Shown in pieces: positions 1 through 64,000 of a stretch of DNA of 64,000 nucleotides. This DNA is from an uncultured Lachnospiraceae bacterium (lineage in GTDB: Bacteria > Bacillota > Clostridia > Lachnospirales > Lachnospiraceae). Both the position numbers and the translations under genes were made by a program. The stretch's first letter is position 1. Every line of letters begins with the position of its first letter. The DNA lies in NCBI GenBank assembly GCA_902774915.1, contig CACYKH010000003.1, positions 124,001-188,000 on the forward strand. Direction: 5' to 3'. The notes below the pieces were generated by a model. That model saw nothing but the letters and a program-made list of their open reading frames with translations. It searched no databases and was not told the DNA's origin.

Positions 1-876
1 TTCCTTGGAGGTAAGTCTCATAACCGTCTTTTCTCCAAATACTGTAGGAAGAATAGAAACACGGACATCAAACTCTTTTCTATCCACTATTATAGTAATA
101 CGACCATCCTGAGGTTTTCTCTTCTCAGCAATGTCCATACCACCAATAATCTTTATACGAGCACTAATAGCAGGAAGGATATTAAGCTCATATGTCATAA
201 CCTGCTTAAGAGCACCATCTATACGGTAACGAACACGAACGTTTGTCTCGAGCGCTTCAATATGAATATCAGATGCTCTTTGTCTAACTCCACCTTCGAT
301 TATCTGATTAACCAGAAGCACGATAGGTGAATTATCTACTTCATCGCTAAATGCATCTGTCTCTTCGCTCGCACCATCACCCATCTCAAGACGATAAGCC
401 TCGGCAGCTTCCATAGCTTCTGCACTACCGTAGAATTTTCCTATTACATTGTCTAAGTCATCTTGGAATGAAAGAAGTGGCTCAACCTGGAGTCCACTAG
501 AAATGCTAATATCATCAACGGCCATAAGGTCCATTGGATCCGCCATTGCCACCTGAAGGATATTAGGATTATCCTCAGCATAGCCTATAGGAATAGCGTG
601 GTACTTTTGTACCAAATCCTTTGATACCAGATTTAAAACACTTTCGTCGATTTGAATAGTTCTGACTTCGCAGTACTCAATACCCATCTGGGTTGTAAGT
701 ACTGTTATAAGAAGTTCTCTGGAGATAAAGCCAAGATCCATGATGATATTACCAAGCATACCACCCTCTTCTTTTTGTTTGGCTAAAGCCTCCTGAAGCT
801 GCTCATCTGTAATAGCGCCAGCTTCTACAAGAAGGTCTCCGATACGAATCTTCTTTCTAGCACCCGTTAGTCGCAT
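1..876 (-). CDS. pilB: Type IV pilus / type II secretion assembly ATPase, PilB/GspE family (C-terminus cut by window edge)
   Basis: The first 292 codons of a GspE/PilB-type ATPase that would power pilus or pseudopilus extension at the inner face of the membrane. The N-terminus carries an MshEN-type domain: two successive copies of the L-G-x-x-hydrophobic...L...Q pattern, beginning RIGDLLVEAG near residue 11 and MLGNIIMDLG near residue 37. In this family such motifs bind cyclic di-GMP. From about residue 180 the start of the ATPase domain is visible (SDIHIEALE, RYRIDG, IAEKRKPQDGRI); the Walker motifs lie beyond the window. ATG at 876 follows GAGGAG at good spacing and a strong promoter at 926-954. 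Family assignment is firm; pilus versus secretion role cannot be decided without the neighbouring genes. Confidence 0.88.
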   Translation of the reverse strand, partial: MRLTGARKKIRIGDLLVEAGAITDEQLQEALAKQKEEGGMLGNIIMDLGFISRELLITVLTTQMGIEYCEVRTIQIDESVLNLVSKDLVQKYHAIPIGYAEDNPNILQVAMADPMDLMAVDDISISSGLQVEPLLSFQDDLDNVIGKFYGSAEAMEAAEAYRLEMGDGASEETDAFSDEVDNSPIVLLVNQIIEGGVRQRASDIHIEALETNVRVRYRIDGALKQVMTYELNILPAISARIKIIGGMDIAEKRKPQDGRITIIVDRKEFDVRVSILPTVFGEKTVMRLTSKE

Positions 877-925
877 ATATACCTCTCCTCATTATTACTT
901 TATGTAACCTACCCATAACATTGAA

Positions 926-954
926 ATTATAACACAGTAAAAAAATCATAGCAA
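926..954 (-). promoter_or_regulatory. Promoter of the PilB-like ATPase gene
   Basis: On the minus strand TTGCTA (949-954) and TATAAT (926-931) are separated by exactly 17 bases, and TGT precedes the -10 box, giving an extended -10. It sits 50 bases upstream of the ATG at 876. No convincing terminator was seen between it and the stop of the U32 gene at 995. Confidence 0.7.
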
Positions 955-994
955 CTCTAAATTATTGCCATATTTTTAACATAAATTGCTATCT

Positions 995-2242
995 TTAATC
1001 TGTACTGTCAGCCCGCAGAATAAGCCCCTCTTTCAGCAGTTTTGAATCACAGTCTAGCTTTACTCTAAGCTTTTGTTTTGGATGAGGAGCAGATTCCATC
1101 TCCTGGCCTCTCTCATCCCAGATATTTAATACTTTGGCTTTCTCGTTTCTGCCATCGATAAGCATTATATCTAACTCATCACCAACCAGGAATTTATTCT
1201 TCTGAATAAACTCTATTGTTCCATCTTCTTTCACTCTATCTATCCTACCCATATATACAGCATTTCTTATATAGGAATTATTATCATAAATCTGATCTTC
1301 TTCTGATGGTTTTCCGTAATAGAACCCTCTTGTGAAGTCTCTCATTGTACAAGCTGATATTTCTTCTTTGTAATGCTCTATCTTAGAATAGTAGAATTCC
1401 GGAGATTCAAAATAATCATCAATAGCCTCTCTATATGTTCTCGCTGTAACAGCAACATAAAGATTAGTCTTCATTCGGCCTTCGACCTTAAATGAATCTA
1501 TACCAGCATCTATAAGGTCAGGAATCTTATCTACCATACAAAGATCTTTTGAGTTAAAGATGTAAGTTCCTCTATCATCCTCTTCTACCGGAAGATACTC
1601 TCCTGGTCGATGTTCTTCTACTACAGCATATTTCCATCTACAAGGATGAGTGCATGCACCTCTATTACCATCTCTTCCCGTAAAGTAATTTGATAAGAGA
1701 CATCTTCCTGAATAGGAAATGCACATAGCTCCGTGCATAAACGCTTCTATCTCTAAACCCTCTGGGATGTTTTCTCTAATCTGTTTTATTTCCTTTAATG
1801 AAAGTTCTCTCGCTGCGACTACTCTCGTTGCTCCCATATCTTTCCAGAACTTATAGGTCATATAGTTTGTATTATTTGCCTGGGTGCTTATATGTATTTC
1901 CGTATCACTTCCTTTTAATATATCTCTGGCAATACTGAAGATACCTGGGTCAGAAATAAGAACAGCATCAACTCCTATTTCTTTTAATTCTTCAAAATAA
2001 TCAGGAGCCTTTTCTATATCTTCATTATGAGCGTATATATTAGTAGTAACATATAACTTTACTCCAGCCTTATGAGCATATTCCAGGCCTTCAATCATTT
2101 CTTCTTTTGTGAAGTTATCTGCCTTTGCTCTAAGACCAAATCTGTTACCACCAATATAAACAGCATCTGCGCCATAATCTACGGCAACCTTTAGAGTTTC
2201 TAGACCGCCAGCTGGGATTAATAATTCTGGTTTTTTATTCAT
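995..2242 (-). CDS. trhP: Peptidase U32 family protein, probable tRNA 5-hydroxyuridine synthesis protein TrhP
   Basis: A U32-family protein of about 415 residues. It opens with the family's PELLIPAGG and has the conserved cysteine cluster MHGAMCISYSGRC followed by ACTHPCRW, which in TrhP/RlhA proteins holds an iron-sulfur cluster. Members supply prephenate-dependent 5-hydroxylation of tRNA wobble uridine. The gene directly follows trmR, the methyltransferase that acts on that hydroxyl, as in the Bacillus yrrM-yrrN-yrrO group, which supports the tRNA role over a protease role. I choose ATG 2242, overlapping the trmR stop by 8 bases, because the family begins at this methionine; a GTG at 2278 would add 12 unconserved residues. 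Only one U32 gene is present, where Bacillus has two. Confidence 0.85.
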   Translation of the reverse strand: MNKKPELLIPAGGLETLKVAVDYGADAVYIGGNRFGLRAKADNFTKEEMIEGLEYAHKAGVKLYVTTNIYAHNEDIEKAPDYFEELKEIGVDAVLISDPGIFSIARDILKGSDTEIHISTQANNTNYMTYKFWKDMGATRVVAARELSLKEIKQIRENIPEGLEIEAFMHGAMCISYSGRCLLSNYFTGRDGNRGACTHPCRWKYAVVEEHRPGEYLPVEEDDRGTYIFNSKDLCMVDKIPDLIDAGIDSFKVEGRMKTNLYVAVTARTYREAIDDYFESPEFYYSKIEHYKEEISACTMRDFTRGFYYGKPSEEDQIYDNNSYIRNAVYMGRIDRVKEDGTIEFIQKNKFLVGDELDIMLIDGRNEKAKVLNIWDERGQEMESAPHPKQKLRVKLDCDSKLLKEGLILRADSTD

Positions 2243-2900
2243 AATTTTCTTTACACACAGAAACTGCAACCCCATCACCTATTGATAGTATTGCAGTCTC
2301 AAGTCTTTCGTCATTTTTTATTCTATATAAATAATCTCTCATTCTGTCATGAATAGTTCTATCTCTTTTCTCTACGAGAAAATGAGATTCAAGAACATCA
2401 CCGTCAGAAAGAATGTTATCTGTAATAATTACTGTTCCTGGATGTGAAAGTCTTAGAGACTCGTCCAAGTAATCCATATACTGCGCCTTAGCCGCATCAA
2501 TAAATACAAAGTCATATGAACCACCTAGACTTTTTAATGACAACGCAGCATCACCTTTGATCAAGTTTATAATACCCATATAATCAGAACTGGAAATATT
2601 ATTTTCAGCCTCAGCAATTCTTTCCTCATCCATTTCACATGTATCGATATGCCAATCATGTGATTGATTAATAGAATTTAAAACTTCTGCTATATATATA
2701 GTAGAATAAGCAACAGCAGTTCCTACCTCTAAAACATTTTTAGGACGCACAATACTGATCATAACTCTCAGAAAATCTGCGGTATCTCTTCTTATAATAG
2801 GAACATCTTTTTCTATAGCTTTTGAATATATATCACCTAAGAGACCTTCATCATCTTTACTGTATGACATTATAAAATCTCTTATTCTGCTATAATCCAT
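2235..2900 (-). CDS. trmR: SAM-dependent O-methyltransferase, probable tRNA 5-hydroxyuridine methyltransferase TrmR
   Basis: A 221-residue class I methyltransferase of the O-methyltransferase family 3 (YrrM/TrmR). The SAM-binding motif VLEVGTAVAYSTIYIAE lies near residues 56-72, an acidic cofactor-binding stretch (DTCEMDEER) near 88, and the catalytic-region FVFIDAAKAQY near 130, all typical of the family. TrmR converts 5-hydroxyuridine in tRNA to 5-methoxyuridine. Placement between the short MltG-like gene (2-base gap upstream) and the U32 gene (overlapping downstream) matches the Bacillus yrrL-yrrM-yrrN order, which is the main reason to prefer tRNA over small catechols as substrate. The family is certain, the substrate inferred from context. 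Confidence 0.85.
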   Translation of the reverse strand: MDYSRIRDFIMSYSKDDEGLLGDIYSKAIEKDVPIIRRDTADFLRVMISIVRPKNVLEVGTAVAYSTIYIAEVLNSINQSHDWHIDTCEMDEERIAEAENNISSSDYMGIINLIKGDAALSLKSLGGSYDFVFIDAAKAQYMDYLDESLRLSHPGTVIITDNILSDGDVLESHFLVEKRDRTIHDRMRDYLYRIKNDERLETAILSIGDGVAVSVCKENYE

Positions 2901-2902
2901 TC

Positions 2903-3466
2903 CTATTCCTCACCACTTTCGGCATCATCTCCACCATCTTCCGGAGTAAAATCGTCACCTTCGGAACCCTCTCCCGCACCTACTTCGGAGTTATCATGTA
3001 TTTCTGTGGCATCCGTTACTGTAGAAACCTGAGTTTTTTTATCTTCCTCATTATCATTAGCAGTTGCGCCACCAGTTATGATGGCAATAATCTCACTGTA
3101 TTTCATCGATGGAGATAATTGATAATTTCCAGCCTTAATCTTGCCACCAACTTCATTTACCTTTATCTTGGCGATCATTACATATTTATTCTTTACAACC
3201 CCTGCATCATATAGAGTACTAGCAATAACACTAGTTGATGAATCCGGCGGAATTGTAACTTCTATAATTTCTTTGCTCTTTATATTCTTTGCTGAATCAT
3301 AGAATATTTCATGAGCAAAATTGAAAGATGCAGAAAAAGCTCTTACGAATATTAGTATTATTATTACATCTACAAAAAGCTGGAATGCATAATAAAGAGC
3401 AACACGTAATCTATTTTCAGTTTTTATTGCTTTTTTTCGTCTACTCTCTTGTGTATAAGCCTTCAT
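2903..3466 (-). CDS. Short MltG-like membrane protein lacking the lytic transglycosylase domain
   Basis: A 187-residue protein with a basic N-terminus (about 1-25), one membrane segment near residues 26-48 (FQLFVDVIIILIFVRAF) and an extracytoplasmic segment near 68-135 resembling the LysM-like N-terminal subdomain of MltG/YceG: VTIPPDSSTSVIASTLYDAG and then KAGNYQLSPSMKYSEI. Full MltG is around 350 residues and continues into a catalytic lytic-transglycosylase domain with an active-site glutamate. Here that is replaced by an acidic, Asp/Glu/Gly-rich tail of about 50 residues ending at a clean stop. The position before trmR is exactly where mltG sits in Bacillus. It may bind glycan or act as a regulator, but cannot be the enzyme as encoded. 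Confidence 0.75.
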   Translation of the reverse strand: MKAYTQESRRKKAIKTENRLRVALYYAFQLFVDVIIILIFVRAFSASFNFAHEIFYDSAKNIKSKEIIEVTIPPDSSTSVIASTLYDAGVVKNKYVMIAKIKVNEVGGKIKAGNYQLSPSMKYSEIIAIITGGATANDNEEDKKTQVSTVTDATEIHDNSEVGAGEGSEGDDFTPEDGGDDAESGEE

Positions 3467-3469
3467 TAA

Positions 3470-3796
3470 TTATTCCTCAAATCTAATGCCATCTGTTACT
3501 TTCGCAATAATCTTTCTTATCAATTTTGATAACGAGCTTTCTGCTCTTAAATATTCATTAACTGTAGAATTATGAAGAAGATCATCATTCTCATAATAAA
3601 TCTTAAGTATCTCATCATACGGATTACCATCCGTGTACTTCATGACATCTTCATATCTTCTCTTAAACTCCATAAGCGAATTATAAAGATCCTCGTTAGC
3701 TTTTATGGAGTTACGTGCAAATATATAATTTTTATATTCTTCAGAGTCAGTAATCATCAGATTAAGATTTCTGCACTCCTCCATAATCTTGTCCAT
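3470..3796 (-). CDS. YlbF/YmcA family regulator
   Basis: A 108-residue all-helical protein of the YlbF/YmcA (Com_YlbF) family, recognised by overall length, an N-terminal helix pair with EECRNLNLMITDSEEYKNY, and a central LMEFKRRYEDV segment. In Bacillus, YlbF, YmcA and YaaT form a complex that steers RNase Y and affects competence, biofilm and sporulation; whether this single homologue does the same is unknown. It starts one base after the RNase J stop codon and is followed 3 bases later by the MltG-like gene, so it is certainly cotranscribed with RNase J. The pairing with a ribonuclease gene suggests a link to mRNA processing, which is inference. Confidence 0.75.
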   Translation of the reverse strand: MDKIMEECRNLNLMITDSEEYKNYIFARNSIKANEDLYNSLMEFKRRYEDVMKYTDGNPYDEILKIYYENDDLLHNSTVNEYLRAESSLSKLIRKIIAKVTDGIRFEE

Positions 3797-3797
3797 A

Positions 3798-5462
3798 CTA
3801 TACCTCTGATATAATTGGAAGTATCATAGGATTCCTCTTAGTACGTTCCCAAAGGAAACCACCCAGATCATCCTTAATACTATTCTTTATCTTATTCCAA
3901 TCAGCATTACCATCTTCAAGACAATTATAGATTGTTTCTGAAACAACATCCTTGCATTGTTCTATAAGTAGTTCTGCTTCTCTCACATATACAAATCCAC
4001 GTGATACAATGTCTGGTCCAGCAAGCACCTGTTTTGAACCACTGTCTAAAGTGATTGCCACAACTATAAGACCGTTCTCGGAAAGATGCTGCCTGTCTCT
4101 AATTACAATGTTTCCAACATCACCAACACCCAAGCCATCAACAAACACTCCATGAGCCGGAACCTTGTCTACAACATCAAAGAACTCTTCTCCTATTTCA
4201 AGAACTTCACCGCATTTAAGTATCTTAACATTCTTCTTTTCTATCCCCATTTCCTGAGCAAGTTCAGCATGCCTCTTAAGATGTCTGTACTCTCCATGAA
4301 CAGGAATAGAATACTTTGGTCTTGTAAGTGCATATATAAGCTTTAATTCTTCCTGGCAGGCATGTCCTGAAACATGCGTATCATGATAAATAACTCTTGC
4401 GCCCTTCTGCTCCAGTTCATTCATAACACGATATACTGATTTCTCATTACCTGGAATAGGGCTAGATGAGAATATAACCACATCTCCATGCTGTATAGAA
4501 ATCTTATTATGAACTGATGCTGCAATACGGGAAAGTGCCGCCATATTTTCACCCTGACTACCAGTAGTAATATAAACCAGCTTTTCGTCAGGATACTCTT
4601 TTGCCTCATCTATGGATATAAGTGTGTTATCAGGAATTTTGAGATAACCAAGCTCGGAAGCTATATTTATTACATTAACCATGCTTCGACCTTCAACTAT
4701 CACTTTCCTGCCATACTTGTAGGCTGAATTTATAATCTGTTGAACCCTGTCTACATTAGAAGCAAATGTAGCAATAATAAGCCTATGATTTCTATTATCA
4801 TCGAAAATATGATCAAAAGTCTTACCAACTGTTTTTTCAGAAGGTGTGTAACCAGGTCTTTCCACATTTGTAGAATCAGCCATAAGAGCAAGAACACCCT
4901 TCTTACCAAGCTCACCAAATCTTTGAAGGTCTATTACGCCTCCAAATACAGGAGTATAGTCAACCTTGAAGTCTCCAGTATGGACTATTATTCCTGCCGG
5001 TGTGTAAATAGCAAGTGCACAGGAATCAGCAATGGAATGATTAGTTCTTATAAACTCTATTCTGAATATTCCTAAATTAATTATCTGCCCATAAGTCACA
5101 ACCTTACGACGGATGTTATCTATCAGTCCATGTTCTGTGAGCTTATAATCAATAAGGCCCATAGTAAGTTTGGTTGTATATATTGGAATATTTATTTCCT
5201 TTTCAATATATGGTATGGCACCTATATGATCCTCATGTCCATGAGTAACAACCATACCTCTTATCTTATCTTTATTATCCTTTAAATAAGTGATATCCGG
5301 TATAACGAGATCAATTCCCAGCATGTCATCATCTGGGAATGAAAGTCCACCGTCTATCACTATGATATCATCCTTATATTCAATAGCAGTAATGTTCATT
5401 CCAATCTGCTCTAAACCACCTAAAGGAATAATCTTTACTGTTTCTTTATTCTCCGAATTCAA
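3798..5462 (-). CDS. rnjA: Ribonuclease J
   Basis: A metallo-beta-lactamase/beta-CASP ribonuclease of about 554 residues, acting in 5'-3' exonucleolytic and endonucleolytic RNA decay. The zinc-binding motif HGHEDHIG lies near residue 70, MADSTNVERPG near 200, the beta-CASP region follows (TTGSQGE near 315), and HVSGHA and PVHGEYRHL sit near 360-390. The first ATG would be at 5489, but it has no ribosome site. TTG at 5462 is preceded by TGGAGG at a 6-base spacing and gives the usual family length, so I take TTG as the start. It follows ruvX closely and is cotranscribed with ylbF. One RNase J gene is seen here; a second may exist elsewhere. Confidence 0.93.
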   Translation of the reverse strand: MNSENKETVKIIPLGGLEQIGMNITAIEYKDDIIVIDGGLSFPDDDMLGIDLVIPDITYLKDNKDKIRGMVVTHGHEDHIGAIPYIEKEINIPIYTTKLTMGLIDYKLTEHGLIDNIRRKVVTYGQIINLGIFRIEFIRTNHSIADSCALAIYTPAGIIVHTGDFKVDYTPVFGGVIDLQRFGELGKKGVLALMADSTNVERPGYTPSEKTVGKTFDHIFDDNRNHRLIIATFASNVDRVQQIINSAYKYGRKVIVEGRSMVNVINIASELGYLKIPDNTLISIDEAKEYPDEKLVYITTGSQGENMAALSRIAASVHNKISIQHGDVVIFSSSPIPGNEKSVYRVMNELEQKGARVIYHDTHVSGHACQEELKLIYALTRPKYSIPVHGEYRHLKRHAELAQEMGIEKKNVKILKCGEVLEIGEEFFDVVDKVPAHGVFVDGLGVGDVGNIVIRDRQHLSENGLIVVAITLDSGSKQVLAGPDIVSRGFVYVREAELLIEQCKDVVSETIYNCLEDGNADWNKIKNSIKDDLGGFLWERTKRNPMILPIISEV

Positions 5463-5494
5463 AACTGTCCTCCAAACTACAGCTGGCATAAGAA

Positions 5495-5920
5495 TCAGCC
5501 ATTAGTCTGTAAATCTAAATATGACTGAAGTATTATTGCAGCAGCCATCTTGTCTATATATTCTTTTCTTGCAGAATTTGCAACCCCTGTTTCCTCTAAA
5601 ATACGATTAGCTTCAACCGTGGTTAGCCTCTCATCAACCTCTATAATTTCCAGACCTGTTCTTCTTGAGAGTTCATCAGCAAAAGCTCGTGTAGTTTCTA
5701 CTCTTTCACCCTCTGTACCGTTCATGTTGAGAGGTCTTCCAATCACAATCTTTTCAACATTATACTCACTAATAAGAGCTTCTATCCTTTGATAAGTTTT
5801 TCTGAGCTTATTTGCACGTTCTCTTTCTATTGTTTCAATAGGCTGTGCTGTTACAAGCAGCTCATCAGAAATAGCTACACCGACTGTTTTGTCGCCATAG
5901 TCAAGCCCCATAACTCTCAT
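5495..5920 (-). CDS. ruvX: Holliday junction resolvase-like protein RuvX (YqgF)
   Basis: A 141-residue RNase H-fold protein of the YqgF/RuvX family, implicated in pre-16S rRNA 5'-end maturation and proposed as a Holliday junction resolvase. Visible landmarks are the N-terminal MGLDYGDKTVGVAISD with its catalytic aspartate, VIGRPLNMNGTEG near residue 60, and the conserved VDERLTTVEA near 97. The length is normal for the family. The start codon shares its first base with the last base of the ireB stop, and the ireB-ruvX order is standard in Firmicutes, where alaS usually lies upstream; here alaS is absent from this position. Confidence 0.93.
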   Translation of the reverse strand: MRVMGLDYGDKTVGVAISDELLVTAQPIETIERERANKLRKTYQRIEALISEYNVEKIVIGRPLNMNGTEGERVETTRAFADELSRRTGLEIIEVDERLTTVEANRILEETGVANSARKEYIDKMAAAIILQSYLDLQTNG

Positions 5921-6186
5921 TATTTGAGTCTCGTTTCTATATAGTTTTCCATTAACAGTTCAAGAATCTCATCACGCTCTGCCTTCATAATAAGACTACG
6001 TGCACCCTTGTAGCTGGTAATATATGTTGGATCTCCACTCATTATATATCCAACAATCTGGTTTACTGGATTGTAACCTTTTTCAGAAAGCGCCTCATAA
6101 ACTTCAGAAATAATATCTGACACTTCTATGGTGTACTCTCTCTCAAGATTTACATCCTGTGTATGTTGATTTTCAAAATTTCCCAT
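5920..6186 (-). CDS. ireB: IreB family regulatory phosphoprotein
   Basis: An 88-residue protein of the DUF965/IreB family (Bacillus YrzL), with the conserved core GYNPVNQIVGYIMSGDPTYITS and a C-terminal RDEILELLMENYI helix. In Enterococcus faecalis IreB is phosphorylated on threonines by the PASTA kinase IreK and dampens cephalosporin resistance; the N-terminal segment here also contains a threonine (NQHTQDVN). A PASTA kinase and its phosphatase are encoded 22 kb away at 28993-31923, so substrate and enzyme are unlinked but in the same window. It is the first gene of the ruvX-RNase J operon, behind the promoter at 6230-6258. Confidence 0.92.
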   Translation of the reverse strand: MGNFENQHTQDVNLEREYTIEVSDIISEVYEALSEKGYNPVNQIVGYIMSGDPTYITSYKGARSLIMKAERDEILELLMENYIETRLK

Positions 6187-6229
6187 ACTTTATTCCCTTC
6201 GTTTTCCGAAACTAATTACATACAGAGTT

Positions 6230-6258
6230 ATAATACTCTATTTATAGGTAAATTTCAA
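6230..6258 (-). promoter_or_regulatory. ireB: Promoter of the ireB-ruvX-rnj operon
   Basis: On the minus strand TTGAAA (6253-6258) and TATTAT (6230-6235) are separated by exactly 17 bases, about 45 bases upstream of the ireB ATG. The -35 box lies in the tail of the preceding terminator (6257-6288), so the two transcription units are packed end to end. Confidence 0.65.
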
Positions 6259-6288
6259 GGAAAAGCCACACCTTACACCAGGTGTGGC
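6257..6288 (-). terminator. Intrinsic terminator after the YidC/sulfatase fusion gene
   Basis: Perfect 8-base stem GCCACACC/GGTGTGGC (6265-6272 with 6281-6288) and an 8-base loop. On the minus strand the stem is followed by TTTTCCTT. It begins 8 bases after the stop codon at 6296. Confidence 0.85.
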
Positions 6289-6295
6289 CTTACAA

Positions 6296-8950
6296 TTAAC
6301 GAGTTCCTATATAAGTCCAATTATTAGGATCAAAAATATTATCATGAACGCTATACCACTCGCTTTTATTGAATGTATAACCTTTTAAATCAGTATTCCA
6401 ATCATTAGTATATATAATATTAATATCTCCTTCTTTTTTTTGACAATTTATTGGATTACCAGTAAACGGATTGGTAGGGTTGTCGATAATCCCATCACAT
6501 GCAAGTGCTGGCACATCAGCATTTGTCATAAATGAATCATCTATATTAAATCCAGTAGCGTTAAAATCTTTTACAAGCATTGTGCTTTGTGCACTTAATA
6601 AATCACAGTATTTTGTTTCCCCGCTTGTATACGTTAGATAACTAACCAAATTATTATCAAGATTTAAAATAGCACTATGATCTGATACAATAATTATCCT
6701 TGTATTATCATAAACACCATTCTCTCTTAAATAATCAAACCATTCTCCAAGTCTTAACATGGATGCCATGTCAACATGATAAAACATAACTCTTTCTTCA
6801 TCATATGAGTTCTTCTCTACATTATTATCAAATTCTGGTCCATACAAGTCAATTATACGTCCATCATCAGATTGTCTAAATCGATGTTCTTTATCATATG
6901 ATTTATTGTCTACAATAAAGTCTAATTCATATTCAGGTTCTTTAAATAAACAAGCTTCATGAGTTGTATTATTGCTAAACATATTGAAATGGTTTACATC
7001 TTTATCATCAATTCGAGATATATTTGATAGATTGTAAAGAACACTATAACTATCAAGAAATGGTTCATTTATTCCGATTGTGGTAGATAATGAATAAACA
7101 TTATTTAAACCAACCCCGTTTATCAATGATACATTTGATGAATTATATTCACCATTATCATATACTGTTGATTGCAAAAAAATCGGCGTAGCTCTAAACA
7201 CACCATACAAGACAAGATTTCTTTTTAAAACATCATCATAAACATAATAAAGATTATCTGGATTTAGTTTTGCTCCTGTATAATATTTGTAAATATACGG
7301 ATACTTATCATATATACTTAAATTGGGAATCCATTCATAATTGGCAAATGTCGGATCACCAACTGTAACATCATATCCATTCTCCCCAAACAAAACTGGC
7401 ATTACGGAAAGAGCCTCATTGTGCTTATTTTTTAATAATTCACCATCTCTTTCATTCATTTCTTCTGGAGTATACTCGTATCCACCATACAATCCAGGAG
7501 AACCTACATTTGTTGATGCCCCATAACTAATACAATTAGGATAATATACAAAGCCATCCCAACTATCCTTTAACTCTGGTTTTTCATTTAGAATAAACGG
7601 AATATAATAGCTAATCATTTTATCCATCATTATAACCACAACGTTTTTTCCATTTTTACTAAAACGAATCTCTGGGAAATCATCATATTTTTTCATAAAT
7701 TCTAGTTTTGTATCAGCTTTATTGTAAATACTTATGGAATTAAAAATATTAATAAATAAAAATGGAATTAAGATAAATATAAGTATATAACCAAGTTCTT
7801 TATATTTGTACTTAATTACAAACATAAACAAAGCAAAAGAAGCAATGATGATTGCAAAACTCTGAAATAACAAAAAAGGAGTTACAGTTGTTAGTGGTTG
7901 TGTTAATGTAATAAACTGCGTCATTGATGACTCAAACGGAATAATCAAATAATCAAGAAACCCAATGGCACATGCTGCTGTCAAACCACATGAAATAATA
8001 GTCCTTCCTTTTAACCCCATTAAATAATAATAAATACCAATCCATACAAAAAAGAATCCAAAAGCGATAAGAAAACTATTAATAATATAAAGAGCTGGAT
8101 TAATCTTATATATCGGACTTATAAACTCGTCAATCGAATAGCCGATTAAATCTCCTGGAATGAACACCCCAACTAATAATGACATCAAAAATGAAGCTCC
8201 AACAAAAATACGCAATAAACTATTACTTTTTTCTTTATCTGTTTTCTCATTTTTACGATTTACAAATCTATCTTTTATAACAAATCTATAAACAAAGTTT
8301 TTGCATAAAGAAAACATATTATTGCAAATCCAATAAAGAACTAATCCCGAAGGAGAATTATATAATAAAATCAAAAAAATAAATGCTATAATATACAGTT
8401 GTATTTTATCTCTAATAGAACTAGTCCTATTATATATTAAGCTAGAAATAATATTGATAAATGTCATAATTACAGGCAAAACATTAATACTTATTCCCGA
8501 AATCACAAGCATTTTATCTGGAACAGAAAGATCTTTTATAGGACCAAAAGAATAACCATTCAACAGACTTAAACTAGATAAATACTGATATGCCGCTATA
8601 AAGAAGGGTATTTCAAGTAATAATGGTAAAATCCCTCGCAAAGCATAATATGGTTTATAATTATTCTGCCTATAATATGTCTGAAGCATCATAAATCTTT
8701 CGTCGCCCTTAAAAGACTTTTTTATGTGAGTTTCCCATTTGTTAATGCTTCTTTTTTTTTCAGCTTCACGAGCTTGTAATACATCCGCTCTATTATATAA
8801 AGGCAAAACAAGTATATTAATGGTTAAACTAAGAATAACTATTGACCAACCAACATATAAAATTTTATTCAAAACTAGAGTGAAAATACAATCAAACACA
8901 ATAATAAGAGGACTAATAACAATTGAATATAACACATATAATATGCTCAT
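6296..8950 (-). CDS. YidC/Oxa1-like membrane domain fused to a sulfatase-like (LTA synthase-type) phosphotransferase domain
   Basis: An 884-residue protein with two halves. Residues 1-225 resemble a YidC/Oxa1 insertase: hydrophobic helices, RGILPLLLEIPFFIAAYQYL near 105-124 and SPSGLVLYWICNNMFS near 199-214. The positively charged residue expected in the first core helix of Gram-positive YidC is Asn45 here. Residues 245-410 add several more membrane segments. Residues 435-800 form an alkaline-phosphatase/sulfatase-type domain: metal-binding Asp443 (VVVIMMDKM), a likely nucleophile at Thr480 (GASTNVGSPG), His664 (NTTHEACLF) and Asp757-His758 (IIIVSDHSA), as in lipoteichoic acid synthases and phosphoglycerol transferases. 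ATG 8950 follows GAGGAGG; the upstream codon at 8968 has no site. It follows a TagF-like gene by one base, so polymer phosphotransfer is likely; the fusion's exact job is unknown. Confidence 0.8.
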   Translation of the reverse strand: MSILYVLYSIVISPLIIVFDCIFTLVLNKILYVGWSIVILSLTINILVLPLYNRADVLQAREAEKKRSINKWETHIKKSFKGDERFMMLQTYYRQNNYKPYYALRGILPLLLEIPFFIAAYQYLSSLSLLNGYSFGPIKDLSVPDKMLVISGISINVLPVIMTFINIISSLIYNRTSSIRDKIQLYIIAFIFLILLYNSPSGLVLYWICNNMFSLCKNFVYRFVIKDRFVNRKNEKTDKEKSNSLLRIFVGASFLMSLLVGVFIPGDLIGYSIDEFISPIYKINPALYIINSFLIAFGFFFVWIGIYYYLMGLKGRTIISCGLTAACAIGFLDYLIIPFESSMTQFITLTQPLTTVTPFLLFQSFAIIIASFALFMFVIKYKYKELGYILIFILIPFLFINIFNSISIYNKADTKLEFMKKYDDFPEIRFSKNGKNVVVIMMDKMISYYIPFILNEKPELKDSWDGFVYYPNCISYGASTNVGSPGLYGGYEYTPEEMNERDGELLKNKHNEALSVMPVLFGENGYDVTVGDPTFANYEWIPNLSIYDKYPYIYKYYTGAKLNPDNLYYVYDDVLKRNLVLYGVFRATPIFLQSTVYDNGEYNSSNVSLINGVGLNNVYSLSTTIGINEPFLDSYSVLYNLSNISRIDDKDVNHFNMFSNNTTHEACLFKEPEYELDFIVDNKSYDKEHRFRQSDDGRIIDLYGPEFDNNVEKNSYDEERVMFYHVDMASMLRLGEWFDYLRENGVYDNTRIIIVSDHSAILNLDNNLVSYLTYTSGETKYCDLLSAQSTMLVKDFNATGFNIDDSFMTNADVPALACDGIIDNPTNPFTGNPINCQKKEGDINIIYTNDWNTDLKGYTFNKSEWYSVHDNIFDPNNWTYIGTR

Positions 8951-8951
8951 A

Positions 8952-10211
8952 TTATTTATCCTCCTCATCCACTTTATCTTCTTTTGTTTCCTCTACTTTA
9001 ATCAAATCTATATTTTTTTTTATATAATTAACCACTCGGTATTTTCCCTCTCTAGGATACATCCATGTTTCTTTTCTAGCCTGTTCACGCCCTCTAGAAT
9101 ACTCTTCAGAATTTATACATGAATCAATTGTGTCTTTTATTTTATTAAAATCATTCTTTGTCAATTCTCTACCTATTTTAGGCAATGTTTTAAAAGTCCA
9201 TAATTCATCATCAAGCCATGAACAATCATATATAGAATCATCAAAATCAGGTTCTGTATATATAACAGGTTTATCAAAAACAAGACTATAATCAAAAATT
9301 ACACCAGAGAAATCTGATATCATAATATCCGAATTATATAAAACATTAAAATTATCAGTATCTCTGTTCCAGCTAATCTGATCAGAATCAGGATACTTCT
9401 TCTGTAATTCTTCTATCATTTCTTTTTCTGCAGTAAATGACTGAGGATGCGGTCTGATAACAATCTTATATCCTGTATCAATGAGCTCATCTAATAATTC
9501 TGAGCCATACTTACTTAATAGACCGCTAGCCCCCCATGTTGGAGCAACAATCACTGTTATCTCGTGTTCTTTCAACTTTTCAACTTTTTTTACTCTATCA
9601 AGCATGACATCCATATATGGAAGTCCTACATACTCTATATCTTTCTCTGGGAGATTTCTAAGCTCTTCAAGTTTTCTAATTTGTTCTCCCTGATATTCAC
9701 CTGATAAAAGAATTGCATCGTAATAGTCCAGACCAAACATTCTATATGCAGATATATCATTTGGCATGTGAGCTATATGAACATAATAGTTAACATTCTT
9801 TGATCTCTTCCACTGGAAAACATCAAGACTTGGTGTTGTGGAAAGAACCACCTTTGCATTTAGATTGTTAAGTCTTGCAAATCCTTTGCCCCCCTCACCA
9901 ATAAACTCGGTATTAATATGATCATATACTTTACTAAAAGCTGGGTCATCTTCAGATTGAGTCATAAAAACAGCATCAATTTCTTGCCGCTCAAGTTCAT
10001 CACAAATAGGCTCAAAAATATTCCAATACCTCTTGTGATCCGAATAGATTACAAGAGGTATTTTTTTTGAATCAATAATTTTTTTTTCACCTCTGACAAA
10101 GAGTTTCAACTTTATAATAGTATCTTTAAAAAAATAAAGAACCGCACCCAACAAACTGATCATAATAGTAATCAGCATGCTACCCGTTCCAGGATCGATG
10201 TAGAGAATCAT
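8952..10211 (-). CDS. TagF-like CDP-glycerol/CDP-polyol glycerophosphotransferase family protein
   Basis: About 419 residues. The N-terminus YIDPGTGSM leads into a single membrane helix (about 10-30), followed by a GT-B-type polyol-phosphate polymerase domain of the TagF family: VAPTWGASGLLSKYG near 223, VIRPHPQS near 255, and MISDFSGVIFDYSLVFDKP near 295-315, the characteristic SDxS/SG signature. Such enzymes transfer glycerol- or ribitol-phosphate from CDP-activated donors onto teichoic-acid-like or capsular polymers on the cytoplasmic face. ATG 10211 (after AAGGTG) avoids overlap with the flippase stop; an upstream ATG at 10229 is less likely. It lies between the flippase and the YidC/sulfatase fusion with 1-base gaps, so the three form a unit. 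The donor (glycerol or another polyol) cannot be read from the sequence. Confidence 0.82.
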   Translation of the reverse strand: MILYIDPGTGSMLITIMISLLGAVLYFFKDTIIKLKLFVRGEKKIIDSKKIPLVIYSDHKRYWNIFEPICDELERQEIDAVFMTQSEDDPAFSKVYDHINTEFIGEGGKGFARLNNLNAKVVLSTTPSLDVFQWKRSKNVNYYVHIAHMPNDISAYRMFGLDYYDAILLSGEYQGEQIRKLEELRNLPEKDIEYVGLPYMDVMLDRVKKVEKLKEHEITVIVAPTWGASGLLSKYGSELLDELIDTGYKIVIRPHPQSFTAEKEMIEELQKKYPDSDQISWNRDTDNFNVLYNSDIMISDFSGVIFDYSLVFDKPVIYTEPDFDDSIYDCSWLDDELWTFKTLPKIGRELTKNDFNKIKDTIDSCINSEEYSRGREQARKETWMYPREGKYRVVNYIKKNIDLIKVEETKEDKVDEEDK

Positions 10212-10212
10212 A

Positions 10213-11520
10213 CTACACACCTTCCGCATTATATATATTCTTATTTTTCTTATTTATAAACACACCATATATAAACTCACCTATAAATATAAGACACAGC
10301 AACAAAAGAATTGCAACGTAAAAAATGACCGCTCCTCTAATTCCATAAACCTTAACAACCTTACCACAAAAAATAAACGACAAGATAGCAACTATTACAT
10401 ATCCCCAAAGAATAGCATTTTGATATCTCATAACAGTGAGCAAATTTCCAAGTAATGTGGCAAGCCCCAAAAAACCACTTCCGACCATCATTATTAACAA
10501 ATCAACTTTGTAAGGTTTTAGATCCACGTTGAATATTAAAGACAAAACAGGAACCCCTAAAATAGCAGCCCCAATAAAACAAACAACAGTTATTACAACA
10601 AGAAACAATGCTTGTTTTAAAGACTCCTTAATATAATCATCCATTTTTCGTGCATCCCATAAACACGATATCTTATACGCACATGGATTAAATATAAATG
10701 TCATCATCATTTGAACAACAAAAACCGGCATTGCTAGATATGTATATATAGCTTGTATTTTATCATCTTGTATGTATGCATCTATCGCACTTCTTGGAGC
10801 TACACCAATATATGAAACTAAAACTGCACCCAATGCCAATGGGAGTGTTACCAATAAATGTTTCCAAACACTCTTCATTTTAGCAGGTATATTCTCGGAA
10901 ACAAACTCTTTTGTCCAATAAATGTATATTCCCATCACACCAAATGAGATAATAGTTGAAGCAATTACAGTAAGTAAAAGATTTTGAGTCGTCACAATTA
11001 GTATTATCATCACTACAATTGTTATAATATATCTTGTTGCCCACATTTTTGAAGCAACATCTAAACGATTGTTTTTTTGATATTCGCCGAAGTAAATATC
11101 CTCAAAGGCATCAGGAACCTTTAACATACAAACCCAAAAAACAACAAGCGCTTTATTTAAAGAATAATTATTTGCATTCGCGACAATTATTACATAAATC
11201 GCAGAAATAACTACCATTCCAATAGTTGTTATTATTCTAGCTATTCTATATTCCTTGAATTTGTATTCTTTTTCTATATCAGAGACCTGAAAGAATCTTA
11301 CACCATATTTTCCAACACAAAGAAATAGATTTGCATCCGCGTAACCAATAGCAAAAATACCAGCCATAACTTGGCCTATATCTTCTGCAAGGACATGGGT
11401 CATAACCATAGATAGAATAACTTGCTGGAATGAAAAGATTAAACTGGCGATCATGTTCCATATAGCACCAGACTTTTCTATGTTTTTACTTGTCGTGAGA
11501 AACTTCTTTACGGGATTCAT
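10213..11520 (-). CDS. Polysaccharide flippase, Wzx/MATE-like family
   Basis: A 435-residue polytopic membrane protein with roughly 12 hydrophobic segments, starting with SGAIWNMIASLIFSFQQ, the usual first helix of oligosaccharide flippases of the Wzx/MOP superfamily. It would move an undecaprenyl-linked oligosaccharide or polymer precursor across the membrane. It is followed without space by the TagF-like and YidC/sulfatase genes, which supports export of a polyol-phosphate-containing glycan. ATG 11520 has AGGAAA upstream at short spacing. The 42 bases between it and the HAD gene contain no terminator, so transcription may run in from polC. The substrate is unknown. Confidence 0.82.
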   Translation of the reverse strand: MNPVKKFLTTSKNIEKSGAIWNMIASLIFSFQQVILSMVMTHVLAEDIGQVMAGIFAIGYADANLFLCVGKYGVRFFQVSDIEKEYKFKEYRIARIITTIGMVVISAIYVIIVANANNYSLNKALVVFWVCMLKVPDAFEDIYFGEYQKNNRLDVASKMWATRYIITIVVMIILIVTTQNLLLTVIASTIISFGVMGIYIYWTKEFVSENIPAKMKSVWKHLLVTLPLALGAVLVSYIGVAPRSAIDAYIQDDKIQAIYTYLAMPVFVVQMMMTFIFNPCAYKISCLWDARKMDDYIKESLKQALFLVVITVVCFIGAAILGVPVLSLIFNVDLKPYKVDLLIMMVGSGFLGLATLLGNLLTVMRYQNAILWGYVIVAILSFIFCGKVVKVYGIRGAVIFYVAILLLLCLIFIGEFIYGVFINKKNKNIYNAEGV

Positions 11521-11562
11521 AACTTTTCCTTTTTTATTCTTCTGGCTAACGCCATTATAATA

Positions 11563-12240
11563 TTAATTATTATATTTATTTACTATTGATAGAACACCTT
11601 CTGTTGTAGGTGTAGAACCTATGTTGGCATACTCTTCAACATCTTCTGAATTCTTAAAACCAAAACCGTAAGTAACACCTATAAACAATGCGCCAGCACC
11701 TTCGGCTCCAATAGCGTCATTGTCACTATCTCCCACCATTGCTGTTTCCTTAGGAGTATGTCCTAGATCTTTTATTGACAAAGCAACAACATCCGCTTTT
11801 GTTAGCTTTCCTTCGAGGTCAGCTCCATGAATGACATCAAAGTATTTTGACAACCCTTTTGACTCTAAAAGCTTTTTTGCCATATGCTCAGGTTTATAAG
11901 TTGCAACGCCTACTTTTAAACCGTTTTTCTTTAATGCTTGAAGAAGATTTTCCATACCATCATAGATTGTAGCCTTGTACAGATCAGCCTCAGAACCAAA
12001 CTCATTATTCATAGTATACTTATATCTATAATAATCTGTTGCTTCTTTTGCTTCTTCATCTGTAATACTAAAATGATGAATCATACTTTTCCCTATAGGA
12101 GGCCCAATGAATGATTCTAATTCAGCTTGGGTGAGTTTTCTATACCCAAAATGTTCTATAGTTTTTTTTACTGAACTGATGATACCTTCTGAAGTATCCA
12201 GAAGTGTACCATCAAGATCAAAAATAACTGATTTAATCAT
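11563..12240 (-). CDS. HAD-superfamily phosphatase, phosphoglycolate-phosphatase-like
   Basis: A 225-residue HAD hydrolase of the Gph/PGP type. The nucleophile motif is FDLDGTLLDT (Asp8 and Asp10), motif II/III falls around VGVATYKPEHMAKK near 107-120, and motif IV is VGDSDNDAIGAEGAG near 168. It has a helical C1 cap between residues 15 and 85, as in phosphoglycolate and 5'-nucleotidase-like phosphatases. It lies 37 bases after polC and 42 bases before the flippase gene. It could be a general metabolite phosphatase or could serve the downstream polymer genes; nothing in the sequence distinguishes these. Confidence 0.85.
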   Translation of the reverse strand: MIKSVIFDLDGTLLDTSEGIISSVKKTIEHFGYRKLTQAELESFIGPPIGKSMIHHFSITDEEAKEATDYYRYKYTMNNEFGSEADLYKATIYDGMENLLQALKKNGLKVGVATYKPEHMAKKLLESKGLSKYFDVIHGADLEGKLTKADVVALSIKDLGHTPKETAMVGDSDNDAIGAEGAGALFIGVTYGFGFKNSEDVEEYANIGSTPTTEGVLSIVNKYNN

Positions 12241-12277
12241 ATTACTATTATTTCACCTCACCCGACAGATTATCCTA

Positions 12278-15200
12278 TTATTCCGATAAAAAGTCAAATG
12301 TCAGCTGGCTTGTTTTAGGCATGTCACCAAGGATTCCGAGGGATTCCATTTTTTCGATAACAGTACCTGAAATCTTGGCCCTGTCTTTAAGCTCCTGCTG
12401 TGAGAGAAAACGACCCCCCTTTGCAGCCTCTTCCATCTGGATTGCTGCGGATTCACCCATCTTATCGATAGATAGGAAGCTTGGCATAATCTTGCCATCT
12501 ATTATCTGGAAACGATCAGCCTTAGCTTTATAAATATCCAGTGGCATAAACTCAAAACCACGGGCATACATTTCCTTTACAATCTTCATATCTTTAAGAA
12601 GACCTTTTTCAGATGCAGTCATAGCATTCTTATCCATAGCCTTATATTCTTCAAGCACTGTATCAAGATGATCTTCACCTTGGCACATAACCTCATAGGA
12701 GAAGTCATCCGCTCTGATACTGAAATATGCAGCATAGTAAGCCAATGGATAATAAATCTTAAAGTAAGCAACTCTCCAGGACATCATTACATAAGCAACA
12801 GCATGCGCCTTAGGGAACATGTATTTAATCTGCTCACAGCTCCAGATGTACCAGTCAGGAACTTCGTGTTCTTCCATGGTCTTCTTGAACTCTGGCCATT
12901 CATTACATTTACCCTTAGCAACTATACCCTTACGAACTCTCTCCATAATGGTGAAAGCATCACCAGAATCAAGTCCCTGATTAAGCAGGTATACCATAAT
13001 ATCATCACGACAACAGATAGCACTTGAAAGTTCGCATGTACCTTCCTGAATAAGCTTCTGGGCATTACCCAACCAAACATCAGTACCATGAGAAAGTCCC
13101 GCAATACGAACAAGGTCCGAAAAGCTCTTAGGATCGGCATCTATAAGCATCTGCATAGCAAACTCTGTACCGAACTCTGGAACACCTAGACATCCAAGTG
13201 GAACGCCGCCCATATCTTTCGGTGTTATCCCGAGAGGTTCTGTACTCTTAAACAGTTCCATTACCTTTGGATCATCGAACGGTACATCTTTTACGTTTAT
13301 TCCCGTCAGGTCTTCCAAACGTCTGATCATGGTAGGATCATCATGTCCAAGAATATCGAACTTAAGTAAGTTATGATCGATAGAATGGTACTCGAAATGT
13401 GTTGTAATGATATCTACTGTCTGATCATTAGCTGGTCTTTGAACAGGGGTGAAGCTGTAAATCTCTTCATCGTCAGGAGTAACTATAATTCCACCAGGAT
13501 GCTGACCTGTTGTTCTCTTAACATCTATACAGCCCTTGGAGAGTCTCTCCATCTCCTGCCATCTCTTCTCAAGGCCCCTATATTTACAATAGTCTCTTGT
13601 ATAAGCCAGAGCTGTTTTATCAGCCACAGTACCTACTGTACCCGCCTTAAAGGAATGGTCTTTTCCAAATATCTCACCGACATATGCATGTGCCTTTGCC
13701 TGGTATTCACCAGAGAAATTAAGGTCGATATCCGGTTCCTTATCTCCTTTGAATCCAAGGAAGGTTTCGAACGGAATATCGTGACCTTCTTTCTTCATCT
13801 TTGTGCCACACTTTGGACAATTGGCATCTGGCATGTCACATCCGCATTCGCCGGCATAGGCCTTTACTCTGTCTGAGTCAAACTCTGCATAAAAACAGTT
13901 TGGACACAGGTAATGTGCAGGCAGTGGATTAACCTCTGTTATACCCGCCATTGTGGCAGCAAAAGAAGAACCTACAGAACCTCTGGAACCAACCAGATAT
14001 CCATCTTCGTTTGACTTCCAAACCAGCTTCTGTGCAACTATATACATAACCGAATATCCATTACCGATAATGGAATCCAGCTCTTTATCAAGTCTCTTCT
14101 GTACTATCTCAGGTGGCTCAGGTCCATACATTTCATGCATCTTGTCGTAACAGATTTTCCTGAGTATCTGATCTGAGTTTTCAATTCGTGGTGGCGCCTT
14201 GTCTGGACGTACAGGTGAAATCTTATCAATCCACGAAGCAACAAGATTTGAATTCGTAACAACAACCTCTTTAGCTTTCTCTTCTCCAAGATACGAAAAC
14301 TCTTCAAGCATCTCTTCTGTAGTCTTGAAATAGAGAGGTGGTTGCTCTTTCATCTCCCTCTTAACAGGGTCATCGTGAATGTTAATGATTCCCTCATCAA
14401 TCTTTCTTTGAACTTCTTCTAAAAGCTCATCTCTCTTATTCTTTGACATGCGTTTAATACGTACACTGTCAAGAATGATTGCACGGTAGATGGCATCTTC
14501 CGGATCAAGGAAGTGAACATCTCCTGTAGCCACAACTGGCTTATCGTATTTATCTCCCAGCGCAACTATCTGCTTATTGATTTCGCGAAGATCATCAAAG
14601 CTATTTATCTGCTCTTGTTTTTCATCTTCAATAAGATAAGCATTATTCTCAACCGGCTGAATTTCCAGATAGTCAAAGAAACGTACAATTCTTTCCAACT
14701 CCTCATCTTCCGCTCCATCAAGGATTGCAGAATAAAGAAGTCCTGATGAACATGCTGAACCAACAATAAGTCCCTCACGATATTTCTCAATAAGCGACAT
14801 AGGAATTCTTGGTCTCTGGCCCATTCCTATTCCACCATAATAAGTAATATGAGCCTCAGAAATGAGTCTGTAAAGATTTGTTCTACCAGTCTCATTTTTG
14901 CAGAAAATCATTCCATGATAAGACTTAGCCTTCTTTATCGCATCCGGCGAGGCTTTCCCCATCTTATTCAGATCATCCACTGTCTTAGCACCGGACTCAT
15001 TTATCATCTTCATAAGTCCAATGAAAATTCCGGATGTGACTTCAGCATCATCGCAAGCTCTATGGTGATGCTTATTTTCAAGACCAAAATGATGAGTAAG
15101 TCTGTCCAGATTGTATTTTCCTAATTGTGGCAAGAAAATATAAGCAAGAGTCATTGTATCCAGCGCAGTAAAATCGTACTCCAGACCAAGCTTCTTAGCA

Positions 15201-16891
15201 TTTACTCTTATAAATGTTGTATCGAATGTTGCATTATGAGCAACCAGCATGGCACCTTTACAGAACTCAAGGAATCTTGGCAGAACCTTGTCTATGGTAT
15301 CTGAATCCTTAACCATGTTGTCATTGATAGATGTCAGCTTCTCTATACTGTATGGAATAGGAACTTCAGGATTAACAAACTCTGAAAATCTATCAATAAC
15401 GTTACCTGCTTTATCAAGACGCACGGCACCAATCTCAATGATCTTACAGAACTTAAATGAAAGACCTGTGGTCTCAATATCGAATACAACATATTCGCTA
15501 TCGAGGCTCTGTCCATGACTATTCATAACAAGTGTCTTAATGTCATCTACAAAATAACCTTCAACACCGTAAAGTATCTTGAAGTTATCTTTATCGCCTG
15601 TGCAGTCCTTACTCTTCAGATAATGCTCGGCCTCAGTAAATCCCTGAACTACTCCGTGATCAGTAATAGCAATTGCAGGATGTCCCCAGTCAAGTGCACG
15701 CTGTATAGCACCCTCTACAGGCGTTACTGCATCCATTTCACTAAAACGTGTATGAAGGTGAAGCTCAACTCTCTTCTCAGGAGCCTCGTCAACTCTGGCA
15801 ACTCTGTAATCAGGTATGGACTTAACTCCATCTACCTTATCGATAAGAAGTTCTTTTGCATAGGTATCCTTAGTTGGAACACCTTTAACCATTACGAACT
15901 TACCAGTTTTCAGTTCATCTCTTATTGGATCAAGGTCATCATTCTTTACGAAAAGCTTAATGCCAATGGTATCTGAAAAGTCAGTGATGTAAGCCTTGAG
16001 AATAGTCTTCTCATTTCTGATAGGCTTTTCCTCTGTACTGACTACCTGTCCCTTTATAACAACGAAATTAGGAACTTCTTCTACGATAGTGCTAATGCCT
16101 ACAATATCGCCCTCAACATTTTTACCATAGAAGCAGTCCAGATCGTTATAATTCTTCTTTCTATATTCTTCGGCTGTCGCCTTGTAATCCTTTTTCTTGT
16201 TGGCGTTACTTTCGCCATTTCCCTTAGGAATCATATCCTGTGTAATGGAAACCATATTTGAATCAGCATCATATGCCTCTTCAAGCTTCTTCTCCATTTC
16301 CTTAAGTACATCAACTCGGGCTGGAGCTTCTCCAACCTCTTTTACAACTTCCTCTTCTTCCTCTTCTGTTTCTGATTCAGCCTTTACCAGTTTAACCACC
16401 GTATTGACATTCATGCCAAATTTTGTTGCGAACAGATGATTATAAAACTTTTCAATGTCAGCCTTTCTTTCGAGAGCCATCTTGCCCTCTACCATTTCGA
16501 ATGTAAGTAGATTGTCCTTTATCTTCTTATCAGCCATCTTAATCAGAGCAAGCTCTACAGCACTCTTTTCTCTAAGTTCATCTAAAATGCTATCACCATA
16601 GATTCTTACCAGATTCTCAAGATTATACTGTCCTGAAAGGAGGTATCTGTCTACAAGTACAACTCTTCCATCATCTTCTCCAAACACAAAAAGACGGACT
16701 GCTTCCTCCGCCTTTTTTATGTTTTGTCTGGCAATCAGATGAGTTGAAACCATATGCACATACATTGTCATTGTGCTCTTTATCAGCTCAACCTCTGTTA
16801 CTTCGACATTATCAAAATATTCTGAAATATCATCATCTAGTTCAATACCTGGAAAGACTTCTTTAAACTTTTTGAAATCATTATTTTCCAT
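12278..16891 (-). CDS. polC: DNA polymerase III alpha subunit, PolC type
   Basis: A replicative polymerase of about 1537 residues, typical for low-GC Gram-positive PolC. In order: N-terminal domains (1-250, with a Glu-rich linker near 190), OB domain near 270-370, PHP domain starting VELHLHTRFSEMDAVTP near 380, the inserted 3'-5' exonuclease (VVFDIETTGLSF, later HNATFDTTF and HRACDDAE), a zinc-binding cysteine set (YLCPNCFYAEF, CGCDMPDANCPKCG) and the polymerase palm (KEPDIDLNFSGEY). ATG 16891 is chosen; a TTG at 16903 is too close to the AAGGAG site. The start overlaps the ispG stop by 11 bases, so translation is probably coupled. The pyrH...rseP-polC order is standard for the group; proS, often between rseP and polC in Bacillus, is absent and ispG is present. 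Confidence 0.96.
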   Translation of the reverse strand: MENNDFKKFKEVFPGIELDDDISEYFDNVEVTEVELIKSTMTMYVHMVSTHLIARQNIKKAEEAVRLFVFGEDDGRVVLVDRYLLSGQYNLENLVRIYGDSILDELREKSAVELALIKMADKKIKDNLLTFEMVEGKMALERKADIEKFYNHLFATKFGMNVNTVVKLVKAESETEEEEEEVVKEVGEAPARVDVLKEMEKKLEEAYDADSNMVSITQDMIPKGNGESNANKKKDYKATAEEYRKKNYNDLDCFYGKNVEGDIVGISTIVEEVPNFVVIKGQVVSTEEKPIRNEKTILKAYITDFSDTIGIKLFVKNDDLDPIRDELKTGKFVMVKGVPTKDTYAKELLIDKVDGVKSIPDYRVARVDEAPEKRVELHLHTRFSEMDAVTPVEGAIQRALDWGHPAIAITDHGVVQGFTEAEHYLKSKDCTGDKDNFKILYGVEGYFVDDIKTLVMNSHGQSLDSEYVVFDIETTGLSFKFCKIIEIGAVRLDKAGNVIDRFSEFVNPEVPIPYSIEKLTSINDNMVKDSDTIDKVLPRFLEFCKGAMLVAHNATFDTTFIRVNAKKLGLEYDFTALDTMTLAYIFLPQLGKYNLDRLTHHFGLENKHHHRACDDAEVTSGIFIGLMKMINESGAKTVDDLNKMGKASPDAIKKAKSYHGMIFCKNETGRTNLYRLISEAHITYYGGIGMGQRPRIPMSLIEKYREGLIVGSACSSGLLYSAILDGAEDEELERIVRFFDYLEIQPVENNAYLIEDEKQEQINSFDDLREINKQIVALGDKYDKPVVATGDVHFLDPEDAIYRAIILDSVRIKRMSKNKRDELLEEVQRKIDEGIINIHDDPVKREMKEQPPLYFKTTEEMLEEFSYLGEEKAKEVVVTNSNLVASWIDKISPVRPDKAPPRIENSDQILRKICYDKMHEMYGPEPPEIVQKRLDKELDSIIGNGYSVMYIVAQKLVWKSNEDGYLVGSRGSVGSSFAATMAGITEVNPLPAHYLCPNCFYAEFDSDRVKAYAGECGCDMPDANCPKCGTKMKKEGHDIPFETFLGFKGDKEPDIDLNFSGEYQAKAHAYVGEIFGKDHSFKAGTVGTVADKTALAYTRDYCKYRGLEKRWQEMERLSKGCIDVKRTTGQHPGGIIVTPDDEEIYSFTPVQRPANDQTVDIITTHFEYHSIDHNLLKFDILGHDDPTMIRRLEDLTGINVKDVPFDDPKVMELFKSTEPLGITPKDMGGVPLGCLGVPEFGTEFAMQMLIDADPKSFSDLVRIAGLSHGTDVWLGNAQKLIQEGTCELSSAICCRDDIMVYLLNQGLDSGDAFTIMERVRKGIVAKGKCNEWPEFKKTMEEHEVPDWYIWSCEQIKYMFPKAHAVAYVMMSWRVAYFKIYYPLAYYAAYFSIRADDFSYEVMCQGEDHLDTVLEEYKAMDKNAMTASEKGLLKDMKIVKEMYARGFEFMPLDIYKAKADRFQIIDGKIMPSFLSIDKMGESAAIQMEEAAKGGRFLSQQELKDRAKISGTVIEKMESLGILGDMPKTSQLTFDFLSE

Positions 16892-17945
16892 CCCAGTTAT
16901 CAAGCTCCTTCTTTAATTCGTTCAGCAGCTGATCCTGTGGTACCTTACGAAGGATTTCTCCCCTCTTAAATACCAGGCCTTCGCCTTCGCCGCCTGCAAT
17001 TCCCAGATCAGCCTCTCTGGCCTCACCAGGTCCGTTTACGGCACATCCCATTACAGCTACTTTTATGTTCAGATTCTTGTAATTACTTATTAACCTCTCT
17101 GTCTGATTAGCAAGTCCTATCAGATCAATATGTGTTCTTCCACATGTTGGACAGGAAACAAGCGTTATTCCTGATTCTCTAAGGCCTAAAGTACTAAGAA
17201 TCAGTTTTGCTGTTCTTACTTCTTCAACAGGGTCGCCAGTAAGTGATACTCTTATAGTATCTCCTATACCCTGTCCCAATATAATGCCAAGCCCAACGGA
17301 GGACTTAATATTGCCACTCCAAAGGGTTCCTGACTCAGTAATACCAACATGAAGCGGATACTTTGTTCTTTCTGAAATAAGCTCATGAGTTTTTACTGAC
17401 ATTAAAACATCAGAGGACTTAATACTTATAACTATATTGTCATAGTCCTGTTCCTCGATCATTCTAACCTTATCAAGAGCACTCTCAACTATTCCTTCAG
17501 CAGTTACTCCGCCATATTTCTCTATAAACTGTTTCTCAAGAGATCCGCTATTTACACCTACACGTATAGGTACATTCTTCTGCTTAGCCACATCAACAAC
17601 AGCTCTTAAATTTTCAGCTGTACCAATGTTACCGGGATTAATCCTAATCTTATCAGCACCAGCTTCCATAGCAAGTATTGCCATCTTGTGATTGAAATGG
17701 ATATCTGCCACAAGTGGAACATGAGTTCTTTCTTTCAGCTTTTCAAATGCTCTGGCTGCTGCTTCAGAATTAGCTGTGCACCTTACAATGTCGCAGCCGG
17801 CTTCTTCGAGTCTAAGTATCTGATCTACCGTAGCCTCAATATCTGAAGTTTCTGTATTAGTCATAGATTGGATGGCAATCGGATTACCGCCACCTATCTC
17901 TACATTTCCGATTTTGATTTTTTTTGTATTATCTCTGTAATTCAT
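16881..17945 (-). CDS. ispG: 4-hydroxy-3-methylbut-2-en-1-yl diphosphate synthase (flavodoxin), IspG/GcpE
   Basis: A 354-residue IspG, the iron-sulfur enzyme that reduces MEcPP to HMBPP in the DXP isoprenoid pathway. Visible family landmarks are the TIM-barrel start VEIGGGNPIAIQSMTNT, ADIHFNHKMA, RINPGNIG and the Fe-S ligands in VSCPTCGRT and VMGCAVNGPGEA. The length is normal for the short bacterial form. The ATG at 17945 follows GAGGTG. Together with dxr upstream and uppS it puts undecaprenyl carrier synthesis in one operon. Confidence 0.96.
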   Translation of the reverse strand: MNYRDNTKKIKIGNVEIGGGNPIAIQSMTNTETSDIEATVDQILRLEEAGCDIVRCTANSEAAARAFEKLKERTHVPLVADIHFNHKMAILAMEAGADKIRINPGNIGTAENLRAVVDVAKQKNVPIRVGVNSGSLEKQFIEKYGGVTAEGIVESALDKVRMIEEQDYDNIVISIKSSDVLMSVKTHELISERTKYPLHVGITESGTLWSGNIKSSVGLGIILGQGIGDTIRVSLTGDPVEEVRTAKLILSTLGLRESGITLVSCPTCGRTHIDLIGLANQTERLISNYKNLNIKVAVMGCAVNGPGEAREADLGIAGGEGEGLVFKRGEILRKVPQDQLLNELKKELDNWDGK

Positions 17946-18002
17946 TTATATTACACCTCATCAGTCAGCTTTGCTGACAGCTTACCCTCAAGGGAAGCCA
18001 AT

Positions 18003-19064
18003 TTAGCCATGTATTACATTTCCTATATCGTTGAAAAATACGAATATCATAAGGAGCATTAATAGAGCCACTCCTATTCCATTTACTATCGCTTCCTTTT
18101 CTGGTGGAACTGGTTTTCCTGAAATCGCCTCTATCAAAACAAATAGAATTCGTCCACCATCGAGTGCCGGTACAGGCAGCAGATTCATAACACCCAGGTT
18201 TGCACTAAGAAGAACTGCGAAGTTTATTATGTTCAGCATTACGACTACGAACTGAGTCCAAGCACTTTCTTCCTTCGTCTCTTCTTTTGCCTCTTCTATG
18301 ATATCATTCATAGTATTACTGATACCTACAGGTCCCATAACTGCATCTTTATTAGCCTTACCTGTAAAAATCATTTTAACTGAGCTTATGGCAGTCTTAA
18401 TCTGGAACCTTACTTCAAGCACTGAATAGTAAAGCTCGTCCACTATTCCTTCAGACTCTCTACCAGTGCTGTAAAATCCAAAATAATAATTACCAGTCTC
18501 AGCATCCTTACGTCTTGTCAGCGTTGTATTATATGTCTTTCCATCTCTCTCATAAGTAATATCTACAGGTTTATCAGGATCATTCATCATTGAATAAAGA
18601 GTAATCTCGCGATAATTATAAATGCGGCTACCATCTAACTCTAATATCCTGTCGCCTGGTTCAAAACCAGCCTCCTCAGCCGCACTGTTCTCCATAATGT
18701 TTGTGAGTACAGGTTCATCTATCATATAGTAATGACAAATGATTATGGACAGAAGAAATGCCAGGATAAAGTTAAAGAATGGTCCTGCAAAAGAAACTGA
18801 AAGCCTTGCCAGAACGGACTTGTTATTATATCCATCTTTCCTATCAGATGCCTCACCCATTCCTTCCATCAGACAATATCCACCAAGAGGCAGAGCCCTT
18901 ACAGAATAAAGCGTATCATTTTTATTCCAACTTGCGATAGAAGGTCCCATCCCAATTGAGAACTCATTTACCTTTATATGGTTCATCTTCGCGAAAATAA
19001 AATGTCCGAATTCATGCACGAAAACTATTAAACCAAATGTAATTATAATTGCAATTATATTCAT
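18003..19064 (-). CDS. rseP: Site-2 intramembrane metalloprotease RseP/RasP
   Basis: A 353-residue RIP metalloprotease. The zinc motif HEFGH (His17, Glu18, His21) lies in the first membrane helix, GGYC-type family residues follow near 60, a single PDZ domain spans about 115-190, and the third zinc ligand is in LLPVPALDGGRI near 290. Members cut anti-sigma factors and residual signal peptides within the membrane. The length fits Gram-positive RasP (about 350), which has one PDZ domain. The position after dxr is conserved, though here an unknown membrane gene intervenes. The ribosome site is poor (only an A-rich stretch), so coupling to the upstream gene is possible. Confidence 0.93.
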   Translation of the reverse strand: MNIIAIIITFGLIVFVHEFGHFIFAKMNHIKVNEFSIGMGPSIASWNKNDTLYSVRALPLGGYCLMEGMGEASDRKDGYNNKSVLARLSVSFAGPFFNFILAFLLSIIICHYYMIDEPVLTNIMENSAAEEAGFEPGDRILELDGSRIYNYREITLYSMMNDPDKPVDITYERDGKTYNTTLTRRKDAETGNYYFGFYSTGRESEGIVDELYYSVLEVRFQIKTAISSVKMIFTGKANKDAVMGPVGISNTMNDIIEEAKEETKEESAWTQFVVVMLNIINFAVLLSANLGVMNLLPVPALDGGRILFVLIEAISGKPVPPEKEAIVNGIGVALLMLLMIFVFFNDIGNVIHG

Positions 19065-19101
19065 ACAACACCAATCTTAAAAATCTAGATTACCAATCCG
19101 A

Positions 19102-20136
19102 TTAATCTAATGTTATCATCAGGGATTCTGAAACTTTTTCATAATCATTAAAATATGAAACACTAACTACTCGGTTTGAGGTTTGATTCACCATTACCAC
19201 AAGACAATCATTATTCTGTGAATTATGATAAAAGAATACATTTGACTTTGTACCATATATGCTTTGGATACTCTGCTTTATCTCGTCATAATGATATGTC
19301 ATCTTTCGTGAAATCTGTACTTCCTGCTGGTTTACTGAAACACCATAGAATTTATATTCTCTACCATATGTATTAACTCCAACCCTTTGATTGTTTATAT
19401 AGATAATATTCAGCTCTCCATCAGTTTTTACCTTTACACTGTCATCAGTATAAATAGGGATCTGCTTAACAAGCGTTGGGTCATCATGGAACGTTGTATC
19501 CAGTTCAGACGAGATGACATTATCAGGATAAACAAATACATAAGATATTTCTCTTCCGCCAGAATTCAGTAGATATATAATCCCCTGATAACTGAAATAA
19601 ATAAAGAACGTAGCTACTGTAACAATTACTATCTTGCTTATTATCTCAATCAAGAATCTGGCAGTTTTCTGATTAAGAAATCTAGGAAGTGGGATGACTG
19701 TAAGATCTGAATAATAATCATAATCATCCCCATTTGCTATACTCCTGATACTACGTATGAGCTTTGTGATCAGTTTAGTAAATACTCCTTTTATAACAAG
19801 CAAAAGGAAGATAAAAAGTAGTACAACAATTGTGACGATCGGAGATACTTCTATTTTGTTTAAGTAATTAAACAAAGAAAGAATGATGCTCGCCAGAATA
19901 GTATAAAGTATCAAGCCAAATGCCAAGCTGCATATAATATGATTCCCACCATGCGCCTCTGCTTTCGCCTGAAATCTCCTAAACAGTTTCTTTAACGCAT
20001 CGCTAATAATGATATAGAAAAAACCAGCTAAAATAACTTTTCCAACATATAAAGGAATTGAATCATTATTAGCATAAACCCATTCAACAAATTCTTTCCA
20101 GGTTAGTTCTATAAAAAACCTAAGCGATTCAAACAT
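19102..20136 (-). CDS. Unrecognised membrane protein between dxr and rseP
   Basis: I do not recognise this 344-residue protein. It shows a hydrophobic segment near residues 30-48, two more near 70-95 and 102-125, and a fourth near 165-195 (IVIVTVATFFIYFSYQG). Between them lies a basic cytoplasmic loop with RRFQAKAEAHGG. A soluble C-terminal region of about 150 residues would lie outside the membrane; it is rich in beta-type alternation and has no cysteines or obvious catalytic motif. The start overlaps the dxr stop by 8 bases and rseP follows 37 bases later, so it belongs to the isoprenoid/phospholipid operon. Roles in mechanosensing or as an RseP partner or substrate are speculation. Confidence 0.8.
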   Translation of the reverse strand: MFESLRFFIELTWKEFVEWVYANNDSIPLYVGKVILAGFFYIIISDALKKLFRRFQAKAEAHGGNHIICSLAFGLILYTILASIILSLFNYLNKIEVSPIVTIVVLLFIFLLLVIKGVFTKLITKLIRSIRSIANGDDYDYYSDLTVIPLPRFLNQKTARFLIEIISKIVIVTVATFFIYFSYQGIIYLLNSGGREISYVFVYPDNVISSELDTTFHDDPTLVKQIPIYTDDSVKVKTDGELNIIYINNQRVGVNTYGREYKFYGVSVNQQEVQISRKMTYHYDEIKQSIQSIYGTKSNVFFYHNSQNNDCLVVMVNQTSNRVVSVSYFNDYEKVSESLMITLD

Positions 20137-21298
20137 TGTACTTTCCTCTAAGTAGAGCGTCGGTTGCGTCTCTTGTTTCGAGTATTCCCTTCAGGTCTAC
20201 ATCTGGGATTACAGTATGCTGAGACATAGCATATTCAATCATTTCATAGATTTCCAAGAATTTGATTTTACCTGCCAGGAATGCAGCCACTGCGTGTTCG
20301 TTAGCCTCGTTCATAACTGTAGGCATGGAACCACCAATTCGGCTTGCCTTCTTTGCAAGCGGTATTCCAAGAAATGTATCATATTCAGGCTTTTCAATGA
20401 CTATGCTGCTAATCTTTGTAAAGTCCAGTCTCTCTCCTGCAAGATATCTTCTCTCAGGATAGTAAAATGCATACTGGATTGGCAGCTTCATATCTGGCGT
20501 TCCCAGCTGTGCTATAACTGCACCATCTTTATACTCTACTGCTGAATGAATGATGCTCTGTGGCTGAATGAGAACCTCAATGTCATCTATATCAGTATCA
20601 AAAAGCCAATGAGCCTCTATAACTTCAAGTCCCTTATTAACCATACTTGCACTATCAATGGTTATTTTAGGTCCCATAGACCAGTTAGGATGCTTCAGAG
20701 CCTGCTCTACAGTAACATTCTCCAACTCTTCCTTTTTACGCCCTCTGAAAGGTCCTCCTGAGGCTGTAAGCAGTATTCTTGATACTAGATTATCTATTTC
20801 ACTCTGAAGGCCTCTACGATTGCCCTGAAGGCTCTGGAAGATAGCGCTATGCTCACTGTCCACCGGAAGAATCTTTACTCCTTTTTCAGCAGCAGCTTTC
20901 ATAACAAGATGTCCTGCTGTAACAAGAGTTTCCTTATTAGCCAGAGCAATATCTTTTCCAGCTTCGATTGCAGCAAGAGTTGGCTCTACTCCTATCATAC
21001 CTACAACTGCTGTAAGTACCATGTCCGCTTTGTCATATGAGCTGACAGCACAGAGTCCTTCCATACCGCTGGCAACTTTAATATTTGTATCAGCCAGTTT
21101 TACTCTTAAGGTTTCTGCATCTTCCTCAGACATAACAGAAACAAGCTCGGGATTAAACTCCCTAGCCTGTTTCTCAATTAGTTCTATATTTCTGCCACAT
21201 GAAAGGGCAACAACATTTAGGTCCCCGTTGGAACGAACTATGTCCAAGGCCTGTGTTCCTATCGAACCAGTGGAACCTATTATTGAAATGTTTTTCAT
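20129..21298 (-). CDS. dxr: 1-deoxy-D-xylulose-5-phosphate reductoisomerase
   Basis: DXP reductoisomerase converts DXP to MEP with NADPH, the committed step of the DXP pathway. It opens with the dinucleotide-binding motif ISIIGSTGSIGTQALDI; further landmarks are ANKETLVTAGH near 115, LPVDSEHSAIFQ near 138 with metal-binding acidic residues, ILTASGGPFRG near 175, and HPNWSMGPKITIDSASMVNKG near 205. About 389 residues, normal. ATG 21298 follows GAGGTG; a longer form from 21337 would overlap cdsA and lacks family similarity in its first 13 residues. It lies 28 bases after cdsA. Confidence 0.95.
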   Translation of the reverse strand: MKNISIIGSTGSIGTQALDIVRSNGDLNVVALSCGRNIELIEKQAREFNPELVSVMSEEDAETLRVKLADTNIKVASGMEGLCAVSSYDKADMVLTAVVGMIGVEPTLAAIEAGKDIALANKETLVTAGHLVMKAAAEKGVKILPVDSEHSAIFQSLQGNRRGLQSEIDNLVSRILLTASGGPFRGRKKEELENVTVEQALKHPNWSMGPKITIDSASMVNKGLEVIEAHWLFDTDIDDIEVLIQPQSIIHSAVEYKDGAVIAQLGTPDMKLPIQYAFYYPERRYLAGERLDFTKISSIVIEKPEYDTFLGIPLAKKASRIGGSMPTVMNEANEHAVAAFLAGKIKFLEIYEMIEYAMSQHTVIPDVDLKGILETRDATDALLRGKYNV

Positions 21299-21326
21299 TT
21301 TACACCTCATTAAATCAGCTATTCTA

Positions 21327-22154
21327 TTATCCAACAACTAATCTTACGAGATAATAGATGATAGGTGCCGTGAATATCATACTATCGAATCTATCCAACA
21401 CACCACCATGACCCGGTATTAGTTTTCCGTAATCCTTCACATCATTGTTACGTTTGATAGCAGATGCTGCAAGATCACCGATGACTGCCGGTATAGCACC
21501 AAGCGCACATACTATAAAGAGTGTCAGATAAATATTAAACTGAGTATCAATTTTTCCATTCAGGAAGAAGCCATATAAACAACCGAGTATTCCAGCTCCT
21601 ATTATTCCGCCTATAAGTCCCTCTACACTCTTCTTAGGACTAAGCTTTGGAGACATTTTATGCTTACCGAAAAGCATTCCCGTGCAATATGCAAGAGTGT
21701 CATTTCCCCATGAACAAAGGAAAATAAGAACAACATAGTAACCGCCATTCTCCATAACACGAATCTTATAGAGATATGAAAGCATAACACTTACATAGAA
21801 GAATGACATAAATGATGCCATTATTTCTCTATCGTGATATTCAGGATATCTGAAAACATAAACAGCAAGTATGGCAAGCAAATATGTAATCATTATTGGA
21901 AGCACTAAGAAGCTAAGGGTAAATCCCTGTATCTTCATATTGCCCAGCATTAATGTTACATAGTAAAGCACCGTCCATACATAAGCAAAAACTGCCGGCG
22001 ATCTTTTCTCAATGCCGTATACTCTGCAAAATTCAAATACCCCAACAAGTGAAAGTGCCATAGCAAAAATGCCCGTTACCGGTCCGCCAATAAACAACAC
22101 TATAAATGAAATTATAATGAGTGCTACACCACTAATTAACCTAGTCCAAAACAT
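21327..22154 (-). CDS. cdsA: Phosphatidate cytidylyltransferase
   Basis: CdsA makes CDP-diacylglycerol from phosphatidic acid and CTP, the entry to phospholipid synthesis. It is a polytopic membrane protein of about 275 residues. The C-terminal signature SAIKRNNDVKDYGKLIPGHGG followed by LDRFDSM is the canonical CdsA motif, and KLSPKKSVEGLIGG precedes it. I take ATG 22154, just after the uppS stop; a GTG at 22166 is an alternative. It follows uppS directly, the usual order. Confidence 0.95.
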   Translation of the reverse strand: MFWTRLISGVALIIISFIVLFIGGPVTGIFAMALSLVGVFEFCRVYGIEKRSPAVFAYVWTVLYYVTLMLGNMKIQGFTLSFLVLPIMITYLLAILAVYVFRYPEYHDREIMASFMSFFYVSVMLSYLYKIRVMENGGYYVVLIFLCSWGNDTLAYCTGMLFGKHKMSPKLSPKKSVEGLIGGIIGAGILGCLYGFFLNGKIDTQFNIYLTLFIVCALGAIPAVIGDLAASAIKRNNDVKDYGKLIPGHGGVLDRFDSMIFTAPIIYYLVRLVVG

Positions 22155-22155
22155 T

Positions 22156-22866
22156 TTATACCCCACCGAATCTTCTGTCTCTACCGTTATAGTAATCTAT
22201 AGCCTTCTTAAGAGCTTCCTTGTCAAAATCCGGCCAGAGTGTATCGCAAAAATAAAATTCCGAATAAGAAATCTGCCAAGGCAGGAAGTTGGAAATCCTC
22301 AACTCACCACTTGTCCTGATAAGAAGATCAGGGTCTGGTATATCAGCTGTATCCAGCTTACTGGAGATGTATTCTTCCGTAATATCCTCTTTCGTTATAA
22401 CGCCTTCGCTAATCTCATCTGCTATCTTTTTAACAGCACGTGTTATCTCATCACGGCCACCATAATTAAGTGCAACATTAAACTGAATGCCAGTATTATC
22501 TTTGGTCGCCTCTTCCAGATTCTCAATAGCTTCGATGATATCCTTATCAAGCCTTGACCTTTCACCGATAATACGCACACGCATGTTGTTCTTATTAGCC
22601 TTATCTATGGAACGTCTCAAGAAATCTCTGAGGATTGTCATAAGACCTGTAACTTCTTCTACAGATCTCTTCCAGTTCTCAGTAGAAAATGCATAAACTG
22701 TAAGATACTTAATTCCAAGATCCCATGCATCCTCAATTACCTGCTCCAGATTATCAGCCCCAACCTTGTGGCCATAATTTCTAGGCATATGTCTTTGTTT
22801 TGCCCATCTGCCATTTCCATCAAGGATAATGGCAACGTGCTGCGGAATTTTATATTCTTCGCTCAT
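22156..22866 (-). CDS. uppS: Isoprenyl transferase (undecaprenyl diphosphate synthase)
   Basis: A 236-residue cis-prenyltransferase that builds undecaprenyl diphosphate, the lipid carrier for peptidoglycan and other wall polymers. The family start HVAIILDGNGRWAKQR contains the catalytic aspartate; GHKVGADNLEQV, TVYAFSTENWKR and the C-terminal PDLLIRTSGELRISNF with QISYSEFYF are all present. Length and order (frr, uppS, cdsA) are typical. It would supply the carrier used by the flippase and glycan genes downstream and by the murE product pathway. Confidence 0.96.
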   Translation of the reverse strand: MSEEYKIPQHVAIILDGNGRWAKQRHMPRNYGHKVGADNLEQVIEDAWDLGIKYLTVYAFSTENWKRSVEEVTGLMTILRDFLRRSIDKANKNNMRVRIIGERSRLDKDIIEAIENLEEATKDNTGIQFNVALNYGGRDEITRAVKKIADEISEGVITKEDITEEYISSKLDTADIPDPDLLIRTSGELRISNFLPWQISYSEFYFCDTLWPDFDKEALKKAIDYYNGRDRRFGGV

Positions 22867-22899
22867 TTAAGTCTCCTGATAGAAGTTTCTAATGCAATC

Positions 22900-23442
22900 T
22901 TATACAGTAAGAACTTCCTTAGTCTTTGATTCAACAAGCTTGTCAATCTCCTTAACAAACTTATCTGTTGCCTTCTGGATGTCATCCTCAGCATCAGCAT
23001 ATTCATCATCTGAAAGCTCGCCTGCCTTATTCTGCTTCTTAGCAGCTTCGTTAGCGTCACGTCTTGCATTACGAACGATAACCTTGGCATCCTCGCCCTT
23101 CTTCTTAATGTCTTTAGCAAGTTCCTTACGTCTTTCCTCTGTAAGCTCTGGGAAGTTAACGATTACGTTCTTTCCATCATTGTTAGGATTAACGCCAAGA
23201 TCAGAAATCATGATAGCCTTCTCGATCTCTTTGATCATAGATGCCTCCCAAGGAGTGATCATGATAGTTCTTGCCTCTGGTACAGATACGTTAGCAACAC
23301 TCTGAAGGTTAGTTGGTGTACCATAATAATCAACCTTTATCTTATCCAGGATGTGTGGATTTGCACGTCCTGCTCTTATTGTTGCAAAGTCTGCAGTAAG
23401 TGAATCAATCGCCTTTTGCATTTTCTCTTCATAGTCGTTCAT
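22900..23442 (-). CDS. frr: Ribosome recycling factor
   Basis: A 180-residue RRF, which splits post-termination ribosomes with EF-G. It shows the family pattern: ATIRAGRANPHILDKIKVDYYG near residues 20-40, ISVPEARTIMITPWE-like core (VSVPEARTIMITPWEAS), and the C-terminal helix ending in LVESKTKEVLTV. The length is slightly below the 185 average. It follows pyrH by 23 bases with a GGAGG site. Confidence 0.96.
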   Translation of the reverse strand: MNDYEEKMQKAIDSLTADFATIRAGRANPHILDKIKVDYYGTPTNLQSVANVSVPEARTIMITPWEASMIKEIEKAIMISDLGVNPNNDGKNVIVNFPELTEERRKELAKDIKKKGEDAKVIVRNARRDANEAAKKQNKAGELSDDEYADAEDDIQKATDKFVKEIDKLVESKTKEVLTV

Positions 23443-23465
23443 TTTGTATACCCTCCATATAAATA

Positions 23466-24170
23466 TTAATCAGCTGTAACCATGGTTCCTATTTTCTCGC
23501 CTGAAACAGCGCGAACAATAGAATCTTCTTCACTAAGTCCGAAAAGCAGCATAGGCATATGATTTTCCATAGCCAGAACTGCTGATGCAAGATCAATAAC
23601 CTGAAGCTTCTGATCAACAATATCAGACATCTTCATAAAGTCATATTTCTTTGCATTTGGATTGTCCTTAGGATCACTGTCATAAACACCATCAATTGCT
23701 TTAGCAGATAAAATGGCATCGCACTGAGTTTCGATTGCTCTCAGCACTGCTGCCATATCTGTTGAAAAATATGGATGGCTTGTTCCACCAGCGAAGAAAA
23801 CAACTTCTCCATTTTCCATGGCTTCTATAGCTTTGTCTCTTACAAAGAGCTCTGTAACATCACCTATTGCATAAGGAGATGTAACTCTGCATTTCATTCC
23901 GGCCCTTCTAAATGCATCAGCCGCATATACACAGTTCATAACAGTAGCAAGCATTCCTATCTGGTCTGCTTTAACTCTGTCCATATCGTTTGAGCTTCGA
24001 CCTCTCCAGAAGTTTCCACCACCGATAACGATACCAACCTGTATACCTTTATCTACAACCTTCTTAACCTCAGCTGCGACTCTTGAAACCTCTTCATCTG
24101 AGAAACCATGATGTGCTTCTCCTGCCAGAGCCTCACCGCTCAGCTTCAGTAGTATTCTTTTAAATTCCAC
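23466..24170 (-). CDS. pyrH: UMP kinase
   Basis: A 234-residue UMP kinase of the amino acid kinase fold, converting UMP to UDP. Landmarks are the N-terminal RILLKLSGEALAGE, IVIGGGNFWRG near 50, MLATVMNCVYAADA near 72, FFAGGTSHPYFSTDMAA near 125 and IDGVYDSDPKDNPNAKKYD near 160. It lies 10 bases after the bactofilin gene and before frr, the usual pyrH-frr pair. In other bacteria the enzyme is hexameric and tuned by UTP and GTP. Confidence 0.96.
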   Translation of the reverse strand: MEFKRILLKLSGEALAGEAHHGFSDEEVSRVAAEVKKVVDKGIQVGIVIGGGNFWRGRSSNDMDRVKADQIGMLATVMNCVYAADAFRRAGMKCRVTSPYAIGDVTELFVRDKAIEAMENGEVVFFAGGTSHPYFSTDMAAVLRAIETQCDAILSAKAIDGVYDSDPKDNPNAKKYDFMKMSDIVDQKLQVIDLASAVLAMENHMPMLLFGLSEEDSIVRAVSGEKIGTMVTAD

Positions 24171-24180
24171 GCTGTCCCTC

Positions 24181-25083
24181 CTACTTGTTTATGTCCAGGT
24201 CCTGAATGCCCTCACCGAAGTACTGATTTACATCAACGCTTGCATATACCTGCTTGCACATTCCTTCGATCACAGCACCATTACTAACCTGAACTGACTT
24301 AGATTTAATATCACCAACGATAACGGCTGTAGAACCTATTTCCACATCACCCTTAACGTCTATATCTCCTTTTATAGCGCCGGAAATCATAGCATCCATG
24401 GCACTTACATTTCCAACTATCACGGAACCTGCCCCAACTCTCAGAATTCCGCCCGAAAGTATTTCTCCTTCAACATGAGCACTCTCTGCATAGAAATCAC
24501 CAGTCTCGATGTTTCCAGTAACAACTCCGCCTACGACAAGCTTGCCAGTACATTTAATGTTACCTTCTACTCTGCCGAGCATCTCAACATCGCCGTCTAC
24601 ATCCAGGTCTCCAGTAATTGTAGTACCCTTTGTGATATATGTTGTATTCTCACTCATGCCTGTAAGCTCTTCTTCTGAATTTGTTAATTCGCGTTCCAAT
24701 GCGTTCCCCATTTTCTTATTCCCCTTCTTTGACTTTACAGTCTTCTCCGGTTTTTCTTCTTTAATTTCAACCGGCTTTTCTTCTACCTTCTCTTCTGTAG
24801 CCTCTGTCTTTTCTGTATCTTCCGTCTTAACTTCAGGCTCAGCTTCGGACTTATCCTCATCCTTAGCTTCATCTATTTTTAGCTCAGACATATTTTCAGA
24901 AGCTTTCTCAGCTTCCTCTTCAGCCTCTTCGATAACCTCGTCAAGCTCTTCGTCAATACGTTTTTTCAGCTGATCACCAGACACATTTTCTGGGCTGATA
25001 TCCAGAAGATCATCCTCATCAACAGCCGAAATATTATCAACTGCCTGTGCAAAATTCTGTTTTGAACCTTTCATTCTAACCAT
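24181..25083 (-). CDS. Bactofilin family protein with a long acidic N-terminal region
   Basis: A 300-residue protein. The C-terminal half (about 145-290) is a bactofilin/DUF583 beta-helix made of repeating short turns such as GDLDVDGDVEMLGRVEGNIK, with regularly spaced glycine and valine. Such domains polymerise into filaments that scaffold envelope processes. The first 140 residues are unusual: a low-complexity, strongly acidic stretch with alternating Glu and Lys (EEAEEEAEKASE, EKVEEKPVEIKEEKPEK). Typical bactofilins have only short disordered tails. ATG 25083 has a clear GGAGG site. It is first in the pyrH-cdsA-polC operon, an odd place for a cytoskeletal gene and possibly a link between envelope scaffolding and lipid-carrier supply. 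Confidence 0.85.
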   Translation of the reverse strand: MVRMKGSKQNFAQAVDNISAVDEDDLLDISPENVSGDQLKKRIDEELDEVIEEAEEEAEKASENMSELKIDEAKDEDKSEAEPEVKTEDTEKTEATEEKVEEKPVEIKEEKPEKTVKSKKGNKKMGNALERELTNSEEELTGMSENTTYITKGTTITGDLDVDGDVEMLGRVEGNIKCTGKLVVGGVVTGNIETGDFYAESAHVEGEILSGGILRVGAGSVIVGNVSAMDAMISGAIKGDIDVKGDVEIGSTAVIVGDIKSKSVQVSNGAVIEGMCKQVYASVDVNQYFGEGIQDLDINK

Positions 25084-25111
25084 AGTTTACCTCCGAGCTT
25101 TGAACGTGTGT

Positions 25112-25120
25112 ATTATATCA
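25112..25120 (-). promoter_or_regulatory. Extended -10 promoter of the bactofilin-pyrH operon
   Basis: The minus strand reads TGATATAAT, a perfect -10 box with the TGn extension, about 28 bases upstream of the bactofilin ATG. No good -35 box is seen at 16-18 bases. The rest of 25121-25250 is AT-rich with no reading frame or structure I can identify. Confidence 0.6.
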
Positions 25121-25250
25121 TACATCATGCTTTTTTACACCACTTTTACATATATTTTAAAGTTCGTTCATAACTTATTCATATTTATAGTTTATATTAA
25201 AACCATAGATTTTTCATAACTCTCTCACCCTATGAATAGTGTATATTAAA

Positions 25251-25274
25251 AACACCTCGTGAAAACGGGGTGTT
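25251..25274 (-). terminator. Terminator after the sodium:solute symporter gene
   Basis: Ten-base stem AACACCTCGT/ACGGGGTGTT with one G-U pair and a GAAA loop. It is flanked by T runs on both strands (TTTTT on minus, TTTTTT on plus), so it could act in both directions. It lies 41 bases after the symporter stop and closes the yicC...thiN string. Confidence 0.85.
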
Positions 25275-25315
25275 TTTTCTTTGTGTCTATAAAATAATAA
25301 TCAAATCTGGTCATT

Positions 25316-26767
25316 CTATTCAGTAATACGATTACGAACTTCCATGAATTCATCTATATACTTCTCCTCAGGTTTTGGTGTTATAAGACTTACGAGCATT
25401 ATCATGGTAAATGTTGCCATCATAGATGGGATTACCGAATTAATTCCAAGCAGATCACAAAGGGAACCCTTCACTTCTCCAATTCTGAATAAATGCGCAT
25501 ATTTAAACAGTGGAACACTTACAAGTCCTGTAATAAGTCCAGCCAAGGCTCCAAACCTGTTCATTCTTTTCCAGACAAGAGACAAAAAAACAGTTGGTGA
25601 TATAGAACAGCCAAGGGTTGCTATAAATACCAATATAACTGCAAATGAATTCTGTTTAATACACATAGAAAGAACCACCGTTGCAACTCCGCAAAGAACT
25701 GCAATGATGAATAAATTCCTTCTGTCATTCTTATGATTAATTCTCATGATTCTTCCGCTAATCAGAATGTCTTCATAAACTGAAGAAATGGTAGCATGAA
25801 GTGAGCCTTCGAGTGCGGATGAAAATCCAAGGAATATTACAACCATATAGAATGCAGAAAAAACAGTTCCGATTGCATTCATCCTGTCTATACGTTCAAA
25901 CAAAAGGGTAATGTATTCTGAAAGGGAATTTGTAATCTTCTCTGGGAACAGCACTCCTCTGGATACTGCGCCGAGGCAAGCCAGAACCATAAAGAAAAGA
26001 ATTACAAATATAAGAGATATCATCTTGCCTGTTCTTATTGCCTTGCCATCCTCTTCCGCAAAAAACAGTCCAAGCATAAAAGGCATACCAGAAGCCAAAA
26101 ATCCCATTGATATCATGGAGATGTAATCCTCAAGTTCAAGGGGTTCTCCATTATGGAATAAAACATTCAGGTAGTTGCTGACGCTTCCTGTGATATCTGT
26201 GGCCATCATATTTCTTATCAGGGTACTTATTCCAACATCCATAAGCAGGAAAACAACCAGGAATGAAATAACGACTAAAAGGAATACTGCTCTGATCCTG
26301 GCAGACTTGAGCATGAAGTTCACGCCAAACCAGCCAATTGCAAGTGTGATATAAGACATAATAAGAATGGATATTACATCAACATTCATGTTGAATATCT
26401 TTCCAAATACAAATGCGGCCTCCTTAAGAATGAGGGCATTTATCACAAGAGATAGAATAATTATCTCGACAGAAGCAAAAACTCTTACATAGAAGCCCTT
26501 GCTTCCGAATCTATGTTCTAGATATCCCGGTATTGTGAGGATTCTCTTACTTCTCTTTGCGTAGCGCATGAGTCTGTAGGATTCCAAGTTCCAGATGATA
26601 ACGATATTGATAAGTACGCCCAGGAATTGCCAAAAAATACCTGCACCAAAAAGATACAGGTAGAAAGGTAATATTACCACGCCAATAAAACCTGTCAGAA
26701 AGACAGACGATGTAAGGCCTATTTTAATTGGCGAAGCATCTCCTAATACGTATTTACGAATATCCAT
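25316..26767 (-). CDS. Sodium:solute symporter family protein
   Basis: A 483-residue integral membrane protein with about 13 hydrophobic helices, of the SSS (PutP/SGLT) family. Family hints are RILTIPGYLEHRFGS near residue 75, the region FFMVLACLGAVSRGVLFPE near 260, and YMVVIFLGFSSALEGSLHATISSVYEDI near 305-335, equivalent to the sodium-site helix. It would couple uptake of a small solute to sodium entry; the substrate is not evident. The start codon shares a base with the thiN stop, so it is translated with thiN. A thiamine-precursor role is possible from context but unsupported by sequence. Confidence 0.82.
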   Translation of the reverse strand: MDIRKYVLGDASPIKIGLTSSVFLTGFIGVVILPFYLYLFGAGIFWQFLGVLINIVIIWNLESYRLMRYAKRSKRILTIPGYLEHRFGSKGFYVRVFASVEIIILSLVINALILKEAAFVFGKIFNMNVDVISILIMSYITLAIGWFGVNFMLKSARIRAVFLLVVISFLVVFLLMDVGISTLIRNMMATDITGSVSNYLNVLFHNGEPLELEDYISMISMGFLASGMPFMLGLFFAEEDGKAIRTGKMISLIFVILFFMVLACLGAVSRGVLFPEKITNSLSEYITLLFERIDRMNAIGTVFSAFYMVVIFLGFSSALEGSLHATISSVYEDILISGRIMRINHKNDRRNLFIIAVLCGVATVVLSMCIKQNSFAVILVFIATLGCSISPTVFLSLVWKRMNRFGALAGLITGLVSVPLFKYAHLFRIGEVKGSLCDLLGINSVIPSMMATFTMIMLVSLITPKPEEKYIDEFMEVRNRITE

Positions 26768-27405
26768 TAATCTCTGGTCTCCAAAAGAATATAATAGTCA
26801 TCGCAGCTAATAGTTGCGACCGGTTCAGTAATCTCATTACTTACTGTCAGACTATATGCCGCATCTATATCCACGTTCTCTATTTCATACTTAAAGCCCT
26901 TCATGGTAACTCCTTTAGCTGAGCTGCCATATGGGAGAATGGAAATAAACTTTCCATATTGCTCTTCTTTTTTAATCTGCACTATACCTTTGCAAATACT
27001 GATACGATTATAAGTATCAACTATATACGCACTTACACCTTTTTCAAGGGCTTGTCTCAGCATACCAATACAGGACAGACTGTGGTCCATTCTACGTCCT
27101 GTACAACCCAGAAGCACTATTTCTTCAGGTTGTTTTCCCAGAGCATACCTGAAAGCATGTTCTGTATCCGTATCATCCTTTTCGGACTGAAGGACCTCAG
27201 ATTCTACTGCAGAAAGGATCATTTCTTTCTCCTCTGCTTCCACAGAATCAAAATCACCGATGGCAATATCCATTTTGATATTGTTCTGAATCAGTCTCAG
27301 AGCGCCTCTGTCCGCACCAATAACAAATGTTTCACCCATCTCTCTTACTGTTTCTTTAAGAAGCTCATTATCTAATTCTCCACCGGCAACTATAAGTATT
27401 TTCAT
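26767..27405 (-). CDS. thiN: Thiamine diphosphokinase
   Basis: A 212-residue thiamine pyrophosphokinase that makes thiamine diphosphate from thiamine and ATP. Landmarks are the N-terminal LIVAGGELD, IGADRGALRLI near 33, the acidic catalytic IAIGDFDSVEAEEK near 50, and EKDDTDTEHAFRYALG near 78, the D-x-T-D motif of the family. Position after rpe is the same as Bacillus thiN (yloS). No TPP riboswitch is seen upstream, as expected for a mid-operon gene. Confidence 0.93.
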   Translation of the reverse strand: MKILIVAGGELDNELLKETVREMGETFVIGADRGALRLIQNNIKMDIAIGDFDSVEAEEKEMILSAVESEVLQSEKDDTDTEHAFRYALGKQPEEIVLLGCTGRRMDHSLSCIGMLRQALEKGVSAYIVDTYNRISICKGIVQIKKEEQYGKFISILPYGSSAKGVTMKGFKYEIENVDIDAAYSLTVSNEITEPVATISCDDYYILLETRD

Positions 27406-28061
27406 TTCATTATTCTCAGGAATTCTTTAGTATTCTTTTCTGTTTCAGCTCCAAATATAGCTGAACCTGCAACGATGACATTTACCCCTGCATCCAAAAC
27501 CCGCTGAAGGTTATCCAGTGTAACGCCACCATCAATTTCTATATCGAAGTTAAGGCCTCTCGCCTCTCTCTTTGCTACAAGCTCTTTTATCTTGTCAAAT
27601 GTGCTCTCAATGAAACTCTGTCCACCAAAGCCCGGATAAACACTCATAAGGAGCACCATGTCCACCATATCCAGAACATCGTCCAGCGCGCTCACAGGAG
27701 TATCAGGGCTGATTGAAACACATGGTCTGACTCCCGCAGCCTTAATAGCCTCCAGGTCCTCTTTAATATGGTCTGTGGCTTCGAGGTGAATAGTCATATT
27801 ATAAATGCCTATGCTGGCAATCTTATCCAGATATCTTACTGGATCCTGAACCATCATATGAACGTCCAGCTTTGCATCCGGCACTGCTTTCTTCACATAC
27901 TTTATTACAGGAGGTCCAAAAGAAATATTAGGAACAAACATACCGTCCATCACATCAACATGAATATAATCCGCACCGGCATTTATGGCCGTGCGAAGTT
28001 CATCTTCCATATGTCCAAAATCTATCGATAGCATTGATGGTGCAAGTAAATTCACTACCAT
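27402..28061 (-). CDS. rpe: Ribulose-phosphate 3-epimerase
   Basis: A 219-residue TIM-barrel epimerase interconverting ribulose-5-phosphate and xylulose-5-phosphate. Landmarks are APSMLSIDFGHM at the start, YIHVDVMDGMFVPNISFGP near 33, LDVHMMVQDP near 63, LLMSVYPGFGGQSF near 135 and the C-terminal DIEIDGGVTLDNL with VIVAGSAIFG. Normal length. It overlaps thiN by 4 bases and the rsgA stop by 7 bases. Confidence 0.96.
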   Translation of the reverse strand: MVVNLLAPSMLSIDFGHMEDELRTAINAGADYIHVDVMDGMFVPNISFGPPVIKYVKKAVPDAKLDVHMMVQDPVRYLDKIASIGIYNMTIHLEATDHIKEDLEAIKAAGVRPCVSISPDTPVSALDDVLDMVDMVLLMSVYPGFGGQSFIESTFDKIKELVAKREARGLNFDIEIDGGVTLDNLQRVLDAGVNVIVAGSAIFGAETEKNTKEFLRIMK

Positions 28062-28990
28062 TTCCTCCTGTCTTTAATCTCGTTATAAATATCTATATAG
28101 CTATTATATCTTTCCTGCGAAATGAGTCCTTCGACGACAGCTTCTTTTACCAGGCATCCTGGCTCTGCCATATGAACGCATCCACCAAATTTGCATTTGC
28201 CATTTAAATCTTCAAACTCACGCATATAGAGGCGTATATCATCTTCCTCTTCTACCAGGAGCTGAATGGAACTATATCCGGGAGTATCGATGATAAAGGA
28301 ATCATCCATATCCTCTATTTCTATTATCTCGGTATGGCGGGTTGTATTCTTTCCCTTACCAAGCTTCTTACTTATATCCCCTGTCTCGCCTTCATAGTGA
28401 GGCGCCAGGTTATTTATAAGCGAAGACTTACCAACTCCGGAAGGGCCAGAAAGAACAGTCATCTTACCCTTCAATAGTTCTTTTATTTCATCCAGGCCCT
28501 CACCTGTAGTGTTAGAAAGAACTATTACTCTGTATCCTGCTTTACTATAAATATCTCTTAATCTCTCAGCTTCGTTATCATCTGTATCCTTATCATTCGT
28601 ATCCTTATCGTTTATGTATTCATCTCCAGAAACTAAGTCAGCCTTACTTATGACAAGTACTGTCTCAACTTCCTGAAGCTCCATATTTATGAGATATCTG
28701 TCGATAAGTCCCAGATTTGGGGTTGGATGAGTGCATGCAAAGATTACCATCACCTGATCCACGTTTGCCACTGCTGGTCTTATCAGTTCACTCTTCCTGT
28801 CTGCTATATCCACCAGGTAGGCAGTTCTGTCCTCTTCGCTGATAAGCTCTATATCGGCCATATCTCCTACCAGCGGAGTTATGCCCTGCTTACGGAAAAG
28901 GCCCCTTGCTCTACACTCATATAAAACACCAGCGGCATCTACATAGTAGAAGCCGCCGATTCCTTTAATTATTCTTCCTCTTAATATCAT
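28055..28990 (-). CDS. rsgA: Ribosome small subunit-dependent GTPase A
   Basis: A 311-residue RsgA (YloQ), a circularly permuted GTPase that checks late 30S assembly. An N-terminal OB domain (1-65) precedes the permuted G motifs: ISKADLV (G4) near 118, LSGPSGVGKSSLINNL (G1) near 182, DTPGYSSI (G3) near 235. A zinc knuckle with CKFGGCVHMAEPGC near 258-272 follows. Between G4 and G1, near residue 130, lies a short acidic direct repeat (NDKDTNDKDTDD) not expected in the family core; it looks like a local expansion in a surface loop. Placement between prkC and rpe matches Bacillus. Confidence 0.95.
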   Translation of the reverse strand: MILRGRIIKGIGGFYYVDAAGVLYECRARGLFRKQGITPLVGDMADIELISEEDRTAYLVDIADRKSELIRPAVANVDQVMVIFACTHPTPNLGLIDRYLINMELQEVETVLVISKADLVSGDEYINDKDTNDKDTDDNEAERLRDIYSKAGYRVIVLSNTTGEGLDEIKELLKGKMTVLSGPSGVGKSSLINNLAPHYEGETGDISKKLGKGKNTTRHTEIIEIEDMDDSFIIDTPGYSSIQLLVEEEDDIRLYMREFEDLNGKCKFGGCVHMAEPGCLVKEAVVEGLISQERYNSYIDIYNEIKDRRKW

Positions 28991-28992
28991 AT

Positions 28993-31179
28993 CTACTCAT
29001 TTGCATATGAAAGTGTAAGTGATTTGCTGTAGCTTGATGATACATCTGCACCGTTTGAATCAACAACTGTGTATGAAACAGTACCATTGTTGTATGAAAG
29101 ACCACTAGCTGATCCATCTACATTGATTGTTCCACCAGACTGTGTTGTTGTATATGCAAGATGGTATCCACCATCGTCATTGATATAAACATTTACTGTT
29201 ACAGTTGAAGCTGCAAGTGTTTCATCACTTGTTGAGATGCTACCTGTAACCTTACCTGAGTAAGTCTTTGTCTCTGCACCGTTACTAATAACGATATCTA
29301 CAGTAGTTCCTTCCTTAACTTCAGTCTTAGCAGCAACGCTCTGTCTTATAACCTTTCCAGATTCAACATCTGAATTGAACTCGTAGGTTACATTTCCAAC
29401 TGTAAGCTTGTTGGATTCAAGACTTCCCTTTGCAGCTGTTTCTGTAAGTCCAGCAAGATCAGGAACTTCAACAGTCTTCTCTTCTTCACCCTGGCTGATA
29501 TAAATTACAATTGAATCGCCAGCCTTTGCAGAGCTTCCCGCCTTAGGGTCTGTAGAAATAGCTTTTCCTTCTTCAACCTCTTCATCAAACTTGTAGGATC
29601 TGCTTGGCTTCAGACCCTGTGCCTCAAGTGCGGCATAGGCATCATCCTCATCCATACCCTTAACATCAGTTACTGAAATTTCTTCTGCACCAGCACTGAC
29701 AGTTATGATGATTTCTGTATCCTTAGTAATCTCAGTACCATATTCAACGTTCTGGCTGATTACATATCCCTCTTTAACATCAACAGAATTCTCTTCAACA
29801 AACTTGTAGTTTGTGAATCCGGCTTCTTTAAGATCTTTGTCAGCAGCCTTCTCGCTAAGACCAACAACATCGATCATCTTAACCTTCTCTTCTTCTGTCT
29901 CTTCCTCTGTAGTAGCTTCTGTAGTCTTCTTGTTGCTTCCGAAGCTGAACCAGCCCATCATATTACCAACTACTACAAATACGATTACAGCAATAATAAT
30001 GGCTGCTGCAATACCACCGATCATAACGGCTTTCTCAAGCTTTGGATCTACATCGGACTCATCATCTGGATCGTAATCGTCATCATCATCCATTGAATAA
30101 CCGTCATCATCGTCATCTATTTTCTTCAGACCACCTCTTCTGGAAGGTGTATCATCATAAAAATCTTCGTCCTCCTGATTAAGAAGCGCATCAATACGGC
30201 TTCTGTCAGGTCTTACTTCAGAACTGTCTGCAACCATTGTGTTATCCATTGCATCGTACTTATTAGCAGAACCGTTCTTTATCTTCTCCATATCCTCAGC
30301 TGTAAACTGCTGTGTAGGAACACCTGTAAGTGTTGATGGAGCTACAATTATATCTATATTTGGATTATCTTTAACTCTGTTAAGATCAGCTATAAGAGCT
30401 GCAGCTGTAAGGTATCTTCTTTCAGGCTTCTTCTGAGAAGCTTTCATTATGATCTTCTCAAAGCTTGGGTAGATGTCTGGGTACAGCTGTCTTGGTGGAA
30501 TCATATCATTCTGGATATGCATAAGCGCAATGGCTACATTTGTATCACCTTCAAAAGGAACACGTCCTGTAACCATTTCGTACATCGTGATACCAAGTGA
30601 ATAGATGTCACTTCTCTCATCACTGTATCCACCTCTTGCCTGTTCAGGCGAGATGTAATGAACTGAACCGATACCGGTTGTAGACATTGTTGTAGAGGTA
30701 GCAGCCTTAGCAATACCGAAGTCTGTTACCTTAATATTTCCACTCTTAGAAACAATAATATTCTGTGGTTTAATATCTCTGTGGATTACATGGTGCTCGT
30801 GAGCTGCCTCAAGACCTGATGCTATCTGAATTGAGAAATCGATAGCCTGCTGCATTGAAAGTCTTCCATTGAGGTTTATGTACTCCTTAAGAGTAATACC
30901 CTCAACAAGCTCCATTACTATGAAATATCTTCCGTCATCTTCGCAAACATCATATACGCTGACGATATTAGGGTGTGTAAGGCCAGCTGATGACTGTGCT
31001 TCCGCACGGAACTTAGATACAAAATTCTGGTCAGAACTATAATCGGACTTAAGAACCTTTATAGCAACAAATCTTTTAAGTCTCTCATCCTTAGCACGAT
31101 ATACAGTTGACATTCCGCCTGTTCCGACAACATCTATTATTTCATATCTATCGTCTAATATTGTTCCAGGTTTTAACAT
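28993..31179 (-). CDS. prkC: PASTA-domain serine/threonine protein kinase PrkC
   Basis: A 728-residue transmembrane kinase. The kinase domain (about 1-275) has the glycine loop VGTGGMSTVYRA, catalytic HRDIKPQN and DFGIAKA. A juxtamembrane region of about 100 residues is rich in acidic residues (DDDDDYDPDDESD). One membrane helix near residues 385-405 is followed by three PASTA repeats (beginning near 427, 493 and 562) and a C-terminal domain of about 90 residues that is Ser/Thr/Gly-rich. PASTA domains sense muropeptides or lipid II. The phosphatase gene prpC precedes it by 18 bases, and a likely substrate, IreB, is encoded at 5920-6186. Bacillus PrkC also has three PASTA units. Confidence 0.96.
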   Translation of the reverse strand: MLKPGTILDDRYEIIDVVGTGGMSTVYRAKDERLKRFVAIKVLKSDYSSDQNFVSKFRAEAQSSAGLTHPNIVSVYDVCEDDGRYFIVMELVEGITLKEYINLNGRLSMQQAIDFSIQIASGLEAAHEHHVIHRDIKPQNIIVSKSGNIKVTDFGIAKAATSTTMSTTGIGSVHYISPEQARGGYSDERSDIYSLGITMYEMVTGRVPFEGDTNVAIALMHIQNDMIPPRQLYPDIYPSFEKIIMKASQKKPERRYLTAAALIADLNRVKDNPNIDIIVAPSTLTGVPTQQFTAEDMEKIKNGSANKYDAMDNTMVADSSEVRPDRSRIDALLNQEDEDFYDDTPSRRGGLKKIDDDDDGYSMDDDDDYDPDDESDVDPKLEKAVMIGGIAAAIIIAVIVFVVVGNMMGWFSFGSNKKTTEATTEEETEEEKVKMIDVVGLSEKAADKDLKEAGFTNYKFVEENSVDVKEGYVISQNVEYGTEITKDTEIIITVSAGAEEISVTDVKGMDEDDAYAALEAQGLKPSRSYKFDEEVEEGKAISTDPKAGSSAKAGDSIVIYISQGEEEKTVEVPDLAGLTETAAKGSLESNKLTVGNVTYEFNSDVESGKVIRQSVAAKTEVKEGTTVDIVISNGAETKTYSGKVTGSISTSDETLAASTVTVNVYINDDGGYHLAYTTTQSGGTINVDGSASGLSYNNGTVSYTVVDSNGADVSSSYSKSLTLSYANE

Positions 31180-31197
31180 AACTTAAACTCTACCTCT

Positions 31198-31923
31198 CTA
31201 TATAGAAACTATTATTACTGAAATGTTATCATTTCCGCCATAATAGTTAGCTCTACTTATTAATGTGGATACGGCCTGATCCAGGACAGCATTATCCTGA
31301 ACGATATCCTTAATCTCATCATCCTCAACCATATTTGAAAGGCCATCTGAACAAAGCAGAATATGGTCGCCCTCTTCAACCGTAAGTTCAAAGAAATCAG
31401 GCATAGCCTCATCTCTGGAACCCATAGCTCTGGTTATAATATTTTTCTCTGGATGATTTCTTCCTTTATTCCTCTCCAGCTGTCCACTTCTTATAAGCTC
31501 TTCCACGAGAGAATGATCCATGGTGATCTGCTTAATGTCATCGTTAATAATGTAAAGTCTGCTGTCACCAATGTTAGCAACATATAGTTTATCATCAACT
31601 ATAACAGCGGCAACCATAGTGGTTCCCATACCCATCTTATCCTTGTCCTTCTCAGCCTCTTTGAAAAGCTCGTTGCTTGCATATACAAGCGCTCTTTTAA
31701 GAAGAGAAATAGGATTGGCTACAGTTGATTTACTTATAAAGTCAATAACAATACTAATAGCATATCTGGACGCAAAGTCTCCTGCTGCGTGTCCACCCAT
31801 TCCGTCTGCAACTATATACAGGTTAGGAAGAGGTCCAACGGGAGTATTGCTGACAAATATGCTATCCTGGTTATTGCTTCTTTTTCTACCTTTGTCTGTT
31901 CTACCAGTAGATACTAAACTCAT
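31198..31923 (-). CDS. prpC: PP2C-type protein phosphatase PrpC/Stp
   Basis: A 241-residue PPM/PP2C phosphatase that reverses PrkC phosphorylation. Metal-binding motifs are seen in RSNNQDSIFVS, VADGMGGHAAGDFAS near 38, NIGDSRLYII near 118, HILLCSDGLSNMV near 188 and GGNDNISVIIV at the C-terminus. Length is as in Bacillus PrpC (about 250). The start overlaps the rlmN stop by 4 bases; prkC follows. The rlmN-prpC-prkC-rsgA order is conserved. Confidence 0.95.
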   Translation of the reverse strand: MSLVSTGRTDKGRKRSNNQDSIFVSNTPVGPLPNLYIVADGMGGHAAGDFASRYAISIVIDFISKSTVANPISLLKRALVYASNELFKEAEKDKDKMGMGTTMVAAVIVDDKLYVANIGDSRLYIINDDIKQITMDHSLVEELIRSGQLERNKGRNHPEKNIITRAMGSRDEAMPDFFELTVEEGDHILLCSDGLSNMVEDDEIKDIVQDNAVLDQAVSTLISRANYYGGNDNISVIIVSI

Positions 31924-33005
31924 AAACCATACTTCCTTCTTAGCTGTCCACAGGCAGCGTCAATATTTCTGCCCATACCTCTCCTAATAGTAACATTTAT
32001 TCGATATTTTTCAAGTATTTTCTTAAAGCTGGCTATGTTGTCACTACTGCCAGCCTTGTATTCTCGCTCATCTACAGGGTTTATAGGAATAAGGTTTACA
32101 TGGTATATTCCCTGATGTTCTTTACCTTCAGAGCCTCTATTTGAGGTCTTATTTCGCTCTGAAAGGAGTTTTCCAAGCTTTTCAGCACATTCAGGAGTAT
32201 CATTAACCCCATCCATAAGACTGTACTCTATTGTAATACGGCGTCCCGTCTTCTTGAAATAATAGTCTGTGGCATCAAGAGTATCGGCTATCGTGTACTT
32301 ATTTGCTATTGGCATAATAGTTTTTCTTAGTTCATCCGTTGGCGCATGAAGAGAAAGAGCAAAAGTTACAGGAAGTCCTTCATCTGCCAGTTTCCTGATG
32401 TTCGGAACAATACCACATGAAGAAACTGTGATATTTCTGACACTGAGATTATATCCTTCTTCGCTGGTTATGATCTTTATAAAGCGAATAAGATTATCAT
32501 AATTCTGGAAAGGCTCACCAGTACCCATAACAACAATGTTAGAGATTAGATGATCATTCTTCTCTTCTATCTCTTTACTGACAAGGTTCATAGCTATATA
32601 AACCTGACCCAGCATTTCACTTGCTTTAAGGTCACGAATGCATCCTCCTATAGTCGAGGCACAGAACTTACATCCCATTGCGCAGCCCGCCTGAGAAGAA
32701 ATACAAATAGAATTGCCATGATGATACTGCATAAAAACAGTCTCTATCATCTGACCATCTTCCATCTCAAAAAGAAACTTCCGGGTGCCATCCTCACTGT
32801 CCGTCTGATGAGTCACATACTTAACGTGAGTCATCTCCTTATCAAGCTCTTCCCTCATGTCCTTGGAGATATTCGTCATCTCCTCCGCAGTCGAAACATG
32901 CTTCTTATGAAACCACTCATAAATCTGCTTCGCCCTGAACTTCGGATAACCCTTTTCCACACAATATTCAGTTAACTCATCCAAATACAAAGAATTAATA
33001 TCCAT
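31920..33005 (-). CDS. rlmN: 23S rRNA (adenine-2503) / tRNA (adenine-37) methyltransferase RlmN
   Basis: A radical-SAM methyltransferase of about 361 residues. The 4Fe-4S motif is CAMGCKFC; VVMGTGEPFQNYDN near 170, FALSLHAPTDELR near 225 and the C-terminal catalytic cysteine in GRNIDAACGQLR are family signatures. It methylates C2 of A2503 in 23S rRNA and A37 in some tRNAs. I use ATG 33005; an upstream TTG at 33023 lies in the palindromic repeat and is less likely. The AGGAG site is unusually close (3 bases) to the ATG, so initiation may lean on coupling. Confidence 0.95.
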   Translation of the reverse strand: MDINSLYLDELTEYCVEKGYPKFRAKQIYEWFHKKHVSTAEEMTNISKDMREELDKEMTHVKYVTHQTDSEDGTRKFLFEMEDGQMIETVFMQYHHGNSICISSQAGCAMGCKFCASTIGGCIRDLKASEMLGQVYIAMNLVSKEIEEKNDHLISNIVVMGTGEPFQNYDNLIRFIKIITSEEGYNLSVRNITVSSCGIVPNIRKLADEGLPVTFALSLHAPTDELRKTIMPIANKYTIADTLDATDYYFKKTGRRITIEYSLMDGVNDTPECAEKLGKLLSERNKTSNRGSEGKEHQGIYHVNLIPINPVDEREYKAGSSDNIASFKKILEKYRINVTIRRGMGRNIDAACGQLRRKYGL

Positions 33006-33014
33006 ACTCTCCTC

Positions 33015-33096
33015 ATAAGTCAATGAGACGGGGCTCGACTCGGTACGAGTCGTGTCGATTCCGTTGGAATCGAGCCCTGGGTCCCTAGTGACTTAT
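33015..33096. repeat. Palindromic intergenic repeat, long copy with structured insert
   Basis: Outer arms ATAAGTCA (33015-33022) and TGACTTAT (33089-33096) are perfect inverted repeats. Flanking segments AATGAGA and GGTCCC are shared with the short copy at 40596-40630. The insert holds two perfect hairpins, CGACTCG/CGAGTCG (33036-33042, 33046-33052, 3-base loop) and TCGATTCC/GGAATCGA (33055-33062, 33066-33073, 3-base loop), bracketed by GGGCT/AGCCC (33031-33035, 33073-33077), so it can fold as a three-way junction. The rsmB stop (33085-33087) lies inside it and it ends just before the rlmN ribosome site. Confidence 0.75.
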
Positions 33097-34422
33097 TTTC
33101 ATAATGCAATAATAGAAACCATCGCTACCATCAACACCCTGTAAAAAAGTTTTTTCCTCAATTATTTCAAAATCATCTTCTGCTATAAAAGACCGTACTA
33201 CATCACCATTCTCTTTAGGGTTTATGGTGCAGGTACTGAAGCACAGGGTTCCTTTTTTCTTAAGATAGTTTGAGGCGTTTTTAAGAATCTTAAGTCCCTG
33301 CACGGCAAGTTCTTCCATCGATTCTGGAGTTACGTGGTATTTGATGTCATTCTTGCGACCGATTATTCCTAGGCCTGAGCATGGGACATCTGCTATTACT
33401 ACGTCAAACTTCTCATCATCCGGAAGCTCAATTAAATCTTTATCTAGTTCTGTTGCATCTCCTATTTCAACGGTTAATGAGGCACCCATTCTTTCAGCGT
33501 TCTCACGGATCTTATCGAGTTTCTTATCTGAAATATCTCTTGAAACTATCACTCCTGCCCTGTCATCATCCGTGGCAAGCTCGTATGCCAGCAGGCTTTT
33601 TCCACCAGGCGCCGAGCAAATATCCAGCACTTTATCTCCTGGTTTTATTCCGATATGTTCAACAGTATATGTTGAGGTTTCATCCTGAACCGTAAAGAGC
33701 CCCTTGTTAAATCCCGGCAATCTTCTTATGGAATCATAGCCGCTTATTCGAAGGCATCTGTCAGATAAAATGCCATCTTTAACATCCACTCCTGCTTCCT
33801 TAAACATCTCGCGAAGTTCTTCTTTACTTGTCTTAAGCGAATTAATACGAATCACTGTATCGTGTTCTTTATATTGATCCTCAAGAATAGTTCTAGCTGT
33901 TTCTTTTCCATGTGTCTCCACCAGAAAGTCACAAAGCCACTGCGGTGTGGAATATCTCACATCCATGCGACTCACAAGAAAGCTATCCAGTTTTTTATCT
34001 TCCTTGGCTCTGACTACGTTACGAAGAAGTCCGTTAACATATCCAGTCATTCCATCAAGCCCCAGCGCCTTGGTAAGATCAACCATCTCTGAAACCGCAG
34101 CTCTGTCAGGAACAGACTCCATGTATTTAATCTGGTAAATGCCCATTCTCAGAATAATCCTGATATCTAAATCCTTGTCATTCTTCTTATAATCGACATC
34201 AATCTTTTTAGTTTTTCCAGATTTCTTTGAAAACTTTTCAATCAAAAAATCCAAAGATATTTTGCGCTCCACCACACCTTCGACCAAACGTGTTATGAAT
34301 GCTCTATCTCTCTTATCATTAAACTGCAAATGGCGAAGTGCATTATCCAGCACTTCGCCCACAAAAATATCTTCAGATTCAATTTTCTTTAGAATATCAA
34401 ATGCAATCCTTCTCGTATCCAT
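33085..34422 (-). CDS. rsmB: 16S rRNA (cytosine-967-C5) methyltransferase RsmB
   Basis: A 445-residue RsmB (Sun). The N-terminal NusB-like RNA-binding domain (about 1-140) starts TRRIAFDILKKIES, and the SAM-binding domain has VLDICSAPGGKSLLAYEL near 265, VIADVPCSGLGIIGR near 345 with the releasing cysteine, and CFSTCTINPKEN near 395 with the nucleophile cysteine. Normal length. The last codons and stop fall within the palindromic repeat. It follows fmt by 25 bases, as in Bacillus. Confidence 0.94.
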   Translation of the reverse strand: MDTRRIAFDILKKIESEDIFVGEVLDNALRHLQFNDKRDRAFITRLVEGVVERKISLDFLIEKFSKKSGKTKKIDVDYKKNDKDLDIRIILRMGIYQIKYMESVPDRAAVSEMVDLTKALGLDGMTGYVNGLLRNVVRAKEDKKLDSFLVSRMDVRYSTPQWLCDFLVETHGKETARTILEDQYKEHDTVIRINSLKTSKEELREMFKEAGVDVKDGILSDRCLRISGYDSIRRLPGFNKGLFTVQDETSTYTVEHIGIKPGDKVLDICSAPGGKSLLAYELATDDDRAGVIVSRDISDKKLDKIRENAERMGASLTVEIGDATELDKDLIELPDDEKFDVVIADVPCSGLGIIGRKNDIKYHVTPESMEELAVQGLKILKNASNYLKKKGTLCFSTCTINPKENGDVVRSFIAEDDFEIIEEKTFLQGVDGSDGFYYCIMKISH

Positions 34423-34447
34423 ATCATAATTCCCAGATCATTCTAAA

Positions 34448-35368
34448 TTACATTCCCACTTCAAGTTTATATCCATTGAGAAATGCCACTGTATCCATCA
34501 GTTTCTTTCCCTCTGGCTGAAGCTTCTTAATCTTAAGACCTTTCTCACCGCACTTAATTACAAAATACTTCTTTGTAACTTCGCAGACCTTTCCGACTTC
34601 TACAGAATCATCTGCAACATCCACAACCTCGGCTTCAACTATCTTAATATTCTTATCACCAACTGTTGTGCAGGCACATGGCCATGGATAAAGACCTCTT
34701 ACGCATCTTTCAAGTTCTACAGCCGGCTTATTCCAATCAATAACACTCATTGTTTTATCCAGCTTACCACAGTAGCAGCTTTCATCATCATTCTGTGGAA
34801 TCCTCTTCGCTGTTCCTGCCTCAATATCAGCCATTACTTTGACTACTAAATCAGCACCAATCTCTGAAAGCTTAACCGTAAGAGTTTCTGTGTTATGTAA
34901 ACCTATCTCAATTTCCGCCTGATCAATGATATCTCCAGTATCAAGTCCTTTTGCCATATACATAATGGTAACGCCTGTCTTCTCATCGCCACTCATTATG
35001 CTGGCTTCTATAGGAGATGCACCGCGGTATTTAGGAAGCAGAGATGCATGGATGTTGATGCAGCCATACTTTGGAATGTTAAGAACATCTTCAGAAAGAA
35101 TCTGTCCATAAGCAGCAACAACAATTATATCTGGACTAAGAGTCTTCAGTTCCTCGACAACAGATGCTTCTCTAAGCTTTTCTGGCTGGTATACGCTAAT
35201 ACCCAGTTCTTCAGCAGCAACCTTAACGTCAGATGGCATTAACTTTTTACTTCTGCCTTTAGCCTTGTCTGGCTGGGTATAAACGCCAACAATCTCATGA
35301 CCAGCTTCTTTTATTTTTCTAAGTGGGCGCACTGCAAAGTCCGGGGTGCCCATATATACTACTCTCAT
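34448..35368 (-). CDS. fmt: Methionyl-tRNA formyltransferase
   Basis: A 306-residue enzyme that formylates initiator Met-tRNA. Landmarks are VVYMGTPDFAVRPL at the start, VYTQPDKAKGRSKK near 33, NIHASLLPKYRGASPI near 106 (catalytic asparagine and histidine region), and TGVTIMYMAKGLDTGDI near 132. The C-terminal OB domain ends at the stop. ATG 35368 has GGGAG five bases upstream; a TTG at 35380 coincides with that site and is rejected. It pairs with def. Confidence 0.96.
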   Translation of the reverse strand: MRVVYMGTPDFAVRPLRKIKEAGHEIVGVYTQPDKAKGRSKKLMPSDVKVAAEELGISVYQPEKLREASVVEELKTLSPDIIVVAAYGQILSEDVLNIPKYGCINIHASLLPKYRGASPIEASIMSGDEKTGVTIMYMAKGLDTGDIIDQAEIEIGLHNTETLTVKLSEIGADLVVKVMADIEAGTAKRIPQNDDESCYCGKLDKTMSVIDWNKPAVELERCVRGLYPWPCACTTVGDKNIKIVEAEVVDVADDSVEVGKVCEVTKKYFVIKCGEKGLKIKKLQPEGKKLMDTVAFLNGYKLEVGM

Positions 35369-35409
35369 ATTATCTCCCAAACAAACTTAACTTATTGAAA
35401 CCCGCCTTC

Positions 35410-35907
35410 TTATTCCTCTGTATCGTCACTTTCTTCCTGAGATACAGGCTCTACCTTGTATAGTCCGTCAATAGCGAGATCCTTATATAAAATGCCATCC
35501 AGGTGGTCAAGCTCATGGCAGATAGCTCTAGCAAGAAGACCTTCACCCTCTACAGTGATTTCCTTCATATCTCTATCAAGAGCTTTGCATACAACATGCT
35601 CAGGTCTTGCAACATCACCCTGAAGTCCTGGCAGACTGAGACAGCCCTCTGGGCCAACCTGCTCACCGTCAGATTCAATGATTTCAGGATTTACGAGCAC
35701 TAACGGATTGTCCTCATATGTATCAATTACAACAATTCTTCTAAGCACGCCAACCTGTGGTGCAGCAAGTCCAACACCGTTAGCCTCGTACATTGTATCG
35801 AACATATCATCGATAAGAGTGCTAAGGCGCTCTGTCATCTTCTCAACAGGTTTGCATTTCTTTCTAAGAACTTCGTCGCCGTCTTCTCGAATATTTCTAA
35901 TTGCCAT
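35410..35907 (-). CDS. def: Peptide deformylase
   Basis: A 165-residue metalloenzyme that removes N-formyl from nascent proteins. The three family motifs are present: [10 protein letters not shown] near 43, EGCLSLPG near 86 (metal-binding cysteine), HELDHLDG near 127 (two histidine ligands and catalytic glutamate). ATG 35907 follows AGAGGG; a longer start at 35934 adds nine unconserved residues. It sits next to fmt, its functional partner, downstream of priA. Confidence 0.96.
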
Positions 35908-35994
35908 GGTTTTCCCTCTTTCTGTGTTTTTCAATTACAAACTATCTTTATTTCTATTAAATAAACTTCCATTAACTAAATCTAAATTACTTAA

Positions 35995-38064
35995 TCAAAT
36001 AATCCTCATCGGATTAAAGTCATACTGTACATCCACCAATCCCGCCGGTAATTCCATGGACGTAACAATGTTGTCCGCCATTTTCACCGACTCCGTCAGA
36101 TTCTCATACACATCCGACTTTAGATATATAACTCTTCTATAGATGTTATTCATTCTATATATATACGCCTCAGCAGGCCCAATGCAATCCAAGCTTCCCT
36201 TTAGTCCATCGCTCTTCCTGTATTCCTTTAGAGCCTCCGCAATCCTATCAGAAACCTCAATTGCCATCTTCTCATTTTCAGAGCTGATGCATATTCCCAG
36301 CATATCATAGACAGGCGGAAAATGTAGCATGCTTCTATAAGACATTTCATAATCATAGAACGCTTTATAATCCTGGTCAGCCGCAGAAGTAATGGCATAA
36401 TGCTCTGGCTGATACGTCTGGATCACAACCTGTCCAGGAAGCTCATCTCTACCTGCTCGTCCAGCCGCCTGTGTTAGAAGGTCAAATGTCCTCTCAGCCG
36501 ATTCGTAATCTCCATCAAAAAGACTTAAATCCGCCAGGATATTTCCAACCACGGTAACCTTCGGGAAATCATGTCCCTTTACTATCATCTGGGTTCCAAT
36601 AAGGCAGTCCGCCTTACCTTCTCTAAACTTTTTTATGATAGCCCCATGGCTTCCTTTTCTCTGAGTTGTATCCTTATCCATCCTAAGAGTTTTAATCTTA
36701 GGGAATATCTTCTTAACCTGTTCTTCCAGACTCTCAGTTCCTATTCCATAACCACCAATCATATTGGATTTACATTTAGGACAATTGTCTGGCATCTCTT
36801 CGCTATGTCCACAATAATGACAAAGCAGTCTGTGATTTCCATGAAGCGAAAGCGAAACATCGCAATTAGGACATTTAATTACTTCGCCACAGCTTCTACA
36901 GGAAACAAAGGAATTAAATCCTCTTCTATTTATGAAGAGCATTGCCTGCTCTCCTCTGTCAAATGCCTCTGTCAGCTTGTTATAAAGTGACTCAGAAATA
37001 ATGCTTCTATTACCAGCCCTCAGTTCCTCACGAAGATCAACAACCTCAACATCTGGCATCAGGCTTCCTTTAACTCTTTCAGTAAGACTGTACAGCTTGT
37101 ACTCTCCCTGCTCAGCCTTATAATAGCTTTCAACACTTGGAGTAGCTGTTCCAAGAACAACCTTCGCGCCCTCAAGTCTGGCTCTTTCTATGGCCACCTC
37201 CCTGGCATGATACTTAGGAGTTTTTTCGCTCTTATAAGCCCCATCATGTTCCTCATCTATGATAATAAGTCCAAGATTCTGAAACGGAGCAAAAAGCGCC
37301 GACCTCGGTCCTATCATAATATGAGTCTTGCCTTCACGAGCCTTCATGAATTCTCTATATTTCTCACCCTTACTGAGCTGAGAATTAAGAATGCAAATGC
37401 TATCCTGAAAATAACTACTGAACCTCGCAACCGTCTGATAAGTCAGGGCAATCTCAGGAACAAGAACTATAACATCCTGTCCTCTGGCAATCACCTCTTC
37501 GGCCATCTTTATATAAACTTCAGTCTTACCACTTCCTGTTACTCCATGAAGTAAATAAGTATTAGGAACAGTCTCACGCGCATCATCTGAATCAACATTT
37601 AAAGGTATATCCAAATCATTTATAAAATCTTCTACGATTTCCTTCTGCTGTTTTTCCAGCTCTTCTATAGGCTGAAACTCTGGTATATTCTCTCTTATAT
37701 CAACTTCAGTCTTCCTGTTTCTAACCTTTTCTTTAACAGGCATAACAGTCATAAGAGCACTTATCATTGTGCAGCCATATGTATCTCGCATCCATTTAGC
37801 AAGTTTTATCAGCTTACTTTCAACGCTGATGGCATTTGCCGAAACCTCGCTAATGGCTTTTATCTTATCAATATCATAATTAGGCTCATCTGCAAGTCCA
37901 ATCACATAACCGGTTCTGATCTTATTGCCCTGTCCAAATGGCACCTTCACAACAGAACCTATCTGAACCTCTTCAAGAAGTTCTTCCGGAATACTATATC
38001 TAAAAGGTCTGTCTACATTACTCTGTGAAATATCTATTATTATATCCGCATATTTCACTGACAT
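35995..38064 (-). CDS. priA: Primosomal replication helicase PriA
   Basis: About 689 residues. The 3'-DNA-binding N-terminal domain (1-100), Walker A LHGVTGSGKTEVYIK near 180, IIDEEHDGAYKSEKTPKYHAREVA near 268, and the two zinc modules CRSCGEVIKCPNCD and CHYCGHSEEMPDNCPKC near 405-440 identify it. PriA restarts stalled replication forks. ATG 38064 has TGGAGG at a 6-base spacing, and the start lies 47 bases inside the 3' end of murE, a long overlap. In Bacillus coaBC precedes priA; here murE does. Confidence 0.95.
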   Translation of the reverse strand: MSVKYADIIIDISQSNVDRPFRYSIPEELLEEVQIGSVVKVPFGQGNKIRTGYVIGLADEPNYDIDKIKAISEVSANAISVESKLIKLAKWMRDTYGCTMISALMTVMPVKEKVRNRKTEVDIRENIPEFQPIEELEKQQKEIVEDFINDLDIPLNVDSDDARETVPNTYLLHGVTGSGKTEVYIKMAEEVIARGQDVIVLVPEIALTYQTVARFSSYFQDSICILNSQLSKGEKYREFMKAREGKTHIMIGPRSALFAPFQNLGLIIIDEEHDGAYKSEKTPKYHAREVAIERARLEGAKVVLGTATPSVESYYKAEQGEYKLYSLTERVKGSLMPDVEVVDLREELRAGNRSIISESLYNKLTEAFDRGEQAMLFINRRGFNSFVSCRSCGEVIKCPNCDVSLSLHGNHRLLCHYCGHSEEMPDNCPKCKSNMIGGYGIGTESLEEQVKKIFPKIKTLRMDKDTTQRKGSHGAIIKKFREGKADCLIGTQMIVKGHDFPKVTVVGNILADLSLFDGDYESAERTFDLLTQAAGRAGRDELPGQVVIQTYQPEHYAITSAADQDYKAFYDYEMSYRSMLHFPPVYDMLGICISSENEKMAIEVSDRIAEALKEYRKSDGLKGSLDCIGPAEAYIYRMNNIYRRVIYLKSDVYENLTESVKMADNIVTSMELPAGLVDVQYDFNPMRII

Positions 38065-39577
38065 CTTCTTCCTCCAAAATCTCACGTATCAGATCACGTT
38101 CATCCATATGATGCTTCTGGCCTTTGATCTCCTGATAATCCTCGTGGCCCTTTCCAGCAAGGATTATAACATCTCCCTCCTCAGCATTCATAATGGCATA
38201 TCTGATAGCTTCCTTACGATCAATTATATCTACATACTTGCCACCTGTCTTATCGATGGCGCCCTTAATGTCATCCAATATCGCTTGTGGATCTTCGTCT
38301 CTAGGATTATCGCTGGTGATTATACTGAAATCTGCATACTTACCAGAAACCTCACCCATCTCATATCTTCTTGACTTAGCTCTGTTTCCACCACATCCAA
38401 AGAGGGAAACAAGTCTCTTAGGATTATATTCCCTGATCGCCTTAAGCAGCGATTCAAGAGACATTCCATTATGCGCATAGTCAATCATCAAAGTGAACTT
38501 ATCAGAAATAGGAATCATTTCCACACGTCCACGAACCTTGATCATCTCGAGAATTCGTTTAATCTCATCAAAGCTTACGCCCATACAATCCGCAACAACG
38601 ATGGCCGCAAGTGAATTATAAATACTGAAATCACCTGGCAGGTCAACTCTAACATCTCCCTCAAGTGTACCCTCAAGTTTGTACTCAATACCCAGGATAC
38701 CATTTTCAGAATAAAGCTTATGACCTACAGCAATATAATCAGCATCCTCTGATTTGCCAAATGTAATCGGTCTGGCTGTACTTCCTTCCATCATATATGG
38801 TGTTTCTGGATCATCTAAATTGTAAATGCCCATTCTTGCAATAGAAAAAAGCTTCTTCTTGCAATCTCTATAATCCTCATAATCTGAATGCTCGTTAGGA
38901 CCAATATGATCTGGAGACAGATTCGTGAAGATAGCATAATCAACATCAAGGCCTGATACTCTATGAAGAAGCATGGCCTGAGATGAAATTTCCATTACTA
39001 CTGCTTCGCAATCGTTGTTTACCATATCACGAAGAGTTTTCTGAATAACTATTGATTCAGGAGTTGTATTGAGTGCTGGAATGTGATTTGCACCATCATC
39101 TATCTCAATCGTACCGATAAGACCTGTTTTAATCCCGGCAAGTTCAAGCATCTCCTTAACCATGTAAGATGTTGTAGTCTTTCCCTTTGTACCTGTGATG
39201 CCAATAACTCTAATCTCTTCAGACGGATTACCATAGAACTCAGAACTGATGATACCCATAGCAACTCTTGTATCTTCAACAAGGATGATAGTTACCCGGT
39301 CTTCAACAATCTCCTCAAACTCACCATTAAGAAGCATATCATTTTCCAGAATGTGTCCCAGCTTCTCTTCTGATTTCTCAGTAATAATGGCAGATGCACC
39401 TTTTCTGATAACTTCAGGAATGAACTCTGCGCCGTCCACCTTAGCACCTGGAACAGCAAAGTAAAGTCCGCCATCTGTGACCTTTCTGGAATCATTTGTT
39501 ATATCTGTAATCTCTGTGCTTACATCCCCGCATATAACTTCATATTTTAAGTCTCTTAATAGTTTTTCTAAAGTCAT
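38018..39577 (-). CDS. murE: UDP-N-acetylmuramyl-tripeptide synthetase MurE (probably meso-diaminopimelate adding)
   Basis: A Mur ligase of about 519 residues that adds the third amino acid of the peptidoglycan stem. ATP loop VIGITGTKGKTTTSYMV near 113, TTPESIVIQK near 155, FTNLSPDHIGPNEH near 200 and the substrate motif SDNPRDEDP near 405. DNPR at this place is the signature of enzymes adding meso-diaminopimelate, so this species probably has DAP-type wall. I take ATG 39577 over an earlier codon at 39613 because the first 12 residues would come from the terminator hairpin. It is inserted between rpoZ and priA, where coaBC is more usual. Confidence 0.93.
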   Translation of the reverse strand: MTLEKLLRDLKYEVICGDVSTEITDITNDSRKVTDGGLYFAVPGAKVDGAEFIPEVIRKGASAIITEKSEEKLGHILENDMLLNGEFEEIVEDRVTIILVEDTRVAMGIISSEFYGNPSEEIRVIGITGTKGKTTTSYMVKEMLELAGIKTGLIGTIEIDDGANHIPALNTTPESIVIQKTLRDMVNNDCEAVVMEISSQAMLLHRVSGLDVDYAIFTNLSPDHIGPNEHSDYEDYRDCKKKLFSIARMGIYNLDDPETPYMMEGSTARPITFGKSEDADYIAVGHKLYSENGILGIEYKLEGTLEGDVRVDLPGDFSIYNSLAAIVVADCMGVSFDEIKRILEMIKVRGRVEMIPISDKFTLMIDYAHNGMSLESLLKAIREYNPKRLVSLFGCGGNRAKSRRYEMGEVSGKYADFSIITSDNPRDEDPQAILDDIKGAIDKTGGKYVDIIDRKEAIRYAIMNAEEGDVIILAGKGHEDYQEIKGQKHHMDERDLIREILEEEDVSEICGYNNRYFTE

Positions 39578-39603
39578 AACCCCACTTCTCCTTCTCGAAA
39601 AGA

Positions 39604-39629
39604 AAGCGAACATAAAAATGTTCGCTTTT
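39604..39629 (-). terminator. Hairpin terminator/attenuator between rpoZ and murE
   Basis: Perfect 11-base stem AAAGCGAACAT/ATGTTCGCTTT with a 4-base loop. On the minus strand it continues CTTTCTTTTC; the plus strand has a cleaner T run. It starts 15 bases after the rpoZ stop and ends 27 bases before the murE ATG, leaving no room for a murE promoter, so some read-through must feed murE. Confidence 0.75.
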
Positions 39630-39643
39630 TTTACAGTAACTTA

Positions 39644-39880
39644 TTATTCATCGTCTCCAACGATCTTAATCTTGCCTTCGTATAACTCTTCTACTGCAAC
39701 TGACAGCGGCTTCTTGCCTTCTGTTCCATCAATGAATGGCTCATCTCCAGCGATAAGCTGTCTTGCTCTCTTTGCAGTTGCAAGCACTATTGAATAACGA
39801 CTCTGAACTACTGGCTGCTCTCCTGGTTCTACACCTTCGTTTGCAACCTCCATTAGATCACTATATGATGGATGTATCAT
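39644..39880 (-). CDS. rpoZ: RNA polymerase omega subunit
   Basis: A 78-residue omega subunit. The core SRYSIVLATAKRARQL (about 27-42) is the family signature, followed by KPLSVAVEELYEGKIKI. It assists assembly of RNA polymerase. The gmk-rpoZ order is conserved. It has a good ribosome site (AGGAGG) and its own promoter at 39941-39970. A 6-base hairpin (GAGCAA/TTGCTC, 39904-39926) lies in the leader. Confidence 0.93.
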   Translation of the reverse strand: MIHPSYSDLMEVANEGVEPGEQPVVQSRYSIVLATAKRARQLIAGDEPFIDGTEGKKPLSVAVEELYEGKIKIVGDDE

Positions 39881-39940
39881 ATTATCTTCCTCCTAATTTA
39901 TCCCGAGCAAAATGTCTCTAATTGCTCAAACCTAACTTGT

Positions 39941-39970
39941 ATTATCTCAATAAATACTGCTATTTGTCAA
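39941..39970 (-). promoter_or_regulatory. rpoZ: Internal promoter of rpoZ overlapping the gmk stop
   Basis: On the minus strand TTGACA (39965-39970) and GATAAT (39941-39946) are 18 bases apart. The -35 box is perfect and is formed by the last codons of gmk. With the terminator at 39604-39629 this would allow a short rpoZ transcript. Confidence 0.55.
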
Positions 39971-40580
39971 GAGATTCCAGCTGATTCTTAATATCGATTA
40001 GGAACTCAGTAACATTTTCCTTCTTGCAGGACTCGCTTACAACAATGGAATTAACCGCATCAACGCAGGTATCAAGATCATCATTTACTACGATGAATTC
40101 ATAGGATTCCATAGATGTAGCCTCTTCTGCAGCTCTTGCAAGACGCTTGTTTATCACATCCTGAGTCTCAGTTCCTCTGTTTGTAAGTCTTTCTCTGAGA
40201 GTAGGAACATCCTTTGTTGTAATAAAGATGAGGATTGCATTTGGATACTGGGACTTAACATTCATAGCACCCTGAACCTCAATCTCAAGAATAACATTCT
40301 TGCCAGCGGCCATCTCTTCCTCTACGAACTTTCTAGGAGTTCCATAGAAATTGTCTACATACTGAGCCCATTCAATCAGTCCATTATAATCAATAAGTGA
40401 TCTGAACTCAGCCTCAGACTTGAAATAATAATCCTTTCCATCCACCTCGCCCTCACGTGGTTGACGTGTCGTGGCAGAAATAGAAAGACTATAGTCATAC
40501 TTCTCAACCAGCTTCTTAACAACGGTACCCTTACCTGCACCTGAGAATCCTGATATTACAATTAATTTACCCTTACTCAT
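39960..40580 (-). CDS. gmk: Guanylate kinase
   Basis: A 206-residue enzyme phosphorylating GMP/dGMP to GDP/dGDP. The P-loop is ISGFSGAGKGTVVKKL, with Phe where proline is common (SGPSGAGKGT). GMP-binding ATTRQPREGEVDGKDYYF near 36 and the lid region near 130 (RLTNRGTETQDVINKRL) are normal. It follows yicC across the short palindromic repeat and has an AGGAGG site. Confidence 0.96.
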   Translation of the reverse strand: MSKGKLIVISGFSGAGKGTVVKKLVEKYDYSLSISATTRQPREGEVDGKDYYFKSEAEFRSLIDYNGLIEWAQYVDNFYGTPRKFVEEEMAAGKNVILEIEVQGAMNVKSQYPNAILIFITTKDVPTLRERLTNRGTETQDVINKRLARAAEEATSMESYEFIVVNDDLDTCVDAVNSIVVSESCKKENVTEFLIDIKNQLESLDK

Positions 40581-40595
40581 ATATTCATCCTCCTA

Positions 40596-40630
40596 AATAA
40601 GTCAATGAGATCTGGTCCCAGTGACTTATT
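40596..40630. repeat. Palindromic intergenic repeat, short copy
   Basis: Perfect 9-base inverted arms AATAAGTCA (40596-40604) and TGACTTATT (40622-40630) around a 17-base centre. The centre shares AATGAGA and GGTCCC with the long copy at 33015-33096. It contains the yicC stop codon and precedes the gmk ribosome site, the same placement as the long copy between rsmB and rlmN. Confidence 0.75.
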
Positions 40631-41531
40631 CTAAGTTCTGTATTTGTTCACGTACCTTCTCGATACATGTCTTCATATCGATTCCGATATCTGTTACTGA
40701 CAATGTATCTGACTTTGAGAGTGTTGTGTTAGCTTCACGGTTCATTTCCTGTACTATGAAGTCCAGACGACGTCCAATAGAATTGTTCTTTCCTTCTCCA
40801 CTTTCATCATCTGAGTTAGCAAGCATATCTCGAACCGCAGCTATGTGGCTGTGAAGTCTTACAAGCTCTTCGTCTACTGCAACTCTATCTGCATAAATTG
40901 TAACTTCCTGCACAATACGATTTTCATCAATATTAGCTGTCTCAAGAAGATTTGAAACCTTCTCAGTAAGCTTAGCCTGATATTCTTCTATGATCTTTGG
41001 AGCCAGCTCATCAACCTTGCATGTAAGGCTCTCAAGCTCATCCATCTTTTCCAGAAGATCCTTTGTAAGGTTAGCACCTTCCTTAGCTCTTGACTCCTTA
41101 AACTGCTTTCCAGCCTCATCCAGAACCTTCTCGATTATCTGATATTCTTCATCTTCTACGAAATAGTTTTCTTCAATTGTGAAGACATCTGGATATCTGG
41201 CTATAACTGTTGGCTTGTAATCCTCCGTTAAGCCAAATTCCTCTTCCATTGTTTTAAAATGCGCCATGTACTGATCAAGTACATCTTTATTATATTTAAC
41301 AACTGCTCCGGCACTCTGAAGACTGCTGTATGTGATAAATACATCTACCTTACCACGCTCTACGTAGAGCTTCAGTCTCTTTCTAATCTCCGGTTCAAAT
41401 CTGCTGATACTACGAGGAAGCTTAACGCTTATATCGCAATATCTGTGATTAACGGATTTCATTTCGATAACTACTCGTCTGTTCTCGTCAGAATACTCGC
41501 TTCTGCCGAAGCCTGTCATACTATAAACCAT
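40626..41531 (-). CDS. YicC family endoribonuclease
   Basis: A 301-residue YicC/YloC protein. It begins VYSMTGFGRSEY, the signature of the family, has VEMKSVNHRYCDISVKLPR-type core near 22-42, and ends with the conserved RRLDFIVQEMNREANTT and SKSDTLSVTDIGIDMKTCIEKVREQIQN. Recent work assigns these proteins RNA endonuclease activity. It heads the gmk-rpoZ-priA string, as in Bacillus where yloC is followed by remA and gmk. Here there is no remA: only 45 bases, filled by the repeat, separate it from gmk. Confidence 0.92.
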   Translation of the reverse strand: MVYSMTGFGRSEYSDENRRVVIEMKSVNHRYCDISVKLPRSISRFEPEIRKRLKLYVERGKVDVFITYSSLQSAGAVVKYNKDVLDQYMAHFKTMEEEFGLTEDYKPTVIARYPDVFTIEENYFVEDEEYQIIEKVLDEAGKQFKESRAKEGANLTKDLLEKMDELESLTCKVDELAPKIIEEYQAKLTEKVSNLLETANIDENRIVQEVTIYADRVAVDEELVRLHSHIAAVRDMLANSDDESGEGKNNSIGRRLDFIVQEMNREANTTLSKSDTLSVTDIGIDMKTCIEKVREQIQNLE

Positions 41532-41610
41532 TTCTATTTTCTCTTTCTATATTCCTTTATTTCGTCACTCAACTCGGTAACGATAAATTATTCACTTAAA
41601 ACCACTAACT

Positions 41611-41616
41611 ATTATA
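41611..41616 (-). promoter_or_regulatory. Candidate -10 box for the yicC operon
   Basis: A perfect TATAAT on the minus strand about 80 bases upstream of the yicC ATG, just after the CoA-transferase stop. No good -35 box is seen, so this rests on the -10 alone. Confidence 0.35.
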
Positions 41617-41628
41617 ATCTAAAATAAT

Positions 41629-42969
41629 CTAACGCTTATTGCTGCGTCTCCAGATCATGCGTTTCTCAGCTTCTTTTATAAGCTCGTCCCTGAAATCCGG
41701 ATGAGCAATGGAAATGAGATCCTCAGCTCTTTCCCATGTGGATTTACCTTCAAGGTTAACCACTCCAAATTCAGTAGCTATAAAATAAACCTGACTTCTT
41801 GGAGATGTAATTATATCTCCATTAAACTGTGGTGTAATACATGACTGGTATGTACCATCCTTCTCTTTAAAACGGGATGCCATACAAATAAATGCCTTTC
41901 CACCTCTGGATGCACTGGCACCGGTAAGGAAATCCAGCTGCCCACCGGTACCGCTTATCTGTCGTCCACCAAAGCTCTCGGATGCCACCTGCCCATAAAG
42001 ATCCACAGCAACGCAGCCATTTATTGAAACCATATTATCAATCTGAGCGATGATAAATGGTCTGTTAACATATTCAAGCGGAAATGCGGCAACACTTGGA
42101 TTATCATCCAGCCATTCATAAAGGTCCGTAGAACCTACCGCACAACCAAAAACGCCTTTACCCTTATCTATATTCTTGAGCCTGTTTGTCAGCTTTCCGG
42201 ATCTATAAAGCTCCAGATAAGCATCTGTACAAAGCTCCGTATGCATTCCAAGGTCTTTAACATCTGACTCAGAAATCAGAGCACCGACTGCATTTGGAAT
42301 ACTACCAATTCCCAGCTGAAGAGTTGCACCATCAACTATATAAGGGATAATGTGATCTGCAATCTGCCAATCAATATCTCTTGGCTGTACAGGAAGCAGA
42401 TTCTTAAATGGCTCATGCTCTCCTTCAACTATATAATCAATATCTGAAATGTGAATGCATTCATCATAGCCACCATGAATCTTTGGCATATTTTCATTCA
42501 CTTCAACGATTACAATGTCAGCCTTCTGGCAAATAGGACCAGCCACGCCGGTATTAACCGAAAAGTTGAAATAGCCATGTTTATCCATAGGAGCAACACT
42601 GACCATTACAACATTTACATCTATAAAGAATTCATAATAAGCTGCATTGTATTGGAACACCATAGGAATGTAGTAACACATACCCTTATCGCAGAGCTTT
42701 CTCTCATAGGATGAGCAATGCCAGCTATGATAAACGAAATGCTCTTGTTCAGGATCGCATTCTGCTACTTCTATAGGTCCAGGAATAAGGTTGCCTCGGA
42801 TCTTCACATCCTCCAGCTCATCCTTGCGTTTTGCAAGGGCTTTATCGAGAAGAACAGGCATGCCAAGAGAGCTGGTGTAATCAACCCAATCACCACTCTT
42901 AACTACGCTAACCGCCTCCTCTGGAGTCCTCAGCTTATCCTTATATTCTCTGCTGTAATCAATTAACAT
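41629..42969 (-). CDS. Acetyl-CoA hydrolase/transferase family, butyryl-CoA:acetate CoA-transferase-like
   Basis: A 446-residue CoA-transferase of the acetyl-CoA hydrolase/4-hydroxybutyrate family. It begins DYSREYKDKLRTPEEAV and has VKSGDWVDY near 25, LQLGIGSIPNAVGALISESD near 217, VASESFGGRQISGTGGQLDF near 330 with the likely catalytic glutamate, and the C-terminal ISIAHPDFRDELIKEAEKR. This pattern closely resembles gut butyryl-CoA:acetate CoA-transferases, which release butyrate. Substrate cannot be fixed: the N-terminal region after SGDWVDY (TSSLGMPVLLDKA) differs from remembered But sequences. Its ATG overlaps the stop of the EAL gene (TAATG), so the two are translationally coupled. Confidence 0.88.
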   Translation of the reverse strand: MLIDYSREYKDKLRTPEEAVSVVKSGDWVDYTSSLGMPVLLDKALAKRKDELEDVKIRGNLIPGPIEVAECDPEQEHFVYHSWHCSSYERKLCDKGMCYYIPMVFQYNAAYYEFFIDVNVVMVSVAPMDKHGYFNFSVNTGVAGPICQKADIVIVEVNENMPKIHGGYDECIHISDIDYIVEGEHEPFKNLLPVQPRDIDWQIADHIIPYIVDGATLQLGIGSIPNAVGALISESDVKDLGMHTELCTDAYLELYRSGKLTNRLKNIDKGKGVFGCAVGSTDLYEWLDDNPSVAAFPLEYVNRPFIIAQIDNMVSINGCVAVDLYGQVASESFGGRQISGTGGQLDFLTGASASRGGKAFICMASRFKEKDGTYQSCITPQFNGDIITSPRSQVYFIATEFGVVNLEGKSTWERAEDLISIAHPDFRDELIKEAEKRMIWRRSNKR

Positions 42970-44942
42970 TAACCTTCTCCTAAAATGTCTCTTATGAAAT
43001 CAGCTTTAGGTATTGGCTTTGAGAAGTAGAAGCCCTGCTGATAATCCACCCCTAGACTCTCCAGCAGTTTGATCTGGCTTTCGGTTTCAACACCTTCAAC
43101 CACTATCTTCTTCTTCATCTGCCTTATCATATTAATACTATTTGTAAGAATAGTCATTCCAAGCTCACCCTTTTCGGCTGCCCAGAGAATACTCTTATCT
43201 ATCTTAACCACATCGAAATCAAGCGAGAAAATGGACTGGATATTTGAATAACCTGTACCATAATCATCCATCGCAAACTGATAGCCACTGGATTTAAGCT
43301 CTTTGATTATCTCGCCAAGCTTTTGATAATCATCAGCGCCTACAGACTCTGTGATTTCAAATGTAATCATACTCTTTTTTATATCATATTTCTCTACTAT
43401 CTTGTTGATCCTGTCAACAAAGCCTTTCTGCATGCACTGGATCATGGAGAGATTAACATTAAGAGTCTGCATACCCTTTCTTTCAGGAAGTCCGCTCTCA
43501 ACGAATTCACAAACTCTTCCAAGCACCATGTCATCCACTTCATCAATGAGACCCATCTGCTCTGTTACAGGAATAAATTCATCCGGATAAACCTCTCCCA
43601 GAACAGAATCATGAAGTCTGAGGAGCGCCTCAGCTCCATAAAGCTTCTTCGTATGAAGGTCATAAACAGGCTGATAATAAACCTCAAACTCATCTTCTAA
43701 AAGTCCACGGCGGATGGCATTTTCCACCTCAGTTCTTCTAAGCAGATAGTTCAGATCCGGACCTTGAAGAACCTGTTTATCAAGCTTTTTAGGAAGTGGA
43801 CTGTCTATGAAGAAGAATACATCTTCTACAGTCTCGAAGGTTTCAGGCATGTTAGCCTTAAGAATAATTGGATTGAGAGAGAACTTTGTCTTTCCAATAT
43901 CCCAATTGCCTTTAAACCTCTCAAGTATATCCTCTATCAATTCATCTGCTTCTGCAGATGCTTCAAACTTTTCGAATATTTTTCTGAATTTGTGACTTTC
44001 TGCATTATTATCAGCATCAAGAAGAATAATAAACTGGCTAGGATCTATATTATAAATATAGTATCTCTGAATCTTAGTCTTAAGGAACTCTGCCACTTCC
44101 TTGGTAAGATAATTAATATTTGTAATACCAATACTTCTAAGGCTTGTACTAACATCAATGATTCTTAAACTAATGATATTAATACTATTCTTCAGTTTAA
44201 AATTCGAATCCAAATCTATTTCCAGACCGTGCCTGTTATAAATTCCAGTTTCGGGGTCAAGCCTTTCATCCTCGGACTCCATAAGGAGCATAATACCCAA
44301 AAGGCCAAGAGCTTCAGCGAAAAGCTCACATCTGATATTCTTATATACAAACTGAACAGCCAGTCCTATAAGTACAACTCCAAGGAAACAAATGAGGGAC
44401 AGTCTTTTTCTCATTGTCATAGCAAACCAATATCTGAAAATGCATACCGTCGCTAAAAAAATGAAGATAGCCGCAAAGAAATAAATAACATATTCTCCCC
44501 AGTTTCTCTGGAAATCTCCATTACTGTCATGATAATACAATACACTTGTAAATGGGTCAGATAATATCAGGAGCTCCATTACAAATATCGGAACCATAAT
44601 TAGCGTAATATGAAAATCGGAAACCTTTTTAATTGCATCCGAAAGACATAGAACATATATCAAAAATACTGGAGCAATAAGAGAATGGAAGACAAAATAA
44701 AGCATGTGGCAAATATCGTCCACCATAAGAGCTGCATTTGATTCAAGAATATGAGGTCTTGCAAATTCACCAACAATCTCTGTTAATGAATTAAACATAA
44801 TGATGGAAACAAGAGAAATAAAAACGATATTATGAACCCTGTCAGTACGTTTTTGGATAAAAGATTGCATCAAAATAGTAAATGACACAAGAAACGCCAC
44901 CGAATAAAACGCCATATGAAATTCATTTATATTTCCATGCAT
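42969..44942 (-). CDS. Membrane-bound EAL-domain protein with degenerate GGDEF domain (c-di-GMP phosphodiesterase)
   Basis: A 657-residue signalling protein. About seven hydrophobic segments occupy residues 1-215. A GGDEF-like domain (about 225-380) begins DPETGIYNRHGLEID, but the GGDEF signature is lost (YNIDPSQFIILLD), so it is unlikely to make c-di-GMP. The EAL domain (about 400-655) keeps GAEALLRL, NVNLSM, FEITES, DDYGTGYSN, VKIDKS, VEGVET and QQGFYFSKP, all residues for an active phosphodiesterase. The N-terminal membrane domain may sense a ligand. It lies between RqcH (21-base gap) and the CoA-transferase (overlapping). Together with the MshEN domain of the PilB-like protein it shows that c-di-GMP signalling operates in this organism. 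Confidence 0.9.
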   Translation of the reverse strand: MHGNINEFHMAFYSVAFLVSFTILMQSFIQKRTDRVHNIVFISLVSIIMFNSLTEIVGEFARPHILESNAALMVDDICHMLYFVFHSLIAPVFLIYVLCLSDAIKKVSDFHITLIMVPIFVMELLILSDPFTSVLYYHDSNGDFQRNWGEYVIYFFAAIFIFLATVCIFRYWFAMTMRKRLSLICFLGVVLIGLAVQFVYKNIRCELFAEALGLLGIMLLMESEDERLDPETGIYNRHGLEIDLDSNFKLKNSINIISLRIIDVSTSLRSIGITNINYLTKEVAEFLKTKIQRYYIYNIDPSQFIILLDADNNAESHKFRKIFEKFEASAEADELIEDILERFKGNWDIGKTKFSLNPIILKANMPETFETVEDVFFFIDSPLPKKLDKQVLQGPDLNYLLRRTEVENAIRRGLLEDEFEVYYQPVYDLHTKKLYGAEALLRLHDSVLGEVYPDEFIPVTEQMGLIDEVDDMVLGRVCEFVESGLPERKGMQTLNVNLSMIQCMQKGFVDRINKIVEKYDIKKSMITFEITESVGADDYQKLGEIIKELKSSGYQFAMDDYGTGYSNIQSIFSLDFDVVKIDKSILWAAEKGELGMTILTNSINMIRQMKKKIVVEGVETESQIKLLESLGVDYQQGFYFSKPIPKADFIRDILGEG

Positions 44943-44963
44943 CCCCTATTAATCCCTTTACTA

Positions 44964-46733
44964 CTACTGATCATCCACTTGCTGAACCCCTGTTTTCTTA
45001 GGTTCAGCCATCATCGAATAATTCGTATGATAAATTACATATCCTGGTTTTGCCTGAGGCGGTTTCTTTAGATTCTTCCTTTCGGTATAATCTATCTCCA
45101 CCTTTGGTGCATCGTTCCCGCTGGAGTAAAATGCAGCCAGCGACGCCGCTTCATCGAATACACTATCAGGCACATCATCAAAACTTTTATCATCAGTTTT
45201 AAGTTTCACTATTACATGTGAGCCCGGCATTTGCTTGGCGTGGAACCATATATCTTTTCCCACTGCCAGACCAAATGTAAGCTCATCATTTTGTATATTG
45301 TTCTTACCTACAAATATATCATATCCTGCAGAAGATAAAAAGTGGAGAGGCTTACCTGCCGCCTCTTTTCTGGCACCCTTTTCTCTTCCCTTTTTCTTAA
45401 GAACCTCAGCCGCCTCCAGTTCCTTTCTAATCTGGACTATATCGCCGTCCGTCTCCGCCATATCCAGAGAATGCTTTGCAGACATCAGATAATCAAGCTC
45501 TTCCTTTGTCTGTTTCAGGAAATCTGTAAGAGCCTCGTAAGTCCTTTTCTTTTTATTATATTTAGCAAAATATTTCTGAGCATTTTCCTGAGGTGTAAGT
45601 GTTGAATCTATAGGAATCTCCACCTCAGTATTATCATAATAATTGGTGCATTTCAAAACCGTATCATCAGCGCCCAGCTCATATCCATAGGTATTGATAA
45701 GCTCTCCATAAACTCTGAGCTTATCTCTATCTTCCGTACTCTTTAGCTGTTCTCTCTGAAGATCATATTTCTTAGCAGTCCTTGCAATCACGGTCTGAAG
45801 ATGCTTTCTCATGTCGCTGGATTTTGACCTGATATTAATCCTCTTCTCTTTATTACTGTAGAAATCTACAAGGAGCTTTGACATACTGCCTTCACAGTCG
45901 CCAACTGCAATATAATCCTTTGGAATTCCTTCCGCATCCAGAATAAGCGTTGGATGAAAGTTCCCATTTTTAATGTCATCTATTACAGCAATGAGCACAT
46001 CAAAAAGCCTGTCTTTTTCTTCAACGGTTATATCTTCAAAACTCTTTCTGCCATCCACTCCGGCTCTTGCCACAATCTGTTCAGATGTGGATTTAGAAAA
46101 CCCAGAAAGACTTGTAAAGATAGCTTTGGGTATAGGCATATTCTTGGATACCAGATGCTTTTCAAAAGCATACCTGTCAAAGCCGCATAGAACATTTATC
46201 TTACCCTGAGAATCCGGAGTTTCATACTCCTTTCCAGGATAAAGAATTCTCACGTTGCTATCATCATCTTTTGAAATCGCATCACTAAGATCTGGCATTA
46301 CACGCCTAATGCAATCGAGAATAATAAGCTTTTCATCCGTTAAGATGATATTGCTCTGCCTTCCCATTATTTCAACAATGAGATGTCTCTCGGAGATATC
46401 TCCCATCTCATCCATATGTTCAAAAACAAAATCAAAAATTCTGTCAAACCCAGGCTGATTAATTGCCACCAGCCTTCCGTTAGATATATGCTTTCTTAGC
46501 AGCATACAAAAGGCTGGAGCCTGCATTGGTGCCTGAGGAAGTGTTTCTGCTATATAAACTATTGGTAACGAAGCATTTACAGATAGATAAATCTTAGTCT
46601 GTCCTTTAAACCCTTTCACTGTAAGTGTTATGGTATCAGGGGATGGCTGCTGCACTTTTACAACCCTGCCACCCAGACATGCCGTTTTAATCTCATCTAT
46701 AACACTGCTTATTACTATTCCATCGTAAGCCAT
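44964..46733 (-). CDS. rqcH: NFACT family protein RqcH (Rqc2 homologue)
   Basis: A protein of about 589 residues. NFACT-N domain at the start (AYDGIVISSVIDEI, FCMLLRKHISNGRL near 85), a long coiled-coil middle (about 290-420), and the NFACT-R domain near 450-560 with DIWFHAKQMPGSHVIV. RqcH binds stalled 50S subunits and adds alanine tails to nascent chains for degradation; the family was earlier called fibronectin-binding. ATG 46733 has TTGGAG six bases upstream; a TTG at 46745 falls inside that site. The hairpin after glgA lies just upstream. The length is normal. Confidence 0.93.
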   Translation of the reverse strand: MAYDGIVISSVIDEIKTACLGGRVVKVQQPSPDTITLTVKGFKGQTKIYLSVNASLPIVYIAETLPQAPMQAPAFCMLLRKHISNGRLVAINQPGFDRIFDFVFEHMDEMGDISERHLIVEIMGRQSNIILTDEKLIILDCIRRVMPDLSDAISKDDDSNVRILYPGKEYETPDSQGKINVLCGFDRYAFEKHLVSKNMPIPKAIFTSLSGFSKSTSEQIVARAGVDGRKSFEDITVEEKDRLFDVLIAVIDDIKNGNFHPTLILDAEGIPKDYIAVGDCEGSMSKLLVDFYSNKEKRINIRSKSSDMRKHLQTVIARTAKKYDLQREQLKSTEDRDKLRVYGELINTYGYELGADDTVLKCTNYYDNTEVEIPIDSTLTPQENAQKYFAKYNKKKRTYEALTDFLKQTKEELDYLMSAKHSLDMAETDGDIVQIRKELEAAEVLKKKGREKGARKEAAGKPLHFLSSAGYDIFVGKNNIQNDELTFGLAVGKDIWFHAKQMPGSHVIVKLKTDDKSFDDVPDSVFDEAASLAAFYSSGNDAPKVEIDYTERKNLKKPPQAKPGYVIYHTNYSMMAEPKKTGVQQVDDQ

Positions 46734-46762
46734 ACAAAACTCCAAGCTGATTAGTTAAATAA

Positions 46763-46798
46763 GGGATGGTCCATTCTAAGACGAAACTGAACCATCCC
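46763..46798 (-). terminator. Terminator after glgA
   Basis: Eight-base stem GGGATGGT/ACCATCCC with a loop of 20 bases, followed on the minus strand by TTATTTAA. It lies 16 bases after the glgA stop and 30 bases before the rqcH ATG. The long loop makes it a moderate terminator. Confidence 0.6.
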
Positions 46799-46813
46799 AA
46801 ATATAAGTCTTTA

Positions 46814-48250
46814 TTAGATCTCAGAATAAAGCTGTTCGTAAATCTTTGCACTCTGATCCCAGCTATAATCCTGCTCCATTGCTCTCTTCATCATTCCCTG
46901 CCATGCAGCCTTATCATCGAAGAATACATGTTTAGAATAATTAATAGTGTTCAGGAGTTCTCTTGCATCATAGTTAGCAAAGCTGAAGCCTGTTCCTGTT
47001 CCGTCATATTCATTATATGGCTGTACAGTATCCTTAAGACCACCTGTCTCACGAACTATTGGAAGCGCGCCATACTTAAGAGCCATCAGCTGTGTGAGTC
47101 CACAAGGCTCAAACCTTGAAGGAACGAGTATAGCATCACAACCTGCGTAGATCTTATGAGATAGCTCATCACTGAAATAAATGTTTGCTGAAAGCTTAGC
47201 TGGGTGGAAGCCCTGATAGTATTTGAACATTTCTTCGTATCTTCTATCACCAGTTCCAAGAACAACCAGCTGAGTTCCATCAGTCATGATGTCATTCATA
47301 ATGTGATCTATAAGGTCGAGACCCTTCTGGTCTGTAAGTCTGGATACAATACCCAGCATATAAGCATTTTCATCTTCAGGAAGACCAAGCTCCTTTTGAA
47401 GTGCAAGCTTATTCTTAACCTTATTCTTTTTGTAATTTCTTGTAGTATATTTACATGCTATCTTTTCATCCTTAGCCGGATTAAAGATATCATAATCAAT
47501 ACCATTTACAATTCCCCAGAGGCTCTGCCAACGTGCCTGAAGAAGTCCATCAAGACCTTCTCCGAAGTATGGTGTCTGAATCTCATGAGCATATGTATTC
47601 GAAACTGTTGTAATCTTATCTGCATAAACAAGTCCGCCCTTAAGCATGCTTGCGTCCTTGTTCATCTCCAGCTTATCAGGTGTGAACAGGTCACTTGGAA
47701 GTCCTGAGTAATCCTGAATAGTCTTGATGTCCCAACGTCCCTGGAACTGAAGATTATGGATTGTCATTATAGACTTAATGCCCTGATAAAATGGATTGCT
47801 GGCAAACAGAGTCTTAAGATATACAGGAACAAGTCCTGCCTGCCAGTCATGACAATGGATGATATCCGGTCTGAAGCCAATGCTTGGAAGAATTGAAAGT
47901 GCTGCTTTACAGAAGAAGCAATACTTCTCAATATCCCACTTAACATCGCCATAGATATTAAATCCATTGAAGTAATATTCATTATCAATGAAATATACTG
48001 GAACACCTTCATATTCCATATACATTACACCAACATACTGTTGCTTCCAGCCAATATCCATATGAAAGTGTGTAAGATACTTCATATTCTTCTTATATTT
48101 TTCTGGAAGGCACATGTAATTTGGTAAGATGATGCGTACATCATACTCATTTCTATTAAACTTTTTTGGAAGTGTTCCAACTACATCTGCAAGACCCCCC
48201 GTCTTGATAAAAGGAACGCATTCCGATGCAATATATGCTACTCTTTTCAT
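46814..48250 (-). CDS. glgA: Glycogen synthase (ADP-glucose type)
   Basis: A 478-residue GT5 glycogen/starch synthase. N-terminal VAYIASECVPFIKTGGLADVVG carries the KTGGL ADP-glucose motif; CHDWQAGLVPVYLK near 125, GIVNGIDYDIFNP near 235, and SRFEPCGLTQLMALKYG near 375 with the catalytic glutamate are standard. It extends alpha-1,4-glucan chains. ATG 48250 follows GGAGG at eight bases. No other glycogen genes are adjacent; a promoter lies at 48290-48298 and a terminator follows, so it may be monocistronic. Confidence 0.94.
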   Translation of the reverse strand: MKRVAYIASECVPFIKTGGLADVVGTLPKKFNRNEYDVRIILPNYMCLPEKYKKNMKYLTHFHMDIGWKQQYVGVMYMEYEGVPVYFIDNEYYFNGFNIYGDVKWDIEKYCFFCKAALSILPSIGFRPDIIHCHDWQAGLVPVYLKTLFASNPFYQGIKSIMTIHNLQFQGRWDIKTIQDYSGLPSDLFTPDKLEMNKDASMLKGGLVYADKITTVSNTYAHEIQTPYFGEGLDGLLQARWQSLWGIVNGIDYDIFNPAKDEKIACKYTTRNYKKNKVKNKLALQKELGLPEDENAYMLGIVSRLTDQKGLDLIDHIMNDIMTDGTQLVVLGTGDRRYEEMFKYYQGFHPAKLSANIYFSDELSHKIYAGCDAILVPSRFEPCGLTQLMALKYGALPIVRETGGLKDTVQPYNEYDGTGTGFSFANYDARELLNTINYSKHVFFDDKAAWQGMMKRAMEQDYSWDQSAKIYEQLYSEI

Positions 48251-48289
48251 ATTCAGGTCCTCCATAAGTTAATAAAATACCTATGTTTT

Positions 48290-48298
48290 ATTATATCA
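48290..48298 (-). promoter_or_regulatory. glgA: Extended -10 promoter of glgA
   Basis: TGATATAAT on the minus strand, 40 bases upstream of the glgA ATG and 21 bases after the stop of the cytidylate-kinase-like gene. No clear -35 box. Confidence 0.5.
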
Positions 48299-48318
48299 AA
48301 ATAAGCTGATTTTGGATA

Positions 48319-48969
48319 TTACTTATTTAGTTTGATTTCAAGAAATTTCTGTATAAGTTCAACGCATCCGCTTATTCCATATTTGGATGTATCCAGGGAA
48401 AGATCATAGTTCTTAATATCTGTCCATTCACATCCTGTGTACTTGAAATAATAGTCTGCTTTTCTCTCGTCTACCTTAGCCAGATAGTTGCGGAGTTCCA
48501 TCTCAGGCATATAATGTCTGGAGGAAGCACGTTTTAACTTAAAACCAATTGGTGCATGAACAAAAACATGTATTGCATTCGGATTATCCTTAAGAATGTA
48601 ATTGGCACATCTACCAACTATAATACATGACTCACGGTGAGCCAGCTCTGTGATGATCTCTGACTGGTAATCATAAATATTTCTGATGTATACCATGTCA
48701 TCATCTTCAAACTTTGTTGTAAGGAAATCATCCACCTCCGGTGTTGGAAGTGGTTCAGTATAAACTGATTTTGCAACATCGAAAAGAGAGGTGTTCTCTA
48801 TCATTGCATCATGTGCTACTGCATCGTCCTTCATGTTCTCGTTTTTTGATACAAGTCTGAACATCTCACTGTTATAACAGTTTACGCCCAGTGCTTCAGC
48901 TAGTCTGGTACCTATCTTCTGACCACCGGAACAATATTCTCTAGCAATTGTTATAACGAATTTCTCCAT
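48319..48969 (-). CDS. Cytidylate kinase-like family protein
   Basis: A 216-residue P-loop kinase of the cytidylate kinase-like (Cmk2) family common in Clostridia. It begins VITIAREYCSGGQKIGTRLAEALG, where the usual P-loop GSGG is CSGG, and has IIVGRCANYIL near 113 and HVFVHAPIGFKLKRASSR near 132. The enzyme activity of this family is poorly tested; a canonical cmk is expected elsewhere. It follows yebC after 45 bases. The substitution of the P-loop glycine by cysteine is slightly odd. Confidence 0.85.
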   Translation of the reverse strand: MEKFVITIAREYCSGGQKIGTRLAEALGVNCYNSEMFRLVSKNENMKDDAVAHDAMIENTSLFDVAKSVYTEPLPTPEVDDFLTTKFEDDDMVYIRNIYDYQSEIITELAHRESCIIVGRCANYILKDNPNAIHVFVHAPIGFKLKRASSRHYMPEMELRNYLAKVDERKADYYFKYTGCEWTDIKNYDLSLDTSKYGISGCVELIQKFLEIKLNK

Positions 48970-49014
48970 ACACTTTCCCCTTTTTCATACATATCTACTG
49001 TGAATAGTAATCCA

Positions 49015-49740
49015 TTAACCAACGTTGGTATATACGTCTTGTACGTCATCATCTGCGTCGAGCAGGTCGAGGATGCGGTCCAGGTTCTTCTGTGTCTCCT
49101 CATCTGTAACTTCTACATAATTCTGAGGAATCATTGTAACCTCAGCAGATGCCATCTTAAGACCTTCTTTATCGAGCGCATCTCTTACAGCAGAAAAATC
49201 ATTTGGTGCTGTAATGATCTCGAATGAATCTTCCTCTTCTGAGAAGTCCTCAGCTCCTGCATCAAGTGCAATCATCATAAGGTCATCAGCTTCCATTTCT
49301 GTATCTTCTTTAGCTATAATGATCTGTCCCTTTTCATCAAACATATATGAAACGCATCCTGTAACTCCAATGCTTCCGCCACCTTTTGTGAATGCACTTC
49401 TTACATTACCAGCAGTTCTATTATTGTTATCTGTAAGGCACTTAACAATGATAGCAATTCCACCAGGTCCATAACCCTCATATGTGTTGTATGAATAGTT
49501 TACGTTCTCAAGATCTCCGGCAGCCTTCTTAATACCTCTTTCAATAGTATCGTTAGGCATGTTGTTTGCCTTAGCCTTTGCTATAACATCACGGAGTCTT
49601 GCATTGTTATCTGGGTTTGGGCCTCCCTCTTTAACTGCTACCGCGATTTCTCTTCCGATTACTGTAAAGGCCTTTCCCTTAGCAGCATCGTTCTTTTCTT
49701 TCTTAGCTCTGATATTCGCAAATTTTGAATGTCCTGACAT
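49015..49740 (-). CDS. yebC: YebC/PmpR family protein
   Basis: A 241-residue YebC. Opening [19 protein letters not shown], then [24 protein letters not shown] near 38, [13 protein letters not shown] near 83 and the three-domain length are all characteristic. Long treated as a DNA-binding regulator; some members aid translation of proline-rich stretches. The C-terminal end [10 protein letters not shown] is conserved. It starts 29 bases after the CBS-domain gene. Confidence 0.94.
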
Positions 49741-49769
49741 TTTTATTTTTCCTCTTTCTTTTATATTAC

Positions 49770-50585
49770 TTATTCAGATTCCTTATCATTTGACTCTGAA
49801 TCTTTTATTTTTGTTATTTTCACGGACTTTATAAGCATGTCCTCTATCTCAAGTGACTCAAAGGAAAATCCTCCGTAATCAATCTTGATATTACCTTCGT
49901 CCTTTGGAAATCCTCCAAGCTTATAAAGAAGGAATCCATTTAGTGTTTCTATATCAGTATCTGGAAATTCCAGTCCCTCTATCTCGTCTTCGAGGTCATG
50001 GAGCTTTATCATTCCATCAACTACATATTCATCCTCTGAGGCTTCTTTTACCTCTTCTGTTTCATAATCATGCTCATCCCAGATGTTTCCAACAATCTCT
50101 TCCAAAACATCCTCAAGAGTAACTATTCCTTCTGTCTGACCATACTCATCAAGCACAATAGCCATATGCGTCTTTTCTTTCTGCATATTCTTGAGAAGCT
50201 TTAAAATGTCATAGGTCGGATGAATGAACATAGCATGATCTGTTATATTCATAACCTTGGTCTCTTTATCCTTCAGATAAACTCTCGTCATATCCTTAAG
50301 ATGAAGAACACCAACTATATTATCTATATCCTCTTCGTAAACAGGGTACCTGGAAAATCCACTCTCCAGACATTTCTGAAGAACATCTTCTACCTTTTCA
50401 TCTTTATCTACAGCAAAGATCTTATTTCGGCTGGTCATAACATCCCTGACAACCTTGTCATCCAGATCAAGAATGTTAGAAATCATCTCAACCTCATCCT
50501 CCTGGATGAAGCCAGATTTCTGACCTTCTTCCACCATAGATAGAATCTCTTCTTCTACCTGTTCTTCGTCTTTTTTCTTAAACAT
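49770..50585 (-). CDS. CBS-domain, CorC/HlyC-type protein lacking the membrane DUF21 domain
   Basis: A 271-residue soluble protein. Two CBS domains (about 45-185) with [19 protein letters not shown] and [23 protein letters not shown], then a CorC_HlyC domain (about 195-265) with [19 protein letters not shown]. Such proteins usually carry an N-terminal DUF21 membrane domain and are linked to magnesium/cobalt efflux; the CorC subgroup is soluble as here. CBS pairs bind adenosine nucleotides. The first 30 residues are acidic with no membrane segment. It lies upstream of yebC, 29 bases apart. Confidence 0.88.
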
Positions 50586-50669
50586 AAATCTCCTAAATCA
50601 AAAGTTTTCGTAACTATATTATTTTACCATAATCTATTCATTTAATCGAGAAGTGTTGATCAAAAAATA

Positions 50670-51836
50670 CTATACCAGATAATTAAGTACTGACTCTTCT
50701 TTTTGATTCTTTATATAAACCCTTGGAACACGTCTGCTTATATTACAAACTTCCTCGTAATTAAAGCTGTTTGCAGGTTCTGCTACCTCTTCAACCGAAA
50801 TAGTCTTATCCCCCTGTGTTCCAAACAGAACAACCTCGTCATCAACCTTTACTGTTTTACCTGACTTATCAATCTCAGTAACATCAACCATAATCTGATC
50901 CATACAAACCCGACCAAGTATTGGTGCATATTCTCCATTGATAAGTACTCTTCCCTTATTCGAAAGCGCTCTAGGATAACCATCCGCATATCCCACTGAA
51001 ACAGTGGCAACTCTTGTATCCTTTTCAGTCACATATGTCCATCCATATCCAATGCCTCGACCAGCTGGAAGAGTCTTAATATGAATAACCTTAGCCTTTA
51101 ATGTCATGGCTGGTTTAAGAACAACTCTCTTATCTATTTCCTCTGAAGGATAGAGCCCGTAGATAACTATTCCGAGTCTCACCATATCGTAACCTTCAGA
51201 ATGTATTTCCATAGCGCCAGCACTATTATCTATATGCTTTATCTTAAACTCGGCACCACGCTTTTCCATTTCAGTAACAAACCAGGTGAAGTTTTTATAC
51301 TGCTTCTCAGCATCGCCTTTATCCATATAATCAGCCTTAGCATAGTGAGTGAAAATGCCCTCTACATCAAGGCCTTCCATATTATAAATTTCAAATGCGT
51401 CCTTAACGCCATCTTCATCACATTGGAAACCTATACGGCTCATACCACTATCAACTTTTATATGAACCTTAGCTTTCTTACCCTGCGACACAGCCTTTTC
51501 AGAAAGGACTTTCATTTCCTCTACATCGTATACTGCAAGAGTAATATCATTTGTAATTGCTCTTTCAAAATCTTCCACGTCAGTATATCCAAGGATGAGG
51601 ATAGGAGTTTTCACTCCCTCGTTTCTAAGTTCCACTGCCTCATCCATAGTAGCAACTGCATAGTAATCTGCAATATCTCCAAACTCTTTTGCCAGCTTAA
51701 CTGAACCATGCCCATAGGCATCTGCCTTTATAACCAGACATACCTTTTTATCTGGAGTATTAAGATTTTTTACAGTCTCTATATTATATCTTATAGCATC
51801 TAAATCTATATCTGCTTCAACTCTTCTGTAACTCAT
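50670..51836 (-). CDS. alr: Alanine racemase
   Basis: A 388-residue PLP enzyme making D-alanine for peptidoglycan. The PLP lysine is in VIKADAYGHGSVKLA near 40; VDSGMSRIGFQ near 133 and the catalytic tyrosine region MRVCMDQIMVDVT-type (GRVCMDQIMVDVTEI) near 310 are present. GYADGYPRALSN near 280 also fits. It has its own promoter at 51886-51894. Confidence 0.95.
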   Translation of the reverse strand: MSYRRVEADIDLDAIRYNIETVKNLNTPDKKVCLVIKADAYGHGSVKLAKEFGDIADYYAVATMDEAVELRNEGVKTPILILGYTDVEDFERAITNDITLAVYDVEEMKVLSEKAVSQGKKAKVHIKVDSGMSRIGFQCDEDGVKDAFEIYNMEGLDVEGIFTHYAKADYMDKGDAEKQYKNFTWFVTEMEKRGAEFKIKHIDNSAGAMEIHSEGYDMVRLGIVIYGLYPSEEIDKRVVLKPAMTLKAKVIHIKTLPAGRGIGYGWTYVTEKDTRVATVSVGYADGYPRALSNKGRVLINGEYAPILGRVCMDQIMVDVTEIDKSGKTVKVDDEVVLFGTQGDKTISVEEVAEPANSFNYEEVCNISRRVPRVYIKNQKEESVLNYLV

Positions 51837-51885
51837 TAGATTTCCTCGATCATTTTATACAATGTAACCATAGCGGCCAACCTTC

Positions 51886-51894
51886 ATTATACCA
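51886..51894 (-). promoter_or_regulatory. alr: Extended -10 promoter of alr
   Basis: TGGTATAAT on the minus strand, 50 bases upstream of the alr ATG and just after the nnr stop. No convincing -35 box; a run of seven T lies directly upstream. Confidence 0.55.
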
Positions 51895-51908
51895 AAAAAA
51901 GCTAAGGT

Positions 51909-53693
51909 TTAAAAGCATTCCGGTATAGCTTCTATGATATCTCTGGCTATCATTGATCTTTCGCCAACTTTGTCTCTCGCTATGTCCCCAGCTCTTCCAT
52001 GCAAAGAAACTGCAGCAATAACTGTATCACTTGTAGAAACCTCTCCGCTTTTGCTTTGAGCCAATAGCCCCGCTATCATACCAGCCAGAACATCTCCAGA
52101 GCCACCTTTAGACATGCCGGAGTTTCCAGTAGTATTTATATATAGCGAAGCTTCTCTTAAATAACCAGATGTTTCTTTCGTCTTATCATCAAATGTATAG
52201 GCCACAACAGTTCGTGCATCCTTTAGTACTGTTATAATGCCATTATTATATGACAGGTTATAAACCTGACTCTTTCTATAATCTTTTAAGAAATCAATCT
52301 CAGACTTAAACCCAAGATTTTCGATCATAAAATCATATGTCTTTTTATCATATCCAGCTCTTACTATTCTGAGCATTTCCATCATATGTGGTGTTATGAT
52401 GACATTTCCAATACCAACCTTCTGAGTAAATACATTAAACCAATTAGATGGATTATCCATTGAAATGATATTAAGTGCATCTGCATCAAGTATCAGTTTT
52501 TGACCTGATGATAAGGAATCCGAAAGGATTCTCATCAGCTTTTGAGATACCTTACCTGTTCCAAGACCTGGTCCCGCTAAAACTATGTCAGCCCACTTTA
52601 TGGAATCTATGAACTCCTGACTAAAACTCCTACCAAGCTTATCTGTATCATAGGTTAGCATCATAGCTTCCGGAAGCTTATCACATAGAACATCTCTATT
52701 TCTAATATCTGTAACAACCTTCACAAGTCCTGCGCCAACTCTATATGCCGCTTCAGCTGCCATATAGACCGCGCCGTATATCTCCTTAGAGCCAGCAATT
52801 ATAAGCACTTTTCCATAAGTACCCTTGTTTGAATCAGCCTTCCGTTCAGGGATAAGACCGTTGATTTCTTCCGGATCATATTCATGACATACATATATAT
52901 TGTCAGCATAATTTCTGTTTGTATTTGGGTCTTTATCATCTATCATAAAGACCTGCTCTTCTCCTAGCACCCTTGCCATCTCAGAAACATTCTCTGGAAC
53001 ATATAATCCTATATGTTCACACTTTATATTTCCCGAAAACTGACGACCTTCGTTCAGGAGCATTCCGTATTTAGTAAATTCAAAAGTAACCGTCATATCG
53101 CACTTAACAGCAGCGCCTAGTATGTGGCCTGTATCAGCACTTATTCCACTAGGAATATCAACACCTACTACAAATGGCACATTCTCTTTCTCACCGTTCT
53201 GATTCAGTTCTTTTGCTCCATTTATGGCTTCGACCACATCCCGCTGAACTCCCGTCACATCTCTTGTAAGTCCAACTCCGAAAATGCCATCTATAATAAC
53301 ATCGTAGTCTGCCACTTCCTCTAAATGCGATTTTAAATCTATAAACTTAACACCGCGTTCTTTGGCTTTCTCTATCTCTATCTTATAAGAATCAGTTTTC
53401 CTGCTGATTCCGTTAATCTCATAAATAAAAGTATCGTAGCCCTTCTCCTTCAGCATCCAGGCAGCCGCTACTGCATCACCGCCATTGTTTCCACTTTCTA
53501 CTACAGAAAGAATCTTCACTTCAGATTTATCTAAAGGAGCTTTTCCTTTTTCATCTAAAAAAATCGCACTATGAATGGCATCTGCAAGCTTTGAAGCTGC
53601 AGATTCCATAAGTGCGATTCCGTTAATTCCCAGCTTTTCCTGGGTATATTTATCTATTGCCTGTGCCTGTTTTCCTGTTGGATAGTATTTCAT
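51909..53693 (-). CDS. nnr: Bifunctional NAD(P)HX epimerase/dehydratase
   Basis: A 594-residue fusion that repairs hydrated NADH and NADPH. The N-terminal YjeF_N epimerase (about 1-240) has VVESGNNGGDAVAAAWML near 63 and the aspartate in IIDGIFGVGL near 130. The C-terminal ribokinase-like dehydratase (about 285-594) has KVLIIAGSKEIYGA, LAGPGLGTGKVSQ near 372, and the signature SGMSKGGSGDVLAGMIAGL near 530. ADP or ATP drives the dehydration. About 90 residues longer than the minimal form, with insertions in the kinase-like half (YDKKTYDFMIENLGFK and following). It follows the C39-like gene by one base. Confidence 0.94.
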   Translation of the reverse strand: MKYYPTGKQAQAIDKYTQEKLGINGIALMESAASKLADAIHSAIFLDEKGKAPLDKSEVKILSVVESGNNGGDAVAAAWMLKEKGYDTFIYEINGISRKTDSYKIEIEKAKERGVKFIDLKSHLEEVADYDVIIDGIFGVGLTRDVTGVQRDVVEAINGAKELNQNGEKENVPFVVGVDIPSGISADTGHILGAAVKCDMTVTFEFTKYGMLLNEGRQFSGNIKCEHIGLYVPENVSEMARVLGEEQVFMIDDKDPNTNRNYADNIYVCHEYDPEEINGLIPERKADSNKGTYGKVLIIAGSKEIYGAVYMAAEAAYRVGAGLVKVVTDIRNRDVLCDKLPEAMMLTYDTDKLGRSFSQEFIDSIKWADIVLAGPGLGTGKVSQKLMRILSDSLSSGQKLILDADALNIISMDNPSNWFNVFTQKVGIGNVIITPHMMEMLRIVRAGYDKKTYDFMIENLGFKSEIDFLKDYRKSQVYNLSYNNGIITVLKDARTVVAYTFDDKTKETSGYLREASLYINTTGNSGMSKGGSGDVLAGMIAGLLAQSKSGEVSTSDTVIAAVSLHGRAGDIARDKVGERSMIARDIIEAIPECF

Positions 53694-53694
53694 C

Positions 53695-54657
53695 TTAAAG
53701 TTTTCCTAAAGAATATATACGATTGATATCACCTGAGAATACATCATATGGCCAGTACTTACAGCTACGCTCATAAGAACCCGGGTCATTAACCATGAAG
53801 CCATTCTCGTTATAACCATAAATCACTATGAAGTGTCCGGCGCCAGAGTGAGTAAAGTTACCGTAGTGCACACTAAGCACCAGCATTTCACCGTTATCTA
53901 TATGGGCTTTCATCTCAGCCTCATTGTTTGAAATTTCATTGCAATAGAGGCCAAAATCTGAACATCCCTGAGTAAAGAGTGCATGGGATGTACCAGCTCC
54001 CTTTACATAGTAATTATGATTCATACTGTATGTCGCTACCAGAGGTGGCGATGCATTTGTTATATCAGTAAGTGCTGTGATTACCATCGCGAAACATGTA
54101 GGTCCGCAGGCAGATGACTTCATAGTACCTGTACCATAAGGATAGCTTGCCCATCTGGAGTCATACTGAAGAAACAGTGGATGGTCAGCAGCAAGCTCAG
54201 CTTCAGTAAGTGTAAGAACATAGTCTCCATCAAAAGAAACCTGGTTCATACTGGAAACAACTTCAATACCATTGTAATTGATGGCATTGTTATTCTTCCA
54301 AGCCTCTTCTTCAGCTGCAGCTATAATGGCCTCTTCCTCATCGGAAAGGTCTCCATCATAAGTTACATCCGGCGCATCCTCTTCAGCATCACCGATCATA
54401 TCATCATATTCTTCATCATCAGGTGCCAGCTCTGGTATTTCAGTAGTAACCTCTAACACCTCACGAGTAGACTGTGATTTCTGGTACTCAGCAAGAAGCA
54501 TCTGATTTATCTCTTCTTCTTTAGAAATCTGAGACTCTGTTGTTGGTTCCTCATGCTTACCAATCTGTCCATCCCATACAAGAGACACCACAAAAACGGC
54601 CACTAAAAGCACCGGAAGGACAACAAATATTAAGATTACTTTCTTCTTAGCACTCAA
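53695..54657 (-). CDS. Secreted or membrane-anchored C39-like (papain-fold) cysteine peptidase
   Basis: A 320-residue protein. A basic start and a hydrophobic helix (about 5-28, VILIFVVLPVLLVAVFVVSLVW) form a signal anchor, followed by an acidic linker of about 110 residues (DDEEYDDMIGDAEEDAPD). The C-terminal domain (about 155-318) fits the Peptidase_C39_2 family: catalytic cysteine in SACGPTCFAMVI near 186, histidine in GAGHFIVIYGY near 275, and VNDPGS near 292. It may cleave a wall peptide or a secreted partner. The substrate is unknown. It is followed by nnr and preceded by the PaaK gene 29 bases away. Confidence 0.8.
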   Translation of the reverse strand: MSAKKKVILIFVVLPVLLVAVFVVSLVWDGQIGKHEEPTTESQISKEEEINQMLLAEYQKSQSTREVLEVTTEIPELAPDDEEYDDMIGDAEEDAPDVTYDGDLSDEEEAIIAAAEEEAWKNNNAINYNGIEVVSSMNQVSFDGDYVLTLTEAELAADHPLFLQYDSRWASYPYGTGTMKSSACGPTCFAMVITALTDITNASPPLVATYSMNHNYYVKGAGTSHALFTQGCSDFGLYCNEISNNEAEMKAHIDNGEMLVLSVHYGNFTHSGAGHFIVIYGYNENGFMVNDPGSYERSCKYWPYDVFSGDINRIYSLGKL

Positions 54658-54686
54658 AGAAGTCTCCTCTTTCTAAGTTTGTAATA

Positions 54687-56006
54687 TTAATCGTGAAGTT
54701 TTCTCTTATCAACAACTCTTACAGCCTTGCCTTCGCTTCTAACAATTGACTTAGGAGGAAGGAGATGCATCTTAGGTCTAATGCCAAGCATCTGAACCAT
54801 AGCGCCTGTAAGAGACTTTCTAGCCTTCTCCTGATCCTCATCTTCCTTCATCTGTTTGAACTGCTCTTCAGAAAGCTCTACGTTTATATCGAATGTATCT
54901 TCACTACCAATACGATCAACCATTATCTGATAGTTTGGTGTATATCCACACTTAAGGAGAACTGTCTCTATCTGTGATGGGAATACATTTACACCACGGA
55001 TGATCATCATATCATCTGAACGTCCCTTTGGCTTACACATCTTGATGTGTGTACGTCCACATGAGCACTGCTCTCTCTTTAGAACTACAAGATCTCTTGT
55101 TCTATATCTGAGAAGCGGAAATGCTTCCTTATCGAGAGATGTGAATACAAGCTCACCCTCTGTTCCCTCAGGAAGAACCTCTCCTGTATCTGGATCAATA
55201 ACCTCTGCATAGAAGTGATCCTCATTTATATGCATTCCTGTCTGTGCTTCACACTCAAATGAAACACCAGGTCCACTTATCTCTGTAAGCCCATAAATAT
55301 CATAAGCTTTAATACCAAGACTCTGCTCGATGTTCTGTCTCATCTCCTCTGTCCATGGCTCAGCTCCGAAAATACCAGCCTTGAGGTTAATATCATCTGC
55401 AGTCATACCCATCTCGTGAAGCTTCTCTCCAATGTAAGCCGCATAAGAAGGTGTACAGCAAAGGATTGTTGAATTAAGATCCTTCATAAACTGAATCTGT
55501 CTCTCTGTATTACCAGATGACATTGGGATTGTAAGACATCCAACCTTGTGAGAACCATCATGAAGTCCTGCACCACCTGTGAAAAGTCCATAACCATAAG
55601 CTACCTGAACAACATCCTTTTCGGAACCCCCAGCTGCTACAATAGCTCTGGCACAGCATTCTGCCCACAGATCTATATCATTCTGTGTATAGAACGCAAC
55701 TACTCTTCTACCAGTTGTACCACTGGTTGAATGAATACGAACGCAGTCCTTTACTGGTCTGCAAAGCAGTCCATAAGGGTATGCCTCTCTAAGATCATTT
55801 TTTGTAAGGAATGGAAGCTTGCTTATATCCTCCATACACTTTACGTCTTCAGGCTTTACACCCTTTTCATCCATAAGATTACGGTAGTACTCATTATTCT
55901 CATATACATACTTAACCTGTTTTAAAAACTTTTCTTCCTGAAGAGCCTTAATCTGCTCTACTGGCATTGTCTCTATCTCTTCCTGAAAATACATTTTCTT
56001 TGCCAT
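54687..56006 (-). CDS. paaK: Phenylacetate-CoA ligase family protein
   Basis: A protein of about 439 residues of the AMP-forming phenylacetate-CoA ligase family. The phosphate loop is IHSTSGTTGRRVVAFYT near 88-104, DIYGLTEISGPGVSFEC near 230-246 contributes to adenylate binding, and the C-terminal lid has GRSDDMMIIRGVNVFPSQIE near 325. It activates phenylacetate or another aromatic acid to its CoA thioester. ATG 56006 has GGAGG ten bases upstream; the longer start at 56042 is in terminator-flanking DNA. No phenylacetate oxidation genes or indolepyruvate oxidoreductase are next to it, so a fermentative aromatic amino acid role is only a guess. Confidence 0.9.
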   Translation of the reverse strand: MAKKMYFQEEIETMPVEQIKALQEEKFLKQVKYVYENNEYYRNLMDEKGVKPEDVKCMEDISKLPFLTKNDLREAYPYGLLCRPVKDCVRIHSTSGTTGRRVVAFYTQNDIDLWAECCARAIVAAGGSEKDVVQVAYGYGLFTGGAGLHDGSHKVGCLTIPMSSGNTERQIQFMKDLNSTILCCTPSYAAYIGEKLHEMGMTADDINLKAGIFGAEPWTEEMRQNIEQSLGIKAYDIYGLTEISGPGVSFECEAQTGMHINEDHFYAEVIDPDTGEVLPEGTEGELVFTSLDKEAFPLLRYRTRDLVVLKREQCSCGRTHIKMCKPKGRSDDMMIIRGVNVFPSQIETVLLKCGYTPNYQIMVDRIGSEDTFDINVELSEEQFKQMKEDEDQEKARKSLTGAMVQMLGIRPKMHLLPPKSIVRSEGKAVRVVDKRKLHD

Positions 56007-56055
56007 CTTAATAAAACCTCCGATCTGGCATTTATTCCCCATATAACAAATAAAT

Positions 56056-56085
56056 CAGGGTGATTGTAACTAGACAACCACCCTG
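56056..56085 (-). terminator. Terminator after licD
   Basis: Twelve-base stem CAGGGTGATTGT/ACAACCACCCTG with one G-U pair and a 6-base loop, followed on the minus strand by ATTTATTTGTTAT. It lies 36 bases after the licD stop. Confidence 0.75.
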
Positions 56086-56121
56086 CATTTTAACACATAT
56101 TCAGCTTAAATAAAAGAAATT

Positions 56122-56997
56122 CTATAAATCCATACTTCTTGCTGGAACACCCTCAAACTTAATGTCATCAAGGTAATCAATATGATCAGGAAACTGTTCC
56201 CTCTCAGGCGGAAATTGCATGTAATCTCCATAGTAGCTTCTAAGAGAAGCATCATAACCTGCAGGTGCAAAGAATTTCCTATCTCTTATAGGAAGCTCAA
56301 CCTTCTTTTTATACCATTCCTTCTTGTAAACGCTATCAGAAATATATGTAGCTGATACGTTAGAAAGAACGTAATATTTGCACTTTTTATTCTTATTATA
56401 CATTTGAGAAACCTTTTCATACCAGGCAAAAAGCCTTTTTAATGGAATAAAAATACCAATACGACATAAGATATATACAGCAAATCTTGCAAAAGGATTG
56501 GCTGGAACATCATATGTCAGATTATATCTCCTACTTGTTCCAAATACATACAACAATTTCAAGTAAAAAATATGGAGTTTTCCTCTTATGCCGCCAGGAT
56601 TATTATCCATTACAAAGAGATCCATAAAGAGGTGATCACAGTTATTATGATCATAAAACCTTGCTTCTCTATCATCCTTCTTTATTGAAACTCTTTCATC
56701 TATCATTCTTGTAGTATAATCCCAGAAGTATCCATCCTTACCATCTGGTATATGAACTCTGTATGGCGCAAGCTCATCCTTATGAGCCAAGAGCTTCTCA
56801 AAATCTTTTCTCTTGAAATAGATATCAATATCATCATCCCAAGGAATGAAATCCTTATGTCTTGCAGCACCAATAAGAGTACCTGCTTCCATAAAATAAG
56901 TTATATTATTCTTCCTACAAACATCATCTAGTTTGCAGAGCATTTCATATTCATAATCGTGAATCTTATCAACTATTTTTTGATCCTGTACTTTCAT
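56122..56997 (-). CDS. licD: LicD family phosphotransferase (phosphocholine transferase)
   Basis: A 291-residue LicD protein. The signature GTLIGAARHKDFIPWDDDIDIY near residues 41-60 contains the DDD metal site. LicD proteins move phosphocholine from CDP-choline to surface glycans; other members move ribitol or glycerol phosphate. The neighbouring choline kinase, cytidylyltransferase and BCCT transporter make phosphocholine the best reading. It is separated from the transporter gene by a strong hairpin at 57083-57122, so it may be expressed at a lower level. No membrane signal is seen: a cytoplasmic or peripheral enzyme. Confidence 0.88.
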   Translation of the reverse strand: MKVQDQKIVDKIHDYEYEMLCKLDDVCRKNNITYFMEAGTLIGAARHKDFIPWDDDIDIYFKRKDFEKLLAHKDELAPYRVHIPDGKDGYFWDYTTRMIDERVSIKKDDREARFYDHNNCDHLFMDLFVMDNNPGGIRGKLHIFYLKLLYVFGTSRRYNLTYDVPANPFARFAVYILCRIGIFIPLKRLFAWYEKVSQMYNKNKKCKYYVLSNVSATYISDSVYKKEWYKKKVELPIRDRKFFAPAGYDASLRSYYGDYMQFPPEREQFPDHIDYLDDIKFEGVPARSMDL

Positions 56998-57082
56998 AAA
57001 TACCTCGCTTGTTTTTTAGACTCATCAATTTTCTCATAATGATTTCTTTCAACAAAAGAAATATAACAGATTATCAAGAATA

Positions 57083-57122
57083 ATGCGAGAAGTATTTCAA
57101 TATTTAGAAATACTCCTCGCAT
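57083..57122 (-). terminator. Long hairpin between the BCCT transporter gene and licD
   Basis: Sixteen-base arms (57083-57098 and 57107-57122) with one G-U pair and an 8-base loop. On the minus strand TTATTCTTG follows; the plus strand also has U-rich sequence. It could be an intrinsic terminator or a processing signal inside the lic module. Confidence 0.65.
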
Positions 57123-57156
57123 ATATTTTCACTTTATATACTTATAAAAGACTAAA

Positions 57157-58827
57157 CTATTTCTCCGCTTCTTTATCAGCTGATTCTTCAGTCTTTTTCA
57201 CTCTAAGTTCTCTCTCTTCGTTCTCGAGAACATCTTCATCTATCTCAACTTCATCAAAGAATTCAGCTGGGTCCTCATTGTTATCGATATATTTACGAGC
57301 ATCCTTTATGAAGCTGGCAATTATCAGGATAATAACTATACCAACTGGGAATGCAGCTATGATAGAAACTGACTGAATGTTGTTCATACTACTCTCACTA
57401 AAGATCAGTGCGATTGGGAGAAGTATAAGAAGCATTGCCCAGAACAGCTTCATCTTCTTAGATGCCATTTCATTACCCTTCATGTTCTTATATGAATATG
57501 AAGATGCAACAAGTGTGATTGAATCAAATGATGTAGCATAGAATGCAACCATTGAAAGAATCAGAACAACAAGTACAAACTGATAACATGGAATAGTCTT
57601 GATTATATCAATGATAACTGCATAAAGGTCATAACCATTTGCCTCATAAGCTCCGATTGCATCGAACTTTCCTGTAAGCTGGAGGTTAAGTCCATAGTTA
57701 CCAAGTATGATGAATGAAATAAGTGTTGAGAAAAGACCAAATACGTATGTACCAAGAATTACCTGCTTAACTGTACGTCCTCTTGAGATGTTACCCATGA
57801 AGAATGGAGCTGCAACGCACCATACTAACCAGTAAGCCCAATAATACATTGTCCAGTTCTGAGGGAAACCATTCTCTCTAAGTGAATCTGTGTAAGTACT
57901 AAGAACTGGGAAGTTCTGTACCATAAGTCCAAGCTCTGAGAAACCACTTTCAAAGATATATACTGCCTTTCCACTTGAAAGAAGTACATATAAAAGAAGT
58001 GTACCAAACAGGAACATACATATCTTAGAAAGGTTATTTACACCCTTCATACCAATCATAACTGATGTTGTATAAGTTGCACATGTAACAAGAAGAATTG
58101 CGATTGTTACCCACTTTGTATATTCAATACCAAAAAGTGTTGTGAGTGCATTTCCAAGAAGTGGTGTAGCTACACTGAATGTTGTAGCTGTACCTGCTAT
58201 AAGTGCAATAACTGCAAGAATATCAATAGCCTTACCAGCAACACCGTCTGTGTGCTTTCCAAGTATTGGACGGCAAGCCTCACTGTACTTCTGCTTTCTA
58301 CTACCTCTAACGTGGATCATAAATCCAAAGCATGCTGCAAGTACTGCGTAGAAGCTCCAAACAATTGGTCCCCAGTGGAAAAGAGGCATTGTATTTGCCC
58401 AGTCCTTAATAGGTCCCATCTCAGCTACTCTAGGCTCTTCTGCATAATAAACCCATTCACAGAATGAATAGAAAAGAATATCAGCAGCAAGTCCACAACA
58501 GAAAACCATCGCTCCCCATGAGAAGAAACCATACTTTGGCTTCTCATCCTTGCCACCAAGGCGAACCTTACCAAGGTCAGAGAATGCAATGTAAAGTGAA
58601 ACTAAGAAAATGCCAAGTGCAACAATCAGATAGTAGAGACCAAGCTCTGTTCCAAGGAAACTTCTGATTGCAGAAAGAACAGATGTTGAACCATCTGGAT
58701 TGATAACAAAGATAGCGCATAAAATAATAAGTATGATTAGTGGAATAATCGTTGTAGATGGGTCGATTCTGCGGCCCTTAACTACCTTTGTCTCTTCTTT
58801 TTTCTTTGAAGTGTTTTCGTTACTCAT
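57157..58827 (-). CDS. BCCT family transporter, probably for choline
   Basis: A 556-residue betaine/choline/carnitine transporter with about 12 membrane helices (roughly 25-510) and a charged C-terminal tail (VKKTEESADKEAEK). The family tryptophan region NWTMYYWAYWLVWCVAAPFF followed by NISRGRTVKQ is clear near 325-355. The glycine-rich helix normally reading GMGIGL is CGLAADIL here (residues 112-119), a departure at the sodium/substrate site. In the lic context it should import choline, replacing LicB, which belongs to another family. It follows the LicC-like gene by 35 bases. Substrate is inferred from neighbours. Confidence 0.88.
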   Translation of the reverse strand: MSNENTSKKKEETKVVKGRRIDPSTTIIPLIILIILCAIFVINPDGSTSVLSAIRSFLGTELGLYYLIVALGIFLVSLYIAFSDLGKVRLGGKDEKPKYGFFSWGAMVFCCGLAADILFYSFCEWVYYAEEPRVAEMGPIKDWANTMPLFHWGPIVWSFYAVLAACFGFMIHVRGSRKQKYSEACRPILGKHTDGVAGKAIDILAVIALIAGTATTFSVATPLLGNALTTLFGIEYTKWVTIAILLVTCATYTTSVMIGMKGVNNLSKICMFLFGTLLLYVLLSSGKAVYIFESGFSELGLMVQNFPVLSTYTDSLRENGFPQNWTMYYWAYWLVWCVAAPFFMGNISRGRTVKQVILGTYVFGLFSTLISFIILGNYGLNLQLTGKFDAIGAYEANGYDLYAVIIDIIKTIPCYQFVLVVLILSMVAFYATSFDSITLVASSYSYKNMKGNEMASKKMKLFWAMLLILLPIALIFSESSMNNIQSVSIIAAFPVGIVIILIIASFIKDARKYIDNNEDPAEFFDEVEIDEDVLENEERELRVKKTEESADKEAEK

Positions 58828-58862
58828 AATTTTTCAACCTTCCTTTTATATGAATAAATAAC

Positions 58863-59597
58863 TCACCTTTTAACATGTGGCTTGTAGCCCTCGTAGGACT
58901 TATCTGCTGCCACCAGCTCATCAAAGCTGTCTATCTCAACCACATCTCCTCTATTCATCGGAGTAATGCCAAGACTGAATTTATCAAAATGTCTGAACAT
59001 GGCCACATCATCCCAATAGAGATGTCGGTTGCCTGCATGGTCGAACTCGTATTCAAGATATTTCTTAAGCTTAGTACAATCTTCTTTTGACCATCTTGAA
59101 ATACTGAAAAGGATCCATCCCTTGTCACCACCTGTTCTACTACAGGAAGTAACTGTACCCTCTTCATCTACCTGCATCAGCCACTCATCTGTTTTTTCCT
59201 CAGTCCAGATGGCGCTGTAGCCTGACCTTTCAAAATCAGCATGAAGTATTTTGTTATCGCGAATGACCAGGTCACCATCAAGTATCATACAGTCGCCCTG
59301 CTTTAAAATATTCTTTGCAGCATACAGAGATGAGATGTTGTTATACTCTGTATAGAACTGATTTGATATCAAATGGATGTCAGGATATTTATCGTAAAGC
59401 TCATGGAACATTTCCATCATATATCCTGTTACTATGTATATTTCATGGATTCCATTTGCCTTAAGACCATCGATGATAGTATCTATCATTCTCACGCCAT
59501 TAACCTCAACCAAAGGCTTTGGTTTATCAAGTGTGACCGGCGCCAGTCTTTCACCTTTTCCAGCGGCCATTATGATCGCTCTTTTTACTGTATTCAT
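58863..59597 (-). CDS. licC: LicC-like nucleotidyltransferase (choline-phosphate cytidylyltransferase type)
   Basis: A 244-residue nucleotidyltransferase. The signature AIIMAAGKGERLAPVTLDKP (residues 8-27) and the metal aspartate in ILDGDLVIRDN near 105 identify the sugar-phosphate/LicC family. It would make CDP-choline from phosphocholine and CTP. A second such domain lies within the fused gene directly upstream (7 bases apart), so substrates may differ (choline versus ethanolamine, or a sugar phosphate). Relation to aminoethylphosphonate cytidylyltransferases is possible but no phosphonate genes are nearby. Confidence 0.84.
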   Translation of the reverse strand: MNTVKRAIIMAAGKGERLAPVTLDKPKPLVEVNGVRMIDTIIDGLKANGIHEIYIVTGYMMEMFHELYDKYPDIHLISNQFYTEYNNISSLYAAKNILKQGDCMILDGDLVIRDNKILHADFERSGYSAIWTEEKTDEWLMQVDEEGTVTSCSRTGGDKGWILFSISRWSKEDCTKLKKYLEYEFDHAGNRHLYWDDVAMFRHFDKFSLGITPMNRGDVVEIDSFDELVAADKSYEGYKPHVKR

Positions 59598-59603
59598 AAA
59601 TCC

Positions 59604-61391
59604 TTAAATCCTTTCGGATACAAGTTTAAAGTAATCCTTAGCATATCTATACTGTCTCAGTGAATATTCACCGAAGTCTACACCCAGGCCTCTCTTATAT
59701 TCACACCAGTTGCTCCACAGAAGACCGCACATTGAAATGTATGCATAAATCCTTGTTCTTATGGACTCATCTGTTTTCTTGCCACCAACAGCAAAGTATG
59801 TATCTATCAGATTATCAACCTGTTCCCTGTCATAAAGTGAATAGATAGAGAACATAGCCAGGTCAACATATCTATCCTGCATTCCTGCATATTCCCAATC
59901 GATAAGCTGAATGCTTGTCTCTTCTCCATCCTTCTCGATTATCATAAAGTTATCTGGAACAGCATCGATATGAGTAAGTGTCATTTCAATCTTCTGTCCA
60001 TCAATGTAATCACGCAGGGAAAGAACATTTTTCTTTGTCTCTTCATAATCGCGATAAACTGAAGCAGCTCCGTTCCAGAGTGATTCGTAATACTCAATAT
60101 GAGCAAAGATATCAAATGTATGCTTAACGCTGAGCTTCATATCATGGAAGCCTCTCAGCTTCTTCATACACATTTCAAGGTCCCTTTGATCTGTTGGATC
60201 GCAGTTTCTTGAATTGTTGATGAAACGAGTTATCTTGTATCCATTCTTAGGATTAAGATAAATGTTATCGTCGCAAACACCTTTTCCTTCAATAGCGCTG
60301 TATACATCAGCTTCCATATCTCTATCAATCAGCTGACTTGTACCCTCGCCAGGAATTCTCATTATATATTTTTCATTCTTACAGCTGAAAAGGAATGAAC
60401 GGTTTGTCATACCCTTTTTAAGAACTGTGATATTCTTTATCTCTGACTTATCAACTCCCAGAACCTCTGCCGCAACACTTATGGTATCGTTCTCAAGGTT
60501 TCTGCTTTCAGAATCAAGTTCTCTAAGCTGTTCGTATGTATTTACCTCAGTAGTTTTATTATGAGGAACAACCTTTGCACTCAGGAACATTCTGTCCTTC
60601 TTAAAAGCTGCATCCTCCCAGAATCTTTCGTCATAAAGAGGATTCTTATCCATCTCTACAAGCTTTTCACTAAGAGCCTCGGCATCCTCTCCACATACGT
60701 AGGAAATACCGATCATTCTGTTACCAATCTTGTCGCTATCATCTCTCTTGCTCTCATCTATAACGCGAACAAGCTCAGCTTTACGGTTTACTCTTATCCA
60801 GCTGTCCTCATCCAGGATGTCGCTTACCATGTACCAGGAATAAGCTTCAGATTTTGCAAATGGATTTTCCTCACTCCAGATGTCACAAGGAACAATGTAT
60901 GTGTTATTAATCTTTCCAGCAGCAAGTGCCAGTGAGTGAAGATTATTCTTTGTAGCGTAATCATTGTTGTAGATCATCTTCACATCATATTTATCAACCA
61001 AATAGTCATAAGCTTCCATCATGAAACCAACAACCATTGTGATGTCCTTAATGCCAACTTCATGAAGATGCTCAATTGTTCTCTCAACAAGTGGAACACC
61101 ATCAACAGTAAGCATACCCTTTGGTGTCTCTGTATTGATAGGAACCATTCTCATGCCGTAGCCTGCCGCAAGAATGATTGCATTCTTTGGACTTGAGGCT
61201 TTGATGAAATCCTTCGCCTTTTTTGTAAGTGCCATAGAATCATCTAGCATTTTTTCCTGTATTAATATATTTATGGATTTGTTTACTGAACCTATGGAAT
61301 AACCCGACTGGTCCATAAGTGTACGTTGATTTGTATAACCGAACTGAGATAGTGTAAGTAGAATATCCTTATCGATTATAGATAGTTTCAT
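59604..61391 (-). CDS. Winged-helix / cytidylyltransferase / choline kinase triple fusion (LicC-LicA type)
   Basis: A 595-residue protein with three parts. Residues 1-65 look like a winged-helix DNA-binding domain (DKDILLTLSQFGYTNQRTLM then SIGSVNKSINILI as recognition helix). Residues 69-295 are a nucleotidyltransferase with ILAAGYGMRMVPINTETPKG (Lys91) and NDYATKNNLHSL. Residues 303-595 are a choline/ethanolamine kinase: THIDAVPDN (His474, Asp476, Asn481) and IDWEYAG (Asp498, Glu500). It would phosphorylate choline and convert it to CDP-choline, and the DNA-binding part may regulate its own operon. ATG 61391 follows AGAGGCGAG; an upstream codon at 61454 lies in the leader hairpin. The promoter and operator-like site lie at 61486-61547. 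No frameshift marks the joins. Confidence 0.87.
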   Translation of the reverse strand: MKLSIIDKDILLTLSQFGYTNQRTLMDQSGYSIGSVNKSINILIQEKMLDDSMALTKKAKDFIKASSPKNAIILAAGYGMRMVPINTETPKGMLTVDGVPLVERTIEHLHEVGIKDITMVVGFMMEAYDYLVDKYDVKMIYNNDYATKNNLHSLALAAGKINNTYIVPCDIWSEENPFAKSEAYSWYMVSDILDEDSWIRVNRKAELVRVIDESKRDDSDKIGNRMIGISYVCGEDAEALSEKLVEMDKNPLYDERFWEDAAFKKDRMFLSAKVVPHNKTTEVNTYEQLRELDSESRNLENDTISVAAEVLGVDKSEIKNITVLKKGMTNRSFLFSCKNEKYIMRIPGEGTSQLIDRDMEADVYSAIEGKGVCDDNIYLNPKNGYKITRFINNSRNCDPTDQRDLEMCMKKLRGFHDMKLSVKHTFDIFAHIEYYESLWNGAASVYRDYEETKKNVLSLRDYIDGQKIEMTLTHIDAVPDNFMIIEKDGEETSIQLIDWEYAGMQDRYVDLAMFSIYSLYDREQVDNLIDTYFAVGGKKTDESIRTRIYAYISMCGLLWSNWCEYKRGLGVDFGEYSLRQYRYAKDYFKLVSERI

Positions 61392-61437
61392 ATTTACTCG
61401 CCTCTCTAGAAATACGTTAAATGTTTCACAAAAGAAA

Positions 61438-61488
61438 AATCCGTTCTTGTTCACGAAAAATATTTTTCTCGCAACTCAAGAACGGATT
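61438..61488 (-). terminator. Leader hairpin of the lic operon / terminator for read-through from rubredoxin
   Basis: Perfect 12-base arms AATCCGTTCTTG (61438-61449) and CAAGAACGGATT (61477-61488) enclose a 27-base loop that holds the palindrome GAAAAATATTTTTC. On the minus strand the 3' arm continues TTTCTTTTG, a terminator-like tail. The 5' arm overlaps the -10 box of the lic promoter, so transcripts starting near 61480 lack most of it. Confidence 0.65.
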
Positions 61489-61514
61489 ATACTCTTATGT
61501 TTTGTTCATGTCAA
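61486..61514 (-). promoter_or_regulatory. Consensus promoter of the lic operon
   Basis: On the minus strand TTGACA (61509-61514), exactly 17 bases, TATAAT (61486-61491): a full sigma-A consensus. Start would be near 61480, about 90 bases before the ATG. Strong promoters of this kind often need a repressor; a palindrome lies 15 bases upstream. Confidence 0.85.
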
Positions 61515-61529
61515 TATTAAATTTCATTT

Positions 61530-61547
61530 TTCGTGAAAGTTCACGAA
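61530..61547. promoter_or_regulatory. Operator-like palindrome upstream of the lic promoter
   Basis: TTCGTGAA (61530-61537) and TTCACGAA (61540-61547), a perfect 8-base inverted repeat with a 2-base spacer. The half-site TTCACGAA recurs at 61450-61457 and as TTCACAAA at 61425-61432 in the leader. This spacing pattern suits a dimeric winged-helix regulator. Confidence 0.55.
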
Positions 61548-61556
61548 CAAGGTAAA

Positions 61557-61715
61557 TTATGAAACCTTTTCAAACATGTCTTTACTAAGACCACAAACTG
61601 GGCATACCCAATCATCTGGGATATCCTCGAATGCTGTTCCAGGAGCGATACCGCTATCTGGATCTCCAACCTCTGGGTCATAAACATAGCCACATGGGCA
61701 AGCATATTTATCCAT
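61557..61715 (-). CDS. Rubredoxin
   Basis: A 52-residue rubredoxin, an iron-only electron carrier often used for oxygen or peroxide detoxification in anaerobes. The centre [21 protein letters not shown] is canonical. The first knuckle reads CPCGY, that is C-x-C (Cys6, Cys8), rather than the normal C-x-x-C; the second is C-x-x-C. ATG 61715 follows AGGAGG. It lies between clpB and the lic promoter, with its stop only 10 bases from the operator-like palindrome. Confidence 0.92.
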
Positions 61716-61787
61716 ATTTAACTACCTCCTCTGATATGTATACATGATATACAAATTGCTCCATTGCTGAAGCAATTCTCATAACTT

Positions 61788-61817
61788 ATTTTACAATTTT
61801 ATTGAGGAGGGTGTCAA
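61788..61817 (-). promoter_or_regulatory. Promoter of the rubredoxin gene
   Basis: TTGACA (61812-61817) and TAAAAT (61788-61793) on the minus strand, 18 bases apart, directly after the clpB stop codon. A short palindrome ATTGCTGAAGCAAT lies in the leader. No terminator separates it from clpB. Confidence 0.6.
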
Positions 61818-64000
61818 TCAGTCTTTGCGGCAAATCAGGCTTCCACCATCCACATCAATTAGTACATTATCGCCAACCGCAAGCGTGTTGCTAAGTATAG
61901 CTCTGGCAACAAGTGTTTCAACATTCTTCTGAAGGAATCTCTTAAGTGGTCTTGCACCATAAACCGGGTCATAACCTCTGTCGATAACGAAGTCTCTTGC
62001 AGCATCTGTAAGGCTTATGCTTATCTCCTTCTCTGCCACACGTGAATTCAGATCCTTCATAAGCAGATCAACTATTCCAGAAATATTTTCCTTAGTAAGC
62101 GGCTTGAACATAATAATCTCATCAAGTCTGTTCAGGAACTCTGGACGGAAATGCATTCTAAGCATTTCTGTAACCTGCTTCTCAGCATCCTCTTTAATGT
62201 TACCGTCATCATCTATTCCTTCCAGCAGGAATTCAGAACCGATATTAGATGTCATTATAAGGATAGTATTCTTAAAATCGACTACATTTCCCTTGGAATC
62301 AGTAATACGTCCGTCATCCAGAATCTGAAGCATTATATTGAATACATCCGGATGTGCCTTCTCAACCTCATCGAAAAGAACTACCGAATAAGGACTTCTT
62401 CTTACAGCATCTGTAAGCTGACCGCCCTCATCATATCCAACATATCCAGGAGGCGCTCCAATAAGTCTGGAAACACTATGCTTCTCCATATATTCACTCA
62501 TATCAATACGGATGATATTTGCCTCATTATCAAACAGGGCTTCAGCAAGTGTTTTTGCAAGCTCAGTTTTACCAACACCTGTAGGTCCAAGGAAAAGGAA
62601 GGAACCAATAGGTTTTGTAGGATCCTTAATTCCTGCCTTTGATCTTATGATAGCCTCACTTACCAGTGAAACAGCCGTATCCTGACCAACTACTCTCTTA
62701 TGAAGCTCATCTGCAAGATGAAGAGTTTTATTTCTCTCTGATTCAGAAAGCTTTGATACAGGAATACCAGTCCACTTGGAAATGATCTTTGCTATTTCTT
62801 CATCTGTAACATTCTCGTGAAGAAGCTGTCTTTCCTTTACAACTGAGGAATTCTCAAGAGTCTCAAGTTCTTTCTCCAGTTCAGGGATCTTACCATATTG
62901 CAGCTCTGCAGCCTTATCATAATTACCCTTTCTCTGAGCAATCTCAAGGTCATCCTTTGCATTTTCAATCTCTTCTCTGAGAGTTCTGACACGCTCAACC
63001 TCAGCCTTCTCATTCTCCCAGGTAGCTTTCATGCTATTGGCTTTATCCTTAAGCTCAGCCAGTTCAACCTCTATGCTGGCCAGTCTTTCCTGAGAAAGCC
63101 TGTCATCTTCATTCTTAAGAGCTGTAACTTCAATCTCCAGCTGCATAATCTTACGCTCAATCTCGTCCACCTCAGCAGGCATGGAATTAAGCTCAGTCTT
63201 TATCATGGCGCAGGCCTCATCCACAAGGTCGATAGCCTTATCCGGCAGGAAACGGTCCGTGATATATCTGTTAGAAAGTGTGGCCGCAGCGACAAGCGCA
63301 TTATCACTTATCTTAACTCCGTGGAATACCTCGTATCTGTTCTTAATACCTCTAAGAATGGAAATGGTATCTTCAACGGTAGGTTCGTTTACAAGCACCG
63401 GCTGGAACCTTCTCTCAAGTGCCTTATCCTTCTCAATGTATTTACGATATTCATCAACTGTTGTAGCACCTATACAATGGAGCTCTCCTCTGGCAAGCAT
63501 TGGCTTTAGCATATTTCCAGCATCCAGAGAACCATCTGTTTTTCCGGCGCCAACGATTGTATGAAGCTCATCAATAAAGAGGATGATCTGTCCATCCGAC
63601 TTTTTAACCTCATCAAGAACAGTTTTAAGTCTTTCCTCAAACTCACCACGATACTTGGCACCTGCAATAAGTGAACCCATATCAAGAGCAAAGATTTCCT
63701 TATCAATAAGAGAATCAGGTACATCGCCCTTAACTATTCTCTGAGCCAGGCCCTCGATAGCTGCAGTTTTACCAACACCAGGGTCACCGATAAGAACAGG
63801 ATTGTTCTTTGTCTTACGAGAAAGAATTCGAACAATGTTTCTTATCTCCGCATCACGACCGATGACTGGATCCAGCTTCTGCTCACGAGCTCTCTGCACC
63901 AGGTTATAACCAAACTTCTCCAGTGCATCATAGGTATCCTCAGGATTATCGGACTCAACCTTCTTGCTTCCTCTTACCTCAGCAAGAGTCTTCATAAAAT
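61818..64000 (-). CDS. clpB: ATP-dependent chaperone ClpB (N-terminus cut by window edge)
   Basis: A ClpB/Hsp104 disaggregase lacking roughly its first 135-150 residues, which lie beyond the window. The visible part opens at the linker before AAA-1 ([26 protein letters not shown]). Walker A1 is [15 protein letters not shown], Walker B1 [14 protein letters not shown]; the coiled-coil middle domain spans about 255-385 of the visible part; Walker A2 is [20 protein letters not shown], Walker B2 [14 protein letters not shown]. The reading frame stays open to the window edge, so the methionine at 63995 is internal. With DnaK it rescues aggregated proteins. No CtsR/CIRCE site can be checked here. 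Confidence 0.95.

Follow-up and report, generated by a model that had tools for sequence, protein, structure and literature searches.

The window, by which we mean the whole 64,000-nucleotide stretch analysed here from an uncultured Lachnospiraceae bacterium, carries on its minus strand an 884-codon frame in which a YidC/Oxa1 domain is joined to five further transmembrane (TM) segments and a sulfatase-superfamily domain (Table 1). We tentatively propose, with somewhat less than even credence, that a system of three modules attaches small phospho- or phosphono-alcohols to surface glycans and that this fusion forms its membrane and extracytoplasmic part. Comparison with relatives suggests that the protein belongs to a three-part surface-decorating system that is previously undescribed. 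In many bacteria of gut and rumen, genes for headgroup activation are tied to those for a TagF-like transferase, a YidC fold and an enzyme of sulfatase fold.

Architecture of the fusion gene

A preliminary description of this DNA had placed both halves in one uninterrupted frame without naming a strand, and we found exactly such a frame, on the minus strand. The open reading frame spans 6296-8968 and encodes 890 amino acids counted from its first ATG, or 884 from the ATG at 8950. The latter, which is also the start used in the preliminary description, is the likelier one because GAGGAGG stands 9 nt upstream, within the end of the preceding gene. Chance or misassembly as the origin of the frame is ruled out by the many relatives that carry the same fusion.

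The earlier residue numbering (N45, D443, T480, H664, D757, H758) is correct, and the catalytic residues are kept as had been claimed, the last five being invariant in 113/113 full-length fused rows, a set that includes the window protein (112 distinct). We take their catalytic roles to be those of the superfamily. The predicted topology, obtained from hydropathy and positive-inside charge averaged over the 113 rows with loop borders set by eye, has the N-terminus outside, five TM segments with a long basic cytoplasmic loop ending inside, and then five TM segments ending outside, and it is consistent with the charge rule. Such an arrangement supports the three-module proposal because it puts the TagF-like protein inside and the sulfatase domain outside. 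The YidC half is also the best-conserved part (mean pairwise identity 0.60, versus 0.48 and, for the adjoining TM domain, 0.32), which lends further support.

Table 1. Features of the window discussed in the text
Feature	Position	Strand	Evidence
YidC-sulfatase fusion gene, 884 aa	6296..8950	-	ORF, Pfam and NCBIfam profiles, alignment
YidC/Oxa1-like half, residues 1-228: 5 TM, cytoplasmic C1 loop, groove position Asn45	8267..8950	-	PF02096, TIGR03592, profile against solved YidC, hydropathy/charge
Five-TM membrane domain, residues 250-425, common to unfused sulfatases	7676..8203	-	Hydropathy; profile alignment runs through
Extracytoplasmic sulfatase/alkaline-phosphatase-superfamily domain, residues 430-884; D443, T480, H664, D757, H758	6299..7663	-	Profile and alignment
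Short TagF-like (PF04464) protein, 'LYIDPGTGS' N-terminus	8952..10229	-	PF04464 3.9e-14; stop adjoins fusion ATG; homologous to TagF half of YidC-TagF
Hydrophobic flippase-like protein overlapping TagF-like gene	10213..11520	-	Label by look of sequence
LicD-family phosphotransferase, rival consumer of CDP-choline, ~47 kb off	56122..56997	-	PF04991 8.3e-29
BCCT betaine/carnitine/choline transporter	57157..58827	-	PF02028 2.6e-125
Second LicC-like nucleotidyltransferase, 244 aa	58863..59597	-	Profile search
HTH + LicC-like nucleotidyltransferase + LicA-like choline kinase, 616 aa; possible donor supply, ~51 kb off	59604..61454	-	PF12804, PF01633

Distribution and gene setting

The fusion is present in all 90 gathered loci (89 distinct, L081 being the same stretch as L039), mostly from Clostridia. 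The loci were chosen by similarity. Most of them (79 loci) come from a search that confirmed at least 563 stretches, of which the 80 best were kept; because these were ranked against the full-length alignment, complete fusions are favoured. Some loci share one assembly, and one contig holds the overlapping L065 and L098. A contig search with the single window protein returned no relative, whereas the alignment-based search did find relatives.

The link to a TagF-like gene drawn in the preliminary description holds. In 72 of the 90 loci such a gene shares the strand of the fusion, with a gap of at most 300 nt in 68 and a median of 12 nt, in counts made in six frames with gene-neighbour models built from the same loci. 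The three-module proposal is weakened by the other 18 stretches, which hold no same-strand TagF-like gene (9 of them with at least 3 kb on both sides), and by the TagF-like profile, which gave no match of any kind to solved structures at 1e-3. Pfam PF04464 scores 52.8 bits on the neighbour (cut-off 22.1), over profile positions 149-356 of 367 only. The flippase-like protein matched neither Pfam nor NCBIfam families up to E 1; its label, like PhnW, MBOAT/DltD, rnpA, yidD, jag and TagD, is given wholly or partly by the look of the sequence.

Coupling is also seen across genomes. YidC-sulfatase occurs in 9 of 200 family genomes and stand-alone TagF-like proteins occur in the same 9, an agreement that supports the three-module proposal and has a chance of about 1e-15 by a simple count ignoring relatedness; since the genome searches score few first-look candidates per genome (e.g. 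4), absences may be misses. A second fusion, YidC-TagF, was found in 7/200, one of which has YidC-sulfatase too, and stand-alone TagF-like proteins have a short hydrophobic N-terminus where this fusion has YidC. Six of the seven YidC-TagF genomes carry an unfused sulfatase; the model of the unfused sulfatase matched at 1e-90 or better in 6/7 of them versus 1/193 others (that one YidC-fused). YidC-TagF and sulfatase are adjacent in 5/8 YidC-TagF loci, and in two genomes 5 and 6 such sulfatases accompany a single YidC-TagF, as fits a shared diffusible donor.

The preliminary description had counted separate and unlinked halves against itself, and what we see goes only part of that way. Sulfatases without YidC do occur, yet their genomes carry YidC-TagF, often adjoining; at six examined loci with a homologous 5-TM sulfatase no YidC was found beside it, and those genomes have YidC-TagF elsewhere. 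In a phylum-wide sample, the sulfatase half was found in 4/398 genomes, one match being weak (G595, a YidC-TagF genome; locus L174). A second sample of 396 genomes listed no YidC-TagF; G595, absent there, matched when queried directly and was probably not drawn in that sample.

The two fused types are separate in the YidC tree, and the AU test disfavours a joint clade (p 0.035). However, both share the C1 features D83, basic 94, Y98 and P100 as well as N211, which other YidC rows mostly lack (P100 in 8/20). The YidC fold may have been captured either once or twice. The tree holds 16/32 YidC-sulfatase rows and 21 other YidC rows, including L012, a long YidC, and the short L154 and L156, after removal of two duplicate other rows; the residue table also omits L150 (20 rows). 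The other rows were selected by profile, and their genomes may contain further YidC copies.

Headgroup supply and proposed pathway

Genes resembling the makers of CDP-choline or CMP-aminoethylphosphonate (licA-, licC- or PEP-mutase-like) were found in 40/90 stretches, in support of the three-module proposal; LicD-like genes occur in only 4/90. Aminoethylphosphonate gene sets at L164, L168, L171 and L172 and the LicC-LicA gene of the window also favour the proposal. Although LicC-like genes are more frequent with the system (9/15 genomes) than without it (46/185; p 0.006), they are not specific to it, as the latter count implies, and this tells against the proposal. The headgroup in this genome is possibly phosphocholine because the window holds a lic cluster. 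These lic genes lie ~47-52 kb from the fusion with their own LicD, which weakens the proposal, and that LicD could be the sole user of CDP-choline.

In the proposed pathway, neighbouring or distant genes would make a CDP- or CMP-activated headgroup (candidates are phosphocholine, aminoethylphosphonate and phosphoethanolamine), which the TagF-like protein would transfer to a membrane lipid at the inner face. The YidC fold would act as a lipid-headgroup conduit that presents the loaded lipid at the outer face, where the sulfatase-fold domain may take the headgroup via Thr480 and pass it to an acceptor glycan outside. The sequences show the architecture, the kept catalytic residues, a topology in line with the charge rule and the genomic coupling of the three modules; we infer the conduit role, the intermediate on a lipid and the direction in which the headgroup moves. 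The preliminary description saw in the YidC fold a possible channel or docking platform for a polymer or lipid substrate, and a place of the fold in such a pathway is supported by gene adjacency, genome co-occurrence and the alternative YidC-TagF fusion. Passages of a preprint (PMC10491306) report lipid scrambling by E. coli YidC in liposomes and by the tested Oxa1-family members in simulation, which also favours the proposal. It is possible, if rather doubtful, that the fold gave up protein insertion to become a dedicated lipid-headgroup conduit linking two enzymes, a CDP-headgroup transferase in the cytoplasm and a transferase of alkaline-phosphatase type outside, and that evolution fused it to one or the other.

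Alternatively, the TagF-like protein may decorate the glycan directly in the cytoplasm, as LicD does, with the sulfatase editing or removing groups after export and the YidC half serving as a docking scaffold. LicD-type transfer from CDP-choline is the known route for glycans, according to passages of PMC10434233, and an aminoethylphosphonate cluster with a TagF-like gene (L199), in whose 13.5 kb stretch no YidC or sulfatase was found, implies that the TagF-like protein may work without them. This reading is also favoured by the flippase-like gene overlapping the TagF-like gene and by the sulfatase profile, which among solved structures matches a phosphonate monoester hydrolase best (8e-7). 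We nevertheless regard this alternative as unlikely, as a YidC half that is the most conserved part and fused to either enzyme exceeds the needs of an editor's scaffold.

The lipid-conduit pathway bears on two questions in the literature. The aminoethylphosphonate route to surface glycans is called enigmatic beyond its first steps in passages of PMC6697681, and PptA is described in part of PMC10434233 as an alkaline-phosphatase-type phosphocholine transferase whose donor is said to remain unidentified; both questions become testable by gene deletion and reconstitution. The same portion of PMC10434233, surveying 26 species, states that there is no evidence of Lic-1 and PptA coexisting in one species. 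A report on YidC and glycosylation in archaea (PMC5898192) contains no sulfatase and, in 12 of 21 passages, no such fusion, and none of the terms YidC, insertase, TagF and sulfatase occurs in PMC12419801. If the pathway is true, decoration with phosphocholine and aminoethylphosphonate would have a defined route from a lipid donor, the job of a bacterial Oxa1-superfamily member would be lipid-headgroup transport, and the insertase scrambling described in the passages of PMC10491306 would gain a possible physiological role.

The YidC half

Membership in the YidC family, as first described, is borne out by profile: Pfam 60KD_IMP (PF02096) covers residues 34-221 (3.4e-24, 86.1 bits, cut-off 35), NCBIfam yidC_oxa1_cterm (TIGR03592) scores 92.8 versus a cut-off of 84.3, and among solved structures E. 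coli YidC (5e-14) and YidC 2 (3wo6; 1.3e-11) match by profile. Hydropathy and charge give five TM segments, N-out/C-in, with a basic cytoplasmic C1 loop.

The basic groove residue is absent from the fused rows (N 108, S 4 and G 1 of 113 at position 45), and the preliminary description had read Asn45 as a sign of changed function. This sign is weak, as 11/20 other YidC rows also have no basic residue there (Y 7, K 5, N 4, R 4), and a basic residue at this position fails to delimit the YidC family in our survey. W207, its partner residue by profile alignment, is Trp in 112/112 fused and 18/20 other YidC rows. The relevant passages of PMC8920935 cut both ways: R366N in E. coli YidC is tolerated if residue 517 is hydrophilic, while a neutral groove residue inactivates YidC2 of S. 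mutans, which has Trp as the partner residue. Asn45 is therefore not enough to prove a loss of insertase function, the other YidC rows and these passages speaking against it.

The YidC half might, on this sequence evidence, still be a dedicated insertase or chaperone for the 5-TM sulfatase or for partner membrane proteins of the pathway. The retained profile, TM segments and C1 loop fit such a role, with which the missing basic residue alone is compatible; we hold it to be distinctly improbable, however, given that the six loci noted above have the 5-TM sulfatase with no YidC found beside it, that the neutral residue 45 with Trp 207 is the pairing that inactivates S. mutans YidC2 (in the same passages of PMC8920935), and that invariant residues of its own (e.g. 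T163, N166, N210, S214, K217) mark the YidC-sulfatase clade. In addition, the genome has a second YidC in an apparently usual rnpA-yidD-yidC-jag cluster, so the fusion as sole YidC of the genome is rejected. A passive membrane anchor or oligomerisation module has little probability: the short hydrophobic N-terminus of stand-alone TagF-like proteins does stand in YidC's place, but conservation is highest of all parts and invariant polar residues sit within hydrophobic segments of the YidC half.

The sulfatase half

The window protein falls just below the cut-off of Pfam Sulfatase (PF00884; 24.4 versus 25 bits); among relatives, L041 scores 29.9 (above), L036 23.8 (below) and L042 has no match. 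The label 'lipoteichoic-acid-synthase-type' proposed earlier stands at the superfamily level, and a closer tie to LtaS does not: solved LTA synthase matches the profile weakly (0.0028), an LtaS-like family protein reaches 66.5% over 127 C-terminal columns only (a single sequence on one side), and unfused 5-TM sulfatases reach 99.7% over 472 columns (profile alignment). Filing this half as LtaS was accordingly rejected. Another sulfatase-family gene, a 701-aa frame, is present in the same genome at C4.

That the domain would make or extend a teichoic-acid-like glycerol-phosphate polymer from phosphatidylglycerol, as LTA synthase does, is scarcely probable, for although superfamily and catalytic set are the same and one locus (L042) has a TagD-like gene, both LtaS similarities are weak, the genome has the other sulfatase-family gene at C4, and choline- or phosphonate-type neighbours recur, TagD-like neighbours lying outside the systematic count.

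Comparison with known systems

With YidC/Oxa1/Alb3 insertases, the window protein shares the above-cut-off profile, the 5-TM layout, the basic C1 loop and conserved Pro/Tyr/Trp positions. It differs in being fused to an enzyme, in forming a separate clade with full support and its own invariant residues, in the groove Asn (not diagnostic), and in not being the copy in the usual yidC setting.

LTA synthase (LtaS) and the phosphoethanolamine and phosphocholine transferases EptA and PptA belong to the alkaline-phosphatase superfamily. The fusion resembles LtaS, EptA and PptA in that TM segments precede the outer sulfatase-fold domain and the Thr nucleophile position and His/Asp ligands are kept. 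Sequence similarity, compared for LTA synthase, is weak, and the fusion adds a YidC half and is coupled to a CDP/CMP-headgroup supply.

The neighbour resembles TagF CDP-glycerol glycerophosphotransferases in its PF04464 match above cut-off and an RPHPQ motif invariant in 9 aligned proteins, but it is ~425 aa long, covers the second half of the profile only, has its own N-terminal segment and no solved relative at 1e-3, and its gene surroundings suggest donors other than CDP-glycerol. Finally, some of the loci have LicA-, LicC- and PEP-mutase/PntC-like genes next to the system, which recalls the LicABCD phosphocholine pathway and phosphonate activation by PntC, whereas the TagF-like protein, YidC and sulfatase stand where LicD would be expected.

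Distribution and architecture of the fusion

A genome scan found relatives of the YidC-sulfatase encoded in at least 563 stretches, and the best of these gave 79 loci, mostly from Lachnospiraceae, Oscillospiraceae, Ruminococcaceae, or other Clostridia and many of them MAGs. Loci were also obtained from Butyrivibrio sp. INlla21, [Clostridium] aminophilum, and Schwartzia succinivorans (Negativicutes), and some from MAGs labelled Eggerthellaceae (Actinomycetota), where contamination is possible. Adding the window and a further ten stretches, taken from genomes of one bacterial family (probably Lachnospiraceae), brings the total to 90 loci, 89 of them distinct (L081 is the same stretch as L039). 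The YidC half was present in all 90 by six-frame search (120 matches) and shared one ORF with the sulfatase half in 88 (117 ORFs); in L056 and L116, a single frame aligns with the protein along its length. None of the ORFs seen at the 90 loci carried only the YidC half, and two carried only the sulfatase half, namely a weak one in L046 and one in L105 that lies at a contig edge. Among 200 sampled genomes of that family, nine carried 11 fused genes. Two to four YidC-half matches per stretch, often in tandem, occur in 23 loci (L072, L088, and 21 others), sometimes with several copies per one TagF-like gene. Genome G081 (L013) holds a truncated remnant, in which the YidC half is recognisable at its start and then stops.

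The uninterrupted frame claimed for the window in the preliminary description was borne out (see table). For residues 34-221, Pfam 60KD_IMP gives a match at 3.4e-24 and the NCBIfam YidC C-terminal model one above its cut-off; the C-terminal part of the protein reaches 24.4 bits against Pfam Sulfatase (cut-off, 25). Among solved structures, the YidC-half profile matched E. coli YidC (5e-14) and YidC 2 entries (1.3e-11), and the sulfatase-half profile matched phosphonate monoester hydrolases (8e-7) and sulfatases. The catalytic domain had been described as of the lipoteichoic-acid-synthase type; LTA synthase was indeed matched, but weakly (0.0028) and behind the phosphonate monoester hydrolases. 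Hydropathy and positive-inside charge, averaged over 113 fused rows, suggest an outer N-terminus, five TM segments with a basic cytoplasmic C1 loop, a return to the inside, five more TM segments, and an outer end.

Coordinates of features in the window and in two surveyed loci
Feature	Stretch	Position	Strand	Remarks
YidC-sulfatase	window	6296-8950	minus	single open frame, 884 codons
Stop codon of TagF-like gene	window	8954-8952	minus	one base from the fusion ATG
lic cluster	window	56122-61454	minus	LicC-LicA fusion with HTH, second LicC, BCCT transporter, LicD; about 47-52 kb from the fusion, same strand
Unfused sulfatase	L174	6784-9051		N-terminal YIDPS segment, like YIDPGTG of stand-alone TagF-like proteins
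YidC-sulfatase	L042	7914-10274		YidC half aligns with that of the common clade; sulfatase scores in the branch otherwise found unfused (341 bits)

TagF-like genes and exchange of fusion partners

The expected linkage to TagF-like genes held in the survey: 72 of the 90 loci have a short TagF-like gene (PF04464; N-terminus LYIDPGTGSM) sharing the strand of the fusion, with no more than 300 nt between them in 68 (median gap, 12 nt). Such a same-strand gene was not found in 18 loci, nine of which have at least 3 kb on both sides. In the window, a GAGGAGG ahead of the fusion start sits within the 3' end of the preceding TagF-like gene; because this motif lies inside that gene and the gene's stop is so close to the ATG, the two genes are probably translationally coupled. 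Within the 200 family genomes, stand-alone TagF-like genes were found in G000, G004, G022, G036, G049, G052, G109, G169, and G184, the same nine that carry YidC-sulfatase. The gene of G036 has a long extra C-terminal part, and both genes of G004 lie on contigs other than those of the fusions, one with an internal stop.

YidC is joined to a TagF-like domain in seven of the 200 genomes, G022 included. The YidC-TagF loci (L164, L165, L166, L167, L168, L169, L170, and L174; 629-710 aa) come from these seven and G595, and the stand-alone proteins are homologues of their TagF halves (100%, 352 columns). A model of the unfused 5-TM sulfatase matched six of the seven YidC-TagF genomes at 1e-90 or better, versus one of the 193 others, namely G052, in which YidC and the sulfatase are fused; another five genomes matched at 1e-16 to 1e-21 through fused sulfatase halves. 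The unfused sulfatase and the second half of the window protein are homologous, TM part included (99.7%), with identical catalytic positions. It adjoins YidC-TagF in five of eight loci; L164 and L166 have no neighbouring sulfatase, and L169 stops at a contig end. G135 and G190 hold five and six unfused sulfatases, respectively, with one YidC-TagF match each, an arrangement that would fit a shared donor used by several acceptor-specific transferases. Beside six scattered unfused sulfatases from four genomes, no YidC or TagF-like gene was found; one of the six (L205) is near LicC-LicA-like genes. The affinities of the L042 halves point to a possible further exchange of fusion partners.

In the tree, the YidC parts of YidC-sulfatase and YidC-TagF form two clades, each with full support and not grouped together, and the AU test disfavours a joint clade (p 0.035). 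Given the C1 residues common to both types, they may have a common origin.

Conserved residues and Asn45

The catalytic residues D443, T480, H664, D757, and H758, which the preliminary description reported as kept, are invariant in all 113 fused rows. Mean pairwise identity is 0.60 in the YidC half, 0.48 in the sulfatase part, and 0.32 in the 5-TM part. Invariant or nearly invariant polar residues of the YidC half (S41, T163, N166, N210, N211, S214, and K217) are mostly not common to the survey's other YidC rows. The window's genome has a second YidC, in an apparent rnpA-yidD-yidC-jag cluster, the usual setting.

Asn45 had been taken as a sign of changed function. Every YidC-sulfatase row (113/113) has N, S, or G at this groove position, and all seven YidC-TagF fusions have K. 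The abstract of PMC8920935 calls the positive groove residue strictly conserved; the paper reports that E. coli YidC tolerates R366N provided residue 517 is hydrophilic, and that S. mutans YidC2, whose partner residue is Trp, is inactivated by a neutral groove residue. Profile alignment places Trp207 at the partner position of the window protein, and the N45/W207 pairing leans towards changed function. However, Trp is also found there in 18 of the 20 other YidC rows, whose groove residues are Y (7), K (5), N (4), and R (4). Since partner Trp and non-basic groove residues are so widespread, Asn45 alone decides little. Despite the claim of strict conservation, a basic residue is absent in 11 of the 20, with Tyr or Asn at L015, L020, L021, L022, L024, L025, L026, L027, L152, L155, and L158.

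Headgroup supply genes

On either strand, the 90 fetched stretches contained choline-kinase-like (24), LicC-like (37), PEP mutase (6), and LicD (4) genes, together with EamA-type transporters, here termed licB-like (11); 40 stretches had a licA-, licC-, or pepM-like gene of any kind. Within six genes of the fusion, the counts for 88 loci were 21 choline-kinase-like, 34 LicC-like, 10 licB-like, 6 PEP mutase, and 4 LicD. Aminoethylphosphonate sets (PEP mutase, phosphonopyruvate-decarboxylase-like, PhnW-like aminotransferase, and LicC/PntC-like) adjoin YidC-TagF at L164 and L168, and YidC-sulfatase at L171 and L172. At L039, L044, L166, and L167, a CobD-like PLP enzyme is fused to a nucleotidyltransferase and may produce CDP-ethanolamine from phosphoserine. 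Genomes with the system have LicC-like genes more often (9/15) than those without it (46/185; p 0.006), but these genes are plainly no specific marker of it.

Discussion

Transferases of the alkaline-phosphatase superfamily, EptA and LtaS among them, draw headgroups from outer-face phospholipids. A preprint (PMC10491306) reports lipid scrambling by E. coli YidC in proteoliposomes and, along the insertion groove, by the tested Oxa1-family members in simulations. With the genomic evidence added, the simplest reading would be a relay from a CDP- or CMP-headgroup inside to a glycan outside. With the activated headgroup as starting donor, the TagF-like protein would move it to a putative lipid carrier on the inner face, the YidC fold would give a putative passage to the outer side, and the sulfatase domain would transfer it to the glycan.

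The main rival holds that the TagF-like protein decorates directly in the cytoplasm and that the outer sulfatase domain edits. In its favour, an aminoethylphosphonate cluster lies with a stand-alone TagF-like gene at L199, a 13.5 kb stretch in which no YidC or sulfatase was found. Further rivals take the YidC half as a dedicated insertase or a mere anchor.

In the open-access literature searched, no account of a fusion between YidC and a sulfatase or TagF domain was found. Neither the combination nor the exchange of fusion partners is described within that literature; the parts themselves are of known kinds.
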